Positions 1-64,000 of a stretch of 64,000 nt of DNA are shown piece by piece. This stretch comes from Yponomeuta sedellus (taxonomy: Eukaryota > Arthropoda > Insecta > Lepidoptera > Yponomeutidae), in the NCBI GenBank assembly GCA_934045075.1, contig OW203736.1:19108805-19172804 (forward strand), written 5' to 3'. The notes under the pieces were generated by a model. That model searched no databases and was not told where the DNA came from. It saw only the letters and a program-made list of their open reading frames with translations. The stretch's first letter is position 1; the number at the start of each line of letters is the position of its first letter. Both the position numbers and the translations under genes were made by a program.

Positions 1-763
1 AGCGTTTAGACGACTCCTAAGTGTCAAAAAATGTATGCATTTGACAGCCGGAGTAGCTTAAAAAAAAGTAAAAATCAACGTCACTCAACTCAGTGGATAC
101 TTACGTAATAATGCCCCAGGTCAGACTTTTCCGATTTAACAACACCCGTAAGTAGATCCGGACTAAAAGTCTACAATGTGTTGTTCTTACGAAAGTTTTA
201 GTTCAAAAATTGTTAACGTCTTTTTTTATATTGTTCATTGTGTTGTTTGCTTTTGCTACAGTATAGTCTACTTAAGGCGCTTTCGGGTGCTAACGACCGC
301 CGCCCCGCCAAAAGAATAAAAATCATAAGTTGTTTTATAATACGTTTATTTCAATAAGTAAACATCAAAAATCTGATTTAACTATTTTTAGACCGAATGT
401 TAAAACTTTTGATTTTTGATGATGCAGCTTAGAACTGATGATCAACATCCGACTTTAATCGATTTTAAAACGGCCGTTTTTTGCGGATAGGTTGTTGACC
501 CTAAGTTCTAGTCTCTAGGTTCTAAAAATAGTTGTGATAGTGGTTAAAATCTATGATGTATACTTACTTATTGAAAAAAAGAGGTATTATAAAACGAGTT
601 CTGATTTTTATTCCATTGGTGGCGCTCGTAACACCCCAAAGCGACTTTATGTTGGTCTTATCTAGTGTGTCCAAATTCAAATCATTCATTTATCTATATA
701 TGGCATTCTCAGAGTGACGGACAATAACTTATTTCAATTTCCCTACATCTTCATGTTTTACAG
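1..763. other. Intron of the ataxin-10 homologue
   Basis: No exon seen. Bases about 118-185 are one arm of the palindromic element found complete at 5636-5834 (shared core 'acaacacccgtaagta' and 'ccggactaaaagt'). The rest is AT-rich and unremarkable. Confidence 0.6.
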
Positions 764-1379
764 TGATCATGCAGTGGGTGATTTTTGCCATTCGCAACCT
801 GTGCGAGAACTGTCCGGAGAATCAGGTTTGTTACATCTAGCATTATACTATAATATATAGTATTATAGTACTTTTTTTTTGAGATTTTTTTAATGCTTGT
901 AAGTGCAAGACAATATCAAAGACAAAAAGTCTGAGCAAAATCTTACTCATTAATTTCTACCTTTTTTTGGACGAAGTGTTCTCTATTGGATCATACATTT
1001 TGTACAGTCACATCACAGCACATCAACTTTTACATACTAAGGTTATTCTAAGACCGACTTTATACCAAAAATTAACTGCTGCAAGCTATTGTAATTGTAA
1101 TTAATAAAAAAAACATGTTTCTAAAACCCCTTTGGGCTCCGCCAAAGTGGTGCAAAAGCTTCAAAAGAAAAACAATCTTTTATGTGTAAATCTCGGCACA
1201 TCATCCACACTTCAGTCTTTCTGTCGCTAACAATTTTTTTTTGTTTCCAGGAGGTGATCTCCAAATTGACTCTTCAGGGCCCCGTGGATAACGAGGTGCT
1301 ACGTGATATGGGCTTGACCCTCCAGCATTCTGATAGCCAAGGCAACTCAATTAGAGTTGTGCCCTTGTCAAGGCCTTGA
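764..1379 (+). CDS. ATXN10: Ataxin-10 homologue, last two exons (5' part outside window)
   Basis: Two exons are visible, 764-825 and 1251-1379, joined in phase. The first follows an acceptor ending 'tgttttacag' and its donor is gt at 826; the second follows 'ttgtttccag' and ends at TGA 1377-1379. Translation reads MQWVIFAIRNLCENCPENQ, then EVISKL...GLTLQHSDSQGN...PLSRP. The 'WVI(F/Y)AIRNL.E....NQ' block followed by a short tail is the conserved C-terminus of ataxin-10, a cytoplasmic armadillo/HEAT-like protein linked to neuronal survival and cytokinesis. The C-terminal 62 residues lie here. Bases 1-763 are its upstream intron and carry no other exon that I can see. The homology call rests on memory of the family. 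Confidence 0.85.
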
Positions 1380-1470
1380 ATATCAGTAATATTAGAATCA
1401 TCATACATGTGTATTTTATTTGAGTCATGCATTGAAGCTCATTTGCTTTTAACAATGAGGTAAAAGTAAA

Positions 1471-1610
1471 GGGGTCTCGTACTCAATTTCGAATGACGAT
1501 AGCTCGGTGCTTAATACTTCGGTGGTACGTTTTGTCGGTGGATTATTTCCATCGAAAGATCAGTATCAAGCATCGAGCTATCGTTATTCCAATTTCAACT
1601 AAGAGACCCA
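1471..1610. repeat. Short inverted-repeat element (MITE-like)
   Basis: The ends are inverted copies: 'gggtctcgtactcaatttcg' on the left, and on the right the complement of 'aatttcaactaagagaccc'. The inner parts 'cgatagctcggtgctt' and 'aagcatcgagctatcg' also pair. The size (~140 bp) and lack of coding capacity fit a non-autonomous foldback element between ATXN10 and CZIB. Confidence 0.6.
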
Positions 1611-2148
1611 AAGTATAGGACGTGCCTCCGCTGCCGGCGCCGGCATCGAAAAATAAGAAGAAATAGAAGCTGGCTTATCCTAATAATATGGTGACCATAG
1701 AACATGAAAAAGTGGTGACATCTGTTAAAATGTTTAAAATTATAAAACTTGACAAGACGATTGTTTCCTGTTACATATACTTAAAATCCCAATTTAATCA
1801 AGAAACGCCTTAATAAAATAATAACACGTTCATATTGGATTATTTCTAACGAGTGCCATTTTCCTAGAATTCTAATTTCTTGTTTTAGATGTCAGTTAAT
1901 ATTTTCAGTTATTCTGTAGGCTCCATTTTATCCAAGACTAAAGGTGCCGGTCCACATTATCGTACCTGGCGCCGGCACCGGGGCACTTCCGGGAATAGAA
2001 AGCTATATAGGCTGTTTGTTCTAGGAGCGCACAGCTTAGTTACAATGTTTCAATAAAAAAAACTTATTGACGTTTGGTTTGTTTTGTTTTCGTAAATAAT
2101 AATACCTATATTTTTGTCCAAAAAAAATCCGCAGAACCCTACGAAAAA

Positions 2149-3858
2149 ATGGTTAAAATAGCCCTCCAAGTGAAAGCTCAACTAGAAGCAGTAGAAAAAC
2201 TGTACACGAACCATCCGCACTACCAGTGGTTCCTCAAACTGAAGTGCAACAGCTGCGGCGAAGTATCTGAGAAGTTTCACGATCTTACGGAAATTGATAA
2301 GGTCCCGCAGAAGCATACTAGAGCCGAAACTAATTTACTAATCAAATGCAAGCTCTGTTCCAGAGAAAATAGTATCGACGTGATTGAAGGAAGCAATGGT
2401 TTGTTAAAGTTTTGACATAACCTCTACCTATTCAGAATCCTAAAAGAATAGTGTTTTTCCAGTGATGTTCTAGTTTGGGCCAAAGAAAAATGATAGTACA
2501 GTCAGTTAGCTTTTAGAATATACCTTGGCTACTATTACTACGGAACTAATATAACACTTAATTAAATTTTAATAAGAAAAGTTTTATACAGAGCAGGAAA
2601 TAGTATTACACTCGTGTGCTTTCGGCGAAAACCGAAGCCTACTCTAGAGCCCGAGGTATATTCTAAAAGCTAACAGACTGTATTTTGTGGAAGTTATTAT
2701 TATAAAGTATATTGGGGCCCCGAAAAGAATACTTCGAAAAGTATTGTCTTTTAAGAGCATCACAAGAACCGGAATATACAGAAATATTTATAAAAACATA
2801 ATTCCTAAAACACTCCGAGGCCCTGGCTTAATTGGTCTGTGGTATGGTGAAGACTTTACAAGGCAAAAACATAATCACAAGTTAAATTCAACAACTTTAG
2901 TAGTATTTTCGTGGAATTGCGTTTTCATAAATAAGACCCTAATACTTTGTTATTTGATTTTTGTGATGTGTAAGCAATATTGGAATATAGTTAGGTACTT
3001 ATTGAAAGTTCGTTCGTTCGTTATCAAACCTTGTATGTCCCCACTGCTGGGGCACGGGTCTCTTCGTGCATCGCTATGAAAGAAAGTATTGAAAGTATCT
3101 AGTTTAATTTATCAATCAGTGCAGAAGAAACTACTTTCCATAACACATTAAGTAAAAGCTTGCCACTTTACTTATTATGAAAATGAATAGTATTAAACGA
3201 GAGTTCATGGATTTGTTTGAATTAAAACAAAAATTTACTTCATGTTAATATGGATTTGACCAAAGATATTTAGACCTGTAATACTACACTAGGTGCTACT
3301 TCCATGTTCCAGGTGCATTTACAAGTGAGGATGTCGGCAAGTTTAAGACCCTAGTGACCTTTGATTGCCGAGGTGTAGAGCCTGTGGATTTTGAGCCCAA
3401 ATCTGGATGGATCGCCGAAGCTGAAGATAATGGTAAATATTTGTACTAAATTTATCTTGTGTCTCTTTATGTGCATACTCTTTACTATACATTTAACAGA
3501 TAACAGATTTTATTATTTGTACTGGTTCTGAACCATGTATTTGCAATGTATTACCTCTGAAATAATGTTTATAAAACATTAAAATCTATTCAAACAATGT
3601 ACAGTTATTCCCATATTCTTATTATGCTGCTTCATAGCTGATTTGCAAATTGAACCTTCATTGATTGTTCCTTAATTTTTACCTTTGCCTACTGCTGGGC
3701 AAACATTTATAAAATATCCCTAATTTTTTACAATAATTTCAGGCAAAAAGTTTGAGGATGTGGACTTATCAGAAAAGGAGTGGGTTGATTATGATGAGAA
3801 GAACCAGACTTCAGTGGGAGTTTACGAGCTGGAGTGGAAATTCATAAAAGTCAAATAA
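2149..3858 (+). CDS. CZIB: CXXC-motif zinc-binding protein (C1orf123/UPF0587 family)
   Basis: Three exons, 2149-2398, 3313-3432 and 3743-3858, give 161 aa, matching the usual ~160 aa of the family. The start is [18 protein letters not shown]. Two CxxC pairs, LKCNSCGE and IKCKLCSR, are the zinc ligands that define the family, and the end is [14 protein letters not shown]. Both introns interrupt a Gly codon after its first base and have standard gt...ag ends. An in-frame ATG at 2074 exists, but the sequence up to 2148 is AT-rich and contains a plausible 5'-UTR acceptor ('atccgcag', ending about 2133), so the ATG at 2149, which starts the recognisable domain, is preferred. A molecular role is not well established for this family. 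Confidence 0.92.
2497..2683. repeat. Inverted-repeat element within CZIB intron 1
   Basis: The left end 'gttagcttttagaatatacc' and the right end 'ggtatattctaaaagctaac' are exact complements, with 'cagtc'/'gactg' outside them. A second copy of one end is at 8551-8580. The interior has no long open frame. It fits a MITE-type non-autonomous DNA transposon. Confidence 0.7.
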
Positions 3859-3993
3859 TAATCTCTGCTAAAGTATGTAATGATATATCATGGCATTTTA
3901 AGGCAACAGATTTATTAACTATCTCTAAACTTAAAAAATACAAGCCAAAAAAATTGCAAATATAATGTTGGTATGTTTACTTTTCTTTCCAAT

Positions 3994-3999
3994 AATAAA
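3994..3999 (+). terminator. Probable polyadenylation signal of CZIB
   Basis: A canonical AATAAA lies about 135 bp after the CZIB stop codon in AT-rich sequence, at the right distance to end the transcript. Confidence 0.5.
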
Positions 4000-4124
4000 G
4001 ATCCCTCTTAAATATATTGATGATTTTGAACACTGAGAAGTCTACCTACTATCAAGGTGCTGTTCTTTGACTTTCTCAATGTAGAAAGAAATAATAATGC
4101 TAGAATTCATAATGTAACAAATTC

Positions 4125-4300
4125 TAAAAACCTATTTAGAGGCTAAAAATTCCACCCATGCCGGGATTCGAACCCGCGACATTCGAATCCGTGCTCTGGC
4201 ACGGATAGCCAGAGGTCGCGGGTTCGAATCCCGGCATGGGTGGAATTTTTGGCCTCTAAATAGGTTTTTAAAATTGTCCTTAGCACGGGTTAGTGCATTA
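4125..4300. mobile_element. tRNA-headed repeat (family A), inverted dimer
   Basis: Two tails of the same repeat face each other: 'gggattcgaacccgcgac' on the left and 'gtcgcgggttcgaatccc' on the right, continuing outward to 'aaaacctatttagaggc' and its complement. The arms are about 58 bp with a spacer of about 30 bp. The right copy carries the Pol III B-box-like 'ggttcgaatcc' and ends with 'ccttagcacgggttagtgca'. This is a SINE-like element, not a functional tRNA gene. Confidence 0.75.
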
Positions 4301-4369
4301 TAAATAATATAATGTACAATGCAATGCCATTATGTAATAACTCTCACAATCACAATAGTTTATTTTATA

Positions 4370-4640
4370 TCACAGTTTGCACCGTTACACTACCTGGGGG
4401 CAACCGGTAAAAATTTTTTTTTTTTAAATATATTTAAAATTTTTTTTTTTATTTTAAATATATTTAATCAAAAAATTTTTTTATAAAAAATATTGTCAAG
4501 TTAAAAAAAATTAAAATTTTAAGTCAAAAGTAAGGTCGATGAAGGTGGGGGATGTGGGATGGTAATTTAAATATTTGAAAATATTAGATAGAAAAAAAAA
4601 TGGTGTGAAGAGGTTTGCACCGTTACAAGTTTTATATTTC
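4370..4640. repeat. AT-rich segment bounded by a short direct repeat
   Basis: 'gtttgcaccgttaca' occurs at about 4375 and again at about 4613, bracketing a very AT-rich, poly-T/A-rich 240 bp. No coding signal is seen. Confidence 0.4.
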
Positions 4641-4788
4641 CATTAGCAGTGTGAACCTGTCGCGCAACTTTTTTTTATGTAGCCTATAACCGTCCCACTG
4701 TAGGGTAGGTACAGCCTTTTTCTCAGAGAGAGATGCTGCAAATCCTTCAACTCTGCTACTGGAAGTTGTTTCGCTCTGTCAACCGGTG

Positions 4789-5035
4789 TTAAGGCGCTGG
4801 GCGTTGCAAACTACGCCACCAATGGAATAACATAACATGACATTTACATACAGGCACATACATTGCTTCTGGCCCCACACTAGGATACCCTGTGTCGTGG
4901 GAACCAGAAACAACGACATCACAAACATGTAAACATCCAAGACCTGGGGTTATTTTTTTCCCAGCCGAACAGCCGGGGATCGAACCCGGGACCTTTTGCA
5001 CGGTAGGCAGATGCGCTACCCACAGAGGCCGTCAA
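4789..5035 (-). mobile_element. tRNA-derived SINE (family B)
   Basis: Read on the - strand it starts with a tRNA-like head: A-box-like 'tgggtagcgcatctgcctac' and B-box-like 'gggttcgatcccc'. It continues into a body containing 'acatgtttgtgatgtcg' and 'ccacgacacagggtatccta'. Related copies or fragments are at 14255-14400, 50350-50545, 54080-54245 and 60100-60255. The tRNA-like head is degenerate, so I do not call a tRNA. Confidence 0.75.
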
Positions 5036-5458
5036 CAATAAAAATCAAACGTGTTTAATTTCAAAAAAACAAATTTATCAAAAGGTAAACATCAAACATC
5101 TTAATATGTGTGATAATGATTGTTGTACTTAATAATTTGAGTGTATGAAAGAAAATTTGTAATTGTATAATTTCTATAAAGTAATTATTTAAGGTACATA
5201 GAAGGAGGGTTCTTTTTTTATACTTATAAAATCTTATAACTATTTTTAGACCATGCAGGCTAATTTGTAACGTAGTAACAACATCGTAGGGCTTTCGATT
5301 TTCGCTAAAAACGTTTTTAGCGGTAATCCACTAAAGTCCTAGGTTGACTGTAGACTCTAAAAATCGTTAGTTATCATCAGTTTATCACAGATATTAAGAT
5401 TTGTGTTGTATACTTTTTGAGAAAAAAAAACCTATTACAAATCAAGTTATGATTTTGC

Positions 5459-5560
5459 TTATGAACGTTGATGAAGCGAAGGTGATCTGTCAGGATAGTG
5501 GTAAGTGGCAGTCCCTGGTCTCTGCCTACCCTTCTGGGATACAGGCGTGAGGTTATGTAT
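5459..5560 (+). repeat. LINE 3'-end fragment ('YPSGIQA' family)
   Basis: Contains 'gaacgttgatgaagcgaagg' and 'tctgcctacccttctgggat', which translate to the tail NVDEAKVICQD...SAYPSGIQA of a non-LTR reverse transcriptase. The same fragment recurs at 28060-28170, 32405-32520, 32970-33110, 37080-37215 and 43795-43950. Confidence 0.65.
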
Positions 5561-5635
5561 GTATGATTTTACGTATTCTATCTACCCGATTTCCACGACA
5601 CAGGCTGTGCCTAGTGTGTAACTGTACATAATATT

Positions 5636-5834
5636 GTAAACTTTTAGTCCGGATTTACTTACGGGTGTTGTTATATCGGAAAAGTCCGACCAGGTTTTTC
5701 AGTGTGAGACAAGCAACCGACGACGCGAGCTCCGTCTCTGCTCACCATGATTAAGCTCTGCGAATCGGAGCGAAACCTGGTCGGACTTTTCCGATATAAC
5801 AACACCCGTAAGTAAATCCGGACTAAAAGTTTAC
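5636..5834. repeat. Perfect palindromic foldback element, 62-bp arms
   Basis: Bases 5636-5697 and 5773-5834 are exact inverted complements around a 75-bp spacer (centre at 5735). The arms begin 'gtaaacttttagtccggatt' and end 'aagtccgaccaggttt'. One arm of the same family is at 118-185. There is no open frame of note. It is a MITE or foldback transposon; perfect arms suggest recent insertion or gene conversion. Confidence 0.8.
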
Positions 5835-6279
5835 AATGTGTTGTGCTTACGAAAGTTCTGTACATAATACTTTGATTTTTAACTAAACAATATTTTTTAT
5901 TATTATTTATTATCCCCGCGGAAGTAACGGCGTGCTTCCGACACGCTCTTGGCTGGTTTTTTTCCAAGGGGTGTACTAGCACGAGGCTTACTCGACTATG
6001 ACGCGCCTTTTCACTTTCCTCGCGATTTCTTCCGATTCCGCAGTCGATCGTTAATTAATTCTTCCCTGCCTCGCATTGCTTTGTCGACAGTTCATTCAAT
6101 ATCAAGTTATAATTCATGCCAAATACATGTAAGGCGATGGGCGGTTCTAACTGGCGCCACCAAAAGAATAAAAATCATAACTTGTTTTATGATAGTTTTT
6201 TTTATTTTCGAAAAATGAACATTTTCTGCGATAAGATGATGGGCATAAGAAGCGCTAGGCGAACCGAGTGATTGGAATC

Positions 6280-6590
6280 AATCACTTGGTTAGCAACAAC
6301 AGCAAGGTCAGGTACAGGATGGGTGAGCGTCCCGTGACTACCGCTAGAGGCATTTTTCCTTGCTTCGCAAGGCACGTTAAGCCGTTGGTGCCGGCTGTCA
6401 TATAATGGCAGTCGTTAAGCCATGTCAGAGGCCTTATGGGCGGCTTGATAACTTCTGACAGTAAGGCCCGCCACTGTCTTACAATCCCCCACCAACCTGG
6501 ACTTGGCCCCCGTGGTGGAGTATGGCCTAACCTTCCTGCGATGCAGGAAGAGACCCGTGCCCCAGGAGTGGGGACATACAAGGGTTGATA
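6280..6590 (-). repeat. Interspersed repeat family R ('ccccagcagtgggg')
   Basis: Read on the - strand: 'caacccttgtatgtcccc', 'cacgggtctcttcctgcatc', 'taaggcctctgacatggctt', 'ttacatgacagccggcac'. Other copies or pieces are at about 3010-3075, 16910-16995, 33130-33200, 35718-36170, 41840-41960, 49790-50065, 51795-52060, 54255-54490, 60785-60870 and 63535-63640. This is an abundant lepidopteran interspersed repeat of uncertain class. Open frames inside it have no protein support. Confidence 0.65.
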
Positions 6591-7054
6591 ACGAACATTA
6601 TAAATCTTAACAACTAAGTATTTTTAGAATCTACAGTCTAGGTTCGATTAGCACCAACTACCCTTCTCAATTTCTCCTTTGCAATCTCTCCGATATTGCT
6701 TGGAAGAAATTGATATCAGCAATAAGGCCGCCAATTTTACCCCTTCTTTTGTAACTGTTGACTCTGTCATTATTTTCTGGTGTGTATGTACAATAAAGAA
6801 TATTCTTATCTTATGTTGGAATCTAGGATCAACAACCTAGGACCTTAATGGATTTCCGTTCAAAACGGCCGTTGGTGGCAAAACTGCTTTAAAGTTCTAT
6901 ATTCTTGAACATAGCATCCTGTCAGTAGATTCTAAAAATAGCTTATTATTATATTATTATTATATACGTTTAATTCAGATAAACAAATCCATAGAGTTGT
7001 TAGTACGAACTTAGTCTATGTTAGTAAGATACAATTAGATTACGCTCTGATAAA

Positions 7055-7800
7055 TTAATGTAAATGCACCTTGGAGTGGTGCTTCAAAAACGGGCTATCC
7101 GCCCTATCATTTAACAGCCCCAGGATGCCGTTGGGACTGCCACGAATTCTGCTCATCAGGGAGGCCACGCGATTCCGGATTATGGCCGCAAAGCCGTCCA
7201 CACGGGCTTCAGCAAACATCCCCGAAGCGCTGCAGAATCGCGGCAGCCCCAACAACATCCTAAAAACATTATTATACTGCACACGAAGGGCGCTGATGGC
7301 CCGCTGCGTAAAGCTCATCCACAAGCCACACGTGTACAGGGATTGGCAGAAGGCCTTAAAGAGAGTAATCTTGACCTCCCTTGTACACCGGGAAAATCTG
7401 CGGGACAGCATATTACAGCGGACCGCCAGCGCCCTCCTCTCTCGATCGATATCAGCATCATCCTGAAGACGCTCGTTGACCACGTGACCCAGGTACTTAA
7501 ATTGCGACACTCTAGCGAGGGGTGAACCGTACAGCTTTAGTGCCGGCACATCAACAGGCACTTTCGCGCCTGACACAAACACCATGTACTCGCTTTTTTT
7601 CGTGTTGTACCTGAGTCCGTGGCCATCCGCGTATGTCTCACATACAGCCAGCATCTTTCGCATGCCGCTGATCGAGGGACTCAGTAGCACCATATCATCG
7701 GCGTAACTTAAGTTGTTGATGATTTTACCCTCAATAGAGCATCCAACGTTGGTGCTCACGAGACCCTCGATCAGACTATTTGTACTGCAGGGGTATTATG
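7055..7800 (-). pseudogene. Non-LTR retrotransposon reverse-transcriptase fragment
   Basis: The - strand frame from 7759 to 7055 encodes 234 residues. NLSYADDMVLLSP is the reverse-transcriptase catalytic box (YADD), followed by KSEYMVF, FKYLGHVV and the C-terminal thumb-like segment ITLFKAFCQSLYTCGLW. The open frame continues a little upstream (S-T-N-S-L-I-E-G-L) to about 7790, but no finger domain, endonuclease or ORF1 is present, so this is a 5'-truncated insertion. The class is LINE; I cannot name the clade with certainty. It is intact enough over this stretch to be fairly young. Confidence 0.85.
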
Positions 7801-8550
7801 ATCTTCTCTTTTTCCAAAGACGCGTAAAAGAAGATTTTTTTTGTGCCTCAAATTAGCGCCGTGTAACGCCTAAGGCCGGTGCGTGTACTCTGTACTGTTA
7901 AGCAATGGCTGGATTTTCCCAGCCATTGCTTAAAAGTACCTTTTTTAGTGTTTATCCTCCTTAACAAGTAGATATAGTTTCATACAATTGATCCAACTCA
8001 AGTACTTACACTTTTCTCCGTAGCATTTTCACAACAGTTGGTTGACGTCAAGAAAGATACCTGGGTAATGTACGGTCAGGTACATTAACATAATATGCAC
8101 TTCAGTACCTATCTTGACAAAGTCAAAATAATTAATTTCTTATATAGGTACTTATCTTCGTTCATATTGCAAAATGTGGTATGTCAAACACGATTTTCGC
8201 TTTTCCATTTAAATGGAAGGAAAACTTGATTCTGAATGTAAGTAAGACATTATAATCTCAGCCTGAGTAGGGTAAGGATTATGATGCCTTGCTATTTTTG
8301 TAAATTTTTTTCCTACGATTTTGGTGAAAATAATTGTATTTTTTTTTTGACATGGGACATTTTGCAATATGAACAACGATATCAGGCTAGAAGATTTAGA
8401 AGAGATGACAAGGTTCCGAGTACGCGACTGTACCTAGCACGGAGTAAAGATTTACGTTGTTATGACTGCCTCGTTAGTCTAGCGGCAAGTCGCTTGTCTA
8501 TCCCCAACTCAACAGAGATCGTGGATTCAATTCCCTAGCAAGTGATATGT
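7801..8550. other. Gene-free stretch with small hairpin and a tRNA-like remnant
   Basis: 'agcaatggctgg' and 'ccagccattgct' form a short hairpin near 7900-7930. Bases about 8467-8540 resemble a decayed tRNA head (A-box-like 'ttagtctagcggcaagtcgc', B-box-like 'ggattcaattccc'), probably a SINE remnant. I see no gene. Confidence 0.4.
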
Positions 8551-8700
8551 ATAGTCTGTTAGCTTTTAGAATATACCTCGGGCTAGGCTTCGGTTTTCGC
8601 CAATTTTTGCCGGTTTTCGTACTGATGATCGAGGTCTGATTTCAAAATTAAGTGTCATATTAGTTCCGATTTCGAAATTAAGTGTCATATTAGTCGAGTT
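8551..8700. repeat. Second copy of the 2497-2683 inverted-repeat family (partial)
   Basis: Starts 'agtctgttagcttttagaat', matching the terminal repeat of the element at 2497-2683, and includes the shared 'cttcggttttcgcc'. The interior contains 'aattaagtgtcatattag' twice in tandem. The other terminal repeat is not obvious. Confidence 0.55.
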
Positions 8701-11200
8701 TTTCGTTTTGTGTGATGGACCACTGAATTGTATGACGAGCGATATTTTCTCTTAAGATAGCATTGTATAGACACTTTGTACGTAATATCTGGCCGAGGCA
8801 ACCGTCTAGTGAAGTTAACATGATTTTATATAAGGAAATCATACGTTTTGTTTAGGTGCACTCGATCCTTAGCTAGGCTAGGCGATGCACAAAAAATAAA
8901 AGTAATTTTTGTCTGATTTCGTATTTCAATTTTGAATCGCTACGGCATCTCCGTTTCGCCGTGAGCAATGCGTCAATAAAATTTATTGCTTTCTGTTCTA
9001 TTCTTTCTATAATTACTTTCGTGATGGATGAGCGACTATCATGTTTGTGAAGCTACTTGTTTCGCGTAAAAAAATGTCAGCGATCCAGTTAACGCTTTGA
9101 CCATTTTGGGCTCGGCCTATTCGTTCTCACGCTATTCATTCTCATGCTATATCAACAGTTCTGACGATCTATATTATATTTATTTGTTTTATGAATATTT
9201 TATGAAGCAATATTAGAGGTTTGTCAGTCCCGTGGCAATTCGGTCGCTGCCTATCCATCCAGGGATAAATAAAACAATACTAATAGTTTTACGCAAAGAA
9301 ATAGATACGTAGTACCTATTTATAAAGACACAATTTTCTATTTATTTATAAAGACACAATGCCATAAAATATTCCTGAAACGCTGTCCCAAATTGTCTCG
9401 GGGCTATTTTTCCAGGAAAAAATGTAACCACAGATTTTATAAACCGAATGTTTTATAGACCGAATGTTCTGTATGGTGTCGGCCTAGAGAATAGCACCAA
9501 CCCAAATTCTTCCCGCGGATGTCGTAAAAGGCGACTAAGGGACACAAACCGGGGGGTGGGCAGCAGCGCCCCTGCAGTACAATTCCACCAAACTGCGATC
9601 CCCAACCCGCATGCCCAGCGTGGGGATTATGGCATTACCCCCAAATGATGGTACAACCTTGCGCTATGGCGCTCATTAGGGGAGGGCTGTGTCCAGCAGT
9701 GACTAATATAGCCTGAAGAAGAAGATGTTTTATAGACGAATCGTGGTTTTATTAATCAGACCGCAAGGTTTTATATGGTCATTCTTTCTGAGTTTGGTCA
9801 CAGCCAACTTGCGGCTGGGGAGAGAGTCGGTTATAGTGACATATATTGTTGACTACCTATCTTGGCTCTAAAAGTGCTATTGCACCGAATACAAGTAAGT
9901 TTTGTAATCGAGTAGGTACGGATAATATTGTAAGACAACCGGTGGTCAAGGATGTGTATTTTTTTTATCACTCGCGATGCCCATACGTAGTTAAAAGTCA
10001 CGATTAGGGTAATTAATATTACTAATAAATCATTGCGATTAGACCGTTAGTCTTTGCATTGAATTTAAAATTCAATGGTGTTAAGTATAGCTGGTGGTCT
10101 AAATTTAAGTTTTGCGCATCAGGCGTAACAGCTCTTTCGGTTTCGGCTCGACCTCAATAATGTTGGTCTAATATAGGTACTTCGCCGTACGATCTTCTGG
10201 CTGCCCTGAGTTTATGTATATTACAATGTATACGTTTACAAGTTAACTACAGATTTTTTACACTTTGCTCGTGTTGAAAGCGTAGCGAAAATATGGATTA
10301 TCCAATCCACTGCAGACTGCAGTGTAGGTGAATGACTGCCTGTCATAGAAACTTTGTAATTGCTACTCTAATAGGTAGTGAAGTTAGGTGTTTAGCGTTT
10401 AAAGCTAATTTTCTCTCGCAAGAGAATGGGTGTTATACACAGAACATAATGTTGTGTGGTGTTATAAGACGTAGTCTACAAACAAATACGAACTCCAATG
10501 AAAGAAATTTGTATCGTGCTGACACGAGGGTATCTGTTGTCAGCCAGTCAACCTTTACATGTTCGTTGCAACCGTGTAAAGGTGGATGTGCTGTCGAGAG
10601 TATTTGGGAACGAGGCAGAGAGCCAGGTACTTACTGCCGGTTCCTGAATTGAGCATTTCATTAATTGAATGTACGCGGAGTATTGAGCCGAGTAGGTATA
10701 GCTATTTAAATACCTACTCCTTAAGTATTATCTAGCGCATCAGGATGTTTTTTAATTGGCATGAAACTGATATCGCCCCATTTTAGGAGTCCTTCAGCTG
10801 ATTCTAATTTTATATATTAAACTAAAGATATTTTTTTATGGCAGACAAAGCCTTCGTCTTCGGATTTGTCGTAAGTAATCCGTGAGTCATAGTGCATCTT
10901 ATAGATGCACTATCACGGACAAAGATCTATATCTATGTGTATTGTGTTTGTCTAGTGAGAAGTGCTAACCATACTTTATTAAATGTCTATTTATATAGGT
11001 CAGTTGAGGAACTTATTTTGGCCAACTAGCCTTAACCTTTTGAAATAAAGCACAAGTTATCACAGCATCCATTTACTTGGGCACACACATCACTCACACA
11101 TAATACACGCGACAAAAATAACTTAATAACTTCTAGTTACGGTACATAATCGTTCATACATAAATATACATATTTACACACGGACAGCTTTTCAATGTTG
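8701..11200. other. Repeat-rich intergenic DNA
   Basis: No gene recognised. Apart from the repeat at 9465-9725, the stretch holds AT-rich unique sequence. A short segment at about 10540-10610 ('gtaaaggtggatgtgctgtc') resembles one end of the element at 26373-26995. A + strand open frame at 10332-10652 has no recognisable protein features and is not called. On the - strand, AATAAA at about 10975-10980 could end the gene starting at 13864. Confidence 0.5.
9465..9725 (+). repeat. Interspersed repeat family S ('tagcctgaagaagaag')
   Basis: Runs from 'gtatggtgtcggcctagaga' through 'gggacacaaaccggggggtg' to 'tatagcctgaagaagaag'. Reverse copy at 53420-53660; partial forward copies at 41755-41850 and 47040-47205. 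This is a common lepidopteran interspersed repeat of unknown class. Confidence 0.65.
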
Positions 11201-13864
11201 CTAAGGCGTTTTTTCCGTTGTGGTAGTTTCATCTTCTTGCGAAGCCGGGGTGGTGCTGTCAGACCTCGAGGAGAAGCCCTGGAATCCCGTGTTGCCGTGG
11301 ACAGTGACTGTGTGGAGAGGGTTACTGGTAACTTCTGCATCCGACACCGTCAACCCAGCATGTAGCACCGCCCCTTCTTGGTCGTAATGTGCGTCTGTTA
11401 TGTACACCGGAACACTGACCGGGTATGGTACTTGGACTTGAACCGGGACCTTTTTCTCCACAGGGTACGGTTTCGGCACGTACACCGCAACTTTCTTTTC
11501 GACCTCTACTCTCTGAGGAACGTACACTCTAAACGGGACGGGCACTTTTTTCTCCACTTCGACCGGGTAAGGGACTCTTTTCTCGACCGGGTAAGGCTGC
11601 GGCACTTTCACAGCGAACGGCTGAGGCACCGGCACTCTGATAGGAACGTGTTTCACGACCTCGTAGGGCTCCTTCACTTTGACCTCGACGGGGTAAGGCA
11701 CGCGCTTCTCAACGGGATAGGGCTGTGGGACGAGCACCTTCACCGGAACCGGCACTCTAACTTCCTTCTCCACCTCGTAAGGGACTGGCCTGTCGACCGG
11801 AACTTGGACCTCGACTGGATACGGAACCCTTTTCTCCACAGGGTAAGGCTGCGGCACCTTTACTTCGACGTGTTTGATCACAGGAACGTGGTGTATTATC
11901 GGGTACGGTTTCGGGACGTATTCCTTCTCGACGACCTTCACAGGGACTGGGTGCGGCACGGCCACCTGGATCGCGTAAGGGACCTTTTTCTCGACAGTGA
12001 CTGGGTAAGGCACTTTCTTCTCGACTTGCACTATCTTCTGAACGGGGTAGGGCACCGGTATTCTCTTCTCCACTGGAACTGGGTAAGGCTTGGGCACTTC
12101 CACTTTGACCGGCACTTGGACGGGCTTCTCGACGGTCTTGATGTACTTGTGGTGATGGTGGTGGTGGTGATGCTTGATCTTAGTGACGACGCGCGGTCGT
12201 CGGTGACTCGCCTCGGTCTGGAGGTCCTCCACCACGTAAGCGCCCGGCCGTTTTGTGCTGAAACCAGAATAGACATACGGATTCAGTTGTCGCCTCTTAC
12301 GGAAGAATATCATCTTTTTCCGTCCACTGACCGGTTGGGTTTGCACCTTGCTTACGGCAGGGTATCCGTACGTTTGCAGATAAACGTGGCGACGGCTGTC
12401 GGCTGCGGGCGCTGAGTCGGCCAGTTGGTAACTTTGGTAGCCGTTGGGTTGCTGAGATAAGCTGGTGACTTGGTAGTCTTGGTAGCCGTTGGGCTGCTGA
12501 GTTAGGTTAGTAACTTGGTAGTTCTTGTAGCGTTTGGGCTGCTGAGCTAGGCTGGCTATTTGGTAGTCTTGATAGCCGTTGGGTTGTTGAGTGAAGCTTG
12601 TGACTTGGTAATTTTTGAAGCGTCTGGGCTGTTGAGCTAGGCTAGTTACTTGGTATTCTTGGTAGCCGTTGTTCTGCTGAGCTAGGTCATTATCTTGGTC
12701 GTCTTGGTAGTCGTTAGGCTGCTGAGCTAGGTTGGTTTGGTAGTTTTGATACCTTTTGGGTTGGCGTTCTAAGTTGGCGACTTTATAGTTTTGGTACACA
12801 GAAGGGCGAACTAGATTCGTCCGTTGATAGTTTTGGTACCCGTCCGATCGTCGGGCCATCTTGGTCATTTGGAAGCTGTCAGATCGTGGGCTCATCTTTG
12901 GTGCAACGCGTTTTAGGTTGGGGTAGTGTGAAGGGATGATCGGTACCCAGTCGTTTGGTTCGATAATCAGGCTGAGTGGTTTAGGTGTGGTCGACTTGTG
13001 CTTGGGCAGTCGTGTCACTCTGCGGTAAACGCGAGTGGTCGCTTCAGTCGACGTCGTCGTCGTCGTCTGATTTCTGCTGACTACTCTCAATTTAAGCACA
13101 CTCGCCGAAACAGAGTTATCTATATAATCAGACTTTGTTGAATTAGTCAGTGTCGAGTTTGTTATTGTGTCGTTGGGTGAATTCTTTTTGTCAAGGATGT
13201 GTTTAGGCCATATTCTCTTGGTCCGCAACGGCCTCAGGGTAGTGGTTGTGGTCGTAGTAGTCGTTGTCTGATTGTGTGGTTGTTTCGGTGGTCGGACAAA
13301 GTCAGCTCGGATGCCGTTTACTGTCTGTACGGGGAGGCTGAACTTTGGACTTTTGGCTGTGACAACGTAGGGTTTACCGGTCGACGCAGCGTAAGCGAGC
13401 TGCGGTCGCTGCTGCCCCTGATGACTCTGATTCAGAGTATAATAAGGGCCTTTCTGGTTCATTGAGACCACTTTGGTGTATTTGTACGCCGCGTTTGGGG
13501 GTATACCTAACGGGATGGGTTTACCGTTAATGTAGGGCCGCGGCGGTCCTGGATTGTAAAAGATTCTTGGCACGCCTATCGTATACTTGACATGTTTGGG
13601 TTGCTTCTCTGGTTGTATAGGGGGTTTGGACGGCGGGCGAGGCTCTGGTTGCGTCTGTGGGTGCGGTTGCGGCGACGGAGCCTGAGTGCTCGATTGAGGT
13701 ACGTACTTGGGGCCATCTATGATGGTGACCGCTCGCGCTTTGTTGTGGGTCTCTTCCGCTATCTGGTCTACGTTAATGTCGGGGGCGTCGGCAGCAGCGC
13801 CATCTCCGCGACATATGGAGATCACTAAGCCAATGATCAGAAACGTCTGCGGACAAAAATACAT
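11201..13864 (-). CDS. Secreted low-complexity protein with PYPV and Tyr/Gln repeats
   Basis: A single open frame of 887 codons. The N-terminus [20 protein letters not shown] is a clear signal peptide, which fixes the start. Order: Pro-rich segment (55-90), poly-Thr (199-209), N-glycosylation-rich Thr/Asn region (230-275), about eight ~20-residue Tyr/Gln repeats of the type [15 protein letters not shown] (340-482), a basic patch [13 protein letters not shown] (514-526), His8 (565-572), then a long array of [11 protein letters not shown] / VPQPYPV units (575-835) and a Thr-rich end. Such Val-Pro-Tyr arrays occur in insect cuticle-associated and other matrix low-complexity proteins; Tyr and His could serve cross-linking or metal binding. 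A precise family is not recognised. A long antisense open frame (11378-12415) is a by-product of the repeats. Confidence 0.85.
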
Positions 13865-14254
13865 GTGGACGTTACGTTTTGAATGCTTAAGAACTCATCT
13901 CTTTCTAATTAGATTCGAAGTGAGTTATTATCATAGTTTATTTAGCAAGTTAGCTGTTATTAAACTAATTTGTACTCTTCGCGTTTCTCGGTTAAACGTT
14001 TATTAATATCAGTTTTTTTCAGCTTTCGTTATCATTACGTGCGTGCGGCGCCGCCTCTGAGCTCCGCTGTTGAATGAAAATGCGGAGTGCAATAAAGTGC
14101 ATGCACGCGAACTTGTCGAATAGATATGCTTCCCATATTATGTTTGCTGCTTTAAGCAGTGAAAATGGTGCGTTTTTGGAATACTTCCTGGGTTTTCTTA
14201 ACATGATGCATTATATTGCTGTAACGTTTGAATTAACCTTTCACAAAACACCAT

Positions 14255-14400
14255 CACTGTCTTGTCCTAGTCCAAAACTAGGATACCCTGTGTTATGGTA
14301 ACCCTTAGAGTACCAATGAAGAATATATTCTAAATGGTAACCAGGCAAAGACATCACAACCATAGATACACGAGAATACCTAGACTGACTAGGGTCAGGT
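14255..14400. repeat. SINE family B fragment
   Basis: 'aaaactaggataccctgtgt' and 'agacatcacaaccatagata' match the body of the SINE at 4789-5035. The tRNA-like head is missing. Confidence 0.55.
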
Positions 14401-14562
14401 TTTCACGGTCTTAGTACCTATCCGTGCGCTATCCGAGTAAACTAATGCTTCTGATTGGACGGTTTTTCGTGACAACACCAAAATAGCCAACCAGAAGCAT
14501 TAGTTTACTCGGATGGCGCACTCGGACCGAGCGTACTAAGACCGCGAAAACCTGGCTTAAAA
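14395..14562. repeat. Inverted-repeat element with ~65-bp arms
   Basis: Left 'gagtaaactaatgcttctg' and right 'cagaagcattagtttactc' are exact complements. Outside them 'aggttttcacggtcttagta' pairs imperfectly with 'tactaagaccgcgaaaacct'. The spacer is about 35 bp. It looks like a MITE. Confidence 0.7.
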
Positions 14563-14565
14563 TAC

Positions 14566-17061
14566 TGAAACTGAAGAGACCGACTAAGAAGTAGGTGCAT
14601 AGTGAAAACGAATCTCTGGGAGAAAAGTTGAAATTAATTAAACACTAGTACGAGTATCACTAGTTTACAAAACCAATCGCACAATTGCACACCATTATCC
14701 AGATCACTGAGAAAGTTCTCGACACATTTTCAATTTCACTGCACTTCCACATTTCCGTTTTCGCGCCAAAACTGCACGTGCCATTTTGAATTTTCGCAAA
14801 ACTTTTTACTTAGGTACGCGCTCGGAAACGTATTTTTTTTATTATTTTGTGTACCTACCGATAAGGGTTGCATAGCGCGGTACCGACGGCCGCCAGTAGA
14901 CATGGACGTATTGGTGGGTCGACGGAAGCAGCAGTCACTTATATAGCGTTCGCGATGCCTCGCTGCCCGCCTGGACTTTCTCTGCCAATGCCAATATCAT
15001 TCGGTTCATTTCATTATACCCTTCGTTAGGTCATAACTGACACCCATAGCATACTTGGCAATAGAATAGAAACACTTTTATACTTACGTACAACTATACT
15101 ATAGCGAAAGCCTATCTAGGCAGAGCATGTAAAGAACTTATTATTAAGGGTATCCTTGTTGGTTGATTGAAGACGTTTATTCAAACAAAAATACAGAAGA
15201 TGGTTTCTGCCAAACTGCATAACAGTTTGTTGGCAGATGCTCTTGGTTTTACAAATAAAAGTTTTCTTATATGCTAGGTACAAATACTAAAAATGATATT
15301 TGAAGGCTCCCTACACACTAGTACTACCTACGAAAAAGGCGTTAGTGACGGACGTTGGATTGTGTTGAGTGGATCTTATTATTAATGTAAAAAGAAGGTG
15401 AATTAGTGTGGTTTCACTATGAATATCTACTCTTTCGTGCCAAACGGTACATTTTAAACATTCAAGATAATTGTAACAACATTAATCAAGAATTTTTCCA
15501 GCTCGACGTGTAGTGAAGAATCTATAAGTACCCTAAAAAGAGTAGCAATTAATGGCTAACGGTGTTATTCACAAAAAACACGATTCATAGATGCTGTTTG
15601 AATACTACGTAGAGGGAAAATGGCAACATAAACTCCATCTGCGGAGTATTTTAAGGAATTGTATATACAGTGTTAGTCTTTAATTTCTACTTTTGTGCTA
15701 AGATATAACATAAAAGTTGATGGCAGTAAGAGAAGCCAAAAAAATTATTATTAGTTTTCTTTCAGACGTGAACTTGAAATGTCCGACAGATAAATTGCAG
15801 TAAGTTCATCAGCGCAGTCGCTCAACTGGGATAACGGGCCGTCGATTATGCTAGTGCAAAGTGGAAGAAACGTTTGAAGATGCTGCATACATACATAGGC
15901 AGCCTGTACACATTCTACTGCAGAATGTGTACAGAAGATTATTCTCTCTCAGAGAGAATATGAGGCTAATCACTACGCGTGGCCGCGGATAGACGATATC
16001 AAGAAATACCTTAAAGCATCCCACAATCAGGTGTCTTCACGGTTAGCGGGTGGTATCTCATCTGATTACCATGCCGGGGGTCCGTGATTCCGACTAGGGC
16101 CATTGGTGGCATCAGTAAATCGCATGGAACCCCTTAAGAGAATAAGCCCCCAATAATCAACAAGCCGTTAAAAACTAAACAATAGCCAGAATCCCGCGCA
16201 ATGCAACCGCTGTTATAAAACATCTAAGATTGCCGGTTAGCGTGTAAGTAGTGTGTTCTATTAATTGTGTTTGTTCTCCGTTCCTAGTTCCTGTGTTTCC
16301 GCAGTTTGTTTGTGTTCAACTCGCGCAACCTGCTGTGAATATGACACGCAAATTATAACAACTTTTAATACGTTCGCAGTCGGAGGAGCGAGACGTTTGT
16401 TGCGTTGCGTGCGGTCGCCGTTTTGAATTAGCGGTCATCAGCTGAAACGCCTGCTGTATTGTCAGTTAAACTGGCTAGCCAAGCACGCAATAGGTACTGT
16501 CAGGAACGCTGTTTTTTCGCCAATGAAGACATATCATCCAAATAGCTTTATATCACACAAATAATGGCTTAGTCTGAGGACTGGCCGGAGATAAAGATAT
16601 AAAAAAGAAACAAAATACTTACCTTAATAGCGAGCCGATTATACCCACTGATGGAACTAAAACCAACATAACGAAGTCACACACTGGGTTCAGAACAGTT
16701 CCTAAAACCTTTTACCTTATACAATAATATTTTTAAGCATTATAATAAGTAAAAACGACGTAAGAGACGCTTGGAAGGAAACGTAGGAAGCTTTACAAAA
16801 TGGTTTCTCAGCAAGGTTCACAAAATGGTCACAGGATGAGTATCATCTTCGGCTTTGGTCATCGATAAAAAAATGTACCTTTACTCTTCCCCTGTCTCCC
16901 TGTGATGTACTCCACCAATCTGGATTGGCCCCCGTGGTGGAGTATGGCCTATACTTTCCTTAGGGAAGAGACCCGTGCCCCTCGGTGGGGACATAATGGG
17001 TTAATTATAAAACAAATGTAGTAATAGGAACCACATTAAAGTAAAAACATAAAGATTAAAA
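14566..17061. other. Gene-free stretch between the repeat protein and ZW10
   Basis: No exon recognised on either strand. A perfect short hairpin 'tgtacacattct'/'agaatgtgtaca' lies at about 15903-15933. A fragment of repeat family R is at 16910-16995. The 16230-16450 segment is moderately GC-richer and could be an old insertion or a 5' UTR; nothing supports either. Confidence 0.4.
14936..14946 (-). promoter_or_regulatory. Possible TATA box upstream of the 11201-13864 gene
   Basis: On the - strand 'cgctatataag' lies about 1.07 kb before the start codon. If used, it requires a long or spliced 5' UTR, which cannot be verified here. Confidence 0.25.
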
Positions 17062-20000
17062 TCACTGTATTTCAATAAGAATCTTCAGCCGGAATTTGTC
17101 GTCGGGGAACCGCATTTTGATGATCTGTCGGACCTCCTCGCACGTGTAGCACTTTCCAAGATCCTGGCCTCGATTCCACAGGCGTGAGAGCTCTAAGAGT
17201 TGGGCTTTCAGGAGTTGCGGCATCCTCACGAACTTAGTCCAAATGTCGATGGTCTTTTCGAAGTCAATCGGGGACTGAAAATGAGGACGGAAAAGCTTGA
17301 ATGTATTACCACACTTTGTGAATCTTGCATACGCCACGCACGCGACGCGGCATGGGAACTTTGGTCGTGCGTGTACACTAACGTGACCAGACGACCCGTT
17401 TTGAACGGGACTGTCCCTTTTTATAATTACGAGTCCCCCCCCGGTGTCCCCGAAATTAACTCCGGGACGCAAAATTGTCCCGTTTTCGAAAATGCTCTGT
17501 TTTAATTGAATATATTTTATGTTCGCCTGCTACAAAATGCTCTAATAGAAAGAGTATTTTCTATTCCTTTTTCTAATTAAGGACATCTGAAAAAACCCAG
17601 TTACAAATTCCAGTTCTAAAGGCGATGTTGATAATTAAGGTGAGTATAAAAAAAGTGCCATGAGTTTCACTCTTACTTAAAATCATCACTAGCAATATTA
17701 AAGCAAATTTGTTCCTCTGATAAGTATAAATATAATTAAAAATGTTGGTATAGTATTTAATTTGTAACTAAGCTATCCAACTTTTTCTTAATAAATAACT
17801 TTTAAAGTGTTTTGTTTTTCATTGACTACCTCTTATTTAATTGACTGAAATAAATGACTGTCCCGTTTTGAGTCAAAAAATAAATGGTCACGTTAGTGTA
17901 CACTTATCCTACTTAGGTGATTCCGTTCAACATCTGAAAATATGATGTCTGTTTTTGACATCCCTTTACCTCATATTAGTTAGTAAAATATTTTTTTAGT
18001 TCGGAATTACTTAATTTTTTGTCGGAAGAGTCCGCTCTTATTCAAAGTGCTTCATGGCTCTTTCTGGCTCAGTCGGGTAAAAACAGCTTAAAGGCAATAC
18101 CAAAAATCCGGCAACATCCTAACAGTCATGGACGTAGCTAGCTTGGAAAGATAGGAAAGGGGCTACTCCGAATAAAATTTCTAAACAAAAAAATAGCTTT
18201 ACGAAAATTCACAGCACACCACATCCAATCAAATTCATGAAATCTCACCTCAAACAATTCCAAGATCTCCTGCACCACGTCCTCCAGTCTCACAGCAATC
18301 ATATAGACGAGGTCCTCCTCCACGGGCTTCCCGCAAGCCAAAATCCTCTGTAAAATTGCCTGGCATAGGGCCTGAATCAGCATGCAGAGACTGAGCTCGT
18401 ACATGCGCGAGGGAAGGACAGCGTGCCAGTTTTGTTTTAGGTCCTTCATGAGAGTTAGGGCGTCGTTGATGGAGCCGTCGAACTGGTCGAAGGTTTGGTG
18501 TGTCCAGGGAGAGAGTTCTGAGAAGAACAGAAAATATATTGCATATAGTCTGCTTCTGGCATACCCCCAGCTCGCACATTTTTAATGATAGGAAGATAAT
18601 TTTGAAATGGATGTGGTTTAGAGCGTCTGTAGATAATAAAGTCGAGGATCTTTTTTTGGTCGAGTCCGTAGATTTTAGTTTGCAAAAACAATACCTACTC
18701 ACTATTTTACAATTCTTAAAAATAGGCCAAGTGCTCGTTGGGCCACGCACATTGTAGGGTTCCGTAACTTTTTTTTTTTCTTATCTATATAGATCTGCAA
18801 TCAGTCCTCGGACTATGATCAGATTTGTTGTCTGTATCTGTTTTGTCGAGCGTGTTCTCCACTGAGAGCATCTCCTCATATTTAAGCTGCTGTCAATATC
18901 TGCAGTCTAGATCTTGTATGCTGTATCGCTTTAGCCTTCTCTGGTAATCCAATGATATTAGTTGTTGCGCCAGTATATTTGGATGGCACATCAAACGGCT
19001 CTTGTACTTTTCTGCTGTAATTCGGATCTCCTCTTTTACAGTGTTTATTCCAAGTTGTTCGTGTATTTCTTTATTGGTTATGTACCATGGTACATTCGCA
19101 ATGTCTCGCAAGATTTTGTTTTGTAGGCGTTGCAATGTATTGATGTGGGACTCGCTCGCACTGCCCCACAGTTCTATACCATACATCCAGGTTGGTTTCA
19201 GTGCAACTTTATAGAGGAGAAGTTTGTTTTTTTTTTTTTTTGCGAAATTCACGATTGACAGACGTGAATTTCGTCCTAGCATCCAATATAATTTTTTATA
19301 TTTTATGCATAGCTCATCCCTTTTTGCTTTGATGTGATTTTTCCAGGTTAGACGTCGATCAAGGTGTAGGCCAAAATACCTCACGTGCTCACTATGCGGT
19401 AGTGTATTGTCACCAAGTTTTACAGGCGGGCAATCGCCACGTTTGAGAGTGAAGGAGGTTCCGTAACTGGGCATCAAAATAAGAAGGAAATGTCCTTGAT
19501 TCGACGACCTCGGTGGCGCAGCGGTTTGGCACGCTGACTGTAAAACCAAAGGTCTCTGGTTCGATCCCCGGCCGGGTCTAACTAGGAAATGAACTTTTCT
19601 AGTTTGTCTCGGGTCTTGGATGTTATCTATGTATTATTGTATTAAATTTATCTTCGAGTTAGCACCTACAACACAAGTCATTTAGTTGTACTTAGTATAG
19701 GGCTAACGAGATCTGTGTAATATGTCCATGAATATTTATTATTTATTTATTCATAATAGAATATCATATTACATCTTCACACAAGTGACAACTGCATGAA
19801 AGTAATTTTCAATGCATTTTTAACAAAGTTTTCTTTTTAGAAGGTTGACTGTTGATCGACTGGTTGGTTAACTTGTGAAGCCTGCGTAGCTGTTATAGCT
19901 AGTTTTCCTTTTAACTTCGTTATATGTGCTACAGCTGTTTCTGCTTTTAACTGTTTCTACAATCAACTGTTTATCCTGAAGAGAGGGGCGAGGGCGCCTT

Positions 20001-23000
20001 ACTAATAATACTAACAAAAAATACCAAAAAATATAGTATATATATGTCAATTTACAGCAGTCTAGTACTAAGCGTCTCTGAGCGGACTGATAAACAGACA
20101 GGTAGTCGGACGGATATATCCGCGCCATATCCATAAAGTTATCTACGCCATATCATATATTGTAATAAAAGTAAACAAAAAATCCTTATAGTTTCGCCAT
20201 GATCCGGATACGGCGAAACTATAAAGGGTCCTCGTTGACTACAGAACCCTAAAAATAGTATTGAAAAGCGGTCGCGTTTGTAGTGGCGTTAATTTACTGC
20301 CGGAGTATTTGTATGGACGTATTCAAACCAATGCACACTGGTTCCACGCCCTAAGAGTAGCGGTCATAGGGTTTCGCGATAATAATGACTGTCGTTGTCA
20401 TAGCTGATTATTATTATTATGGTGTTTTGTAATACTTTAAGCCATAACACAATAAAAAAAAAACAAAATAATCTTAAAAAGCTTATTTTATTTACAAAAT
20501 TATGCATTTTTATTACACTTAAAAGAAGGTTTGCAACTTAATAACTATTAAACCTTACTATTTACATTTTATATTACAAATAAAGTAAATACTTAACTAA
20601 CATCTAAGTACAAACACACAATTGGACAAAAAATATTATATTTACATAATAGGAGTTATGTAAAAAATAACATAAATACCTATCTTATTTTTTACATTTT
20701 TTCCTAAACCGACAACAAATTTAATACTTCTTTTGATAGAATAGACTTCTTCTTCTGTGGTAACCTTCTTAAACTAGAAATATAAGGATCCGAATTAAGG
20801 AGAAGTCTATGTATCAAGTCGGTGTTTGTGACAACCCGAGACATTTTCCTCGTGTTGTCACGCCTGAAGAGTTTGATTAATTTATTGCAAGATTCGGCGG
20901 CCTCTTCCGAAAGCTCACCTATTGACAATAATGCGTGTTCAATTACTTCCGACCCATGAATGAGGACCTTATGTACAGACGATGGCAAGTTGTACCATGG
21001 ATAGGTAGCAACAAGTTTACGTGCTGTTTCTAGAGAATACTCTTTAAAAGTGGCGTTATTAATTTTGTATCCCGACGAAAGACACTGCAGCAGATTATGA
21101 CATCTGTCAATAAGGATTTTATCTAATCCAGTAATTTCCGCTGAAACCGCTGAGTTAGAAAAAAACTTTCTGGCAGTGTTTCCGTCGTTAGATGTGCCAC
21201 TTCCTCCACTTCGCGGTTTGTCGACTATTAGACCAAGTTTCTGCCTAAACTGTTGCTGCACATGTTGTTTTTTTTGTGCAAGAAGAGCTTTTTCGTCTGA
21301 AGAACGTACCTGCCATTTCTTTATGTCTAATCTATAAGAAACGTGAATTAAATATTCGAAGAATCGGATATACGAGTGAAGAGGAGATAGTCCAAATTGA
21401 TAGGTACCACTATCTGCAGTTTTGCTCAGCGATTTATCAATGTCATTCATCTCTTTTGGAGTTGAACCACAAATATAACATCTACTACAAGATGTATCGC
21501 TCAGAGCACTGCACACTTTACCATCAACCATGGTTAATTGTAAAGAATGCTGCACTTTTATTTCATATTCACCGTGAGTGAAAGAAGTCGGTTGTAAACT
21601 ATCAATTTTAGTCTTGAAATAAGCTTCTTCTTGCACAGAAAGGTCTTTGGATTCTTTGGCAAATTGGAATCGAATAGGCCTACAATACCTGGTGGAAGAA
21701 GGGCGCGGATTTTTCCAAACTATTTGATCTGGGTCGGAGGTATTGGACTTACAAACCAATTGAAGAGGACAATATGAAGTAACAAACATACTGCCATCAT
21801 CATCGATACCAGAATCTCCAAAAATCTGTTTATATTCGCTGTGCCCCGTACTCCCATCGAAACCCCATTTTCCAATCAAAACAAATTCTTTATTAGGGTC
21901 AATATTATTCAAAACGGGTTTTTGGGATTCTAGTATCCGGCAAGCAGTATGATCTAACAATGATTGTAATTCTACTTCAGCAGATGATTCCGTGATAAAC
22001 TCTTGCGATGGATAGCACCGCTTCTTAGCTTCTAACACTTTTTGATAAGATGGTAATGCATTAGGTGATTTTGCATTAACGAAGTCTTTCACCAAAAGAT
22101 ACTGATGTTTAGTCAGTTTTGTCTCATTTATAAGAGACAAGACTTCGTCAGTGCTGAAATTTAAAGATGCAGCGGCGTTAGATAGACTAGAATCGTCCAA
22201 CAAAGAATTTATCGCAGAACTGTCTACTTTACTTAACTCTGCAAGCCTGCGGCGTTTTGATCTCTTGCTACATTCCTCAAAGTCCTTCCTGTGCTGGTGC
22301 TGTTGGGTGCTTGTCGAAGCTTCTGCTGCTGGCCGTTGGGTGTTGTGGCTCCCTACTGTTGCACAAGTTGGCAGAACGCAAACTTCAATTTCGTTCAGCC
22401 AGTCTCCGTACTTAGAGACCATGCGAGAATGGTTGCGCGTGACTTGCTTCCAAATTGCTACCAATCTTGTACAAACTTTAGTAACTCTTTTTTCCAAGTC
22501 ATCAGCAATGTAATTCTCAACATCAGGCAGCAATTGTATTAGGTCTCGAAAAACTCGATGCCAACGCTCCAGTTCAGATTTGCTGTCTTTAATAGACAGC
22601 CAAGTATCTAGTACAAGCATTCTTTTGAAAGAACACTTAATACTAGTACCTAAAACAAAATAAAAATACGTTAAAAGCGGATCAAAATAGATACATGTTT
22701 CGTAGCAAGTGCTACGCGCCTGCTACGCGTTCAGGCGCGCGGCGTAGCACCTGGCTGCACCTTACAGACGCAGCATGACGCAGCTAAATTTGGAGAGGCC
22801 TAGTAGTAGACATTGTAACCCATATTTCTATACCAAATTGAATGGTACAAGTAGGTACAAACATAAGTAAAAGCTTCAACGTAAAAAATATACAGACATA
22901 AATACATAAAAAATGCCACGTTGGCGTAGCACTCTATTTAAAAAAAAAATGTAGAAGGAAAAGGCAAAATAGTAAAGTAAATTAATAATACATACCTGTG

Positions 23001-26000
23001 ACTTCAAATTCCATTGTAAAATAGCAGGTCACAGACAAGTTGGAACTTAAACACACGCGTCGCGTCTTGGGCTAATTAAAGCACTTGGTGATAACAGGTT
23101 GATGACTAATTACTTGTGTTCACTTCGGATGCCGAAAAAGGAATGTTGGGAACAATAGATTGCGAAACCTTTTATACCCTCAGGTAGTATGACAATTAGT
23201 GGGTAACTGAGCCAGATATCATGGCTTAGCTCAGTCATTGCCATCCGAGTCCTATGACCTACTACGGTACCACCGTGCAATGCGTTCTGTCCGCGATTAA
23301 TTGATTGATCGCTTTTTACTGCTGGGTTCGCGGTGTGAACACCTCAGACACACAGGTTTCTTCACAATGTTTTCCTTCACAATTGGCAAGTGGTAGCGAG
23401 TGAAAGTAAGTAAAGTATATGAGTAAGTATATGAAAAATACTGACCCTCAGGGTGCACATTCTTCATGATGATATTCTTCTGGTTCTGCAGGTACAGTGA
23501 TATCTTCTCCAAGCCTAAGACTCGCAGGTCTTGAATGCTCTCCACAATGACTGTGGTCAGGTGTTGCGCTGTGCGGGACGGTAGGATGGACTTCCATGGC
23601 GGACCGAGCAGGCCATGGGCCAGGTAGAAGCAGTTGTTGAAAAAAAGAGCTGGAAAGTTTTTTTAAGATACTTGATCATGTTTGATATTAGAAAAACCTT
23701 CAAAAGAACCTCTGATTTGGTGACACTAAGTGCAATATCTCAAAGGAGAAAGTAAAATGGACAACATATAAAGATGATGGTAATTTAAAAAAATAGGACA
23801 AGTGTACCGAGGGTTCCGTACTTTGTAGGTATTAACATATTATAAATAGTTTAGGAATCGATTGTCGCAGTTTTTTCGGAGCTTTTTCCCGAACTTCAAA
23901 GAATAAGATTTAACTACAAATGTACAGTTTTCACATTTTTTCCTGTATTTTTAGCATTACACGATAACGTATGTCAAATTCCATAGTTCTAGGTCAATGG
24001 GAAGTGAATTTTGTCTCCCTTGAGTGTCGAAAATTTCTGCGGCATAAAAGGCCGTAATTTTTTGCGTTAAATTAGAAGTTTTTTTTTTTTTTTTCAGAAC
24101 TTAAAGATACTGTGGCCCTGAGTATATGGAATTTCAGCGCCATACCTCCACGCGTTTCTAAGAAAATGGGTATTGACAGACAGATGGACAACAAATTCAT
24201 CCTATAAGGGTTCTGTTCTTTTTTCTTTTGAGGTATGGAACCCTAAAAAGGATTTAGAATAAATAAATTTTATTATTTATACAAACATCTTACATAAGAA
24301 AAAACTACTACAAAAGTACAGTTGTAGTAGTTTTCAGCAAAACATATTCCTCTTAATTATATTCTTTTTGATGCACTAACCCGTGTTAATGAATACAAGT
24401 AAAGTCTGTAATACAGAGAGTATTGTAAAGAGGTTCTAAATTTCACCAATGCCGGCGGTACTTGCCCATTGGCTCAGTTGGGAGATCGCTGGCACGTTTA
24501 GCCAGAGGTCGCGGGTTTGAGTCCTGGCATGGGTGCATGCCAGGACTCAAACATGAATTTTTGGCCTTTAAATAGGTTTTTAAAAATATTTACCTATATC
24601 CAAAGGACAACATTCCAAGTTGACTTTAAACTTTTTGGGAACAATGCACTGGTACATAACAGCAACGCTTCTTATGTAGGATATTAACTTCTTACTATAT
24701 TCTTCAGGCAATTTGGCACTCTCTTCTAAATGCTCAACTATTGTTGTTAAAATTCTCTTCACATTTTGAGAAATTACACACCTTGGTAGAAATAGTGGCT
24801 TGGTGAGGTCCCACATAGCTTCATTGTCTGTGACATCCAGTATCGAGTCATTTTCATTGCTAGCTCTGTACCCAACAGTAATAGTGCCATATGACAGGCT
24901 TTCATTGAGTAGATCTCGGACTTCGGAAAGTAATTTGTCACACTTCTTGTTGTACAAAACAACTTCAGTGTCTTTAACAAACTTGTTCAAGGGCGACTCT
25001 TCGGGGTCAACAAACTTCATCTCAATAAGAAATTTGTTGAATGAATCCAGTTCTATGACCAAATTCTTGTAATGCTGATAACTGCTGTCACATGAAGGTA
25101 GGTTATTTCTAATGCAGTCTTCTATTATTTTGTTAAAGAATTTTCCTCTGATGGAGTCTGCAAAAACTTTGATGAATGTTTTTTCTCCATCAAACCGGGT
25201 TCCCAAAGTTGTTTGAATAAAGTCAAATACTGCCATTAGATTGTTGAAAACCGTTTGGGATGAAGGTTTGGAGGCATCTTGCATATTTATCTTGATGTTG
25301 AATACAATTGTATGATTTGGGGCTATGGTATCATCAGTGAAAATATCACAGTTATGTTTTATTACACTGCTCAAAAGTTTCTCAATGAAAAAATGTGAGA
25401 ACTTGCCTAGTTCAAGATTCAGCCGATCTGTTGCATGTAAAGCTTTCAGAACATTCTGTATCAATGTTGGATCACTTTGCTGAACAGATAGAGAATATGT
25501 CAAGTGGGATAATCCTTTTTTCTCAGACCAGCTAAAAATATCCTCCCATTCAAGGCTCAGATTTGCAGAATAGATGCTGTATTGATTCTCGGCTTGAGAA
25601 ATTACGTTAAAAATTGCTTTAGAGATCTTAGGATCGAATGTAAGGCTTTTCAAACGGTTTTGAAGCTCTGAAAGAGATACCATGGCCTCTGTGTAGTTGT
25701 ATCGGAGAAATTCATGATTAGCCTTCTCCAACTCTCTCTTGGCTTCGACAGCCACACAAAGACCTTTTAAAACATCAACATCATCAACCAGTTTCTTCGA
25801 TATTTTTTTTATTTCACTATCGTCTACTTGCCACTTGTCCTTAAGCAATTTCAAATCGTCTGTGGCCCTTTCGTACTCACTTAAGATTTTTTCCTTTCTG
25901 TTTCTATAATTCAGCTGCTCAAGACTCCGTGTAGGTATGAAATTCACATAAAGATCGATTAGGTTTTCTTGCAAGGACCACGATAACATTTGAACTTTTT

Positions 26001-26103
26001 CGGTAAGTTCCTTTACCTTGGATATTAGATCATCTCGATGCTTTGTCACCTCCTCCGTGCTCGCCTTGTCCGCTTCTTGAAGCACAGCACTCAACAAGCT
26101 CAT
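17062..26103 (-). CDS. Zw10: Centromere/kinetochore protein ZW10
   Basis: Four coding exons on the - strand: 24594-26103, 23446-23649, 18249-18517, 17062-17274. They join in phase (breaks after codon base 1, 1 and 0) to give 731 aa; fly and human proteins are about 720-780. The N-terminal half is predicted coiled coil (VKELTEKVQMLSWSLQENL). Landmarks match ZW10: LSLEWEDIFSW, FNKFLIEMKFVD, LPRCVISQNVKRI, FFNNCFYLAHGLL, and a C-terminus ending in CEEVRQIIKMRFPDDKFR. ZW10 is a subunit of the Rod-Zw10-Zwilch complex that recruits dynein and Mad1-Mad2 to kinetochores, and also acts in Golgi-ER tethering. The first exon is unusually long. A SINE tail ends about 10 bp from its donor. Intron 2 (4.9 kb) contains a complete nested gene and LINE/SINE insertions. 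Confidence 0.93.
17371..17903. repeat. Inverted-repeat element in ZW10 intron 3
   Basis: Left end 'gtgtacactaacgtgacca' and right end 'tggtcacgttagtgtacac' are complements; just inside, 'ttgaacgggactgtccc' pairs loosely with 'gactgtcccgttttgag'. The element is about 533 bp, lies about 100 bp from ZW10 exon 4, and has no transposase. It is a non-autonomous DNA element. Confidence 0.65.
18893..19496 (-). pseudogene. Jockey-type LINE reverse-transcriptase C-terminus
   Basis: The - strand frame encodes HSEHVRYFGLHLDRRLTWKNHI...YGIELWGSASESHIN, then LQNKILRDIANVPWY and ITAEKYKSRLMCHPN, which is the characteristic end of jockey-family reverse transcriptases. The catalytic domain is absent. The frame is cut at about 19497 by a SINE. 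It is an old 5'-truncated insertion in ZW10 intron 2. Confidence 0.82.
19504..19750 (+). mobile_element. tRNA-derived SINE (family D)
   Basis: The head 'cctcggtggcgcagcggttt' (A box) and 'tctggttcgatccccggc' (B box) resemble a tRNA. The body contains 'tttgtctcgggtcttggatg', 'attgtattaaatttatcttc' and 'atatgtccatgaatatttat', with an AT-rich tail. The form is typical of lepidopteran SINEs. It interrupts the jockey fragment, so it is younger. Confidence 0.8.
20509..20514 (-). terminator. Probable polyadenylation signal of the nested RAG1-like gene
   Basis: AATAAA on the - strand, about 190 bp after the stop codon, with further AATAAA-like motifs nearby at about 20486-20491. Confidence 0.45.
20704..23014 (-). 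CDS. RAG1/Transib-like transposase-core protein nested in ZW10 intron 2
   Basis: Two exons, 22996-23014 (MEFEVTG begins the protein, good ATG context) and 20704-22649, donor 'acag|gtatgt', acceptor 'ttttgttttag', give 654 aa. An internal Met (22620) is downstream in the same frame. Landmarks in order: NLS-like KRSKRRR (135-141); KWGFDGSTGHSEYKQ with D271; YCRPIRF...AKES; LTMVDGKV with D382; CYIC with C397/C400; HKVLIH with H566/H571; LSEEAAESCNK with E592. These line up with mouse RAG1 D600, D708, C727/C730, H937/H942 and E962: D-D spacing 111 versus 108, D-to-Cys 18 versus 19, HxxxxH identical, second His to Glu 21 versus 20. All three acidic residues are kept. I recall related 'uncharacterized' proteins in other arthropods. 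Either an intron-bearing Transib-like transposon or a domesticated gene. No terminal inverted repeats were found. Confidence 0.75.
23168..23176 (-). promoter_or_regulatory. TATA box of the nested RAG1-like gene
   Basis: 'tataaaagg' on the - strand, about 155 bp upstream of the first ATG. A start site about 30 bp downstream would give a 5' UTR of roughly 125 bp. It suggests the nested gene has its own promoter inside ZW10 intron 2. Confidence 0.5.
23790..24252. repeat. 'ggttccgta ... gaaccctaaaaa' interspersed element
   Basis: Starts 'accgagggttccgtactttg' and ends 'aggtatggaaccctaaaaag', so the outermost parts are partial inverted repeats ('gggttccgta' / 'atggaaccct'). It contains 'tattgacagacagatggaca'. 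This is a single well-preserved copy in ZW10 intron 1. Confidence 0.55.
24365..24583 (+). mobile_element. tRNA-headed repeat (family A) abutting the ZW10 exon-1 donor
   Basis: 'gatgcactaacccgtgtt', the leader 'tattgtaaagaggttct', head 'cccattggctcagttgggag' and B-box-like 'gggtttgagtcctggcat', then the tail 'ggcctttaaataggttttta'. A short inverted scrap ('catgccaggactcaaacatg') follows the head. The tail ends about 10 bp before the gt donor at 24592-24593. Confidence 0.7.
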
Positions 26104-26372
26104 TTTTGTGTATTACAGTAGATCAGATTTCTTTTGTTTTGATTAAATTATCTATCGAAAAACGGCAACCGATTTAGATTCAAAACTTGACTCGACTTGA
26201 CAATTGAATGACATCTGTCAACATTTCAAAGATGGTGGTCGTTTCCGGCTGCGTTCGGATATTGAATATTGGTATCCCATCCGTTCCGTCTAACGTTGGT
26301 CTAACGTGTATGTAACAATTTTTTCACTATTATTATAAGCTGCAAATAAAATCTACCAAAAATATTGTTCGT

Positions 26373-26995
26373 ACAGTCGACAGCACGACAACTTTTACAT
26401 TTTTGTAGCAAAGTCGCCCATGTTGCTGGTGGGTTAGACACGTTTGTATGCTTTCGACTGTACCTTCATATAACAATCATTCAAGGTTTCTTTAAAAGTC
26501 ATTGGGCACAATGTCACAATCCCAAACCCCAAAAATCCCAAGAGCTTACTGCTTTGAAATCCGTATGTTTGTACCTTAGAGTATATACTTATACTCTAAG
26601 GTTTGTACAGTTGGCAGGCAAGAATGTCGGCGGCACATCAACCTTTACAACCGTACAATCTACTCAATTGCATTACGGGTATATTTTGAACTACCTACAT
26701 TTGCATCCAGCGTATCAAAGTTGCTACTTATCAAACAAAAAGGAGTATCTTCGGAAAGAAGAACTCTATCGTCGACAGTAGAGTAACATTTAGGTGTTGG
26801 ACCACCTCAGTAGCAAAGCCATAAAGTCGTTGTTAGTTGTAACTATAAAAATCCCAGTGCTATAGGTAGGTATACCAACCGTACCTAAGTACAAGTATGT
26901 ATGTAGTGTCGACAAAAGTAGACCTCTATATCTTCGTTTCAAAGTCAAGTAACGTAACATAGCAGAGTTCACCCTTGTAAAGGCTGAAGTGCTGT
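26373..26995. repeat. Inverted-repeat element upstream of ZW10
   Basis: Left end 'acagtcgacagcac' and right end 'gtgctgtcgactgt' are complements, followed inward by 'aacttttac' and 'gtaaaggctgaa'. It is about 620 bp without a transposase. The internal + strand open frame 26365-26781 lacks protein-like features. It lies about 270 bp upstream of the ZW10 start. Confidence 0.6.
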
Positions 26996-28059
26996 CGACT
27001 GTCTAGCATTTTACTTATCCATCATCAACCCAGTTACGCAGTAAAGCCTATACCGCTTGGAGTAAGTAATAAAACCTTTTTCAGGGTTGTAGTCAAAAGC
27101 AGGCCAGGACCTAGTACTGACAGTTACCAACTAGGAAATATCAGTGGACCATTTTTGCACGTACCTACCTCAATTTTTGCCTCTTCCGTGGATGGTCTGC
27201 AAGAGGTCTGCAACGAGCCGGTAGAAAATTCCATTTGTATAAATCCACTTTGTGCAATAAGGAATTAATGATAATGGTTTCACACTGGACGATAACGGCA
27301 ACGACACGACACGATATCTAGTTGCATACAATATTTACTGTCCTTATCGTCATTTTCGCCAAATAGCCGATTTCACTATTGGATAGTAGGTACCTATCGT
27401 TGGAATCGTATTCATACAACGTTCGCACAAAAAACTTCAGCCTTTGTATCTAAGTATTGAGAACTAGATGGGTGAAGGGACCACTCCGAAGCAGTGCCTG
27501 GGAATTTGTTAACCGACTTTAAAAAAGGAGGAGGTTATCAATTCGACGCGTAATCGTGACCTTCCACTCTAAAGGGATATTTCCTGCCAGGCAGATTGCA
27601 TGCCTGGGGACGGCCGGTCCAACTATTGTTAGTTAGACATTGTATTTATGGTATGTCATTGAAACACTGATTGCGCGATGCAGGAATGTTGGAGTTTGTA
27701 GTGCGCGCGCAGAGTTGACATGTGCTCGCCACACGTAGGTATATTACTTTTTTTAGATGGAGTAGGTTTGCCCTGCACCTATACTATCCTGACGTTCGCA
27801 CAAAAAACTTTGTAAGTAAGTGTATAAAAACTAGCGGTCCGAAGTTGTCGAGTCGACGTACGACGTCCGTCCACGTTCTTAATAAAACATCATAATCGCA
27901 ATTATTGCAATAAATTATTATGATTAATTTATTGCAACCATAAGTTGTCAAGGTAGGTATTGATAAAATTATAGGTAGGTACCATTATGAACCCTATAGG
28001 GCATAGAAACCTTTTGAATAATAATTTCAGTTCACTTACATGGTACCTACATACATACA

Positions 28060-28480
28060 CATACATAACCTCACGCCTGTATCCCAGAGGGGTAGGCAGA
28101 GACCAGGGACTGCCAATTGCCACGATCCTGGCAGACCACCTTCGCTTCATCAACGTTCATAAGTCGTTGCATGCACGCACACCGGTTCCGGGTACATTTT
28201 ATCTTCGCCTTTGCTAACACATCCCCTATTTGGTCGACGTATGTTCGCCTTATGGGCGTCCCTTACCAGCCCTTTGACGAAACCATATTTGTTTCGTCAA
28301 TCTTTCTTCCTTCATCCTCTCCACATGTCCAAACCAACGCAACATGCCTTTCTTAATTCTAGTCACTACACCCTCTTTCAGTCCGCAACGTTCTCTAATC
28401 AGGCTATTGCGTATCCTGTCATTCAAAGTAACACTACACATACGTCTCAAGGACCTCATTTCTACTGCATTAATTCTACA
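28060..28480 (-). pseudogene. LINE reverse-transcriptase C-terminal fragment, frameshifted
   Basis: The - strand encodes MRSLRRMCSVTLNDRIRNS then GMLRWFGHVERMKEERLTKQ, a well-known LINE C-terminal signature, followed after frame breaks by NVPGTG...[11 protein letters not shown]. Several stops and a shift separate the pieces. The 3'-most part is the 'YPSGIQA' repeat seen elsewhere in the window. Confidence 0.8.
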
Positions 28481-29049
28481 TGGTACCTATTTATTAATGC
28501 TCACTTTACGTAAATAATAAATACAAAAACGCCATCAAGATGTCATTACACCCAGCCGACGACGACGACGTGCGGATGGCACGTTTTGAGTCTAAAACAA
28601 TCCCTTGTTATATTTACGTCGTTATACTTAGCTCGCATTACGATTTGTCACTGCGAGATTCTTTCCGAAAAAATCTGTGGGAATGGAAAATGTAAGGTGT
28701 ACGCACTTGCAAAAAAAAAACGCGCGAAAATAGTTCCAAAATCAAATTATTACCTATAGGTACGTGATTTACAATCAGTCAGAAAAAAATCGCGGCGATT
28801 TTAATCGCAAGGCGTGCTAAGCCATTTTCGTCGTCTGCACGTGGTCGGAATTTATTGCGTAAATATTTTTTTCTTCGGTGTTCCTCTGAATCTCCAACCA
28901 GTCGAGTCGCTGAAATTGAAAGTTGTTCAATGGAGTCGCATTACTACAGTAATGGTTGTTTGATGGATACTATTAGGACGATGGTAGTCTAGTAATCAAT
29001 CGCATTCCAATGGTATTATTGGCCAAAACATTTATGTCACCACCCAGTT

Positions 29050-29272
29050 TTAATCTAGTACTAGCTCTGCCCCGCGGTGATATCCGCGGTTTATCGATTG
29101 TCCCATGGGAATGAGATATTTTCCCGCAATAAAACGTATGTAGCTTTATGTGTTAATCCAGGGTGTCAGCTAACTTCATACCAAATTTTATTAAAATCGC
29201 TTAGCCGTTTAGACGTCAAGAATTAACAAACATACACACTCACAAACTTTCGCCTTTATAATAGTAGTGTTA
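29050..29272. mobile_element. Helitron-like non-autonomous element
   Basis: Runs from 'actagctctgccccgcggtg' to 'aactttcgcctttataatag'. A close relative is at 38212-38430. Ends of the form CTAGT... and ...ACTAATATTATAAAGG (reverse strand) match what I recall of lepidopteran non-autonomous Helitrons. No Rep/helicase is present. The class assignment is an inference. Confidence 0.45.
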
Positions 29273-29791
29273 TGTGACGTGATGGTAAGTCTTTTCATTC
29301 ACAAATAAATTACTTACTAAGTATATTATTATCTGGATAGAAAATGGCGCTAGATAGGACATACACTACGCCACGACAAGAGATACCTGACCAGACAAGC
29401 ACATACGTACATCCCCTTGAACCGCAAGGGGGGGGGGGGCGGCCTAGGACCACCTAAGATCAATAGACCAAGAGGCTACGTCGATTGGTTCTAGCTGACC
29501 CGAATTGGAAGCTGACGCGAAGCACCGAAGCAAGCAAGCGAAGTGGAAATCCATGGTATGAGGCTTAAGTTAAAGGACCGAAAAAGAAGATTTTTATCTT
29601 AAAGGGGGCGGGGGCAACTAGTACCAGGGCGGGCGGTAGCCGGGCTGTACTGGTAGTCCACCTCTGGTTGTAGTCAAGGCGTTGTTAAATCAATCGTTCG
29701 AACGAAGTCATGCAGTACTTGGTAACGACTTGTGTTACAGTACAGTGCTACTTGGCTTACCTTTTGTTGCAAGTTTTATTTCGCTTGTAAA

Positions 29792-32700
29792 ATGAACGAC
29801 AGTGAAATTGAATGCTTGAAGAATGAACTGGAATACGAAAAGAGGTGTAGGTTAGTATTAATGGACCTCCTACCTTTTATTTACTTTGTGTTGAATCCTA
29901 ACACATTTTGAAGTAAAGAATATGTACTCTATTTCAAATAGGGTAAGGTTCAATCATTGGAAAATCATTGTATTAATGACACCCCTATAAAATAGTAGTG
30001 TGATAATGAAAAGGTACCTAATTGTTTTGCTAGTTCTAGTATAAAAAGTCTACGGAACATTGTCGTCTCGTTGTTTCGAATCTTTTTTAATTAAATCACA
30101 TTATTGAATAAAGTAGTGATGTGCCAGGAAAGAATATTCTCAGAGTATTATCTCCCATGACAACAACGTGAAATGAAATTGGAGAAAAATGTAAAGTTAT
30201 TGGTTGTATTTAGAGTTACCGTAAATAACCGAGGGAAATTAATTCAACGAATTGTTTGTTAATTTTTTTTTATATTTTTTTTTTCAATATTTTAAGTTTT
30301 TCTTGAACATTATCCCTGGCCACTCTGTAGTACCTACTGAGTGATACGGACAAAATAAAACACTGACTGACTCCAAATAGCGCGGAAGAAAAAGTTAAAA
30401 AAGAATAATTTGAATTTTACCACTGACCTCCGTGGTACCAACGAACCATAGAGGTCTGGATTTGTTTCCATTTTCTTTTTTTTCAGAGAGACGGCGGCCT
30501 GGCAAAACAGCCAGCTCGAGAAGCAGATTGTGAACATACAAGAGGAACTTCGTAGGCCAGACTTCGCGTGGGATTGCGACAGCGATCTGGAGAAGGAGAG
30601 CGCGCGACACAAGCAGCTGCTTGACGCCATAGACGTGCTAAAAAAGGAGTTCCCGCTGCTGAAAGAGAGGATAAAAAACGCCAAGATTTGTGGGGCCGGT
30701 CAGTTTATCTAGTCTTAATTAATCTTATATCTAATATGTGAAAATCTCGTGTTTGTTACATACCTACGTGTTGTGTAGTGTTTGTTATCGAAGTCCTCCG
30801 AAACGGCTTAACAGATTCTTATGATTTTTTTGTCTATGTGTGATAGGCTGTAGGTTGTTGGCTAATTAATGTGGCAAAACGTTTACCGTTAAACGTCAGC
30901 TAGTAATATATAAACTTGAATTGCTGTTGGTTAATGTCGTTCAAACTTGAGAACTCAGACAGGCCCTCACAGTGCTTAGTGCGAGTTTTTTAACTACTCG
31001 ATGGCGTTAACGTAAACTCATATTTCTATGGCATCCAGGAAGCGCCACCTCGCGACAAGTATGGAAATTAAAATTGCTGAGTGCGGGTTGTAATGGTTTA
31101 CGTTGAGAAGTGAACACGTTTACCAGCCAAAACACGAATAAACGCGAGTGCGAGTTGTACTGTGACAGCGTTTTGCCAGTTCGAACGGTTAACTTACTCA
31201 TACTTACTAATACTCAATGCTCGATTAACGCGGTAGTAAAGTTATTCGATTGGATCTGTCAAACTCGCACTAAGCAGTTGGGCCGTTGGTAATGGTACCT
31301 ATTTACGCAACGGATGGTTTTATAAGTTGAGCCATGGGTACCTAAGTACATTTTTTTCTCAGCAGACCAATCAGTTTTACTGACGGGAAATAAAAGTGCC
31401 CACGGCAAAACCAGTTGAGCGTAGCAGTTGTGTCTAGGCACAACCGTCGATTGGAGGTTTTATAAGTTGAGCCATGGGTATTTTTTTTTCCCAGCAGACC
31501 AATCAGTTGTACCGACGGGAAACAAAAGTGCCCACGGCACAATCAGATGAGCATAGCAGTTGTGCCTAGGGTCAGAAACGGGACCGTTTTTATATTTGTG
31601 GAAGTACAGGGAACATTTTAATGGTGAGAATAAAAAAAGGATAGATAAGAAGCAAGTGATAAGGAGTGCACGGGTGGCACGGGGTCGTGTGGTTTACAAT
31701 ATTTTTACTCAGAAATTAACGTAAAGAATTCACATTCTGTTTGTTGCATGTTATGTACAATTTTAGTTCCTGCCTTCGGGTCGAGTTTTTAGTTGTTAAA
31801 AGGGCAGTGAAAATCTATATTAAGTACTCGAGTTCTGCGAATTTTTGAAACACTGGGTATGATAGAATAATCACTTAAGGCCGACTAATTGAGTCGAAAA
31901 GGGAAACTCTACTATTACCTTTGTGTGGTGGTACTTTAAATGACAAGATAAAAAGTCCCAGGTTTTCTAGGGTCGTGTGGCAAGTAGTTTACAAGTAACG
32001 AAAATGTTTAAAATAAAGCACAGTAGGTGCTTACTACTGCAATATTTTTTTTGACGAAGGCGACCTTTAATTAAGTGCTTATAAAGCTTCACAAAACCGT
32101 GAAGCTTGAAAAACTGGGTAGCTATTATAAAACTGATCCTTTTACAAAGGTTTTTTTATCTTTTCAGACTGCAAACTGAAACACGACGACTTAAATATCA
32201 ATTTGGATATCTTGACTGCAGTAAGTAGATAATATTTATTTGATACCATTGAAGTAAGAAAAAAACACAGTTGTACCGAAAAATTACGATGTTGAAAAAT
32301 TACTTTTAATCAATAAGGGACATCCCAGGCGGACATACATCGACCAAATAGGGGATGTATTAGCAAAAGGAAAGATAAAAAGTACCCGGAACCGGCGCGC
32401 ATGCATGCAACGACTTATGAACGTTGATGAAGCGAGGTGATTTGTCAGGATCGTGGCAAGTGGCAGTCCCTGGTCTCTGCCTACCCCTCTGGGATACAGC
32501 CGTGAGGTTATGTATGTATGGGGAAGAGCGATCGTGCTCTTCCACTATAAAGGGAAATTTCCCGCCAGGCAGATCGTATGCCTGGGGACGGCCAGTCCGA
32601 CTGTTGTTAGTCGGACGTTATATGGTATGTCATTGAAACACTGCGCGATGCAGGAATGGTGGAGTTTGTAGTGCGCGTGCAGAGTTGACATGTGCTCGCC

Positions 32701-33910
32701 ACATCTGTGTGTACTTGTTATCATTTGTTTTAGGCGGAACTCCTGCGTACTGTGAAGAGGTTTGAGCGCCTGAAAACGGACCTCATCAGTACACTGCGAA
32801 GCAAGGAATGGCGCTTGGACTCAGAATCGAAGGTATATTCGACTCAGAAGCACTATAAATAAAAGTAACCTGTTCTTGTACATAGGTATCATATTTAATG
32901 ATCCTTGTGTAAGCGTTGAATTTAAAATTCAATAGTGTCAGTTCGAATAGAAACAAAATATTAGCTTTTAAAAGTACCCGGAACCGGCGTGCGTGCATTC
33001 AACGACTTATGAACGTTGATGAAGCGAAGGTGATCTGTCAGGATCGTGGCAAGTGGCAGTCCCTGGTCTCTGCCTACCCCTCTGGGATACAGGCGTGAGG
33101 TTATGTATGTATGTGTATTAGCTTTGCTCCACCAACCCGGACTTAGTCCCCCAAGATGAAGGAACCCGTGCCCCAGCAGTGGGGACAGAAAAGGGTCGAT
33201 ATCATTAGCGTTCCCTTAAAAACACCACAGACACTATAAAGTACACAGTATAGCCTGTGGTAAAGTCTTTTCTCTACCACTCGGGGATTATGGAGTGTTT
33301 TAAGAGTATTTTAAGGAATCGTGTTTTTATTAATAATCCTGACGTGTTATCCAAATTTATATATTTCTTACTTTCTTAGTTATTCGTGAGAGTGAACGAC
33401 CAACGGACGTATTTGCAGAACGAGTTGATGATATGCCAAAATAACATAATGAGGCTGCAGAGAAATGGACCCTACCATCATTGGAAGTAAGTGATCTCAG
33501 TTTCTCACATTTGTGAAACTTACAATTTTTTAAAAACGATTAACTTTGAAATCGAAAAAGGAATTCACAAAAATTGGAAATCTTATGACGTCGAACTATC
33601 ATAGTCTCGATATCAGAACACATACCTACGATCGATTTAAAAATAAACTTTTTCTTAAACAAAAAAGTATTCATTCGGAAACGTTAAAACTTATGACATT
33701 GGATTTGCCTTGACTATAATACAAGGCATAAAAAAAAAAACTGTTTTCTTCCGGCATCCGCATATTTCTAGCCAATCTTTTTTCTTTTTAAAGCTGCCCT
33801 TACATTACAGCCACGTTCCCAGGAAGAATGACGAGAGAGTCCTGGACCCAAAGCGAGGACCCATAAAAAAAATATTCGCCGCCGAGAAGCTCCCACCCAT
33901 CGCCACATGA
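29792..33910 (+). CDS. Coiled-coil protein, CCDC169-like
   Basis: Six exons, 29792-29850, 30487-30698, 32168-32220, 32734-32832, 33380-33486 and 33811-33910, all with gt...ag introns and compatible phases, give 209 aa. The protein is mostly coiled coil: NDSEIECLKNELEYEKRC, QLEKQIVNIQEELRR, LLDAIDVLKKEFPLLKERI, LRTVKRFERLKTDLIST. Near the end, RVNDQRTYL and the basic tail KRGPIKKI...LPPIA resemble the C-terminus of vertebrate CCDC169 (about 214 aa), whose function is unknown. The length agrees. The name is from memory and uncertain; the gene structure is well supported. Introns 2-5 carry inverted-repeat elements, a tandem duplication and LINE tails. Confidence 0.8.
30978..31290. repeat. Inverted-repeat element in CCDC169-like intron 2
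   Basis: 'tgcttagtgcgagttt' on the left and 'aaactcgcactaagca' on the right are complements, about 310 bp apart; inner 'cgatggcgttaacgtaaact' is loosely mirrored by 'gattaacgcgg'. A MITE-like element. Confidence 0.6.
31316..31572 (+). repeat. Two-copy tandem duplication, period ~144 bp
   Basis: 'ttttataagttgagccatgg' occurs at about 31318 and 31459, each followed by 'cagcagaccaatcagtt', 'gacggga', 'aaaagtgcccacggca' and 'tagcagttgtg'. The copies differ by scattered substitutions. Confidence 0.75.
32340..32520 (+). repeat. LINE 3'-end fragment in CCDC169-like intron 3
   Basis: 'cgaccaaataggggatgtat', 'agtacccggaaccggcgcgc' and 'tctgcctacccctctgggat' belong to the LINE tail family of 28060-28480. 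A 200-bp repeat shared with 27545-27735 follows directly (32515-32715). Confidence 0.65.
32970..33112 (+). repeat. LINE 3'-end fragment in CCDC169-like intron 4
   Basis: The + strand encodes RNRRACIQRLMNVDEAKVIC and then [16 protein letters not shown], the C-terminus of a non-LTR reverse transcriptase. It is followed at 33130-33200 by a short piece of repeat family R. Confidence 0.7.
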
Positions 33911-34204
33911 ACGGATCAAGTTGAAACCCAATTCGACAAAACCATTTTACACAAATTCAAGTAGAGTAAATACTAAAGGCCCTTTGTTAAAAAAAATACT
34001 CTTTCGACGCCAACCAGCCGTTGTCGCCATGATCTAATTATGTCTTGTCATGAGCAAAAAAATTCACCCACTAGTGGAAAACGGTCAGATGGGGCCAGCA
34101 GAAAAGTTTAAAAAAGTCTTCACACTTCTCACTGTCCATAAAGCCGCGTTTTCAGGATCTTAGTACACTTGAGTTACTTACATCGACGGAGTGCTCGCAT
34201 GTCT

Positions 34205-34300
34205 GAAATGTGGCAGAACCTTTACAAAAAAGGTAGGTTATGCGAGTCATATGCGAGCGCACCAACGCCACCAAAATGGGAGTTGAAGTAGTCGCCGTGA
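34205..34300 (+). pseudogene. C2H2 zinc-finger fragment, probably a LINE C-terminus
   Basis: The + strand reads [21 protein letters not shown], a C-x2-C-x12-H-x3-H finger, then a stop a few codons later. No Met or splice structure makes a gene. Some lepidopteran LINEs end with such a finger, and 'gaaatcggtcgggactatca' just downstream is typical of them. Confidence 0.55.
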
Positions 34301-35303
34301 CCGAAATCGGTCGGGACTATCATCATCATCACACTTGAATGACCGAGAACCAAGTTTACCTACTAAGATGCTTCTGGTATAAAGCATAGTTATATATTAA
34401 ACGGTTATATATCGCGATTAATTATTTATTTTATTTTTATGTCATACAAAATCTTACAATTATTTATTAGGTAAAACGTAATTACCTTATTTCCCGACGT
34501 TTCGGCAGCGTTACCGTTTCCCCGGTCCCGGATAGACTAAAGTGGCGAGTTTTACCTAGTAAATAATCGCGATTAGACCCGTATGAGTATCGCAAATCAC
34601 TAAGAAATCGCACAAGGATAGCGACGATATTAGTATACTTTTTTGTACTTAAGTTGCCGGTGAACACAATACGTGCAGCTTTTGGGTAGCAAAAATTGGT
34701 CACTCAGTCTGAGTGTACTAATATAGTGAAAACGCGGTCAAGGGTTAGTGAGTCTAAGGGGAATAATTTGATAAATTGTTTCACTGGACCCCAGAGCTTT
34801 AAAGTTATGTCACTGTTTCCCACCATTGGTAGCAATGCTACCGCAGCATGACTACGCGAGTCTCGTCGTTTTGAACGTTAGAAGACGCGACTTTCTAGTA
34901 CCTACATCAATTATCTAATTCTCATATTGTAGTGCCATATAACGCCGTCTTTCTGACTGTGCAGGAGTGCGATCACGTAAGTCCTCTACTGTATGGAGTT
35001 GTCTGATTGAGCCTACACGGAACTGTCAGATGCATATTTCGACACTTTGAAGTCGTCCAAATGTTTAACTCAAATGTTGGACTCAGTTTCATATCGTTTA
35101 AACGACCAACCTTGAGGATTGGTTGGGTTTATGCATAATCATATGCAGTAAATGGTAAGTTTTTTTAATAGACTTTATGAAATATGGCATTTTAGGAGTG
35201 CCCTGGATATCTACTTGTAGTAAATTAATAATAAAATTAGTAATTTAATTTTGTTAAGAAGTTTAACAACGAGAATACGAAGGGCCTAGGATAATTTCTA
35301 AGG

Positions 35304-35309
35304 TTTATT
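35304..35309 (-). terminator. Candidate polyadenylation signal of the hemicentin-like gene
   Basis: AATAAA on the - strand, 270 bp after the stop codon, in AT-rich sequence. Confidence 0.35.
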
Positions 35310-35578
35310 AATAGTTATTTATTGTTAAATAATAAAATTACGATGTATTTTACATATCTAGCACTTATATTCACTGTAGGGTCATCACAAAACCAGTTAA
35401 ATAAATTAAATAGTACAATTTCGGCATAAGTGTCTAGCAGTACATGAACACAACATCATGGCAATTTTATGTTAGTTGGTAATGTCTAATGTATTGTAAA
35501 ACAATTTTAAATAGAGCTAGAAATAAAAAACTTTTCTTAAAACTTACTTATGTCATTGAATTTAAATATGTATCTAAG

Positions 35579-35679
35579 TTAATTCCTGGTGTGTTTCATA
35601 AACCTGGCCGGAAATTCCACTGTGGCGCTTAAATACTCCTGCATATCCTCCGTTTCTGGTAGCTTGCTGTTGGATGCCG
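35579..35679 (-). CDS. Hemicentin-like terminal exon
   Basis: Acceptor 'ttttgcactccgcag'. Reads [20 protein letters not shown]...RFMKHTRN, then TAA. The two-base start fits the one-base overhang of the preceding EGF exon, which is the main support. The tail has no recognised domain. Confidence 0.72.
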
Positions 35680-38600
35680 CTGCGGAGTGCAAAAACTATT
35701 TATAGCCATTAATCATGTGGCCTCTGACAGTAAGGCCCGCCACTGTCTTATAATCCTCCACCAACCCGGACTCGGCCCCCGTGGTGGAGTATGGCCTAAC
35801 CTCCCTGCGATGCAGGAAGAGACCCGTGCCCCAGCAGTGGGGACATACAAGGGTTGATATCGAATGTCCCTACTGTCCTGGTTGGTGGAGGATTGTAAGA
35901 CAGTGGCGGGCCTTACTGTCAGAAGTTATCAAGCCCACAAAGAATCTGACATGGCTTAACGACTGCCATTACATGACAGCCGGCACCAACGGCTTAGCGT
36001 GCCTTGCGAAGCACGGAAGCGCTCGTAAAAATATCCCTAGCGGTAGTTACGAGACGGTCACCCATCCTGCACCTGACCGCGCCTGTTGTTGCTTAGCTCG
36101 AATAATTGATTCCAATCACGCGGTTCAACTAGGCCACGAGCGTTTCCATGGGGACATACAAGGGTTGATATAGAAACATGTGACTACGAAATAGTTGTAC
36201 GTTTAATGGGTGTAATCGCTGTTCTTTATTACATAAACTTAATAACGCAGCCTATACACGTCTCACTGTTGGGCACAGACCTCTCGAGGGTAGAGTATGG
36301 GTTTAAGCACCATGCGTGTCCACCGCGGATTGGCCATAGCAAGTGCTGAGGTATTTGAAAACCATAGGCACTCAGGTTTCCTCACGAAGTTTTCCTTCAC
36401 AAATAGAGAGTGGCATTTCCACGATAACTTCACAAATGTACTAACTTAGAAAACAAAGACAAAGGTAGGTGCATGCTTACCTTTGCCTTCGTTATCTAAG
36501 TTATCGTGGTCTATGATTTGTTTACGCCACTATTTGTGCCCCCCTCCACACTGTACAAACCGTAGACGCAGCGACGTCTGTAGAACTGTTAACCATACAC
36601 TGTCTCCCTCCCCGGTACGCACCGAAGGCGTTTGTAGGTCTGTAGGTCTGTTTACAGCAATCTTTGTCTCCCCAACCCGGTACGCACCGAAGTCACAGCG
36701 GCGTCTGTAGATCTGTTTACGGCACTCTTTGTCTCCCCCCCCCCCCCGGTACGCACCGAAGACACCGTCACTGTTTGTCTCCCCTCCCGGTACGCACCGT
36801 AGACGCAGCGGTGTCCTTAGATTTGTTTAGGGCACTCTTTGTCTCCCCCCCCCCCCCCCCCGGTACGCACCGTCCACGCATCGTCTTCTGTCCGCGTGCA
36901 GTCGCAGAGGTCGCGGGCACGCGCAGGCGTACCCGCCGGCCACGTTGACGCACGCGTACTCGCAGCCATCTATGCGCTGCTCACACTCGTTGATATCTGG
37001 GAAAGAGTTATATATCACAACATTTTTTTCTCAGCATGGGTGGAATTTTTTGCCTCTAAAATAGGTTTTTTTAATACATACATAACCTCACGTTTGTATC
37101 CCAGAGGGGTAGGCAGAGACCAGGGACTGCCACTTGCCACGATACTGACAGATCACGTTCGCTTTATCAACGTTCGTAAGTCGTTGCATGCACGCATGTC
37201 GGTTTCGGGTACTTTTTTTTCACTATCTAAGCGAATAGACCATAATTATACATATTTCCAATGACTGTGTTTAGAATTCTCTTAAGCAAAGGATACTTTT
37301 TATCTTCTCCATATATGTATTACATATCTCCATCAAAAAAGCGCTTTCGCCACGAAAAGGTGATCATTGCTAAGAAAGGCCATCAGATTCTTCGGACACA
37401 TATTTGTATAAAAGAAAGCAATAGAAGGAGGGAGCCGAGGAAGGATACAGCTGATTTTCAGAATATCTTATTCACAACCTAAGGACATTGGCCTTTTTGC
37501 ATCTACGTAATGAGCGTCCAGTGGCATCTTCTCCCACACTAGATGGGTGAAGGGACCACTCGGATGTTGTAGTGCCTGGGACATGGTTTCATAGATGGTG
37601 TAGGCTTGCCCAGCACCTATACTATCCTGACAGCTTAGTCGGCCTAACCCGCGGCTTGGTTGGCCCCGCACGTATTGACTAAAGGAAGGCCAATGAGACG
37701 AGATAAAGAATGTAAACAAAGTTTCAGGGGTTCAAAACATTTTTATTTGAATAAATCATAGTTATACAAATTTCGAATTCCCTATTCTAATCGCTGTCGT
37801 CTGTATTAGTCAAACATGATTCACCGGAAGAGTCCGAATCAGCCGTATTTATGACAAAACTATCCATCAATCATGTTGTCAATATGGCTATAAAAATTTT
37901 CCTCGTATCACTTCGAACGCAATCTAAACAGGAATGAACTATTATAGTTCACAAAATGGCGGATGACACCAAATGTTGACAACTGCCGTACTGAAAGTTT
38001 TCCTGTACCACGAAGTACGCAACGACAGCTGTCGTCGATCAAATGACGCCATTACCGCATCCGTGTGACAAGGACAGAGATAATCATCGCTCACTATCGC
38101 AATGTAACTCAGTAACGGTCCGTTTGTTTACATTCTTTGTGTCGTCTCATTGGCCTTCCTTTAGTCACAACGTAAGTTGCATTACAAACACAAACAACAT
38201 GTATTTAGCGTGTACTAGCTGTGCCCCGCGGTGTTACCCGCGGTTTATCGATTTTCCCATTGGAATAAGATATTTCCCCGCAGTAATACGTAGCCTACGT
38301 GTTAATCCACAGTGTCAGCTAACTCCACACCAAATTTTATTAAAATCAACCCAACCGTTTAGACATGAAGAAGTAACAAACATACACATACACACTCAGA
38401 AACTTTCGCCTTTATAATATTAGTGTAATTTACATAATAAAATAAAATAAACAGTGGATTAAAGGTCACAGTGGCTCAAGGGGCAACGACGTAGCGGATG
38501 TGCTCGCGCGAGGTGGCTCCGGATCTACAGTGGAGGGACCCGAGCCCATCGTCCCTCTACCCTTCTGACAACTGAAAACATGGCTAGACAAACGCACCAA

Positions 38601-41600
38601 CAGGTTACACAACAATGACTGGACCTCACGCACGGACTGCAGACAAGCCAGGGCAGCAATGCCAGGCAGAAACCCTCGTATGTCCCGTAGCCTCCTTCGC
38701 CTCACCAAGGCACAACTGCGCCTAGCAGCAGGGGCTCTTACTGGCCACGGTCACTTTAATAAACATCTCCTCACAATAGGTGTTACAGATAGTCCTTTGT
38801 GCAGAGCGTGCATGGACGCGGAAGAGACAGCCGCCCACGTGCTGGTGGAATGCGCGGGGCTGGCCTCACAACGGACGGCTCTCCTCGGAAACCCAGGGAC
38901 AGCATTGACACTCGCAGGCTTCTGGCTTTCCTTGAGGAGCTGGGGTGGCAGGACTAAGGCTCCTTTGGGGACAACACCTTCCATTTCACGCAAAATAGGC
39001 TCATTTGCAGTCGAGTTGCGGAAACCCAAACCGTCACCATTACCAATAATAAAATAAATACTACCCACGCCAGTACGTACCTAAGCACCGTTGTCCCACG
39101 CCCAAAGCGACGTACCCGGGCTGGCAGGCGCACCGGTAGCCTCCGTCGGTATTTTCGCACATTTGCGTCGAGTGGCAGTGGTTGTTCTCGATCAAACACT
39201 CGTCGATGTCTGAAATTTACAGACAATATAGTTAAAAAGGAGGCCTATGACCAGCAGTGGGTTTATGTGGGCTGATTATAGATAGTTAGACCAGGGACCT
39301 TGCTGCATAGAAGTACATTTCATAGTATACGAGTACTATGTCAGTTCGACGTACATTGCAATCTCAAAATTTATATAAAACTAGCTCGCGACTCCGTCCG
39401 CGTGGACTTTTTTTGCAACCCCGTTCACTCCCTTAAGGGTTAAATTTAGAACAACGGCGAAACACGTGTTCAATCAATTGTGTTGAAGAGTATTTATTTT
39501 AAGATTCAAGAAAATTAGACGACAGTCATTATACCTCCCATACAAATTTTGGCAACCCTTTTCGCCCCCTTAGAGGTTGAATTTAATAAAATCCGGTCTT
39601 ATTCCTTGCCTACATTATATATAGATCTTCTGTGCAAAATTTCAGCTTCCTAGGTCCAACGGCTTGGGCTGCGCGTTGATGAGTGAGTCAGGACTTTGAA
39701 TTTTATTTATATAGATGTTGACTAACTGTTCTACATGACTAACCTTCACAAGAGTCGCTTCCTCTGTTATACTTGTATCCCACGGCGCAAGCTTCGTCAC
39801 CAGTAGCATTCAGATTCTCCGTCAAAACAACATCGAACACTTTCGAGGGTTTTGCCGCGTTGATGTCAAATTCTTCCGCGTCGGGATTGCTCGGGGCGCC
39901 TTCGGGATAGTTCGGGCTACCCTCGGGATAGTTCGGGTTTCCTTCGGGATAGTTCGGGCTGCCTTTCGGATAGTTCGGCCCAACTTCGGGTTCTAGCTCG
40001 AATGTTGCCTCGGGAAGGTAGGGATTCTGCAAGTAAACCAGCATAAGCTTGTAAAAGCCTTTTTTATAGGTATTTTAATAGTGGTAGGGTTTCGGAGCGG
40101 TGACAGCGGAGCTTTGTAGAACGCCGGCTTCTCAATCCGGAGGTCGTGGGTTCGAACCCCGGCATGTACCAATGACTTTGTTTTCTAAGGTATGTATGTA
40201 CATTTGTGAAATTATAGCAGCAATACCACTCGCTGACAAACTCGGAAAACATCGTAAGGAAACCCTAGTGTCTGAAGTGTCAACGCGCGCTTGTTACGTA
40301 CAATGGCCCAACTATGAGGCTAATTGCGGAAATCTCAGGTCTAACTAAGTTGACAGCGGGCAGCGTGAAAATCTACTAGTATTACACAGGATTAGTATTA
40401 AGCATTATGATAGCTACACGATATTTTTACAACGGGTATGGTCAGGGTAGTAGAACTGGTAGGGGAGTCACCTTTCCCTTATGAACTTGATAGGTGTTTC
40501 TTTTGTCAATAATTAAGTAAGAGTTGCGATGCCAAAAGTGAGAACAAGACAAAACAGGCCATGGACAAGGGACGGGGCGTCGTATTAGGAACTCACCATT
40601 TCTGTCAACTCTTCTCGACTATTATTCAAAACGTCATTCTCCGAATCTTTGATACCTCTAGAGTCGCAGGGCGGCGATTCCGGACACTTTCGAATCTGCA
40701 AGCAAAATATCATACTCTGAATAAATCCAATCCATATTCTTACACTGCAGGTCCACATTCGGTATTGCAGGCGTGCCCGTCAACTCCTATATTACGCACA
40801 TCAAATCCTGAACGGTTCCAATCGTCTATCTTTCAAATTCCATACTATCACAAACGTCACGAATAAAGGATAACTGACACAAAAATTTATAGTTGGCGCT
40901 AAGAGTATTTTAACTCGCGATCGTGCTTTTTTCGCGACCTTCCTGTGTATGCATCATGGCTTCAGTTTTTACATTCCATCCAACATTTGTCTGGTTGTCC
41001 CCACGACCCTCGCGTCCCCGCGTCCTACCTGCACGTCCCGCGACGCGCGCGTCCTGCCTGCACGTCGTCCCCGCGAGACGCGCGTCCCTGCACGTTGTCC
41101 CCGCGACCCGCGAGTCCCCGCGTCCTACCTGCACGTTGTCCCCGCGACACAGCCCGCCGGGCGGGCGTCAGCGCCGCGCCCTAGAGCCCTTTCCGGTTCT
41201 TGTAATTTCTGCGTGGAACTGATAAAATACAATACTTCAAATGGTACTGTCAACACTTCAGGCGAACGATTCAAAAATACGGAAAAACGAGATCATGCGA
41301 CTTAGAAGACGAGTGTGACCTAAGTCGCATTCGCGACGATACAATTTCATACGAGTGATTCAAAAATAGATCTCCTGGTCTGCCGCCGCGTCTACCTGCA
41401 CGTTGTCCCCGCGACACGCCCCGCCGGGCGGGCGGCAGCGCCGCGCCCTGGTCTGCGCGCCCCCGCGTCCTACCTGCACGTTGTCCCCGCGACACACCCC
41501 GCCGGGCGGGCGGCAGCGCCGCGCCCTGGTCTGCGCGCCGCCGCCGCAGCTGGCTGAGCAGGCCGACCAGCGCGACCAGCCTGACCAGCGGGCCTTCGCT

Positions 41601-44600
41601 TCCACCTCCTGGCGAATTATACGGTCATCAGAATAGGGTTACCAAACCAGCGAATTGATTAAGTTTTAGATAGATAGAGAACATTTTACTGCACAACCAG
41701 AAAAAAGAATACAACCATGATTTCTTAAATCTAAGTACATGTCTGAAGGGCATTACCTCCCAATGATGGCACAACCTTGTGCTATGGCTCTCATTAGGGG
41801 AGGGCTATGTCCAGCAGTAGACTAATATAGCCTGAAGAAGAAGAAGACGTGTCAGAAGTCTTATGGGCGGCTTGATAACTTCTGACAGAAAGGCCCGCCA
41901 CTGTCGCCCAACCTTCCTGCGATGCAGGAAGAGATCCGTGCCCCAGCAGTGGGGATATATCAAAACTAACTCAATCCGAGGATTTGTACCGGATGGAAGT
42001 TGAAATAAATAAATTTCAGTAGGGAATTGGCTTAGATGCTTGGAAAACCATAAGCAAGGTCTAGCTATGTCCAGCAGTGGGCATCAAATGGCTGGTGACA
42101 ATGAGGGAATTGGCACTGATCGCTGGAGTGCCACTGGACTACTCTCTAACTCTCAGTAAATTAAGCAACCGACCTCGCAAGCCGGCATATGGCACCGCCT
42201 TCTATCCACATTGCCGCCAGTGCACTGGGTATCGTCCAACAGCCAGCGGCCAGTGGAGTTGTCCCGGACTGTGACGTAACTATCGTTGTACTGGCAGCCG
42301 CGGGCGCGGGACTGGTGACCCGTCCCGCAGGTCACGTTGCATAGACTCCACGGCGCCCAGGCTGACCATTGGCCTGGAACTGAAACAAGGCTAGGTTATA
42401 AGTGCAGTTAACACCACATCAATCTACTACAACCTACTACACTAAATTCTACTACAATGATCAATCTATGATGGGCTTTGTTGCTCTGATTTGCTTATTA
42501 TATATTTAGTTGGTGTTAAGATTGGTAGTCTAGGCTAATAATTATTTGTTTTTTTGATGTTGTAAACACACGAACCTGTTACTTGATATGTAGCTATATT
42601 ATGGCTATAAGTGAAAACCTTTAAATGACTTTTTGCTGCTATATTGTACAATGCACCCTCCATTTTGCTGTATTAGTCGATAGTTTTCCTAAAATCCAAT
42701 AAATAAATCAACTTTTACGTTCTGGTGGCAAAATCATCCGTGACCTGATACAAGAATGGGATGACTGGTCTTTTATGTTTAAAAATTAAGTGCATAAAAA
42801 TATTTGTTGGATCTTATTCATGAAAAATCAGAAAGATTCAAGGCATAGTTTAGTACTTGAATGGGATTGAGAGGGTGGTCAATCCAACCACTGTTATCTC
42901 AAATTTTGAGGTGAATGCGCCTGTAACCTAATTCTACATTTAATTCTACTTTTTAGGTGGATGCGCCTGTAAACGACTTCGGTCCAGTCTTAAATTTGTG
43001 GGTCAGCGCGTATATAGCAAACCCCATCGCCGGCACCTCTCATTTTAAGGTTGCCAAAGAAAGTAAATACACTTACTAATATAAGTCAAAAATCGTCTAT
43101 GCTTTACACAATTATTATTATTATAACCAAGCCTATCGCTGTTACCTCGAATTTTCAGATTCGGTAACCTACCCCGATGGGGTAATTAGAGGTAACAGCG
43201 ATCTGTTACCCAAGTTTTCAGCACCTGTAACCAACCCCATCGCTATTACCTAAAACTTTTAGCTCCAGTAACCGACCCCATCGATTTTACCTCTAATTTT
43301 TGTCGCCTTTAAATACCGACCCCATCACTTTTACTTTTTACCTCTAATTTTCAGCGACAGTAAACAACACATCGCTGCAACTAAAACCTCTAATTTTGAA
43401 GTGTATACCGCTGTATTGAACTCTAACTCTGTTAGTTTTAATTTCCAGATAAGCGTACCTCTAATCAACCCTCCGTAAGTTGGAGATACACGCGCCTATG
43501 TCCAATCCTATCGCAGTTACCTTTAACCTTGAGGTGGACGCGCCTGCGGCCGACGCCGGCGCCATTCTCGGCCACACACACGTAGAGGCCGGCGTGCTGC
43601 GCGCGCGCGCGCCAGATGGTCAGCACGTGACCTTCTAGCACCAGTTGGACGTCGCTGGTCGGCGTTAGGGGCTTGCCGTCCTGTGCACGTTACATTATAT
43701 TGACCCGTTAAGAATCCTTCATATTTTATTGTTTTATTTAGCCAATGTACATCGCAGTGCACGGCACAGGCCTTCTCTCAGAAAGAGGGTGAATGTCGAA
43801 ATCGGTAATAGAGGATGCATTAGCAAAGGGCAAAATTAAAAGTACCCGACACTAGAGTGAATAGTGATAAAGCGTAAAAGGTCTGTCAGGACCGTGGAAG
43901 GAAGTGGCAAGCGGTCTCTGCATACCTCTCCAATAGACAGGCGTGAGTTAATGTAATAAAATAAATAACATCTAAGCAACAAAACCACTAACCCCGTCCC
44001 AATCTAGGATTAACTGGTTATCTTTGATGTGGCAAAGATTACAAACGTAAAAATACATTCACACTGAGGCCATTTGGCCAGACTAAGCCACAAAACAGAA
44101 TAACATTAGCCAGCAACGCATATTTTGCTCTAAAAGTCTTAAAAATATGTGAATAAGCTTCATAATACCTTGTGCCAGTAAACAGTAGGCGTGGGATGGC
44201 CACCGGCGTGGCAATACAGAACGACGCTTCGGTGCAGTGACGTCACAGTCGTTTCTTCTCCACTGGAGGGCGCTTGCTCCACGGACACAGAGAAGCTAAA
44301 CTCTGTAACGCCGACTTTGTTCGTTATGACGCACGTGTATTTGCCACTATCTGTGATTTCTGTTGCGTTTATAGTCTGTGGGAAAGAATTTTTTTTTCAG
44401 TCTCACTCACAAATTAGACAGGTGTCTCACTGAGTCTCACGGAGCTATGTGATCGCGGTGGATTGTGTTAAATGGGTACAAAATAAAGGTTTCACAAGAT
44501 CGTGGGGTCTCTGTTTACCCTTCTGAATAAAACTGGGAGTCCAGGAGAATGATAATTGATAAATAATTTCACTATTTTATTTACCTGCTACTGTAACTTG

Positions 44601-47600
44601 AATTAAGTACTGTTTCCATGTGAGAAAGAGTCCATCATCCTCCTACTAGTACTATATCATACTTGGTAGTACATCAGGCAGCTTCTTTAACACGAATTGT
44701 TTTTTATATAGGTATCTTATTCGCTACGTCAAGCAGCGGGTGCTTCAGCCAGCGGACAGTCGAATCAGCTGACTCACCTAGAGGTACCTGCATCTTACCT
44801 GGTGTCAGTGTCTTCTGACAGCCTAACTCTCGGCAGCGACTCGTTTACATCAAGTTTGCTAGACTCTACGTCTTACCAAAGTGAAATTGAGGTCTGATCA
44901 CGTTATGACAGCAGCACTCTCGGCAGCGCTTCGTCTAAGTTAGTGGTTCTTAACCGGTGGTCCGCGGACCACTAGTGGTCGCTCGTGACTCCAAAGTTAA
45001 GAACCAGTGGCCTAAGTCAAGCGGCGGATGATTCAGCCAGCAGACTCTCGGAGCGGAGCATTGTAGCTAAACTTGCTACAGTTACCTTCTCCTGACCAAA
45101 TCGAAACTGTCTTCCGGCAGCCGCACTCGCGGCACCGTCTCATCTACATCACGCAGCGGATGCTTCAGCCAGCGGACTGTCGAACCAGCTAAGCTTGCTA
45201 GAGTTACCCTCTACGTCTTACCAAAGTGACATTGCCCTCTGACAGCCGCACTCTCGGTAGCGCCTCGTCTACGTCAAGCAGTGGATGCTTCAGCCAGCGG
45301 ACTGTCGGGGCGGGACTGCCGGCCGCGGGGCACCGCAGTCGGAGCGTGGAGCCGCTCAGTGCTCGCACTGCGATTGGCTGGGAACTTGGCGTTGAGGGTG
45401 GCACTGCAATACATGATTATGATCAGAATCGGGATTGCGACCTCTGATACATATTTTACTGTAGCAATACCACACGGCTGTCAACGGGATAATATGATAA
45501 AATATTGTTAAGCCAATCTGTTTCGAATACAATAGTGAAGTTCCAAATTGATCAATGGATTGTTTTAGCAATAAATCGAGCTAGAAAGGACAAAAAATCT
45601 TACTGCTGCACTCAGAGACGTCCACTGAATGAAATTTTTATTTAAATATCATTATTTTTCACTTATTATCAAAGAAACAGAAAAGGACAACAGCATACTT
45701 AATCGGAGATTAGCTTTATTTGACGTTTCTTTCTTTGGATAAGTGTCAGTATTTATCCAATATATCGTCAGTATTTCTCCAGTCTAGCGTCGGCATTTTT
45801 CAGTCTGGTGTCAGTATTTTTCCAGTTTGGTGTCAGTATTTCTACAGTCTACCGCCATTATTTCTTTAGCTTAGCGTCTGTATTTCTTCAATCTAGCGTC
45901 AGTTTTTTGCATTCTAGGGTCGGTTTTTTCAGTTTGGTGTCAGTATTTCTATAGTCTAACGTCATTATTTCTTCAGCTTAGCATCAGCATTTCTCCAGTC
46001 CAGCCTTAGTATTTCTGCAGTCCAGCGTCAGTATTTGTCCAGTCTAGCGTCAGAGTTATTCTGGTCCAGCGTCATTATTCACCTTAACAGACTTTAGTTT
46101 ATTTGAAGATTTTAAGAATTAAACGTATACAGGAAATATTATAGTAGCTTAAATCAAACTTATCTAGGTATTTGTCATCCATCATGATCTGTTGGATGGA
46201 ATTTGACATATTTAAAGGATTTCGTTTTTTTCTCACTTACCCAATACATCAACCAAGTAGGAAAACGAACTCTCTCCAGCTCTATTCCTGGCGACACAAG
46301 TGTAATTTCCCGACAGGCCCTGCACTGCCTTATTCACCACGAGTATCTCGCCAAACTCTGTTATCTTTATCCCAACTTTATCCCCTTCCAATGCAACTTG
46401 GTCTCCGTCTTTGTACCACATAACCTGGGGTGGCGGGTCGCCGTAAGCGTGGCAATGAAGGTGGAACGCTTGGCCTGATAATACTTCCAGGGATTTAGTT
46501 TTGTTAGCATTTGGCTCTTGAAACATCGAGGTAGATATTTGTGGAGGTTCTAGAAGAAACAAATGAATACAGTAAAATAATGTCCATACTGTACAATCAG
46601 GAGATTAACATAGCCTATAAGATTAGCAAGTTAAGTGGCTGGTGACTTCTGTCAGAGTGGACCTATGTCCTATGAGCCGATACGCGATGGGGTCCAAACG
46701 TTCTCTAGCACTTCAGCGTGGGTCGCCCACAGGATCACAGCGCCTAGATTCTGCTAATGCATCGTAGTACAATGACAACTGCCTGAACATGGCGATGTCA
46801 TTTCATTGCTGCTTTAATTCTATACCCGCGCACGTATCAAACCTTCTAGACAGCAACGGTATAAAACTACACGTCACGTGACCTGTCGATTTATCTGTCA
46901 TTGTACTGTAATGCACTATCAAAATCGAGCCCCTGGACCGACGATCTGAGGCTAATTGCTGGCAGCGGCTGGATGAGGATGGCCGAGGACAGAGGGAAGT
47001 GGCGTGCGGCAGAGGAGGTCCAGTAATAATGGAAGAGTAGGGGCTGCAGTACAATTCCACAAAACTGCGTTCCCTAACCCGCATGCCCAGCGTGGGGATT
47101 ATGGGCACTACCCCCCAATCATGGCACAACCTTGCGCTATGGCGCTCATTAGGGTAGGGCTATGTCCAGCAGTGGACTAATATAGCCTGAAGAAGAAGAA
47201 GAAGGGGCTGAGAGACTGATTTATAGATGGTTTGTTTGTTTCATTGATGATTGAATGCTAGTTGGATTGATTTATAGTAATACAGTAGTGTTCGCATCAC
47301 TCAAGAACGGAACGCTGAAATAGACTGATTTATACAAATCACACCACGCTGTACCTCCCACTATTGGTAATAAAAAGTTACCGCTAAACCAACGAGCTAA
47401 TCTGTCAACATAATCTTACCTAGAACTTTGATCTGGACTCTTCTTTCATCCGAGCCACCGTCGTTAGAGGCAACGCATATATACAGGGCCGCCTGTGTAC
47501 TCTCCACTCGCTCAAACACTAGGTCCACGTAAGAAACTCCCGGCGGATTTTCACTAAGAGTGTTGCCATCTTTCAGCCATTGCAGGCGAGGCGTGGGGTT

Positions 47601-50600
47601 GCCAGTCGCGTGGCAGGCGATGCGGGCTTTGCCGTTCAGCTGTGGACAAAATAAGGGGGCTAAAGATTCCTTGTTTCTTTCGTTTACAGTTTTATGATCT
47701 ATAGAATCTCAGTCGAATAAGAAGAAGAAGTTTTATGTCATTCCTTCTCCTCTTCTGTCTTCTTACAATATTGAAGTCTAGGCTTTACGGAGAAAATGCA
47801 TAGATAAAAAGGCGTCACTGGTCATGTGGCAGCACCATCTCTTGAACAGCGCCACCCGGTGACAGACGCTGGAACTTCACACGTCCTCAACATTCGTTGC
47901 CACAACTATAGATTGTTTTGACACCGGGTATATAAGGCGCAGGGGTCGTACAGGAGCCAATGATCAGGAAATGTTATTATATTCTTTTTTTATGCACTAA
48001 CCCGTGCTAAGGACAATTTTAAAAAACTATTTAAAGGCTAAAAATTCCACCCATGCCGGGATTCGAACCCGCGACCTCTGGCTCTCCGTGCCAGGCGCTC
48101 TTTCCAACTGAGCTAATGGGCGATTCACCGGCATCAGTGAAATTTCGAATCTCTTTACAATATTCTTTGTATTACGTTCGAAATTTCACTGATGCCGGTG
48201 AGTCGCCCATTAGCTCAGTTGGAAAGAGCGCTGGCACTGATAGCCAGAGGTCGCGGGTTCGAATCCCGGCATGGGTGGAATTTTTAGCCTCTAAATAGGA
48301 AATGTTATGCCAATAAAACTTAAGCTAAGCGAAGAATAGGGCCAAAACTATGCTCTCTTCCTTTTCGTCTCAGCCGGAGCGTCACACGTGAGACATAGGT
48401 ACTTGGCCCATGTTCACCTAAGACCTTTAAACGACAAGAAACTCACCAACACCTCCACAGTTCCCACAACCGTGCTCCCTTCACTCCCATCATAAGCCAC
48501 GACTTCCGTAACTTTGGGCGGCGTAACCACAGTCACTTTGTACACCAGGTGTGCAGTACCAGCTTTATTTTGAGCGTCGCACCGGAACAGACTTTGGGAC
48601 TCGAGGGAAGCGTTGTATACGTGGAGTGAGTCTGATTCTTGATGCCAGTTTGTGTTGCTGTGAAAGAAGGTAGACTGGGCATGGTAACTTAGTAATGATG
48701 TTGCTGCAAAGTAGTCTCTATTACTTATATTCTTTTTTTTAATGCACTAACCCGTGCTAAGGACAATTTTAAAAACCTATTTAGAGGCTAACAATTCCAC
48801 CCATGCCGGCATTCAAACCCGCGACCTCTGGCTATCCGTGCCAGCGCCCTTCCAACTGAGCTAATGGGCGACTCACCGACATTATTGAAATTTCGAACCT
48901 CTTTACCTAACTGGTGTAAAACCTAACTGCAAAGTAGGTACTCGGGACTTCAAGTAATGAAAGTTACTAGAGCCAGACGTCGCTGCAGATTGTTGTAAAG
49001 AGGTTCGAAATTCACTGATGCCGGTGAGTCGCCCATTAGCTCAGTTGGAAGAGCGCTAGCACGGATAGCCAGAGGTCGTGGCTTCGAATCCCGGCATGGG
49101 TGGAATATTTAGCCTCTAAATAGGTTTTAAGAAAGTATTCTCTAGCTCAATTATTTTCGTTGAGACGTGCAATTGGGCAGGCTACATAGAATTTGCGACT
49201 TACTTGTGTATCCAGGTAATGGCAGGAGTGGGCGATCCAGTAGCTTTGCAGTCTAGAGTAGCGTTAGACCCTTCATACAATTGGACCTCAAGGAAGTCGA
49301 AATGTGATATGAATGGCGGCACTGAAAACAAATATTTCCGACTGTGATCTGGAATACGTCCTTTCTCATTTTTTTGGACAAAACACTTAGGTATGCCTTT
49401 ATTTTAAATGATGAAAAAATGAATAGTCTTTATTATATGTACATCAGGTCTTTATTGTATTACATAAGATATAATGAGCTAAGATATATCACAGTCGAAT
49501 TGCTTGTTTAAACATGCGGCATCTGTTATTACTAACCCCAAACGTCCAAAGTAAACTGTCTCACTAAAGTGCCATGTGTATTGCTTACGATACACTTGTA
49601 CTGGCCAATCTGGTGTAGTTGTATGTCTACCAACCTCAAATAAGGTTTATCTTGACCAGCAATAGGTTGGGTGTTGAACAGCCATTTCGTCTGAAAGAGT
49701 TTTTCATGTTTAGTCATTTTATTAATAAAACCAAATTAGTGTATTTTTGTTACTTTTATCTTATAATCGAACCCATTATGGTAATCAACGCTATCAACCC
49801 TTGTATATTAGCACTGCTGGGGCACGGGTCTCTTCCTGCATCGCAGGAATGTTAGGCCATACTCCACCACGGGGGCCAAGTCCGGGTTGGTGGAGGATTG
49901 TAAGACAGTGGCGGACCCTACAGTCAGAAGTTATCAAGCCACCCACAAAGCCTCTGACATGGCTTAACGACTGCCGTTACATGACAGTCGGCACCAACGG
50001 CTTAGCGTGCCTTGCGAAGCACGGAAGCGCTTGGAAAAATGCCACTAGCGGTAATCACCGGTAGGTTATTGTAATCAAATTTTAATCCTAAAAAACTTCA
50101 TATTATTTTAAAAACCTATTTCGAGGCTAAAAATTCTACCCATATCGGGACTCGAACCCGCGACCTCTGGTTAACCGTGTCCGCGCTCTCCCAACTGAAC
50201 TAATGGACAACTTAGTTGTGATTTTTTTTCATAATATGCTAGATTATTTAGACATGAAGCAAGATTAATGACATTAAATCACCGACATTAGAATATCCCT
50301 TCGAGTCGAATAAAATTAGATTAATCCTTCGAGCCGTATCAATAATCTATATTCATCTACCAAACAGGAGGTCCCGGGTTTGAATCCCGGCTGGGGACAA
50401 AAAAACCCCAGGTCTTGGATGTTTACATGTTTGTGATGTCGCTGTATTTGGTTCCCACGACACAGGGTATCCTAGTGTGGGGCCAGAAGCAATGTATGTG
50501 CCAGTATGTAAAATGTTATGTTACGTTAAACATTGGTGTAAAGTAAAATCTTACCTTTAGGTACACTCTGTATTATACCGTTGATGCTAGACCTAACCTA

Positions 50601-53600
50601 ACCATATTCAAAGCTGTCTCAGCTCCTGTTCGGAAACCTCGGTGAGCATGGCACATCCACAGTTATTGCAGCAAGCTGTATTACTGTACATTTACTGACT
50701 CAAAATAATCGTAAAGGCGTCATCAGAACAATCTAGACTATAATCCTCCCCCTTCATCACCTCCAATGCTGTCTCAACTCGATTCAAGAAACTCGGTGGC
50801 CATTGAACATCAAACGTTATTGCAGCGAGTTATATTACGATGCTATATTTATTAAGTAAACCTAAGTGTAAAAAGTCAAATCTCACCTGAGCGCTAGGTC
50901 TAGCGTCAACAGAACAATCTGAATATAATCCTTCCCCTTGACCAACACCCAAGCGGTCTCAACTTGGTTCAAAAAACTTGGTGGCAATTTTACATCCAAT
51001 GTTATTGTGGCGAGCTATATTACGATGCTATATTTATTAAGTTAACATTAGTGTAAAAAGTAAAATCTCACCGGAGCGGTAAATCTAGAGTCAACGGAAC
51101 TATCTAGAGCATAATTTCCCCCCTTGAAAACCTTTATGGTTCTCGAACTTGATTCAGTAACCTTAGTGGACATAGCATATCCACCGTTATTACAGCGTGC
51201 TAGAGGTATTTACTAACTCAACCTTAGTGTAAACAGGCAAATCTTACCTGAGCTAACGCTCTAGTGTCAACAAAACAATCTAGAATATAATCCTCCCCCT
51301 TACCATCTCCAAAGCCGCAACAACTCGGTTCAAGAAACTCGGTGACCATTGCACATCCGCCGTTATTGCAGCGAGCTTATATTACGATGCTCTATTTATT
51401 CAGTAAACCTAAGTGTAAAAAGTCAAATCTTACCTGAGCGCTAGGTCTAGCGTCAACAGAACAATCTAGAATATAATCTTCCCCCTTGACGACCTCCAAA
51501 GCTGTGTCAACTCGGTTCAAGAAACTCGGTGGCCATTGAACATCCACCGTTACTGCAGCGTGCGCTATGCCAACCGCGTTGGTAACGCTACACGAGTATA
51601 CAGAAGCATTGCCGCGGGATACGTTTGGCAGGAGATCGCTCTGGAGTAGTTTGCCATCCTGTTAAAGTGTTTACAGTTGTAGGTGAATTCAAAACTGAAC
51701 ATTTCTTCACTGGCTGCTTCAATACAGACAGAGCGGATCAATGAAAACGGATGGGGGGCGGAACGATGGAAAACGATGGTAAGTCGTCGTTATCGATATC
51801 AACCCTTGTATGTCCCCACTGTTGAGGCACGGGTCTCTTCCTGCATCGCAGGAACGTTAGGCCATACTCCACCACGGGGGCTAAGTCCGGGGGATTGGTG
51901 AATATTGGTGGAGGAGTGTAAGACAGTGGCGGGCCTTACTGTCGTTAGGTAAATTATCAAGCCGCCCCCGGAAGGCCTCTGACATGCCTTAATGACTACC
52001 ATTACATGACGGCCGGCACCAACGGTCTCAGGTATTTTGCGAAGCACGGAAGCGCGTCAAGTCAGCGTGACATGCGGAAAAGCTGATTCAGTAATTTCCT
52101 GTGATTCAAAGACACGCCCCTTCGGTACAATTTGTTCGTATAACGAGATGTAGTCCTCTCTCTTTCCAAGAAAATAGACGGATTTTGAGATAATCCGCTT
52201 AATTCATAATTATAAAGTAGTATAAAAGATAATATGTGCCACATGATAGAAGTGATAACCTAGACAACGAGATGAGCAGTGTATGCGAATCAGCATCACC
52301 GACAGACTGAAGCCGAGTAGACGCGATTTAGGGCCAAAAATTTACTGGAGCCGAGTATAGCCGATTTAGCGTCACAGACAGACTATAGCTGAGAATATTT
52401 GATTTAGCGTCAAAATTAATCTGGAGCCGAGTATAAACGATTCGGCGTCACCGACTGGCTAAAGCCGAGTATACCCGATTCAGCGTCACTGTCTAGAGCG
52501 TGACGGTTCAGTTACGTTCGGTTCAGAAAACTGTTCTGTTCAGAAAAGTGCACCTATTAACAAGTGAAATGCTCAGCCTCTGAATTGAGCTCACCGAATC
52601 CTAAACGCTTCCAATCGTCTGTCGAATTCCGCACTAACTCCTATCGCAAATATGAGTGGTGGTAGCTCAGTGGGTAGAACCATGGACTGGCAAGCGAGAG
52701 CCCCAGGTTCGATCCCGAGTGCGGGCATGTACCAATGACTTTGTTTAATTTCAAAGTTACGCACATTTGCGAATTTGTAGTCGCAATACCACACGCTAAC
52801 GGTGAAGGAAAACATCGTGAGGAAACCCGCGGCTTGGTTGGCTCCGCACGTATTGACTAGTCTTTCCTGTGGGCTAGGCCGACCAAGCTGTCAGGATGGT
52901 ATAGATGCTGGGCAAGCCTACACCATCTATAAAACCATGTCCCAGGCACTACAGCGTCGGAGTGGTCCCATCACCCATCTAGTGTGAGTGAAGATACCAC
53001 TGGACGCTGTATAAATCATCTCATTAAGTAGATGCAAAAAAGGCCTATCGCAAACGACAGGATTCCGACAGGATTTGGTGCGCGTAATTAGGACTATGAG
53101 ACACTTTACTTGCTTATGCTTAATTTCGAGCATAAGGCTAGCAGACTGAGGCGAGGCTGATAAACATAGCAATATACTCTAACAAAAATCATCAGACCTT
53201 ATACCATTTGAGTGTGTAGTTTCTCGTGACTCGGATCGGGCACTCCAGGGTGTAGTTGGTCCCTTCTATGACGGTCATGGTGGGCTGAGGCTGGTCAGCT
53301 TGCACCAAAGTTGGTAAGGCTGGAATAACAATAACCGAGTTTACAGTTCCAATGAGGACCGAAGGGGGCTCTTTCATAGAACTACAAGACATCATGGTTT
53401 ACTTTTTTTTCGTCGTCAGGCTATTATACTAGTCCACTGCTGGACATAGCCCTCCCCTAAAGAGCGCCACGTTGTGCTATCATAGGGGGTAATGCGCATA
53501 ATCCCCACGCTGGGCATGCGGATTGGGGATCGCAGTTCGGTGGAATTGTAGTGCAGGGCGCGCTGCTGCCCACCCCCCGGTTTGTGTCCCTTAGTCGCCT

Positions 53601-56600
53601 TTTACGACACCCGCGGGAAGAATTGGGTTGGTGCTATTATCTAGACCGACACCCCACTTTTTTTTTACGTAGCCACTATGTTTGTGTCCCACTGCTGGGC
53701 AAAGGGCTCCCCTAATTCAGACCAGAGTTTTAGGACAATTCAGTCAGTCCATGGTTTACTATGACTGTACGAGTACGTAATGCAGAGAATATTGTGAAGA
53801 GGTTCGAAATTTCACTGATGCCGGTGAGTCGTTCATTAGCTCAGTTCGAAAGAGCGCTGGCACGGATAGCCAGAGGTCGCGGATTCGAATCCTGGCATGG
53901 GTGGAATTTTTAGCCTCTAAATAGGTTTTTATTATACTTATTCAATGTTTAGATGTTTGAATTTGCAGTAGCAATACCATACGCTAACCGTGAAGGAAAC
54001 CATCGTAAGGAAACCCGCGGCTTGGATGGCTCCGCACGTATTGACTTGTCTTTCCTGTGGGCTAAACCCGATAGGCTGATTAAGGATACGCTAGGATACC
54101 CCGTGTCGTGGGATCCAGAAACAGCGACGTCACAAACATGTAAACATCCAAACCCTGGTGTTTTTCTTGTGCCCAGCCAGGGTTCGAACCCGAGACCCCT
54201 CGCATGGGAGGCAGATGCGCTACAGCTGCGCCACAAAGGTCGTATTATGATAATGACATCAACCCTTAGCGTGTCCCCACCGCTGGGGCACGGGTCTCTT
54301 CCTGCGTCGTAGGAAGGTTAAGACATACTCCACCAGAGGGAGCCAAGTCCGGGTTGGTGGAGAATTGTAAGACAGTGGCGGGCCTTACTGTCAGAAGTTA
54401 TCAAGCCGCCCATAATGCCTCTGACACGGCTTAACAACTGCCATTACATGACAGCACCAACGCTTAGGGTGCTTTGCGAAGCAAGATACTAAATCATAAA
54501 TCTTAATAAATATAGTAGCTCTTTTTATAACCTACTGTCTGAAGAATCTAGGTCTAAGAATGTAGTTATTTAAAGCAGTTTTGCTAAAACGTTTTCCCCC
54601 GAGCAATGTGTATAAATAATAGTACGGAACCCTTCGTGAGCGAATCCGACTCGCACTTGGCCAGGTTTGTTCACTTACAGTAAATCTGTACTTCGACACT
54701 CCGGTTCGCGGTGCCAGCCTTGTTCTTGGCCACACAGACGTAGGTCCCGCTCAGTTCTTCGGCGGGCGAATTGATCGTCAACGAGCCGTCCGTATTCAAG
54801 TCGTATCTGAGATCTAAAATACAGAACAAACATACTTCAAGGCATTGCGTACACAGAAAGGTCAACGTCCTCTGGATCTAAGAGGTGTTATTCTACTTAT
54901 TTTATTAATTTATTAATACTTTATTGCACCATAAAATCGTACAATCAACTTTTATATTCTTTATTGCAAACAGTAAATTCGAAAAATCATAACATATAAT
55001 TTGTTCCAAAGGCGAACTTATCTCTAACAGAGATCTCTTCCAGCCAACCTTAGCATCGGGTGTTTAAATTAAGATAGCGGGAGGAAGGGAGAAATATTTA
55101 TAACTATATAAATAAGTACACTCACTCAAGGCGCACTAAGCATAAATATCTACTCATACATATATAAACCTTTTAACTATGTGATGTTAGAAAGTTAGTG
55201 CTCTTTTAACCTCTTCTTGAAAGAATATACGGATGGACTCTCTTGAATGTAGTTAGAGACTTTTATGAAACCTTTTTAGCAGTTGTGGTCTTACTATTAT
55301 TATTTTTAATGCATTAACCCGTGCTAAGGACAAATTCAAAAACCTATTGCGGGTTCGAATCCCGGCATGGGTGAAATTATTTTTAATTAGCCTCTAAATA
55401 GGGTTTTAAATTAATTTGTCCTTAGCACGGGTTAGTGCATTAAAAATAGTATAATCATGTGGGTACAGTGATATCGTTCCGATGTAAAACCTAACTGCAA
55501 AGTAGGTAGTCGGGGCTACAAGTGATGCAATTTGCTTAAGCCAGATGTCGCTGCCTGTACGTAATACAGAGAATAGTGTAAAGAGGTTCGAAATTTCACT
55601 GATGCCGGTGAGTCGCCCACTGGCTCAATTGGAAGAGCGCTGGCACGCATAGCCAGAGGTTGCGGATTCGAATCCCGGCATGGGTGAAATTTTTAGCCTC
55701 TAAATAGGTTTTTAAAGTTGTGGTCTTTTTTTTTAAATATTTATGTTTTATTTCTTGTTGGAATGGCAACCAGCCGATGTGCCATGTGAACTTTAAGCAT
55801 GCTTTACAAACAGGTTAAATAGAATAGAAAATGAAGAAAAAGTAAATGAGGGAGTCAAGTTTATTGAAGAAAGAAAAGTGAAAGCTAAAGTCCACTCTGA
55901 AAATTAAATAGTCTGTGACTTTATCAAGGAATAATAGCAACAGAATTTTACATTCTAAAAATGTTTCACATTGCCGCCAAAGCGTGCGTTTCGATCTTTG
56001 TAAGTCCCATCTGTCTCTTAGGCAATAATTGGCACAAAAAAAATCGAAACAATATTGATTTTTATATTTTTTTACCCGACTGCAGCGAAGCCCAAAAGGA
56101 GGGTAATGCGTATGTATGTTTAGTGCGTATGTATGTATGTATGTATGTATGTAAGTATGTCCGATTCTATGTTCCCTCATAACTCCTTAACCAATGGTCA
56201 GATTTTGTTAAACAAGGTGTCATTCGATTCGGCATCCTTGCGCGGGTGTCATAGGCTATATAAAATCATAATTATGCGATCAGAACCGTGACGAAAAATA
56301 AAATTCGTTAAGAAGCTTCGTTAAAGTACAGCTAGGAGCCACAAGATGGCGCTGTTATATTTAGTTTATTGAATTCGAATACTAATTTTATTGAACTACC
56401 CCTAACAGGTGTGAAATATTTAAAACAGAATTTTGCGGATGACGTAGGTTACATTAAATCAGCATTAATAGAGAACCAACGGAACAAAAAATAACATTTA
56501 CTTCTAAGCAATTAAAGTACCACTTTTAGCCACTTGATGGCGCTGCTATAATTTATTTATTCTAATACATGTGTATACATAATTTCGGCTTTGGTCTACA

Positions 56601-59600
56601 TGTAAACAAACCATTTATAGAATCGGTACAAATGCGGAAAGAAATAATTCCTATAAAGTGGTTTCTTCCTTCTAGATCATTCATTTAATTAAAAAATATA
56701 ATTTTGTTTAACTACGCCTAACACGTGCAAAGTATTTAAAAGAGAACTTTGCGGGTGTCGTTGATTACATTAAATCAGCATTAATAGAGAACAAACGCAA
56801 CACAAAGAATATTCACTTCTAAGTAATTAAAGTACTGTAGCATTAGTTCCTCTACCCAACCACAGATGGCGCTGTTTGTGTTCTAAATTGCGGTATGGTT
56901 TTGTCCGAAGGTCCTACATAATATTAAACAAAATTGGATAGTATTTGAGCGCTTGCGAATCACTTCACCAATACTGACTGTCCACTAATAATTGGCACGA
57001 CTAGTGACGTAGGTAATATACCTCGCTTTGCGCTGTGGTGCGAGTAGTACAGTTACTAATCCGTAATCCTTAGTAAGTTTCATATTGCTTCAATAAATAG
57101 ATCCCTAAGTACGTGCTGTCGTGCTGAAACAACGTTTCTCTTCTTGTCTGCTGAAACCCTGTGAAACCCTGTCCTACAGTACCACTTTTAGCCACTAGAT
57201 GGCGCTGGCATATATTTATTCTAGTACATGTATAAATTTACATAATATCAGCTTTGCTCTACATGTAAACAAACCGTCTATAGAAACGGTATAAGTGCTG
57301 AAAGAAATAATGCCTATAAAGTGTTTATTTCTTTCAACGCCATTCGTTTATCTCATTAATTTAAGAAATCTCAACCTCATAGGGGGTAATAATAATAATA
57401 CATTACTGCAGAGGCCGAGAAGTAAGGGATTGCTGGACGAGTTTGGGATAGACGGCCGAGTCGTAGCCGAAGCCATCTAGAACGAGTCCTGCAATCCCTG
57501 TTCCGGCTGAGGATTGTATAATGCTTTTCTCAAACAATGCGAAGAAATATTAATATTAAAATAATTACTAGGTAATTAAGAAATAATAGTTTAGTTTGCC
57601 GCCTTTTTTATTTTTTTAAATACACTAACATATTTGAGCACCATGTTTAACCGCACAAAAACCAATACCATAGATTGTTTTTTTTGTTAATCTAAGTATG
57701 CTTACATAATTTTTTTAAATACACTAACATATTTGAGCACCATGTTTAACCGCACAAAAACCAATACCATAGATTGTTTTTTTTGTTAATCTAAGTATGC
57801 TTACATAACTTAGTAGAAGGTTGGCTGTATGTAATTTTTCCTTGGTCAGTTTAATTTTAGTAAGTAAATTTAAAAAGTTAGAGCAGCGGACGGTAATGGA
57901 TTTTCATACTTACTTTACTGGCTTAGGCCAGTTCATTTGTGAGACCAAAGATTGCTTATCTACACCTAAATATTCAGTAAAATTTTTCAATGCTTTAGGG
58001 GGCCACCTAAAGATGAATTTGTTATAGTTTCATTTTAATACCGGTAATATTTTGGCATTCAGAAAACCAAGATTTTGTATGTCTCCACGCCCATGCCACA
58101 ACTCTAAATAACTACGCCAGGCCGAAGGCCGAGCCCCATCATGCGGGTGCGAGGAAACTTGCCGCGACGAGGTTGAAGGCCGAGCTCAATACAGGTCGCG
58201 GCACGGCCGAAGGCTGTGAAGCGGGCTAGAGGAATACTCCCACGGCGATTCCAAATGCTGAGCTCTATTTAAGCTGATGCCAAATGGAGAGACTATTAGC
58301 GCGGCCGAAGGCCGCGACAGTTACTTAAAGTTGCTGTTAGGAGGAAACCTGTCGCGCCTTTGTACAGGCCGCGGCTGAAGGCTCAGACCATTTATGTTCC
58401 CATTTAAAAGTCCTTATTCTAAGTAATTAGCGAGACCGAAGACTGGGCCCAGCAATGCAAGCACGAAGAATTCTACTCTGGAGATGTCGAAAGCTGAGCG
58501 CCGTTCAGGTCGAAGAGATAATTCGTGACTATTCCAGTCCCCACCTACAATCGTTAACATTAAATAACTAGGTGCAGTGGAGCGTTTTTAGGCTACATAA
58601 AAAACAGACAATTTATGTAAGGATAATAAAGAAAAAAATCTGTCGTTTCCTTTGCAAATATTCTAGATAGTTTAACACCATTAGACCATATTCATTATAC
58701 TAGCTAAAAAATATCGTACGATATAAATTTTTAATGCAGGCAGGTGGTACCTATGACTATATCAAACAAGTATATCAGTAAAAATATGATTTGCCGAGAC
58801 ATGTCCATTGTCGAACAAAAGAAAATAAAGCAATAAACTAAAATTCATTTAGGACATAAAATAATATAACGATTTAATGCATGTAACAGAACAGATGGAC
58901 CTTTAAATTTTATCGTTTTACTGAGTCACTAAAAGGTCAAAAATAAAAAAAATATTTAAAAAAATAAAAGAACCCGACTGCAGTGATAAATCAACTGAAA
59001 GGGAAAAAATAAGATAACTTTATTTTCAAATGCTAATGTCGATTCAGAAGAGTTCATGCTGCTTTACTTGAGGGACCAAATAATATAACTTTATAAGCAT
59101 TATTTGCTCAAACTGTTGCATTTATTATTTTATATAAAATGATGCAGTCGGGACCCATTACTGTTTGTTTAAAGTCCTCTAATGGGTCCCGACTGCATCA
59201 TTTTATATAAAATAATAAATGCAACAGTTTGAGCAAATAATGCTTATAAAGTTATATTATTTGGTCCCTCAAGTAAAGCAGCATGAACTCTTCTGAATCG
59301 ACATTAGCATTTGAAAATAAAGTTATCTTATTTTTTCCCTTTCAGTTGATTTATCACTACAGTCGGGTTCTTTTATTTTTTTAAATATTTTTTTTATTTA
59401 ATGCATTAACCCGTGCTAAGGATAATTTTAAGAAACTATTTACGTACGTAATACAGAGAGTATTGTAAAGAGGTTCGAAATTTCACAGATGTCGATAGTC
59501 GCCCATTAGCTCAGTTGGGAGAGCGCTGGCACGGATAGCCAGAGGTCGCGGATTCGAGAGAAGATATGGGTGGAATTTTTAGCCTCTAAATAGGTTTTTT

Positions 59601-62600
59601 TAAATCTTGATTTTACCTTTATCAATATACAACCCGTCTCTGGACCATGCCACAAACGGCAAAGGTTTCCCTAAGGCGACGCAAGGGATTGTCAAGGAGA
59701 CGTCCATGTTTGTGGCTAAGTAGGGTCCAGTGAAGTTGTCAGCCTTTATCTGTGGTGGTTCTGGAAACAAGATTGTTTATAATTATACTAGAGAGCCAGC
59801 CAAACATAATAATCTGGAAAACCTCTCCGATAAGAAGAGCTTATGTACAATATAAATAAAATAAATTTATAACGTCCACACAACACAATCACATGATCTG
59901 GTCCTAAACTGGGATATCCATGTGTCGCGAGCACATGTCAACATTCCTGCATCGCGCAACTAAAGTGTTTCAATGACATTCTATAAATATAACGTCCGAC
60001 TAACAACAGTTGGACCGGCCGTCCCCAGGCATACGATCTGCCTGGCGGGTCCCTTTATTGTGGAAGAGCACGATCATCCGCTCTTCCCTATACTCCGTAC
60101 TATGGTAAACAGGCAAAGACGTCACAAATATGAAAATACACAGACTGAGGCCACTTGTACCAATGTACGGCGACCCCCAGTGGGAATCGAACTCACGACC
60201 TCTGTTTTGGTACCCAGCGCCTTAACGGCTAGACCAACGAGGCGGTCAAGTCAAGACGCTATTTATCTACTTAACCTTTCCTAACGTCTTACAGCCTTAT
60301 TTATAAAATCTGAAAATCAGTGTTGTGGGTGCAAACCCTCAGCTTATACTGAGCATAAGGCCTTTTTTCCGCTGCATTGACTGTGTAGCGTTGGAATTTA
60401 TGTTGATTTCATTCATTTGTAGTTCCTCTTTTCTTCTGCTTTTGTTTTATTCCTGCTTTCTTTTCTGTATTTTCCTCTTCTTGTTAAATTTGGTAAGTCT
60501 ATGTGGCGTTAAATAAATGTTTTTATTCTTCTTCATATAAACACGGATCCACAACCCGGACTCAATTCAATTCAATTTACTTCAACGTAAAGAATTTACA
60601 TTCTGTTTGCTGAATGTCAATGTACAATGTAACATGAAAGTGAAAGCCGCTGCCTGCGGGCCGTAGTGTAGTGGAGAAAAAGGCAGCGGGGGAAAAAACT
60701 CCACGCTGACCATCTTTTCTCAAGTCCTCTTAAATCTGTATGGTACATCAGATACACATATACGTATGATAAGATTGCATGACTTGGCCTCCGTGGTGGA
60801 GTATGGCCTAACATTCCTGTGACGGAGGAAGAGACCCGTGCCCCAGCAGTGGGGACATACAAAGGGTTGACACCAAGTTCAATTTCATATCTTACCATTG
60901 ACGTCCAAGACGATGGTTTTCATGGCCACCCCCACGTCGTTTTCAGCTATGCAAGTGAAGTAGCCGTTGTGCTTCGCAGTGGCATTGCGTATGAATACGT
61001 TGCCCACATCGTTGTAGCTTCAAAAAACAAATATAGATTCCAATTAATCTTTTGACTATAACAGTGCACAAAACTGTGAAGCACATGCGATTGCAACCCT
61101 GTATGTCCCCACTGCTATGCAAAAAACGAATCCAAGGTGTCAAAATATCTAAGTATTTGACAGTTGGGCTAAATTAGACAACTCCATTCAGTGGGGGACT
61201 TATGTGGTCGCACCTCAGGACAGGGGATACTGGTAGTGCTGTGTTGAAGTATACTAATATTATTATTAATGTAGATGGTCATAAGTTCGTCAAATAGCTT
61301 ACCTCAAATCACTATTGTTCACAGTCAAAGGTTGTTGTTCAAACTCCCACGCTATGGTGGGTATGGGAAAGCCTATAGCGCTGCAGTTCAGACTCACATT
61401 TCTGCCTACGACCGTATCCAATTCTGTGACTAGGGGAGGCTCTATGTAGGGAGGCACTGGAATGTAAAACATTAATGAATGAATGGATAATTTTTACAAA
61501 GGCAAGCTTAATACTAAATAGTATTTTCTTCCAGCTAACCCACGATGATAACATTAAGTGCCCCGTTAAAGGTAATTGCGCGCAACTTTAAGCAACTAAT
61601 CCAAATTCATTCCTTTGTTGGAATTTTTCATATTTTTTTTCTAGGAACACCTAAAGTTTAGTTTCAATAAATATAGTTTTTTTAGCAATATAATTGTAGT
61701 TATAATATTTATTATTAGGTAACACATAATTACGTTAATTCCCGGCGTTTCGGCAATGTGGCTGTTGCTTTGGTCACGGGTAGATTGAAGTGGCAAGTAT
61801 ATACATGAAGTACAGTCAACGTTTCCGAGTTATGAGTTACGTAATAAATAATCGCGAAAAGACCCGTTTAACATACAACTACGTACGACTGTTAAGAATA
61901 TCTAACATAACTTAACTTTTGTTGTTGTTTTATGAGGGTTCTATTTTTGAAATAAGCTTTTTCTATTGAATTCAATAATTTTAATACAATTAAAAACTGT
62001 GGGCGAGAAAACTATCTTACAAAATACGCATTAACCTAAGGGTAACTCGATCTCCAATGAAAGCGATGCGCGCAATAGCTGTAAATGCTCGGAGGCTCGG
62101 AGCGAACTAAAGGAAGGCCAATGAGACGAGATAAAGAATGTAAACAAAGTTTCAGGGGTTCAAAACATTTTTATTGGAATAAATTATAGTTATACAAGTT
62201 TCGGATTCCCTATTCTAAACGCTGTCGTCTGTATTAGTCAAACATGATTCACCGGAAGAATCCTAGGCTGTCTAGAGCCGCCAGGCTGTGATTCCATAAT
62301 TAAAACCAACAACTAATTACAATAACAGCAAAAATCAACAAGAAAACTAACATTAACGGATTAAATAAAAACAATAAACTTAGTTAATACGGAAACGAAA
62401 AAATACGTATCACTTCGAACGCAATCTAAACAGGAATGAATTATTATAGTTCACAAAACGGCGGATGACACCAAATGTTGACAACTGCCGCACTGAAAGT
62501 TTTCCTGTACGCAACGACAGCTGTCGTCGATCAAATGACGCCATTACCGCATCCGTGTGACAAGGACATTGATAATAATCGCTCACTATCGCAATGTAAC

Positions 62601-63166
62601 TTAGTAACGGTCCGTTTGTTTACATTCTTTATCTCGTCTCATTGGCCTTCCTTTAGCATCAACAATAGAAAAAAATCGTATCTGTATTTAAAATAAGAAC
62701 GTGTTTTGCTAAATGCGACCATAAAATCTCATAATGATAATGGTGACCGCTGTTTCTAAAACCAACAGCCTCCAACATAGTAACGTTTAAGCATTTTTGC
62801 ACACTAATTTTGTTATCGTTAATCGATTAGTATTAGATCAAACAAAGTACAGATTTAGTGCCGATCACATGATTTCTAAGATAGATAGTAACAATATTCT
62901 TTATTGTACACAGAAATTACAGAAACAGAAATTTAATATATATACAAATATCTTAACCAATTGGCGGCCTTATTACTAAAAGTAATGCTGGCAATCTTTC
63001 AGTAAACCATAGACGGAACGAGAAAGAAATAAAGAAGGTAGTAAGAAAATAATATTGTGGTACAGACTTACCCCAAATATAAATAGTGTAAGTATAAGAC
63101 GCATTTCCATACTGATTCTTCGCCACACAGGTGTACTCCCCAAAATCTGTCAGATTCGCTACAAAC
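35579..63166 (-). CDS. Hemicentin-like extracellular Ig/TSP1/EGF protein, 3' part
   Basis: Twenty-two exons on the - strand join in consistent phase to 3,637 coding bases (1,211 residues plus stop); the 5' part lies beyond 64000. Order: ten I-set Ig modules (the first only its C-terminal half), two thrombospondin type-1 repeats, an acidic linker with PNYPEG repeats, a short Cys-containing segment ([18 protein letters not shown]), two calcium-binding EGF modules (DIDEC, DINEC) and a 33-residue tail. Ig repeats, then TSP1, then cbEGF is the architecture of hemicentin, a secreted basement-membrane and cell-anchoring protein. Vertebrate hemicentins have a nidogen-like G2F domain between TSP1 and EGF; I see none here. 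Five exons are followed by minisatellites built from their own 3' ends. Introns are loaded with SINEs and palindromes. Confidence 0.88.
35718..36170. repeat. Repeat family R, two copies head to head
   Basis: Reverse piece 35718-35865 ('taaggcccgccactgtctta', 'ggacatacaagggttgatat') and forward piece 35880-36170 ('aagacagtggcgggccttac', 'gccggcaccaacggcttagc'). Together they form a large imperfect inverted repeat in the last intron of the hemicentin-like gene. Confidence 0.65.
36545..36870 (-). repeat. Minisatellite of the EGF-2 exon end plus 5' splice site
   Basis: The exon/donor junction 'cggtgcgtaccg' (coding strand) is repeated at about 36861, 36788, 36747, 36678 and 36613, with a degenerate sixth near 36551. 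Units of 41-73 bp include G-runs, 'gagacaaagagtgcc' and 'gtaaacagatctacag', plus about 20 bp resembling the exon end. Confidence 0.8.
36871..36996 (-). CDS. Hemicentin-like exon: calcium-binding EGF 2
   Basis: [18 protein letters not shown], then [20 protein letters not shown]. The donor 'gacg|gtgcgtacc' lies next to a run of 17 G (on the coding strand) and is repeated in a downstream array (36545-36870). Confidence 0.9.
37080..37215 (-). repeat. LINE 3'-end fragment beside a family-A scrap
   Basis: 'cccagaggggtaggcagaga' and 'atcaacgttcgtaagtcgtt' match the LINE tail of 28060-28170. Bases 37035-37075 ('catgggtggaattttttgcc') are the end of a tRNA-headed family A element. Confidence 0.6.
37500..37678 (-). 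repeat. SINE family C body fragment
   Basis: Reverse copy of the 3' two-thirds of the SINE at 52655-53050: 'cctgggacatggtttcatag', 'taacccgcggcttggttggc'. It borders the DNA element starting at 37679. Confidence 0.6.
37679..38164. mobile_element. Non-autonomous DNA transposon, 486 bp, ~40-bp terminal inverted repeats
   Basis: Starts 'ctaaaggaaggccaatgaga' and ends 'tctcattggccttcctttag'; the inverted repeat continues through 'aaagaatgtaaacaaa'. The same family is at 62107-62656. Both copies read CTAAAGG...CCTTTAG with no transposase. Interior 'aatggcggatgacaccaaat' is shared. Confidence 0.85.
38212..38430. mobile_element. Helitron-like non-autonomous element
   Basis: 'actagctgtgccccgcggtg' to 'aactttcgcctttataatat', closely related to 29050-29272. 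Confidence 0.45.
38455..39057 (+). pseudogene. R1-like LINE fragment: RNase H end and C-terminus
   Basis: The + strand reads [20 protein letters not shown], the end of an RNase H domain, then an in-frame TGA (38566), then [18 protein letters not shown] and [18 protein letters not shown], a Cys/His cluster typical of the ends of R1-clade LINEs. Open apart from that stop. It is antisense to the hemicentin-like gene and lies between its two EGF exons. Confidence 0.8.
39081..39209 (-). CDS. Hemicentin-like exon: calcium-binding EGF 1
   Basis: [20 protein letters not shown], then [15 protein letters not shown] and QRCL. Six cysteines and the DIDEC start define a cbEGF. Phase 1 at both ends. Confidence 0.9.
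39383..39715 (+). repeat. Interspersed repeat ('actagctcgcgactccgtcc')
   Basis: Begins 'actagctcgcgactccgtcc', with 'cccttaagggttaaattt' and 'attttatttatatagatg' near the end; a form I know as a frequent lepidopteran interspersed repeat (LINE tail or SINE). No coding sequence. Confidence 0.5.
39744..40026 (-). CDS. Hemicentin-like exon: PNYPEG-repeat linker and pre-EGF segment
   Basis: Five tandem PNYP(E/K)G-type units, then [16 protein letters not shown] and [19 protein letters not shown], which leads into the first EGF. The position is where vertebrate hemicentins have G2F; no G2F sequence is visible. Confidence 0.84.
40085..40310 (+). mobile_element. tRNA-derived SINE (family C), diverged head
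   Basis: B-box-like 'gtgggttcgaaccccggc', then 'atgtaccaatgactttgttt', 'tagcagcaataccactcgct' and 'aaacatcgtaaggaaaccct'. This body is shared with 52655-52830 and 53945-54020. Confidence 0.7.
40597..40695 (-). CDS. Hemicentin-like exon: end of TSP1 repeat 2 and linker
   Basis: [14 protein letters not shown] supplies the last cysteines of the TSP1 repeat, followed by an acidic linker, [18 protein letters not shown]. Confidence 0.82.
40985..41473 (-). repeat. Minisatellite of the TSP1 exon end plus 5' splice site
   Basis: The exon/donor junction 'gacaacgtgcaggtagga' (coding strand) is repeated. A 78-bp, nearly identical copy occupies 41396-41473, and shorter GC-rich copies ('cctacctgcacgttgtcccc') occur at about 41026, 41055, 41085 and 41125, where 41140-41185 again includes the 'gccgggcgggcg' part of the exon. 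Unique sequence at 41190-41380 separates the two clusters. Confidence 0.82.
41474..41608 (-). CDS. Hemicentin-like exon: thrombospondin type-1 repeat 2, main part
   Basis: [20 protein letters not shown], then [17 protein letters not shown] and GDNVQ. A 78-bp tandem copy of the exon's 3' end lies directly downstream, with an equally good donor at 41395-41394. Using that donor would add 26 residues in frame. Confidence 0.87.
42174..42379 (-). CDS. Hemicentin-like exon: thrombospondin type-1 repeat 1
   Basis: [20 protein letters not shown] has the WxxWxxW and CxxTCGxG hallmarks, and the exon ends [10 protein letters not shown]. The donor 'gag|gtcggt' is weak, but phase 0 matches the next exon. 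Inserted residues between Cys 3 and Cys 4 make this repeat longer than usual. Confidence 0.85.
42885..43520 (-). repeat. Minisatellite of the Ig-10 exon end plus 5' splice site
   Basis: On the + strand, degenerate units read 'ccccatcgctgttacctctaa' then 'ttttgaggtg.acgcgcctgta'; the exon junction itself is 'tcgcagttac|ctttaacctt'. About eight units of 50-60 bp are visible, with better copies near 42890, 42955, 43140, 43235, 43285 and 43345. A piece at 43170-43200 is inverted. Confidence 0.7.
43521..43680 (-). CDS. Hemicentin-like exon: Ig module 10, C-terminal half
   Basis: [17 protein letters not shown], then [18 protein letters not shown]. This is the last Ig module. A minisatellite derived from its end and donor follows (42885-43520). 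Confidence 0.87.
43795..44110. repeat. LINE tail and SINE family B scraps
   Basis: 43795-43950 is a decayed LINE 3' end ('aatagaggatgcattagcaa', 'cctctccaatagacaggcgt'); 44000-44105 ('caatctaggattaactggtt', 'acactgaggccatttggcca') is a SINE B relative. Confidence 0.5.
44169..44375 (-). CDS. Hemicentin-like exon: end of Ig 9, start of Ig 10
   Basis: [20 protein letters not shown], then [19 protein letters not shown]. Phase 0 at both ends. Confidence 0.87.
44720..45221 (-). repeat. Minisatellite of the Ig-9 exon end plus 5' splice site
   Basis: 'tgcttcagccagcggac' (exon sequence, + strand) recurs at 44741, about 45030, 45161 and in the true exon at 45286; units of about 125-131 bp also repeat the donor context 'tacgtcttaccaaagtga' (44865, 45212). 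Copies have frameshifts and stops, so they are decayed. Confidence 0.82.
45222..45403 (-). CDS. Hemicentin-like exon: Ig module 9, N-terminal half
   Basis: [15 protein letters not shown], then [19 protein letters not shown], ending EGNVTL. A minisatellite of copies of this exon's 3' end and donor follows (44720-45221). Confidence 0.87.
45735..46085. repeat. Short-period minisatellite, ~21-22 bp
   Basis: About sixteen degenerate copies of 'cagtatttctccagtctagcgt'. It lies about 155 bp downstream of the Ig-8 exon but shows no likeness to that exon. Confidence 0.85.
46241..46549 (-). CDS. Hemicentin-like exon: complete Ig module 8
   Basis: A whole module in one exon: [49 protein letters not shown]. 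It starts EPPQI after acceptor 'tgtttcttctag'. Confidence 0.9.
46600..47205. repeat. LINE tail, short inverted repeat and repeat family S
   Basis: 46950-47030 encodes [18 protein letters not shown], the end of a non-LTR element. 'aatgcatcgtagtacaatgaca' near 46760 is mirrored by 'tgtcattgtactgtaatgca' near 46895. 47040-47205 is a copy of repeat family S. Confidence 0.55.
47420..47639 (-). CDS. Hemicentin-like exon: Ig module 7, main part
   Basis: [18 protein letters not shown], then [16 protein letters not shown] and [16 protein letters not shown]. Both core cysteines are in this exon. Confidence 0.87.
47985..48300. mobile_element. tRNA-headed repeat (family A), head-to-head dimer
   Basis: A reverse copy ('gggattcgaacccgcgacct', 'tccaactgagctaatgggcg') and a forward copy ('gcccattagctcagttggaa', 'gggttcgaatcccggcatgg') joined by about 50 bp. 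Arms of about 130 bp pair almost fully. The outer left end is 'atgcactaacccgtgctaag'. Confidence 0.8.
48447..48657 (-). CDS. Hemicentin-like exon: end of Ig 6, start of Ig 7
   Basis: [15 protein letters not shown], then [15 protein letters not shown], followed by [16 protein letters not shown] phase-0 donor, 'ttg|gtgagt'. Confidence 0.85.
48728..49132. mobile_element. tRNA-headed repeat (family A), second head-to-head dimer
   Basis: Reverse copy 48740-48910 and forward copy 48995-49130 around a leader that includes 'aaaacctaactgcaaagtag' and 'agccagacgtcgctgc', a leader also seen before the copy at 55575-55720. Confidence 0.78.
49204..49321 (-). CDS. Hemicentin-like exon: Ig module 6, N-terminal half
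   Basis: [17 protein letters not shown], then [17 protein letters not shown]. It ends with two spare bases (AA). Confidence 0.86.
49537..49690 (-). CDS. Hemicentin-like exon: Ig module 5, C-terminal half
   Basis: Starts [12 protein letters not shown] (core Trp) and continues [16 protein letters not shown], ending FTLDVW. The pairing with the previous exon gives PSAQ|TKW. Confidence 0.86.
49790..50065 (+). repeat. Repeat family R copy
   Basis: 'atcaacccttgtatattagc', 'aatgttaggccatactccac', 'ttacatgacagtcggcacca'. It is followed at 50105-50215 by a reverse, decayed family A tRNA-headed repeat. Confidence 0.65.
50350..50545 (+). mobile_element. SINE family B, 5'-truncated
   Basis: 'ggtcccgggtttgaatcccg' (B box), then 'ccaggtcttggatgtttaca' and 'ccacgacacagggtatccta'. 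The A-box part is missing. Confidence 0.65.
50555..51433 (-). repeat. Tandem array of Ig-5 exon end plus 5' splice site, ~180-bp units
   Basis: The donor context 'cacctgagcgctaggtctag' / 'cgtcaacagaacaatct' (+ strand) recurs at about 50552, 50711, 50885, 51068, 51245 and in the true exon at 51430. Each unit carries a copy of the exon's last ~130 bp ('caagaaactcggtggccatt'). At least two copies contain single-base deletions that break the frame. Confidence 0.87.
51434..51658 (-). CDS. Hemicentin-like exon: end of Ig 4, start of Ig 5
   Basis: [10 protein letters not shown]...[11 protein letters not shown] closes one module and [14 protein letters not shown] opens the next. The 3' part of this exon and its donor have been copied about five times immediately downstream (50555-51433). 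Confidence 0.87.
51795..52060 (+). repeat. Repeat family R copy
   Basis: 'atcaacccttgtatgtcccc', 'aacgttaggccatactccac', 'ttacatgacggccggcacca'. Confidence 0.6.
52285..52505. repeat. Minisatellite, ~45-50 bp units
   Basis: Degenerate units like 'gagccgagtatagccgattt' followed by 'agcgtcaccgacagact', about five copies. No likeness to the nearby exon. Confidence 0.7.
52655..53050 (+). mobile_element. tRNA-derived SINE (family C), near full length
   Basis: The head 'ggtggtagctcagtgggtag' (A box) and 'ccaggttcgatcccgagtgc' (B box), then 'gtaccaatgactttgtttaa', 'tcgcaataccacacgctaac', 'catcgtgaggaaacccgcgg', ending near 'agatgcaaaaaaggcctatc'. The same body is reversed at 37480-37680. Confidence 0.8.
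53198..53319 (-). CDS. Hemicentin-like exon: Ig module 4, N-terminal half
   Basis: [19 protein letters not shown], then YTLECPIRV and LKWYK. The donor 'aag|gtctga' is weaker than its neighbours but in phase with the next exon (DGKLLQ). Confidence 0.84.
53420..53660 (-). repeat. Repeat family S, reverse copy
   Basis: 'ccactgctggacatagccct', 'cataatccccacgctgggca', 'ttagtcgccttttacgacac'. Confidence 0.65.
53765..53935 (+). mobile_element. tRNA-headed repeat (family A), single forward copy
   Basis: 'ttcattagctcagttcgaaa' and 'gcggattcgaatcctggcat', ending 'agcctctaaataggttttta'. Confidence 0.72.
53940..54490. repeat. SINE C, SINE B and repeat R fragments in a row
   Basis: 53945-54020 SINE C body ('gcagtagcaataccatacgc'); 54080-54245 SINE B, reverse, with tRNA-like head ('gcagatgcgctacagctgcg'); 54255-54490 repeat R. 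Confidence 0.6.
54679..54813 (-). CDS. Hemicentin-like exon: Ig module 3, C-terminal half
   Basis: [14 protein letters not shown], then [20 protein letters not shown]. The donor 'ttact|gtaagt' leaves one base, T, giving Ser across the junction. Confidence 0.87.
55308..55720. mobile_element. tRNA-headed repeat (family A), rearranged pair
   Basis: 55308-55445 begins 'atgcattaacccgtgctaag' and ends 'cttagcacgggttagtgcat', so its own tail forms terminal inverted repeats around a B-box piece. 55480-55720 is a forward copy with the 5' leader ('aaaacctaactgcaaagtag'). Confidence 0.7.
55740..57600. repeat. Repeat-rich intron with a large diverged duplication
   Basis: 'tttacccgactgcagcgaag' at 56073 begins an element with a (tatg)n run near 56110-56155. 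Blocks 56390-56700 and 56700-57330 share 'gattacattaaatcagcatt', 'tctacatgtaaacaaacc' and 'gatggcgctg', so this is an old tandem duplication. No exon is seen. Confidence 0.55.
57612..57812 (+). repeat. Two-copy tandem repeat, period 99 bp
   Basis: 'acactaacatatttgagcac' starts at 57622 and again at 57721; the copies appear identical through 'ctaagtatgcttacataa'. Confidence 0.9.
58110..58530. repeat. GC-rich degenerate repeat with 'gccgaaggccg' core
   Basis: 'aggccgaaggccgagc', 'gaggttgaaggccgagctca', 'acggccgaaggctgtgaagc', 'gcggccgaaggccgcgacag' and weaker forms recur every 50-100 bp in otherwise AT-rich sequence. Confidence 0.6.
58941..59399. repeat. Near-perfect palindrome, 220-bp arms, 19-bp loop
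   Basis: 58941-59160 and 59180-59399 are inverted complements around 59170; I found a single mismatch (tgcagtg / cactaca). The arms begin 'aaataaaaaaaatatttaaa' and end 'gtcgggacccatta'. Both arm ends carry 'cccgactgca', the start of a lepidopteran element also seen at 56075. Confidence 0.9.
59395..59605 (+). mobile_element. tRNA-headed repeat (family A) with inverted tail in front
   Basis: Begins with the inverted tail 'gcattaacccgtgctaagga', then leader, head 'gcccattagctcagttggga', a damaged B box ('gcggattcgagagaagatat') and the tail. It ends about 12 bp before the donor of the Ig-3 exon (59616). Confidence 0.72.
59617..59760 (-). CDS. Hemicentin-like exon: Ig module 3, N-terminal half
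   Basis: [18 protein letters not shown], then [11 protein letters not shown] and FVAWSRDG. A 4.8-kb intron follows, holding the 220-bp-arm palindrome. Confidence 0.87.
59900..60260 (-). repeat. SINE B relative interrupted by a 160-bp repeat
   Basis: 59900-59935 and 60105-60255 are SINE parts (tRNA-like end 'aacggctagaccaacgaggc'); 59935-60100 is the repeat also at 27545 and 32515 ('cgtccccaggcatacgatct'). Confidence 0.55.
60896..61017 (-). CDS. Hemicentin-like exon: Ig module 2, C-terminal half
   Basis: [18 protein letters not shown], then [11 protein letters not shown]. Donor 'aatg|gtaaga'. A copy of repeat family R lies just downstream (60785-60870). Confidence 0.87.
61303..61456 (-). CDS. 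Hemicentin-like exon: Ig module 2, N-terminal half
   Basis: [17 protein letters not shown], then VSLNCSAIG (strand B Cys) and TIAWEFEQQ (core Trp). It ends AG| and is completed by the C of the next exon. Confidence 0.87.
61460..62106. other. Hemicentin intron segment with one old repeat
   Basis: 61715-61930 is related to 34440-34740 ('ttcccggcgtttcggcaatg', 'aataatcgcgaaaagacccg'). The rest is AT-rich with nothing recognisable. Confidence 0.4.
62107..62656. mobile_element. Second copy of the ~40-bp-TIR DNA transposon, 550 bp
   Basis: 'ctaaaggaaggccaatgaga' to 'tctcattggccttcctttag'. Compared with 37679-38164 it has a different middle (62265-62400) but the same ends and flanking halves. Confidence 0.85.
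63072..63166 (-). CDS. Hemicentin-like exon: Ig module 1, C-terminal half
   Basis: Acceptor 'tctatattcag'. Reads [20 protein letters not shown], with the YxC of strand F, and ends IYIW with one spare base. The exon carrying the first half lies upstream, outside the window. Confidence 0.85.
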
Positions 63167-63192
63167 CTGAATATAGAAACATATTCCTAGGT

Positions 63193-63528
63193 AGCATTAA
63201 AAAGTTAAAATTACTTTGCTAAATTCTGCCAAAAATCCCACAAGCACCATGCGGTTAGCTAATGCACCGCCCTCCCTCCCACTTTTTCAAGCAGAAGCAA
63301 GACACGAACACACCACCACGAACTTGCATTTGGGAGCCTGAGGATGCCTCGTGTTAGAGGCGAAACGCGTCGCGTGTTTTCTCACACAAGTATTGGTGTT
63401 GGTGGTGGTGTGTTCGTGTCTTGCTTCTGCTTGAAAAAGTGGGAGGGAGGGCGGTGCATTAGCTAACCGCATGGTGCTTGTGGGATTTTTGGCAGAATTT
63501 AGCAAAGTAATTTTAACTTTTTAATGCT
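63193..63528. repeat. Near-perfect palindrome, 127-bp arms, 82-bp loop
   Basis: 63193-63319 and 63402-63528 are inverted complements ('agcattaaaaagttaaaatt' mirrored by 'aattttaactttttaatgct'). The loop includes 'ggatgcctcgtgttagaggc' and 'gaaacgcgtcgcgtg'. It lies 26 bp beyond the first visible hemicentin exon. Confidence 0.88.
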
Positions 63529-63534
63529 ATTATC

Positions 63535-63640
63535 GTTATCAACCCTTATAGGTATGTCCCCACTGCTGGGGCACGGGTCTCTTCCTGCAACGCAGGAAGG
63601 TTAGGCCATACTCCACCACGGGGGCCAAGTCCGAGTTGGT
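63535..63640 (+). repeat. Repeat family R fragment
   Basis: 'atcaacccttataggtatgt', 'taggccatactccaccacgg'. Confidence 0.6.
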
Positions 63641-63874
63641 ATTATTATGCTATTATGGATTTCCACAAAGTAACGCCTGATTCCATACAATATTCCTAGG
63701 TAAAATCATCATCATCATCAGCCATTAGACGCCCGCTGCAGCACGTAGGCCTCCCTCATGGTTTACGGTCTTGTGCCTTCCGCATCCAGCGACTACCGAC
63801 CGTAACCGTAACCTGCCACCTCCGTAAAATAAAGCTGAAAAACTGCGTGAACCATCACCAATGGAAAAATTGTA

Positions 63875-64000
63875 TCTTAAAAACCTATTTAGAGGCTAAA
63901 AATTGCACCCATGCCGGGATTCGAAACCGCGACCTCTGGCTATCCGTGCCAGTGCTCTTCCGATTGAGCTAATGGGCGACTCACCGGCATCAGTGAAATT
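63875..64000 (-). mobile_element. tRNA-headed repeat (family A), reverse, runs off the window
   Basis: 'aaaacctatttagaggctaa', 'gggattcgaaaccgcgacct' and 'tccgattgagctaatgggcg'. Confidence 0.75.

Follow-up and report, generated by a model that had tools for sequence, protein, structure and literature searches.

A RAG1/Transib-like reading frame nested in a ZW10 gene raises the question of whether the locus is a transposon that is still live or a gene that has been domesticated, the two options left side by side by a sequence-only reading of the 64-kb stretch analysed here (the window). It is very probably a structurally complete, autonomous cut-and-paste DNA transposon of the Transib superfamily, whose kinship with the V(D)J recombinase is known, in a lepidopteran ZW10 intron. 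The ends of the element and a 5-bp duplication favour the transposon option, and "live" holds in the sense of intact-looking only; we infer that the element may still be able to move.

Gene structure and host intron

The transposase gene, its putative signals, and the ZW10 exons around it are located as follows.

24583-26112, minus strand: first large exon of ZW10 (Pfam Zw10_middle, 3e-25, and also ZW10_C; lepidopteran homologues)
23450-23662 (approximate limits), minus strand: second exon of ZW10 (rest of the Pfam ZW10_C domain, 7.5e-6)
23171-23176, minus strand: TATAAA, putative core promoter within the element (consensus match only)
22996-23014, minus strand: transposase exon 1, 19 nt, encoding MEFEVT and the first base of codon 7; predicted splice junction
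22650-22995, minus strand: transposase intron, 346 nt, GT...AG
20704-22649, minus strand: reading frame of transposase exon 2 with the stop codon
20509-20514, minus strand: AATAAA, putative polyadenylation signal (consensus match only)
18141-18581 (approximate limits), minus strand: next exon of ZW10 (Pfam ZW10_C2, 6.3e-7)

The minus-strand frame at 20704-23014 comprises two exons encoding 654 amino acids and contains no internal stop. Its coordinates, its frame, and its orientation on the ZW10 strand had been proposed from the letters alone and were reproduced here. The same holds for its nesting in ZW10 intron 2, which lies between the second and the next identified ZW10 exons, is the second intron among the exons identified, and is flanked by exons with Pfam domains. 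The TATA box and AATAAA claimed for the gene were both found inside the element: TATAAA stands at position 102 counted from the element end, and the two AATAAA signals, starting at 20514 and 20492, are downstream of the transposase stop.

We infer the splice joining exons 1 and 2 from the sequence, and it is supported by relatives that conserve residues upstream of the internal methionine. Four of these (P0004, P0022, P0024, and P0029) carry a similar (K/E/Q)C(S/I/V)F.R stretch ahead of this methionine, and others among the listed relatives start at or after it. The predicted models place the residues that directly follow the junction in a strand of the N-terminal domain.

A search with the 510-residue ZW10 exon, which scored 7,992 candidates, matched 58 proteins at E ≤ 0.001, all of them with ZW10 domains. 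The closest named match is that of Plutella xylostella (68%), and the closest overall is a metagenome-type record (76%). Since the named matches, which we take to be all from Lepidoptera, point to this order, the host is a lepidopteran. A Transib in an insect intron is, by itself, ordinary. A RAG1L-RAG2L locus in an intron of a sea urchin gene, described in the available part of PMC4411706, gives a precedent for intron insertion by the superfamily.

The same ZW10 intron also holds a minus-strand open frame of 246 amino acids (18893-19633), which has no Pfam match and resembles, as we read it, the C-terminal end of the polyprotein of a non-LTR retrotransposon. After this frame, a stretch near 19500-19600 reads like a tRNA-SINE.

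Relation to Transib transposases and RAG1

The protein matched the transposase HzTransib of Helicoverpa zea with 399 bits (E 3.3e-118, phmmer), compared with 27 bits (E about 1e-5) for amphioxus RAG1L and 14-17 bits (E about 0.01-0.1) for the RAG1 chains. On these scores, the gene is a Transib rather than RAG1. At least 544 Transib-homologous proteins were found at E ≤ 0.001; they are common in insects, and the named transposase relatives are scattered over insect orders. A Pfam scan of the exon-2 protein gave the RAG1 family only, with a score below the cut-off; neither a RING nor any other finger was found at the N-terminus.

The residues that the sequence-only reading had named as the active site and zinc site, D271, D382, E592, C397/C400, and H566/H571, are located where it had put them, and all seven align with identical residues in HzTransib. 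In an alignment of 58 rows, six of these positions are kept in every row and D382 in 54, confirming that the three acidic residues occupy conserved acidic positions. D271, E592, H566, and H571 also align with identical residues in RAG1L. One of the spacings that had been likened to those of RAG1 has to be corrected. In RAG1, 19 residues separate D708 from C727. The first cysteine after D382 is C397, at 15 residues; C400, at 18, is the second, which had been paired with the first cysteine of RAG1.

In four relatives (P0033, P0034, P0041, and P0051), Asn replaces the second catalytic Asp and the other six active-site and zinc positions are kept, which suggests from their sequences that they are inactive copies or non-catalytic derivatives.

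The predicted fold, the comparison of which had been proposed as a check, matched the structures of both HzTransib (PDB 6pqn and 6pqx) and RAG1, and the core is 39-43% identical to HzTransib in the fold alignments (487-492 columns; 433-472 residues). Sequence, alignment, and fold thus agree in placing the protein in the RAG1/Transib superfamily, with its RNase H-like DDE triad and its CCHH zinc site complete.

Two N-terminal features of the protein should be noted.

22366-22647, minus strand: N-terminal domain, residues 8-101, strand-four helices-strand (separate AlphaFold model, pLDDT 91.3)
22234-22299, minus strand: basic motif HQHRKDFEECSKRSKRRRLAEL, matching in position the GRP-bearing motif of other Transibs (alignment)

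In the phmmer alignment, residue 159 of the exon-2 protein pairs with residue 3 of the 497-residue deposited HzTransib chain, so that about 160 residues at the N-terminus of the window protein are unmatched in that chain. The N-terminal domain, with its four helices between two strands, gave no convincing match in the PDB. The basic motif opens with GRP in 47 of the 58 rows, with HQH in the window protein and P0002, and with HQY in P0001. An equivalent of the nonamer-binding domain (NBD) with GRP is reported for both Transib subgroups in the accessible text of PMC9435367; the region is therefore known, and the loss of GRP together with two close relatives is a detail.

Ends of the element and their spacing

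The ends of the element and the target-site duplication were absent from the sequence-only reading and are now placed at 20334-23277.

20334-23277, minus strand: whole putative Transib element, 2,944 bp, with CAC...GTG ends, a perfect 5-bp duplication, and the transposase gene inside
20329-20333: low-coordinate copy of the target-site duplication CAATG (5/5 match)
23278-23282: high-coordinate copy of the target-site duplication CAATG (5/5 match)
20334-20391, plus strand: end 3' of the gene, with heptamer CACACTG, a 23-bp spacer, TCATAGGGT, and beyond it a stretch that can be aligned with the other end
23232-23277, minus strand: end 5' of the gene, with heptamer CACGGTG, a 13-bp spacer, TCATAGGAC, and a further alignable stretch

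The search assumed CAC...GTG ends and combined every CAC starting at 18601-20703 with every GTG ending at 23014-24599, giving 504 pairs. Only the pair at 20334-23277 has a perfect 5-bp flanking duplication, CAATG on each side, though one such match among 504 pairs is about the chance expectation when taken alone (504/1024). The terminal bases of the two ends match at 9 of 12 positions (CACACTGGTTCC / CACGGTGGTACC) in this single copy, and among 19,951 random CAC/GTG pairs drawn from the window there was none with both a terminal match of at least 9/12 and a perfect duplication. Inside the heptamers, the ends share a gapped stretch of 36 columns with 27 identities; 2 of 3,000 dinucleotide shuffles also reached the score of this stretch, as did 58 of the 19,951 random pairs. 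The pair also has the top summed score of the 504 candidates. The terminal match, the random controls, the shared inner stretch, and the summed score make these ends credible, and the ends and the duplication are well supported as predictions from one copy, which shows the CAC-starting terminal inverted repeats and 5-bp target-site duplication of a Transib. The gene and its putative signals fit between the ends, with 370 and 263 bp remaining outside the gene.

The shared stretch contains the block TCATAGG, which is separated from the heptamer by 23 bp at the end lying 3' of the gene and by 13 bp at the end lying 5' of it. The block is not A-rich, and no A-rich nonamer was found at either end. 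An asymmetric 13/23 spacing is probable in this copy. According to the available portion of PMC8355894, Transib5 of Drosophila melanogaster and four Transibs of Anopheles gambiae (Transib2, N1, N2, and N3) have at their ends a heptamer separated from an inner element by a spacer of 12 or 23, ±1. The present element differs from these, as far as that published description goes, in its inner block TCATAGG. Subgroup II, which contains most previously known Transibs, has both asymmetric and symmetric ends in the text available from PMC9435367. As published in these two sources, the asymmetry is a known trait.

The element resembles HzTransib in its 5-bp target-site duplication, its lepidopteran host, and its site beside a host gene (for HzTransib, the CYP6B8 promoter region, as given in the accessible part of PMC1852546). 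In contrast, it is shorter than the 3,518 bp stated there for HzTransib, and its ends are short and imperfect with unequal inner spacing, whereas those of HzTransib are described as long.

Nature of the element and other features of the window

A Transib-derived host gene, domesticated and under selection inside ZW10, would account for the intact frame, for its own putative promoter and intron, and for the lack of a second copy in the rest of the 64-kb window. However, low copy number would not help this explanation, because autonomous Transibs typically occur as one or a few copies (available part of PMC4411706) and a low number would fit either a transposon or domestication. Recognizable ends and a perfect 5-bp duplication are unexpected in a long-domesticated gene, the full catalytic set is retained, and the scatter of named relatives over insect orders is that of a mobile family. 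Because the element retains its ends and an entire active site, domestication is very improbable. Still less credible, to the point of being negligible, is a RAG1-like (RAGL) element proper, in which the RAG2L partner of a RAG1L gene would be lost or distant. The fold is common to RAG1, the RAG1L of amphioxus ProtoRAG, and the window protein, but the sequence similarity is weak, with bit scores far below that to HzTransib, and no RAG2 partner accompanies the gene; the 370 and 263 bp outside it leave no room for RAG2L. Membership in RAG1/RAGL was rejected on both counts, that is, closeness to RAG1L in bit score and a RAG2L between the ends.

A full-length copy that is already inactive, through broken ends or regulation or an unused splice, is a tentative but serious possibility and overlaps the favoured explanation. 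Only 9 of the 12 terminal bases agree between the two ends, their inner spacing is unequal, and Transib copies are often damaged by mutation, according to the authors' response to reviewers in the available text of PMC4411706. Against this, the 654 codons contain no stop or frameshift, all seven active-site and zinc residues are present, and unequal end spacing occurs in some Transibs (available parts of PMC8355894 and PMC9435367).

For the autonomous transposon, the 654-residue DDE transposase would bind both RSS-like ends as a dimer, nick at CAC, and then form a hairpin on the flanking DNA; the released 2,944-bp element would insert through a 5-bp staggered cut. This chemistry and the dimer are those established for HzTransib and RAG.

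The transposon is of no exceptional interest as such, because insects commonly carry homologues, and one from a lepidopteran has already been crystallised (6pqn). Since a genome usually has few autonomous Transibs and these are often damaged, as described in the available part of PMC4411706, the present copy, which looks intact and has a long N-terminus, visible ends, and unequal end spacing, makes a useful candidate in activity assays. We regard as rather unlikely the stronger reading of an intact, possibly active Transib that combines 12/23-like ends without RAG2, an N-terminal domain of unrecognised fold, and a GRP-to-HQH change in the nonamer-binding-like region. If it were true and the 13/23 pair were needed for transposition, the 12/23 rule could be tested in a RAG2-free transposase.

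Elsewhere in the window, a stop-free minus-strand frame at 12401-13852 encodes a proline-rich protein, with tandem repeats of 45/90/135 bp at 12434-12751. The strong skews of 12001-14000 (GC 0.214, AT -0.298) are probably due to this frame. At 57610-57808, a 99-bp unit is present in two head-to-tail copies with a 100% match, which may have arisen by duplication very recently or be an artefact of assembly. Three tRNA-Ser genes (GGA, TGA, and GGA) are predicted by ARAGORN in its bacterial setting at 48046-48871, on both strands within 830 bp.
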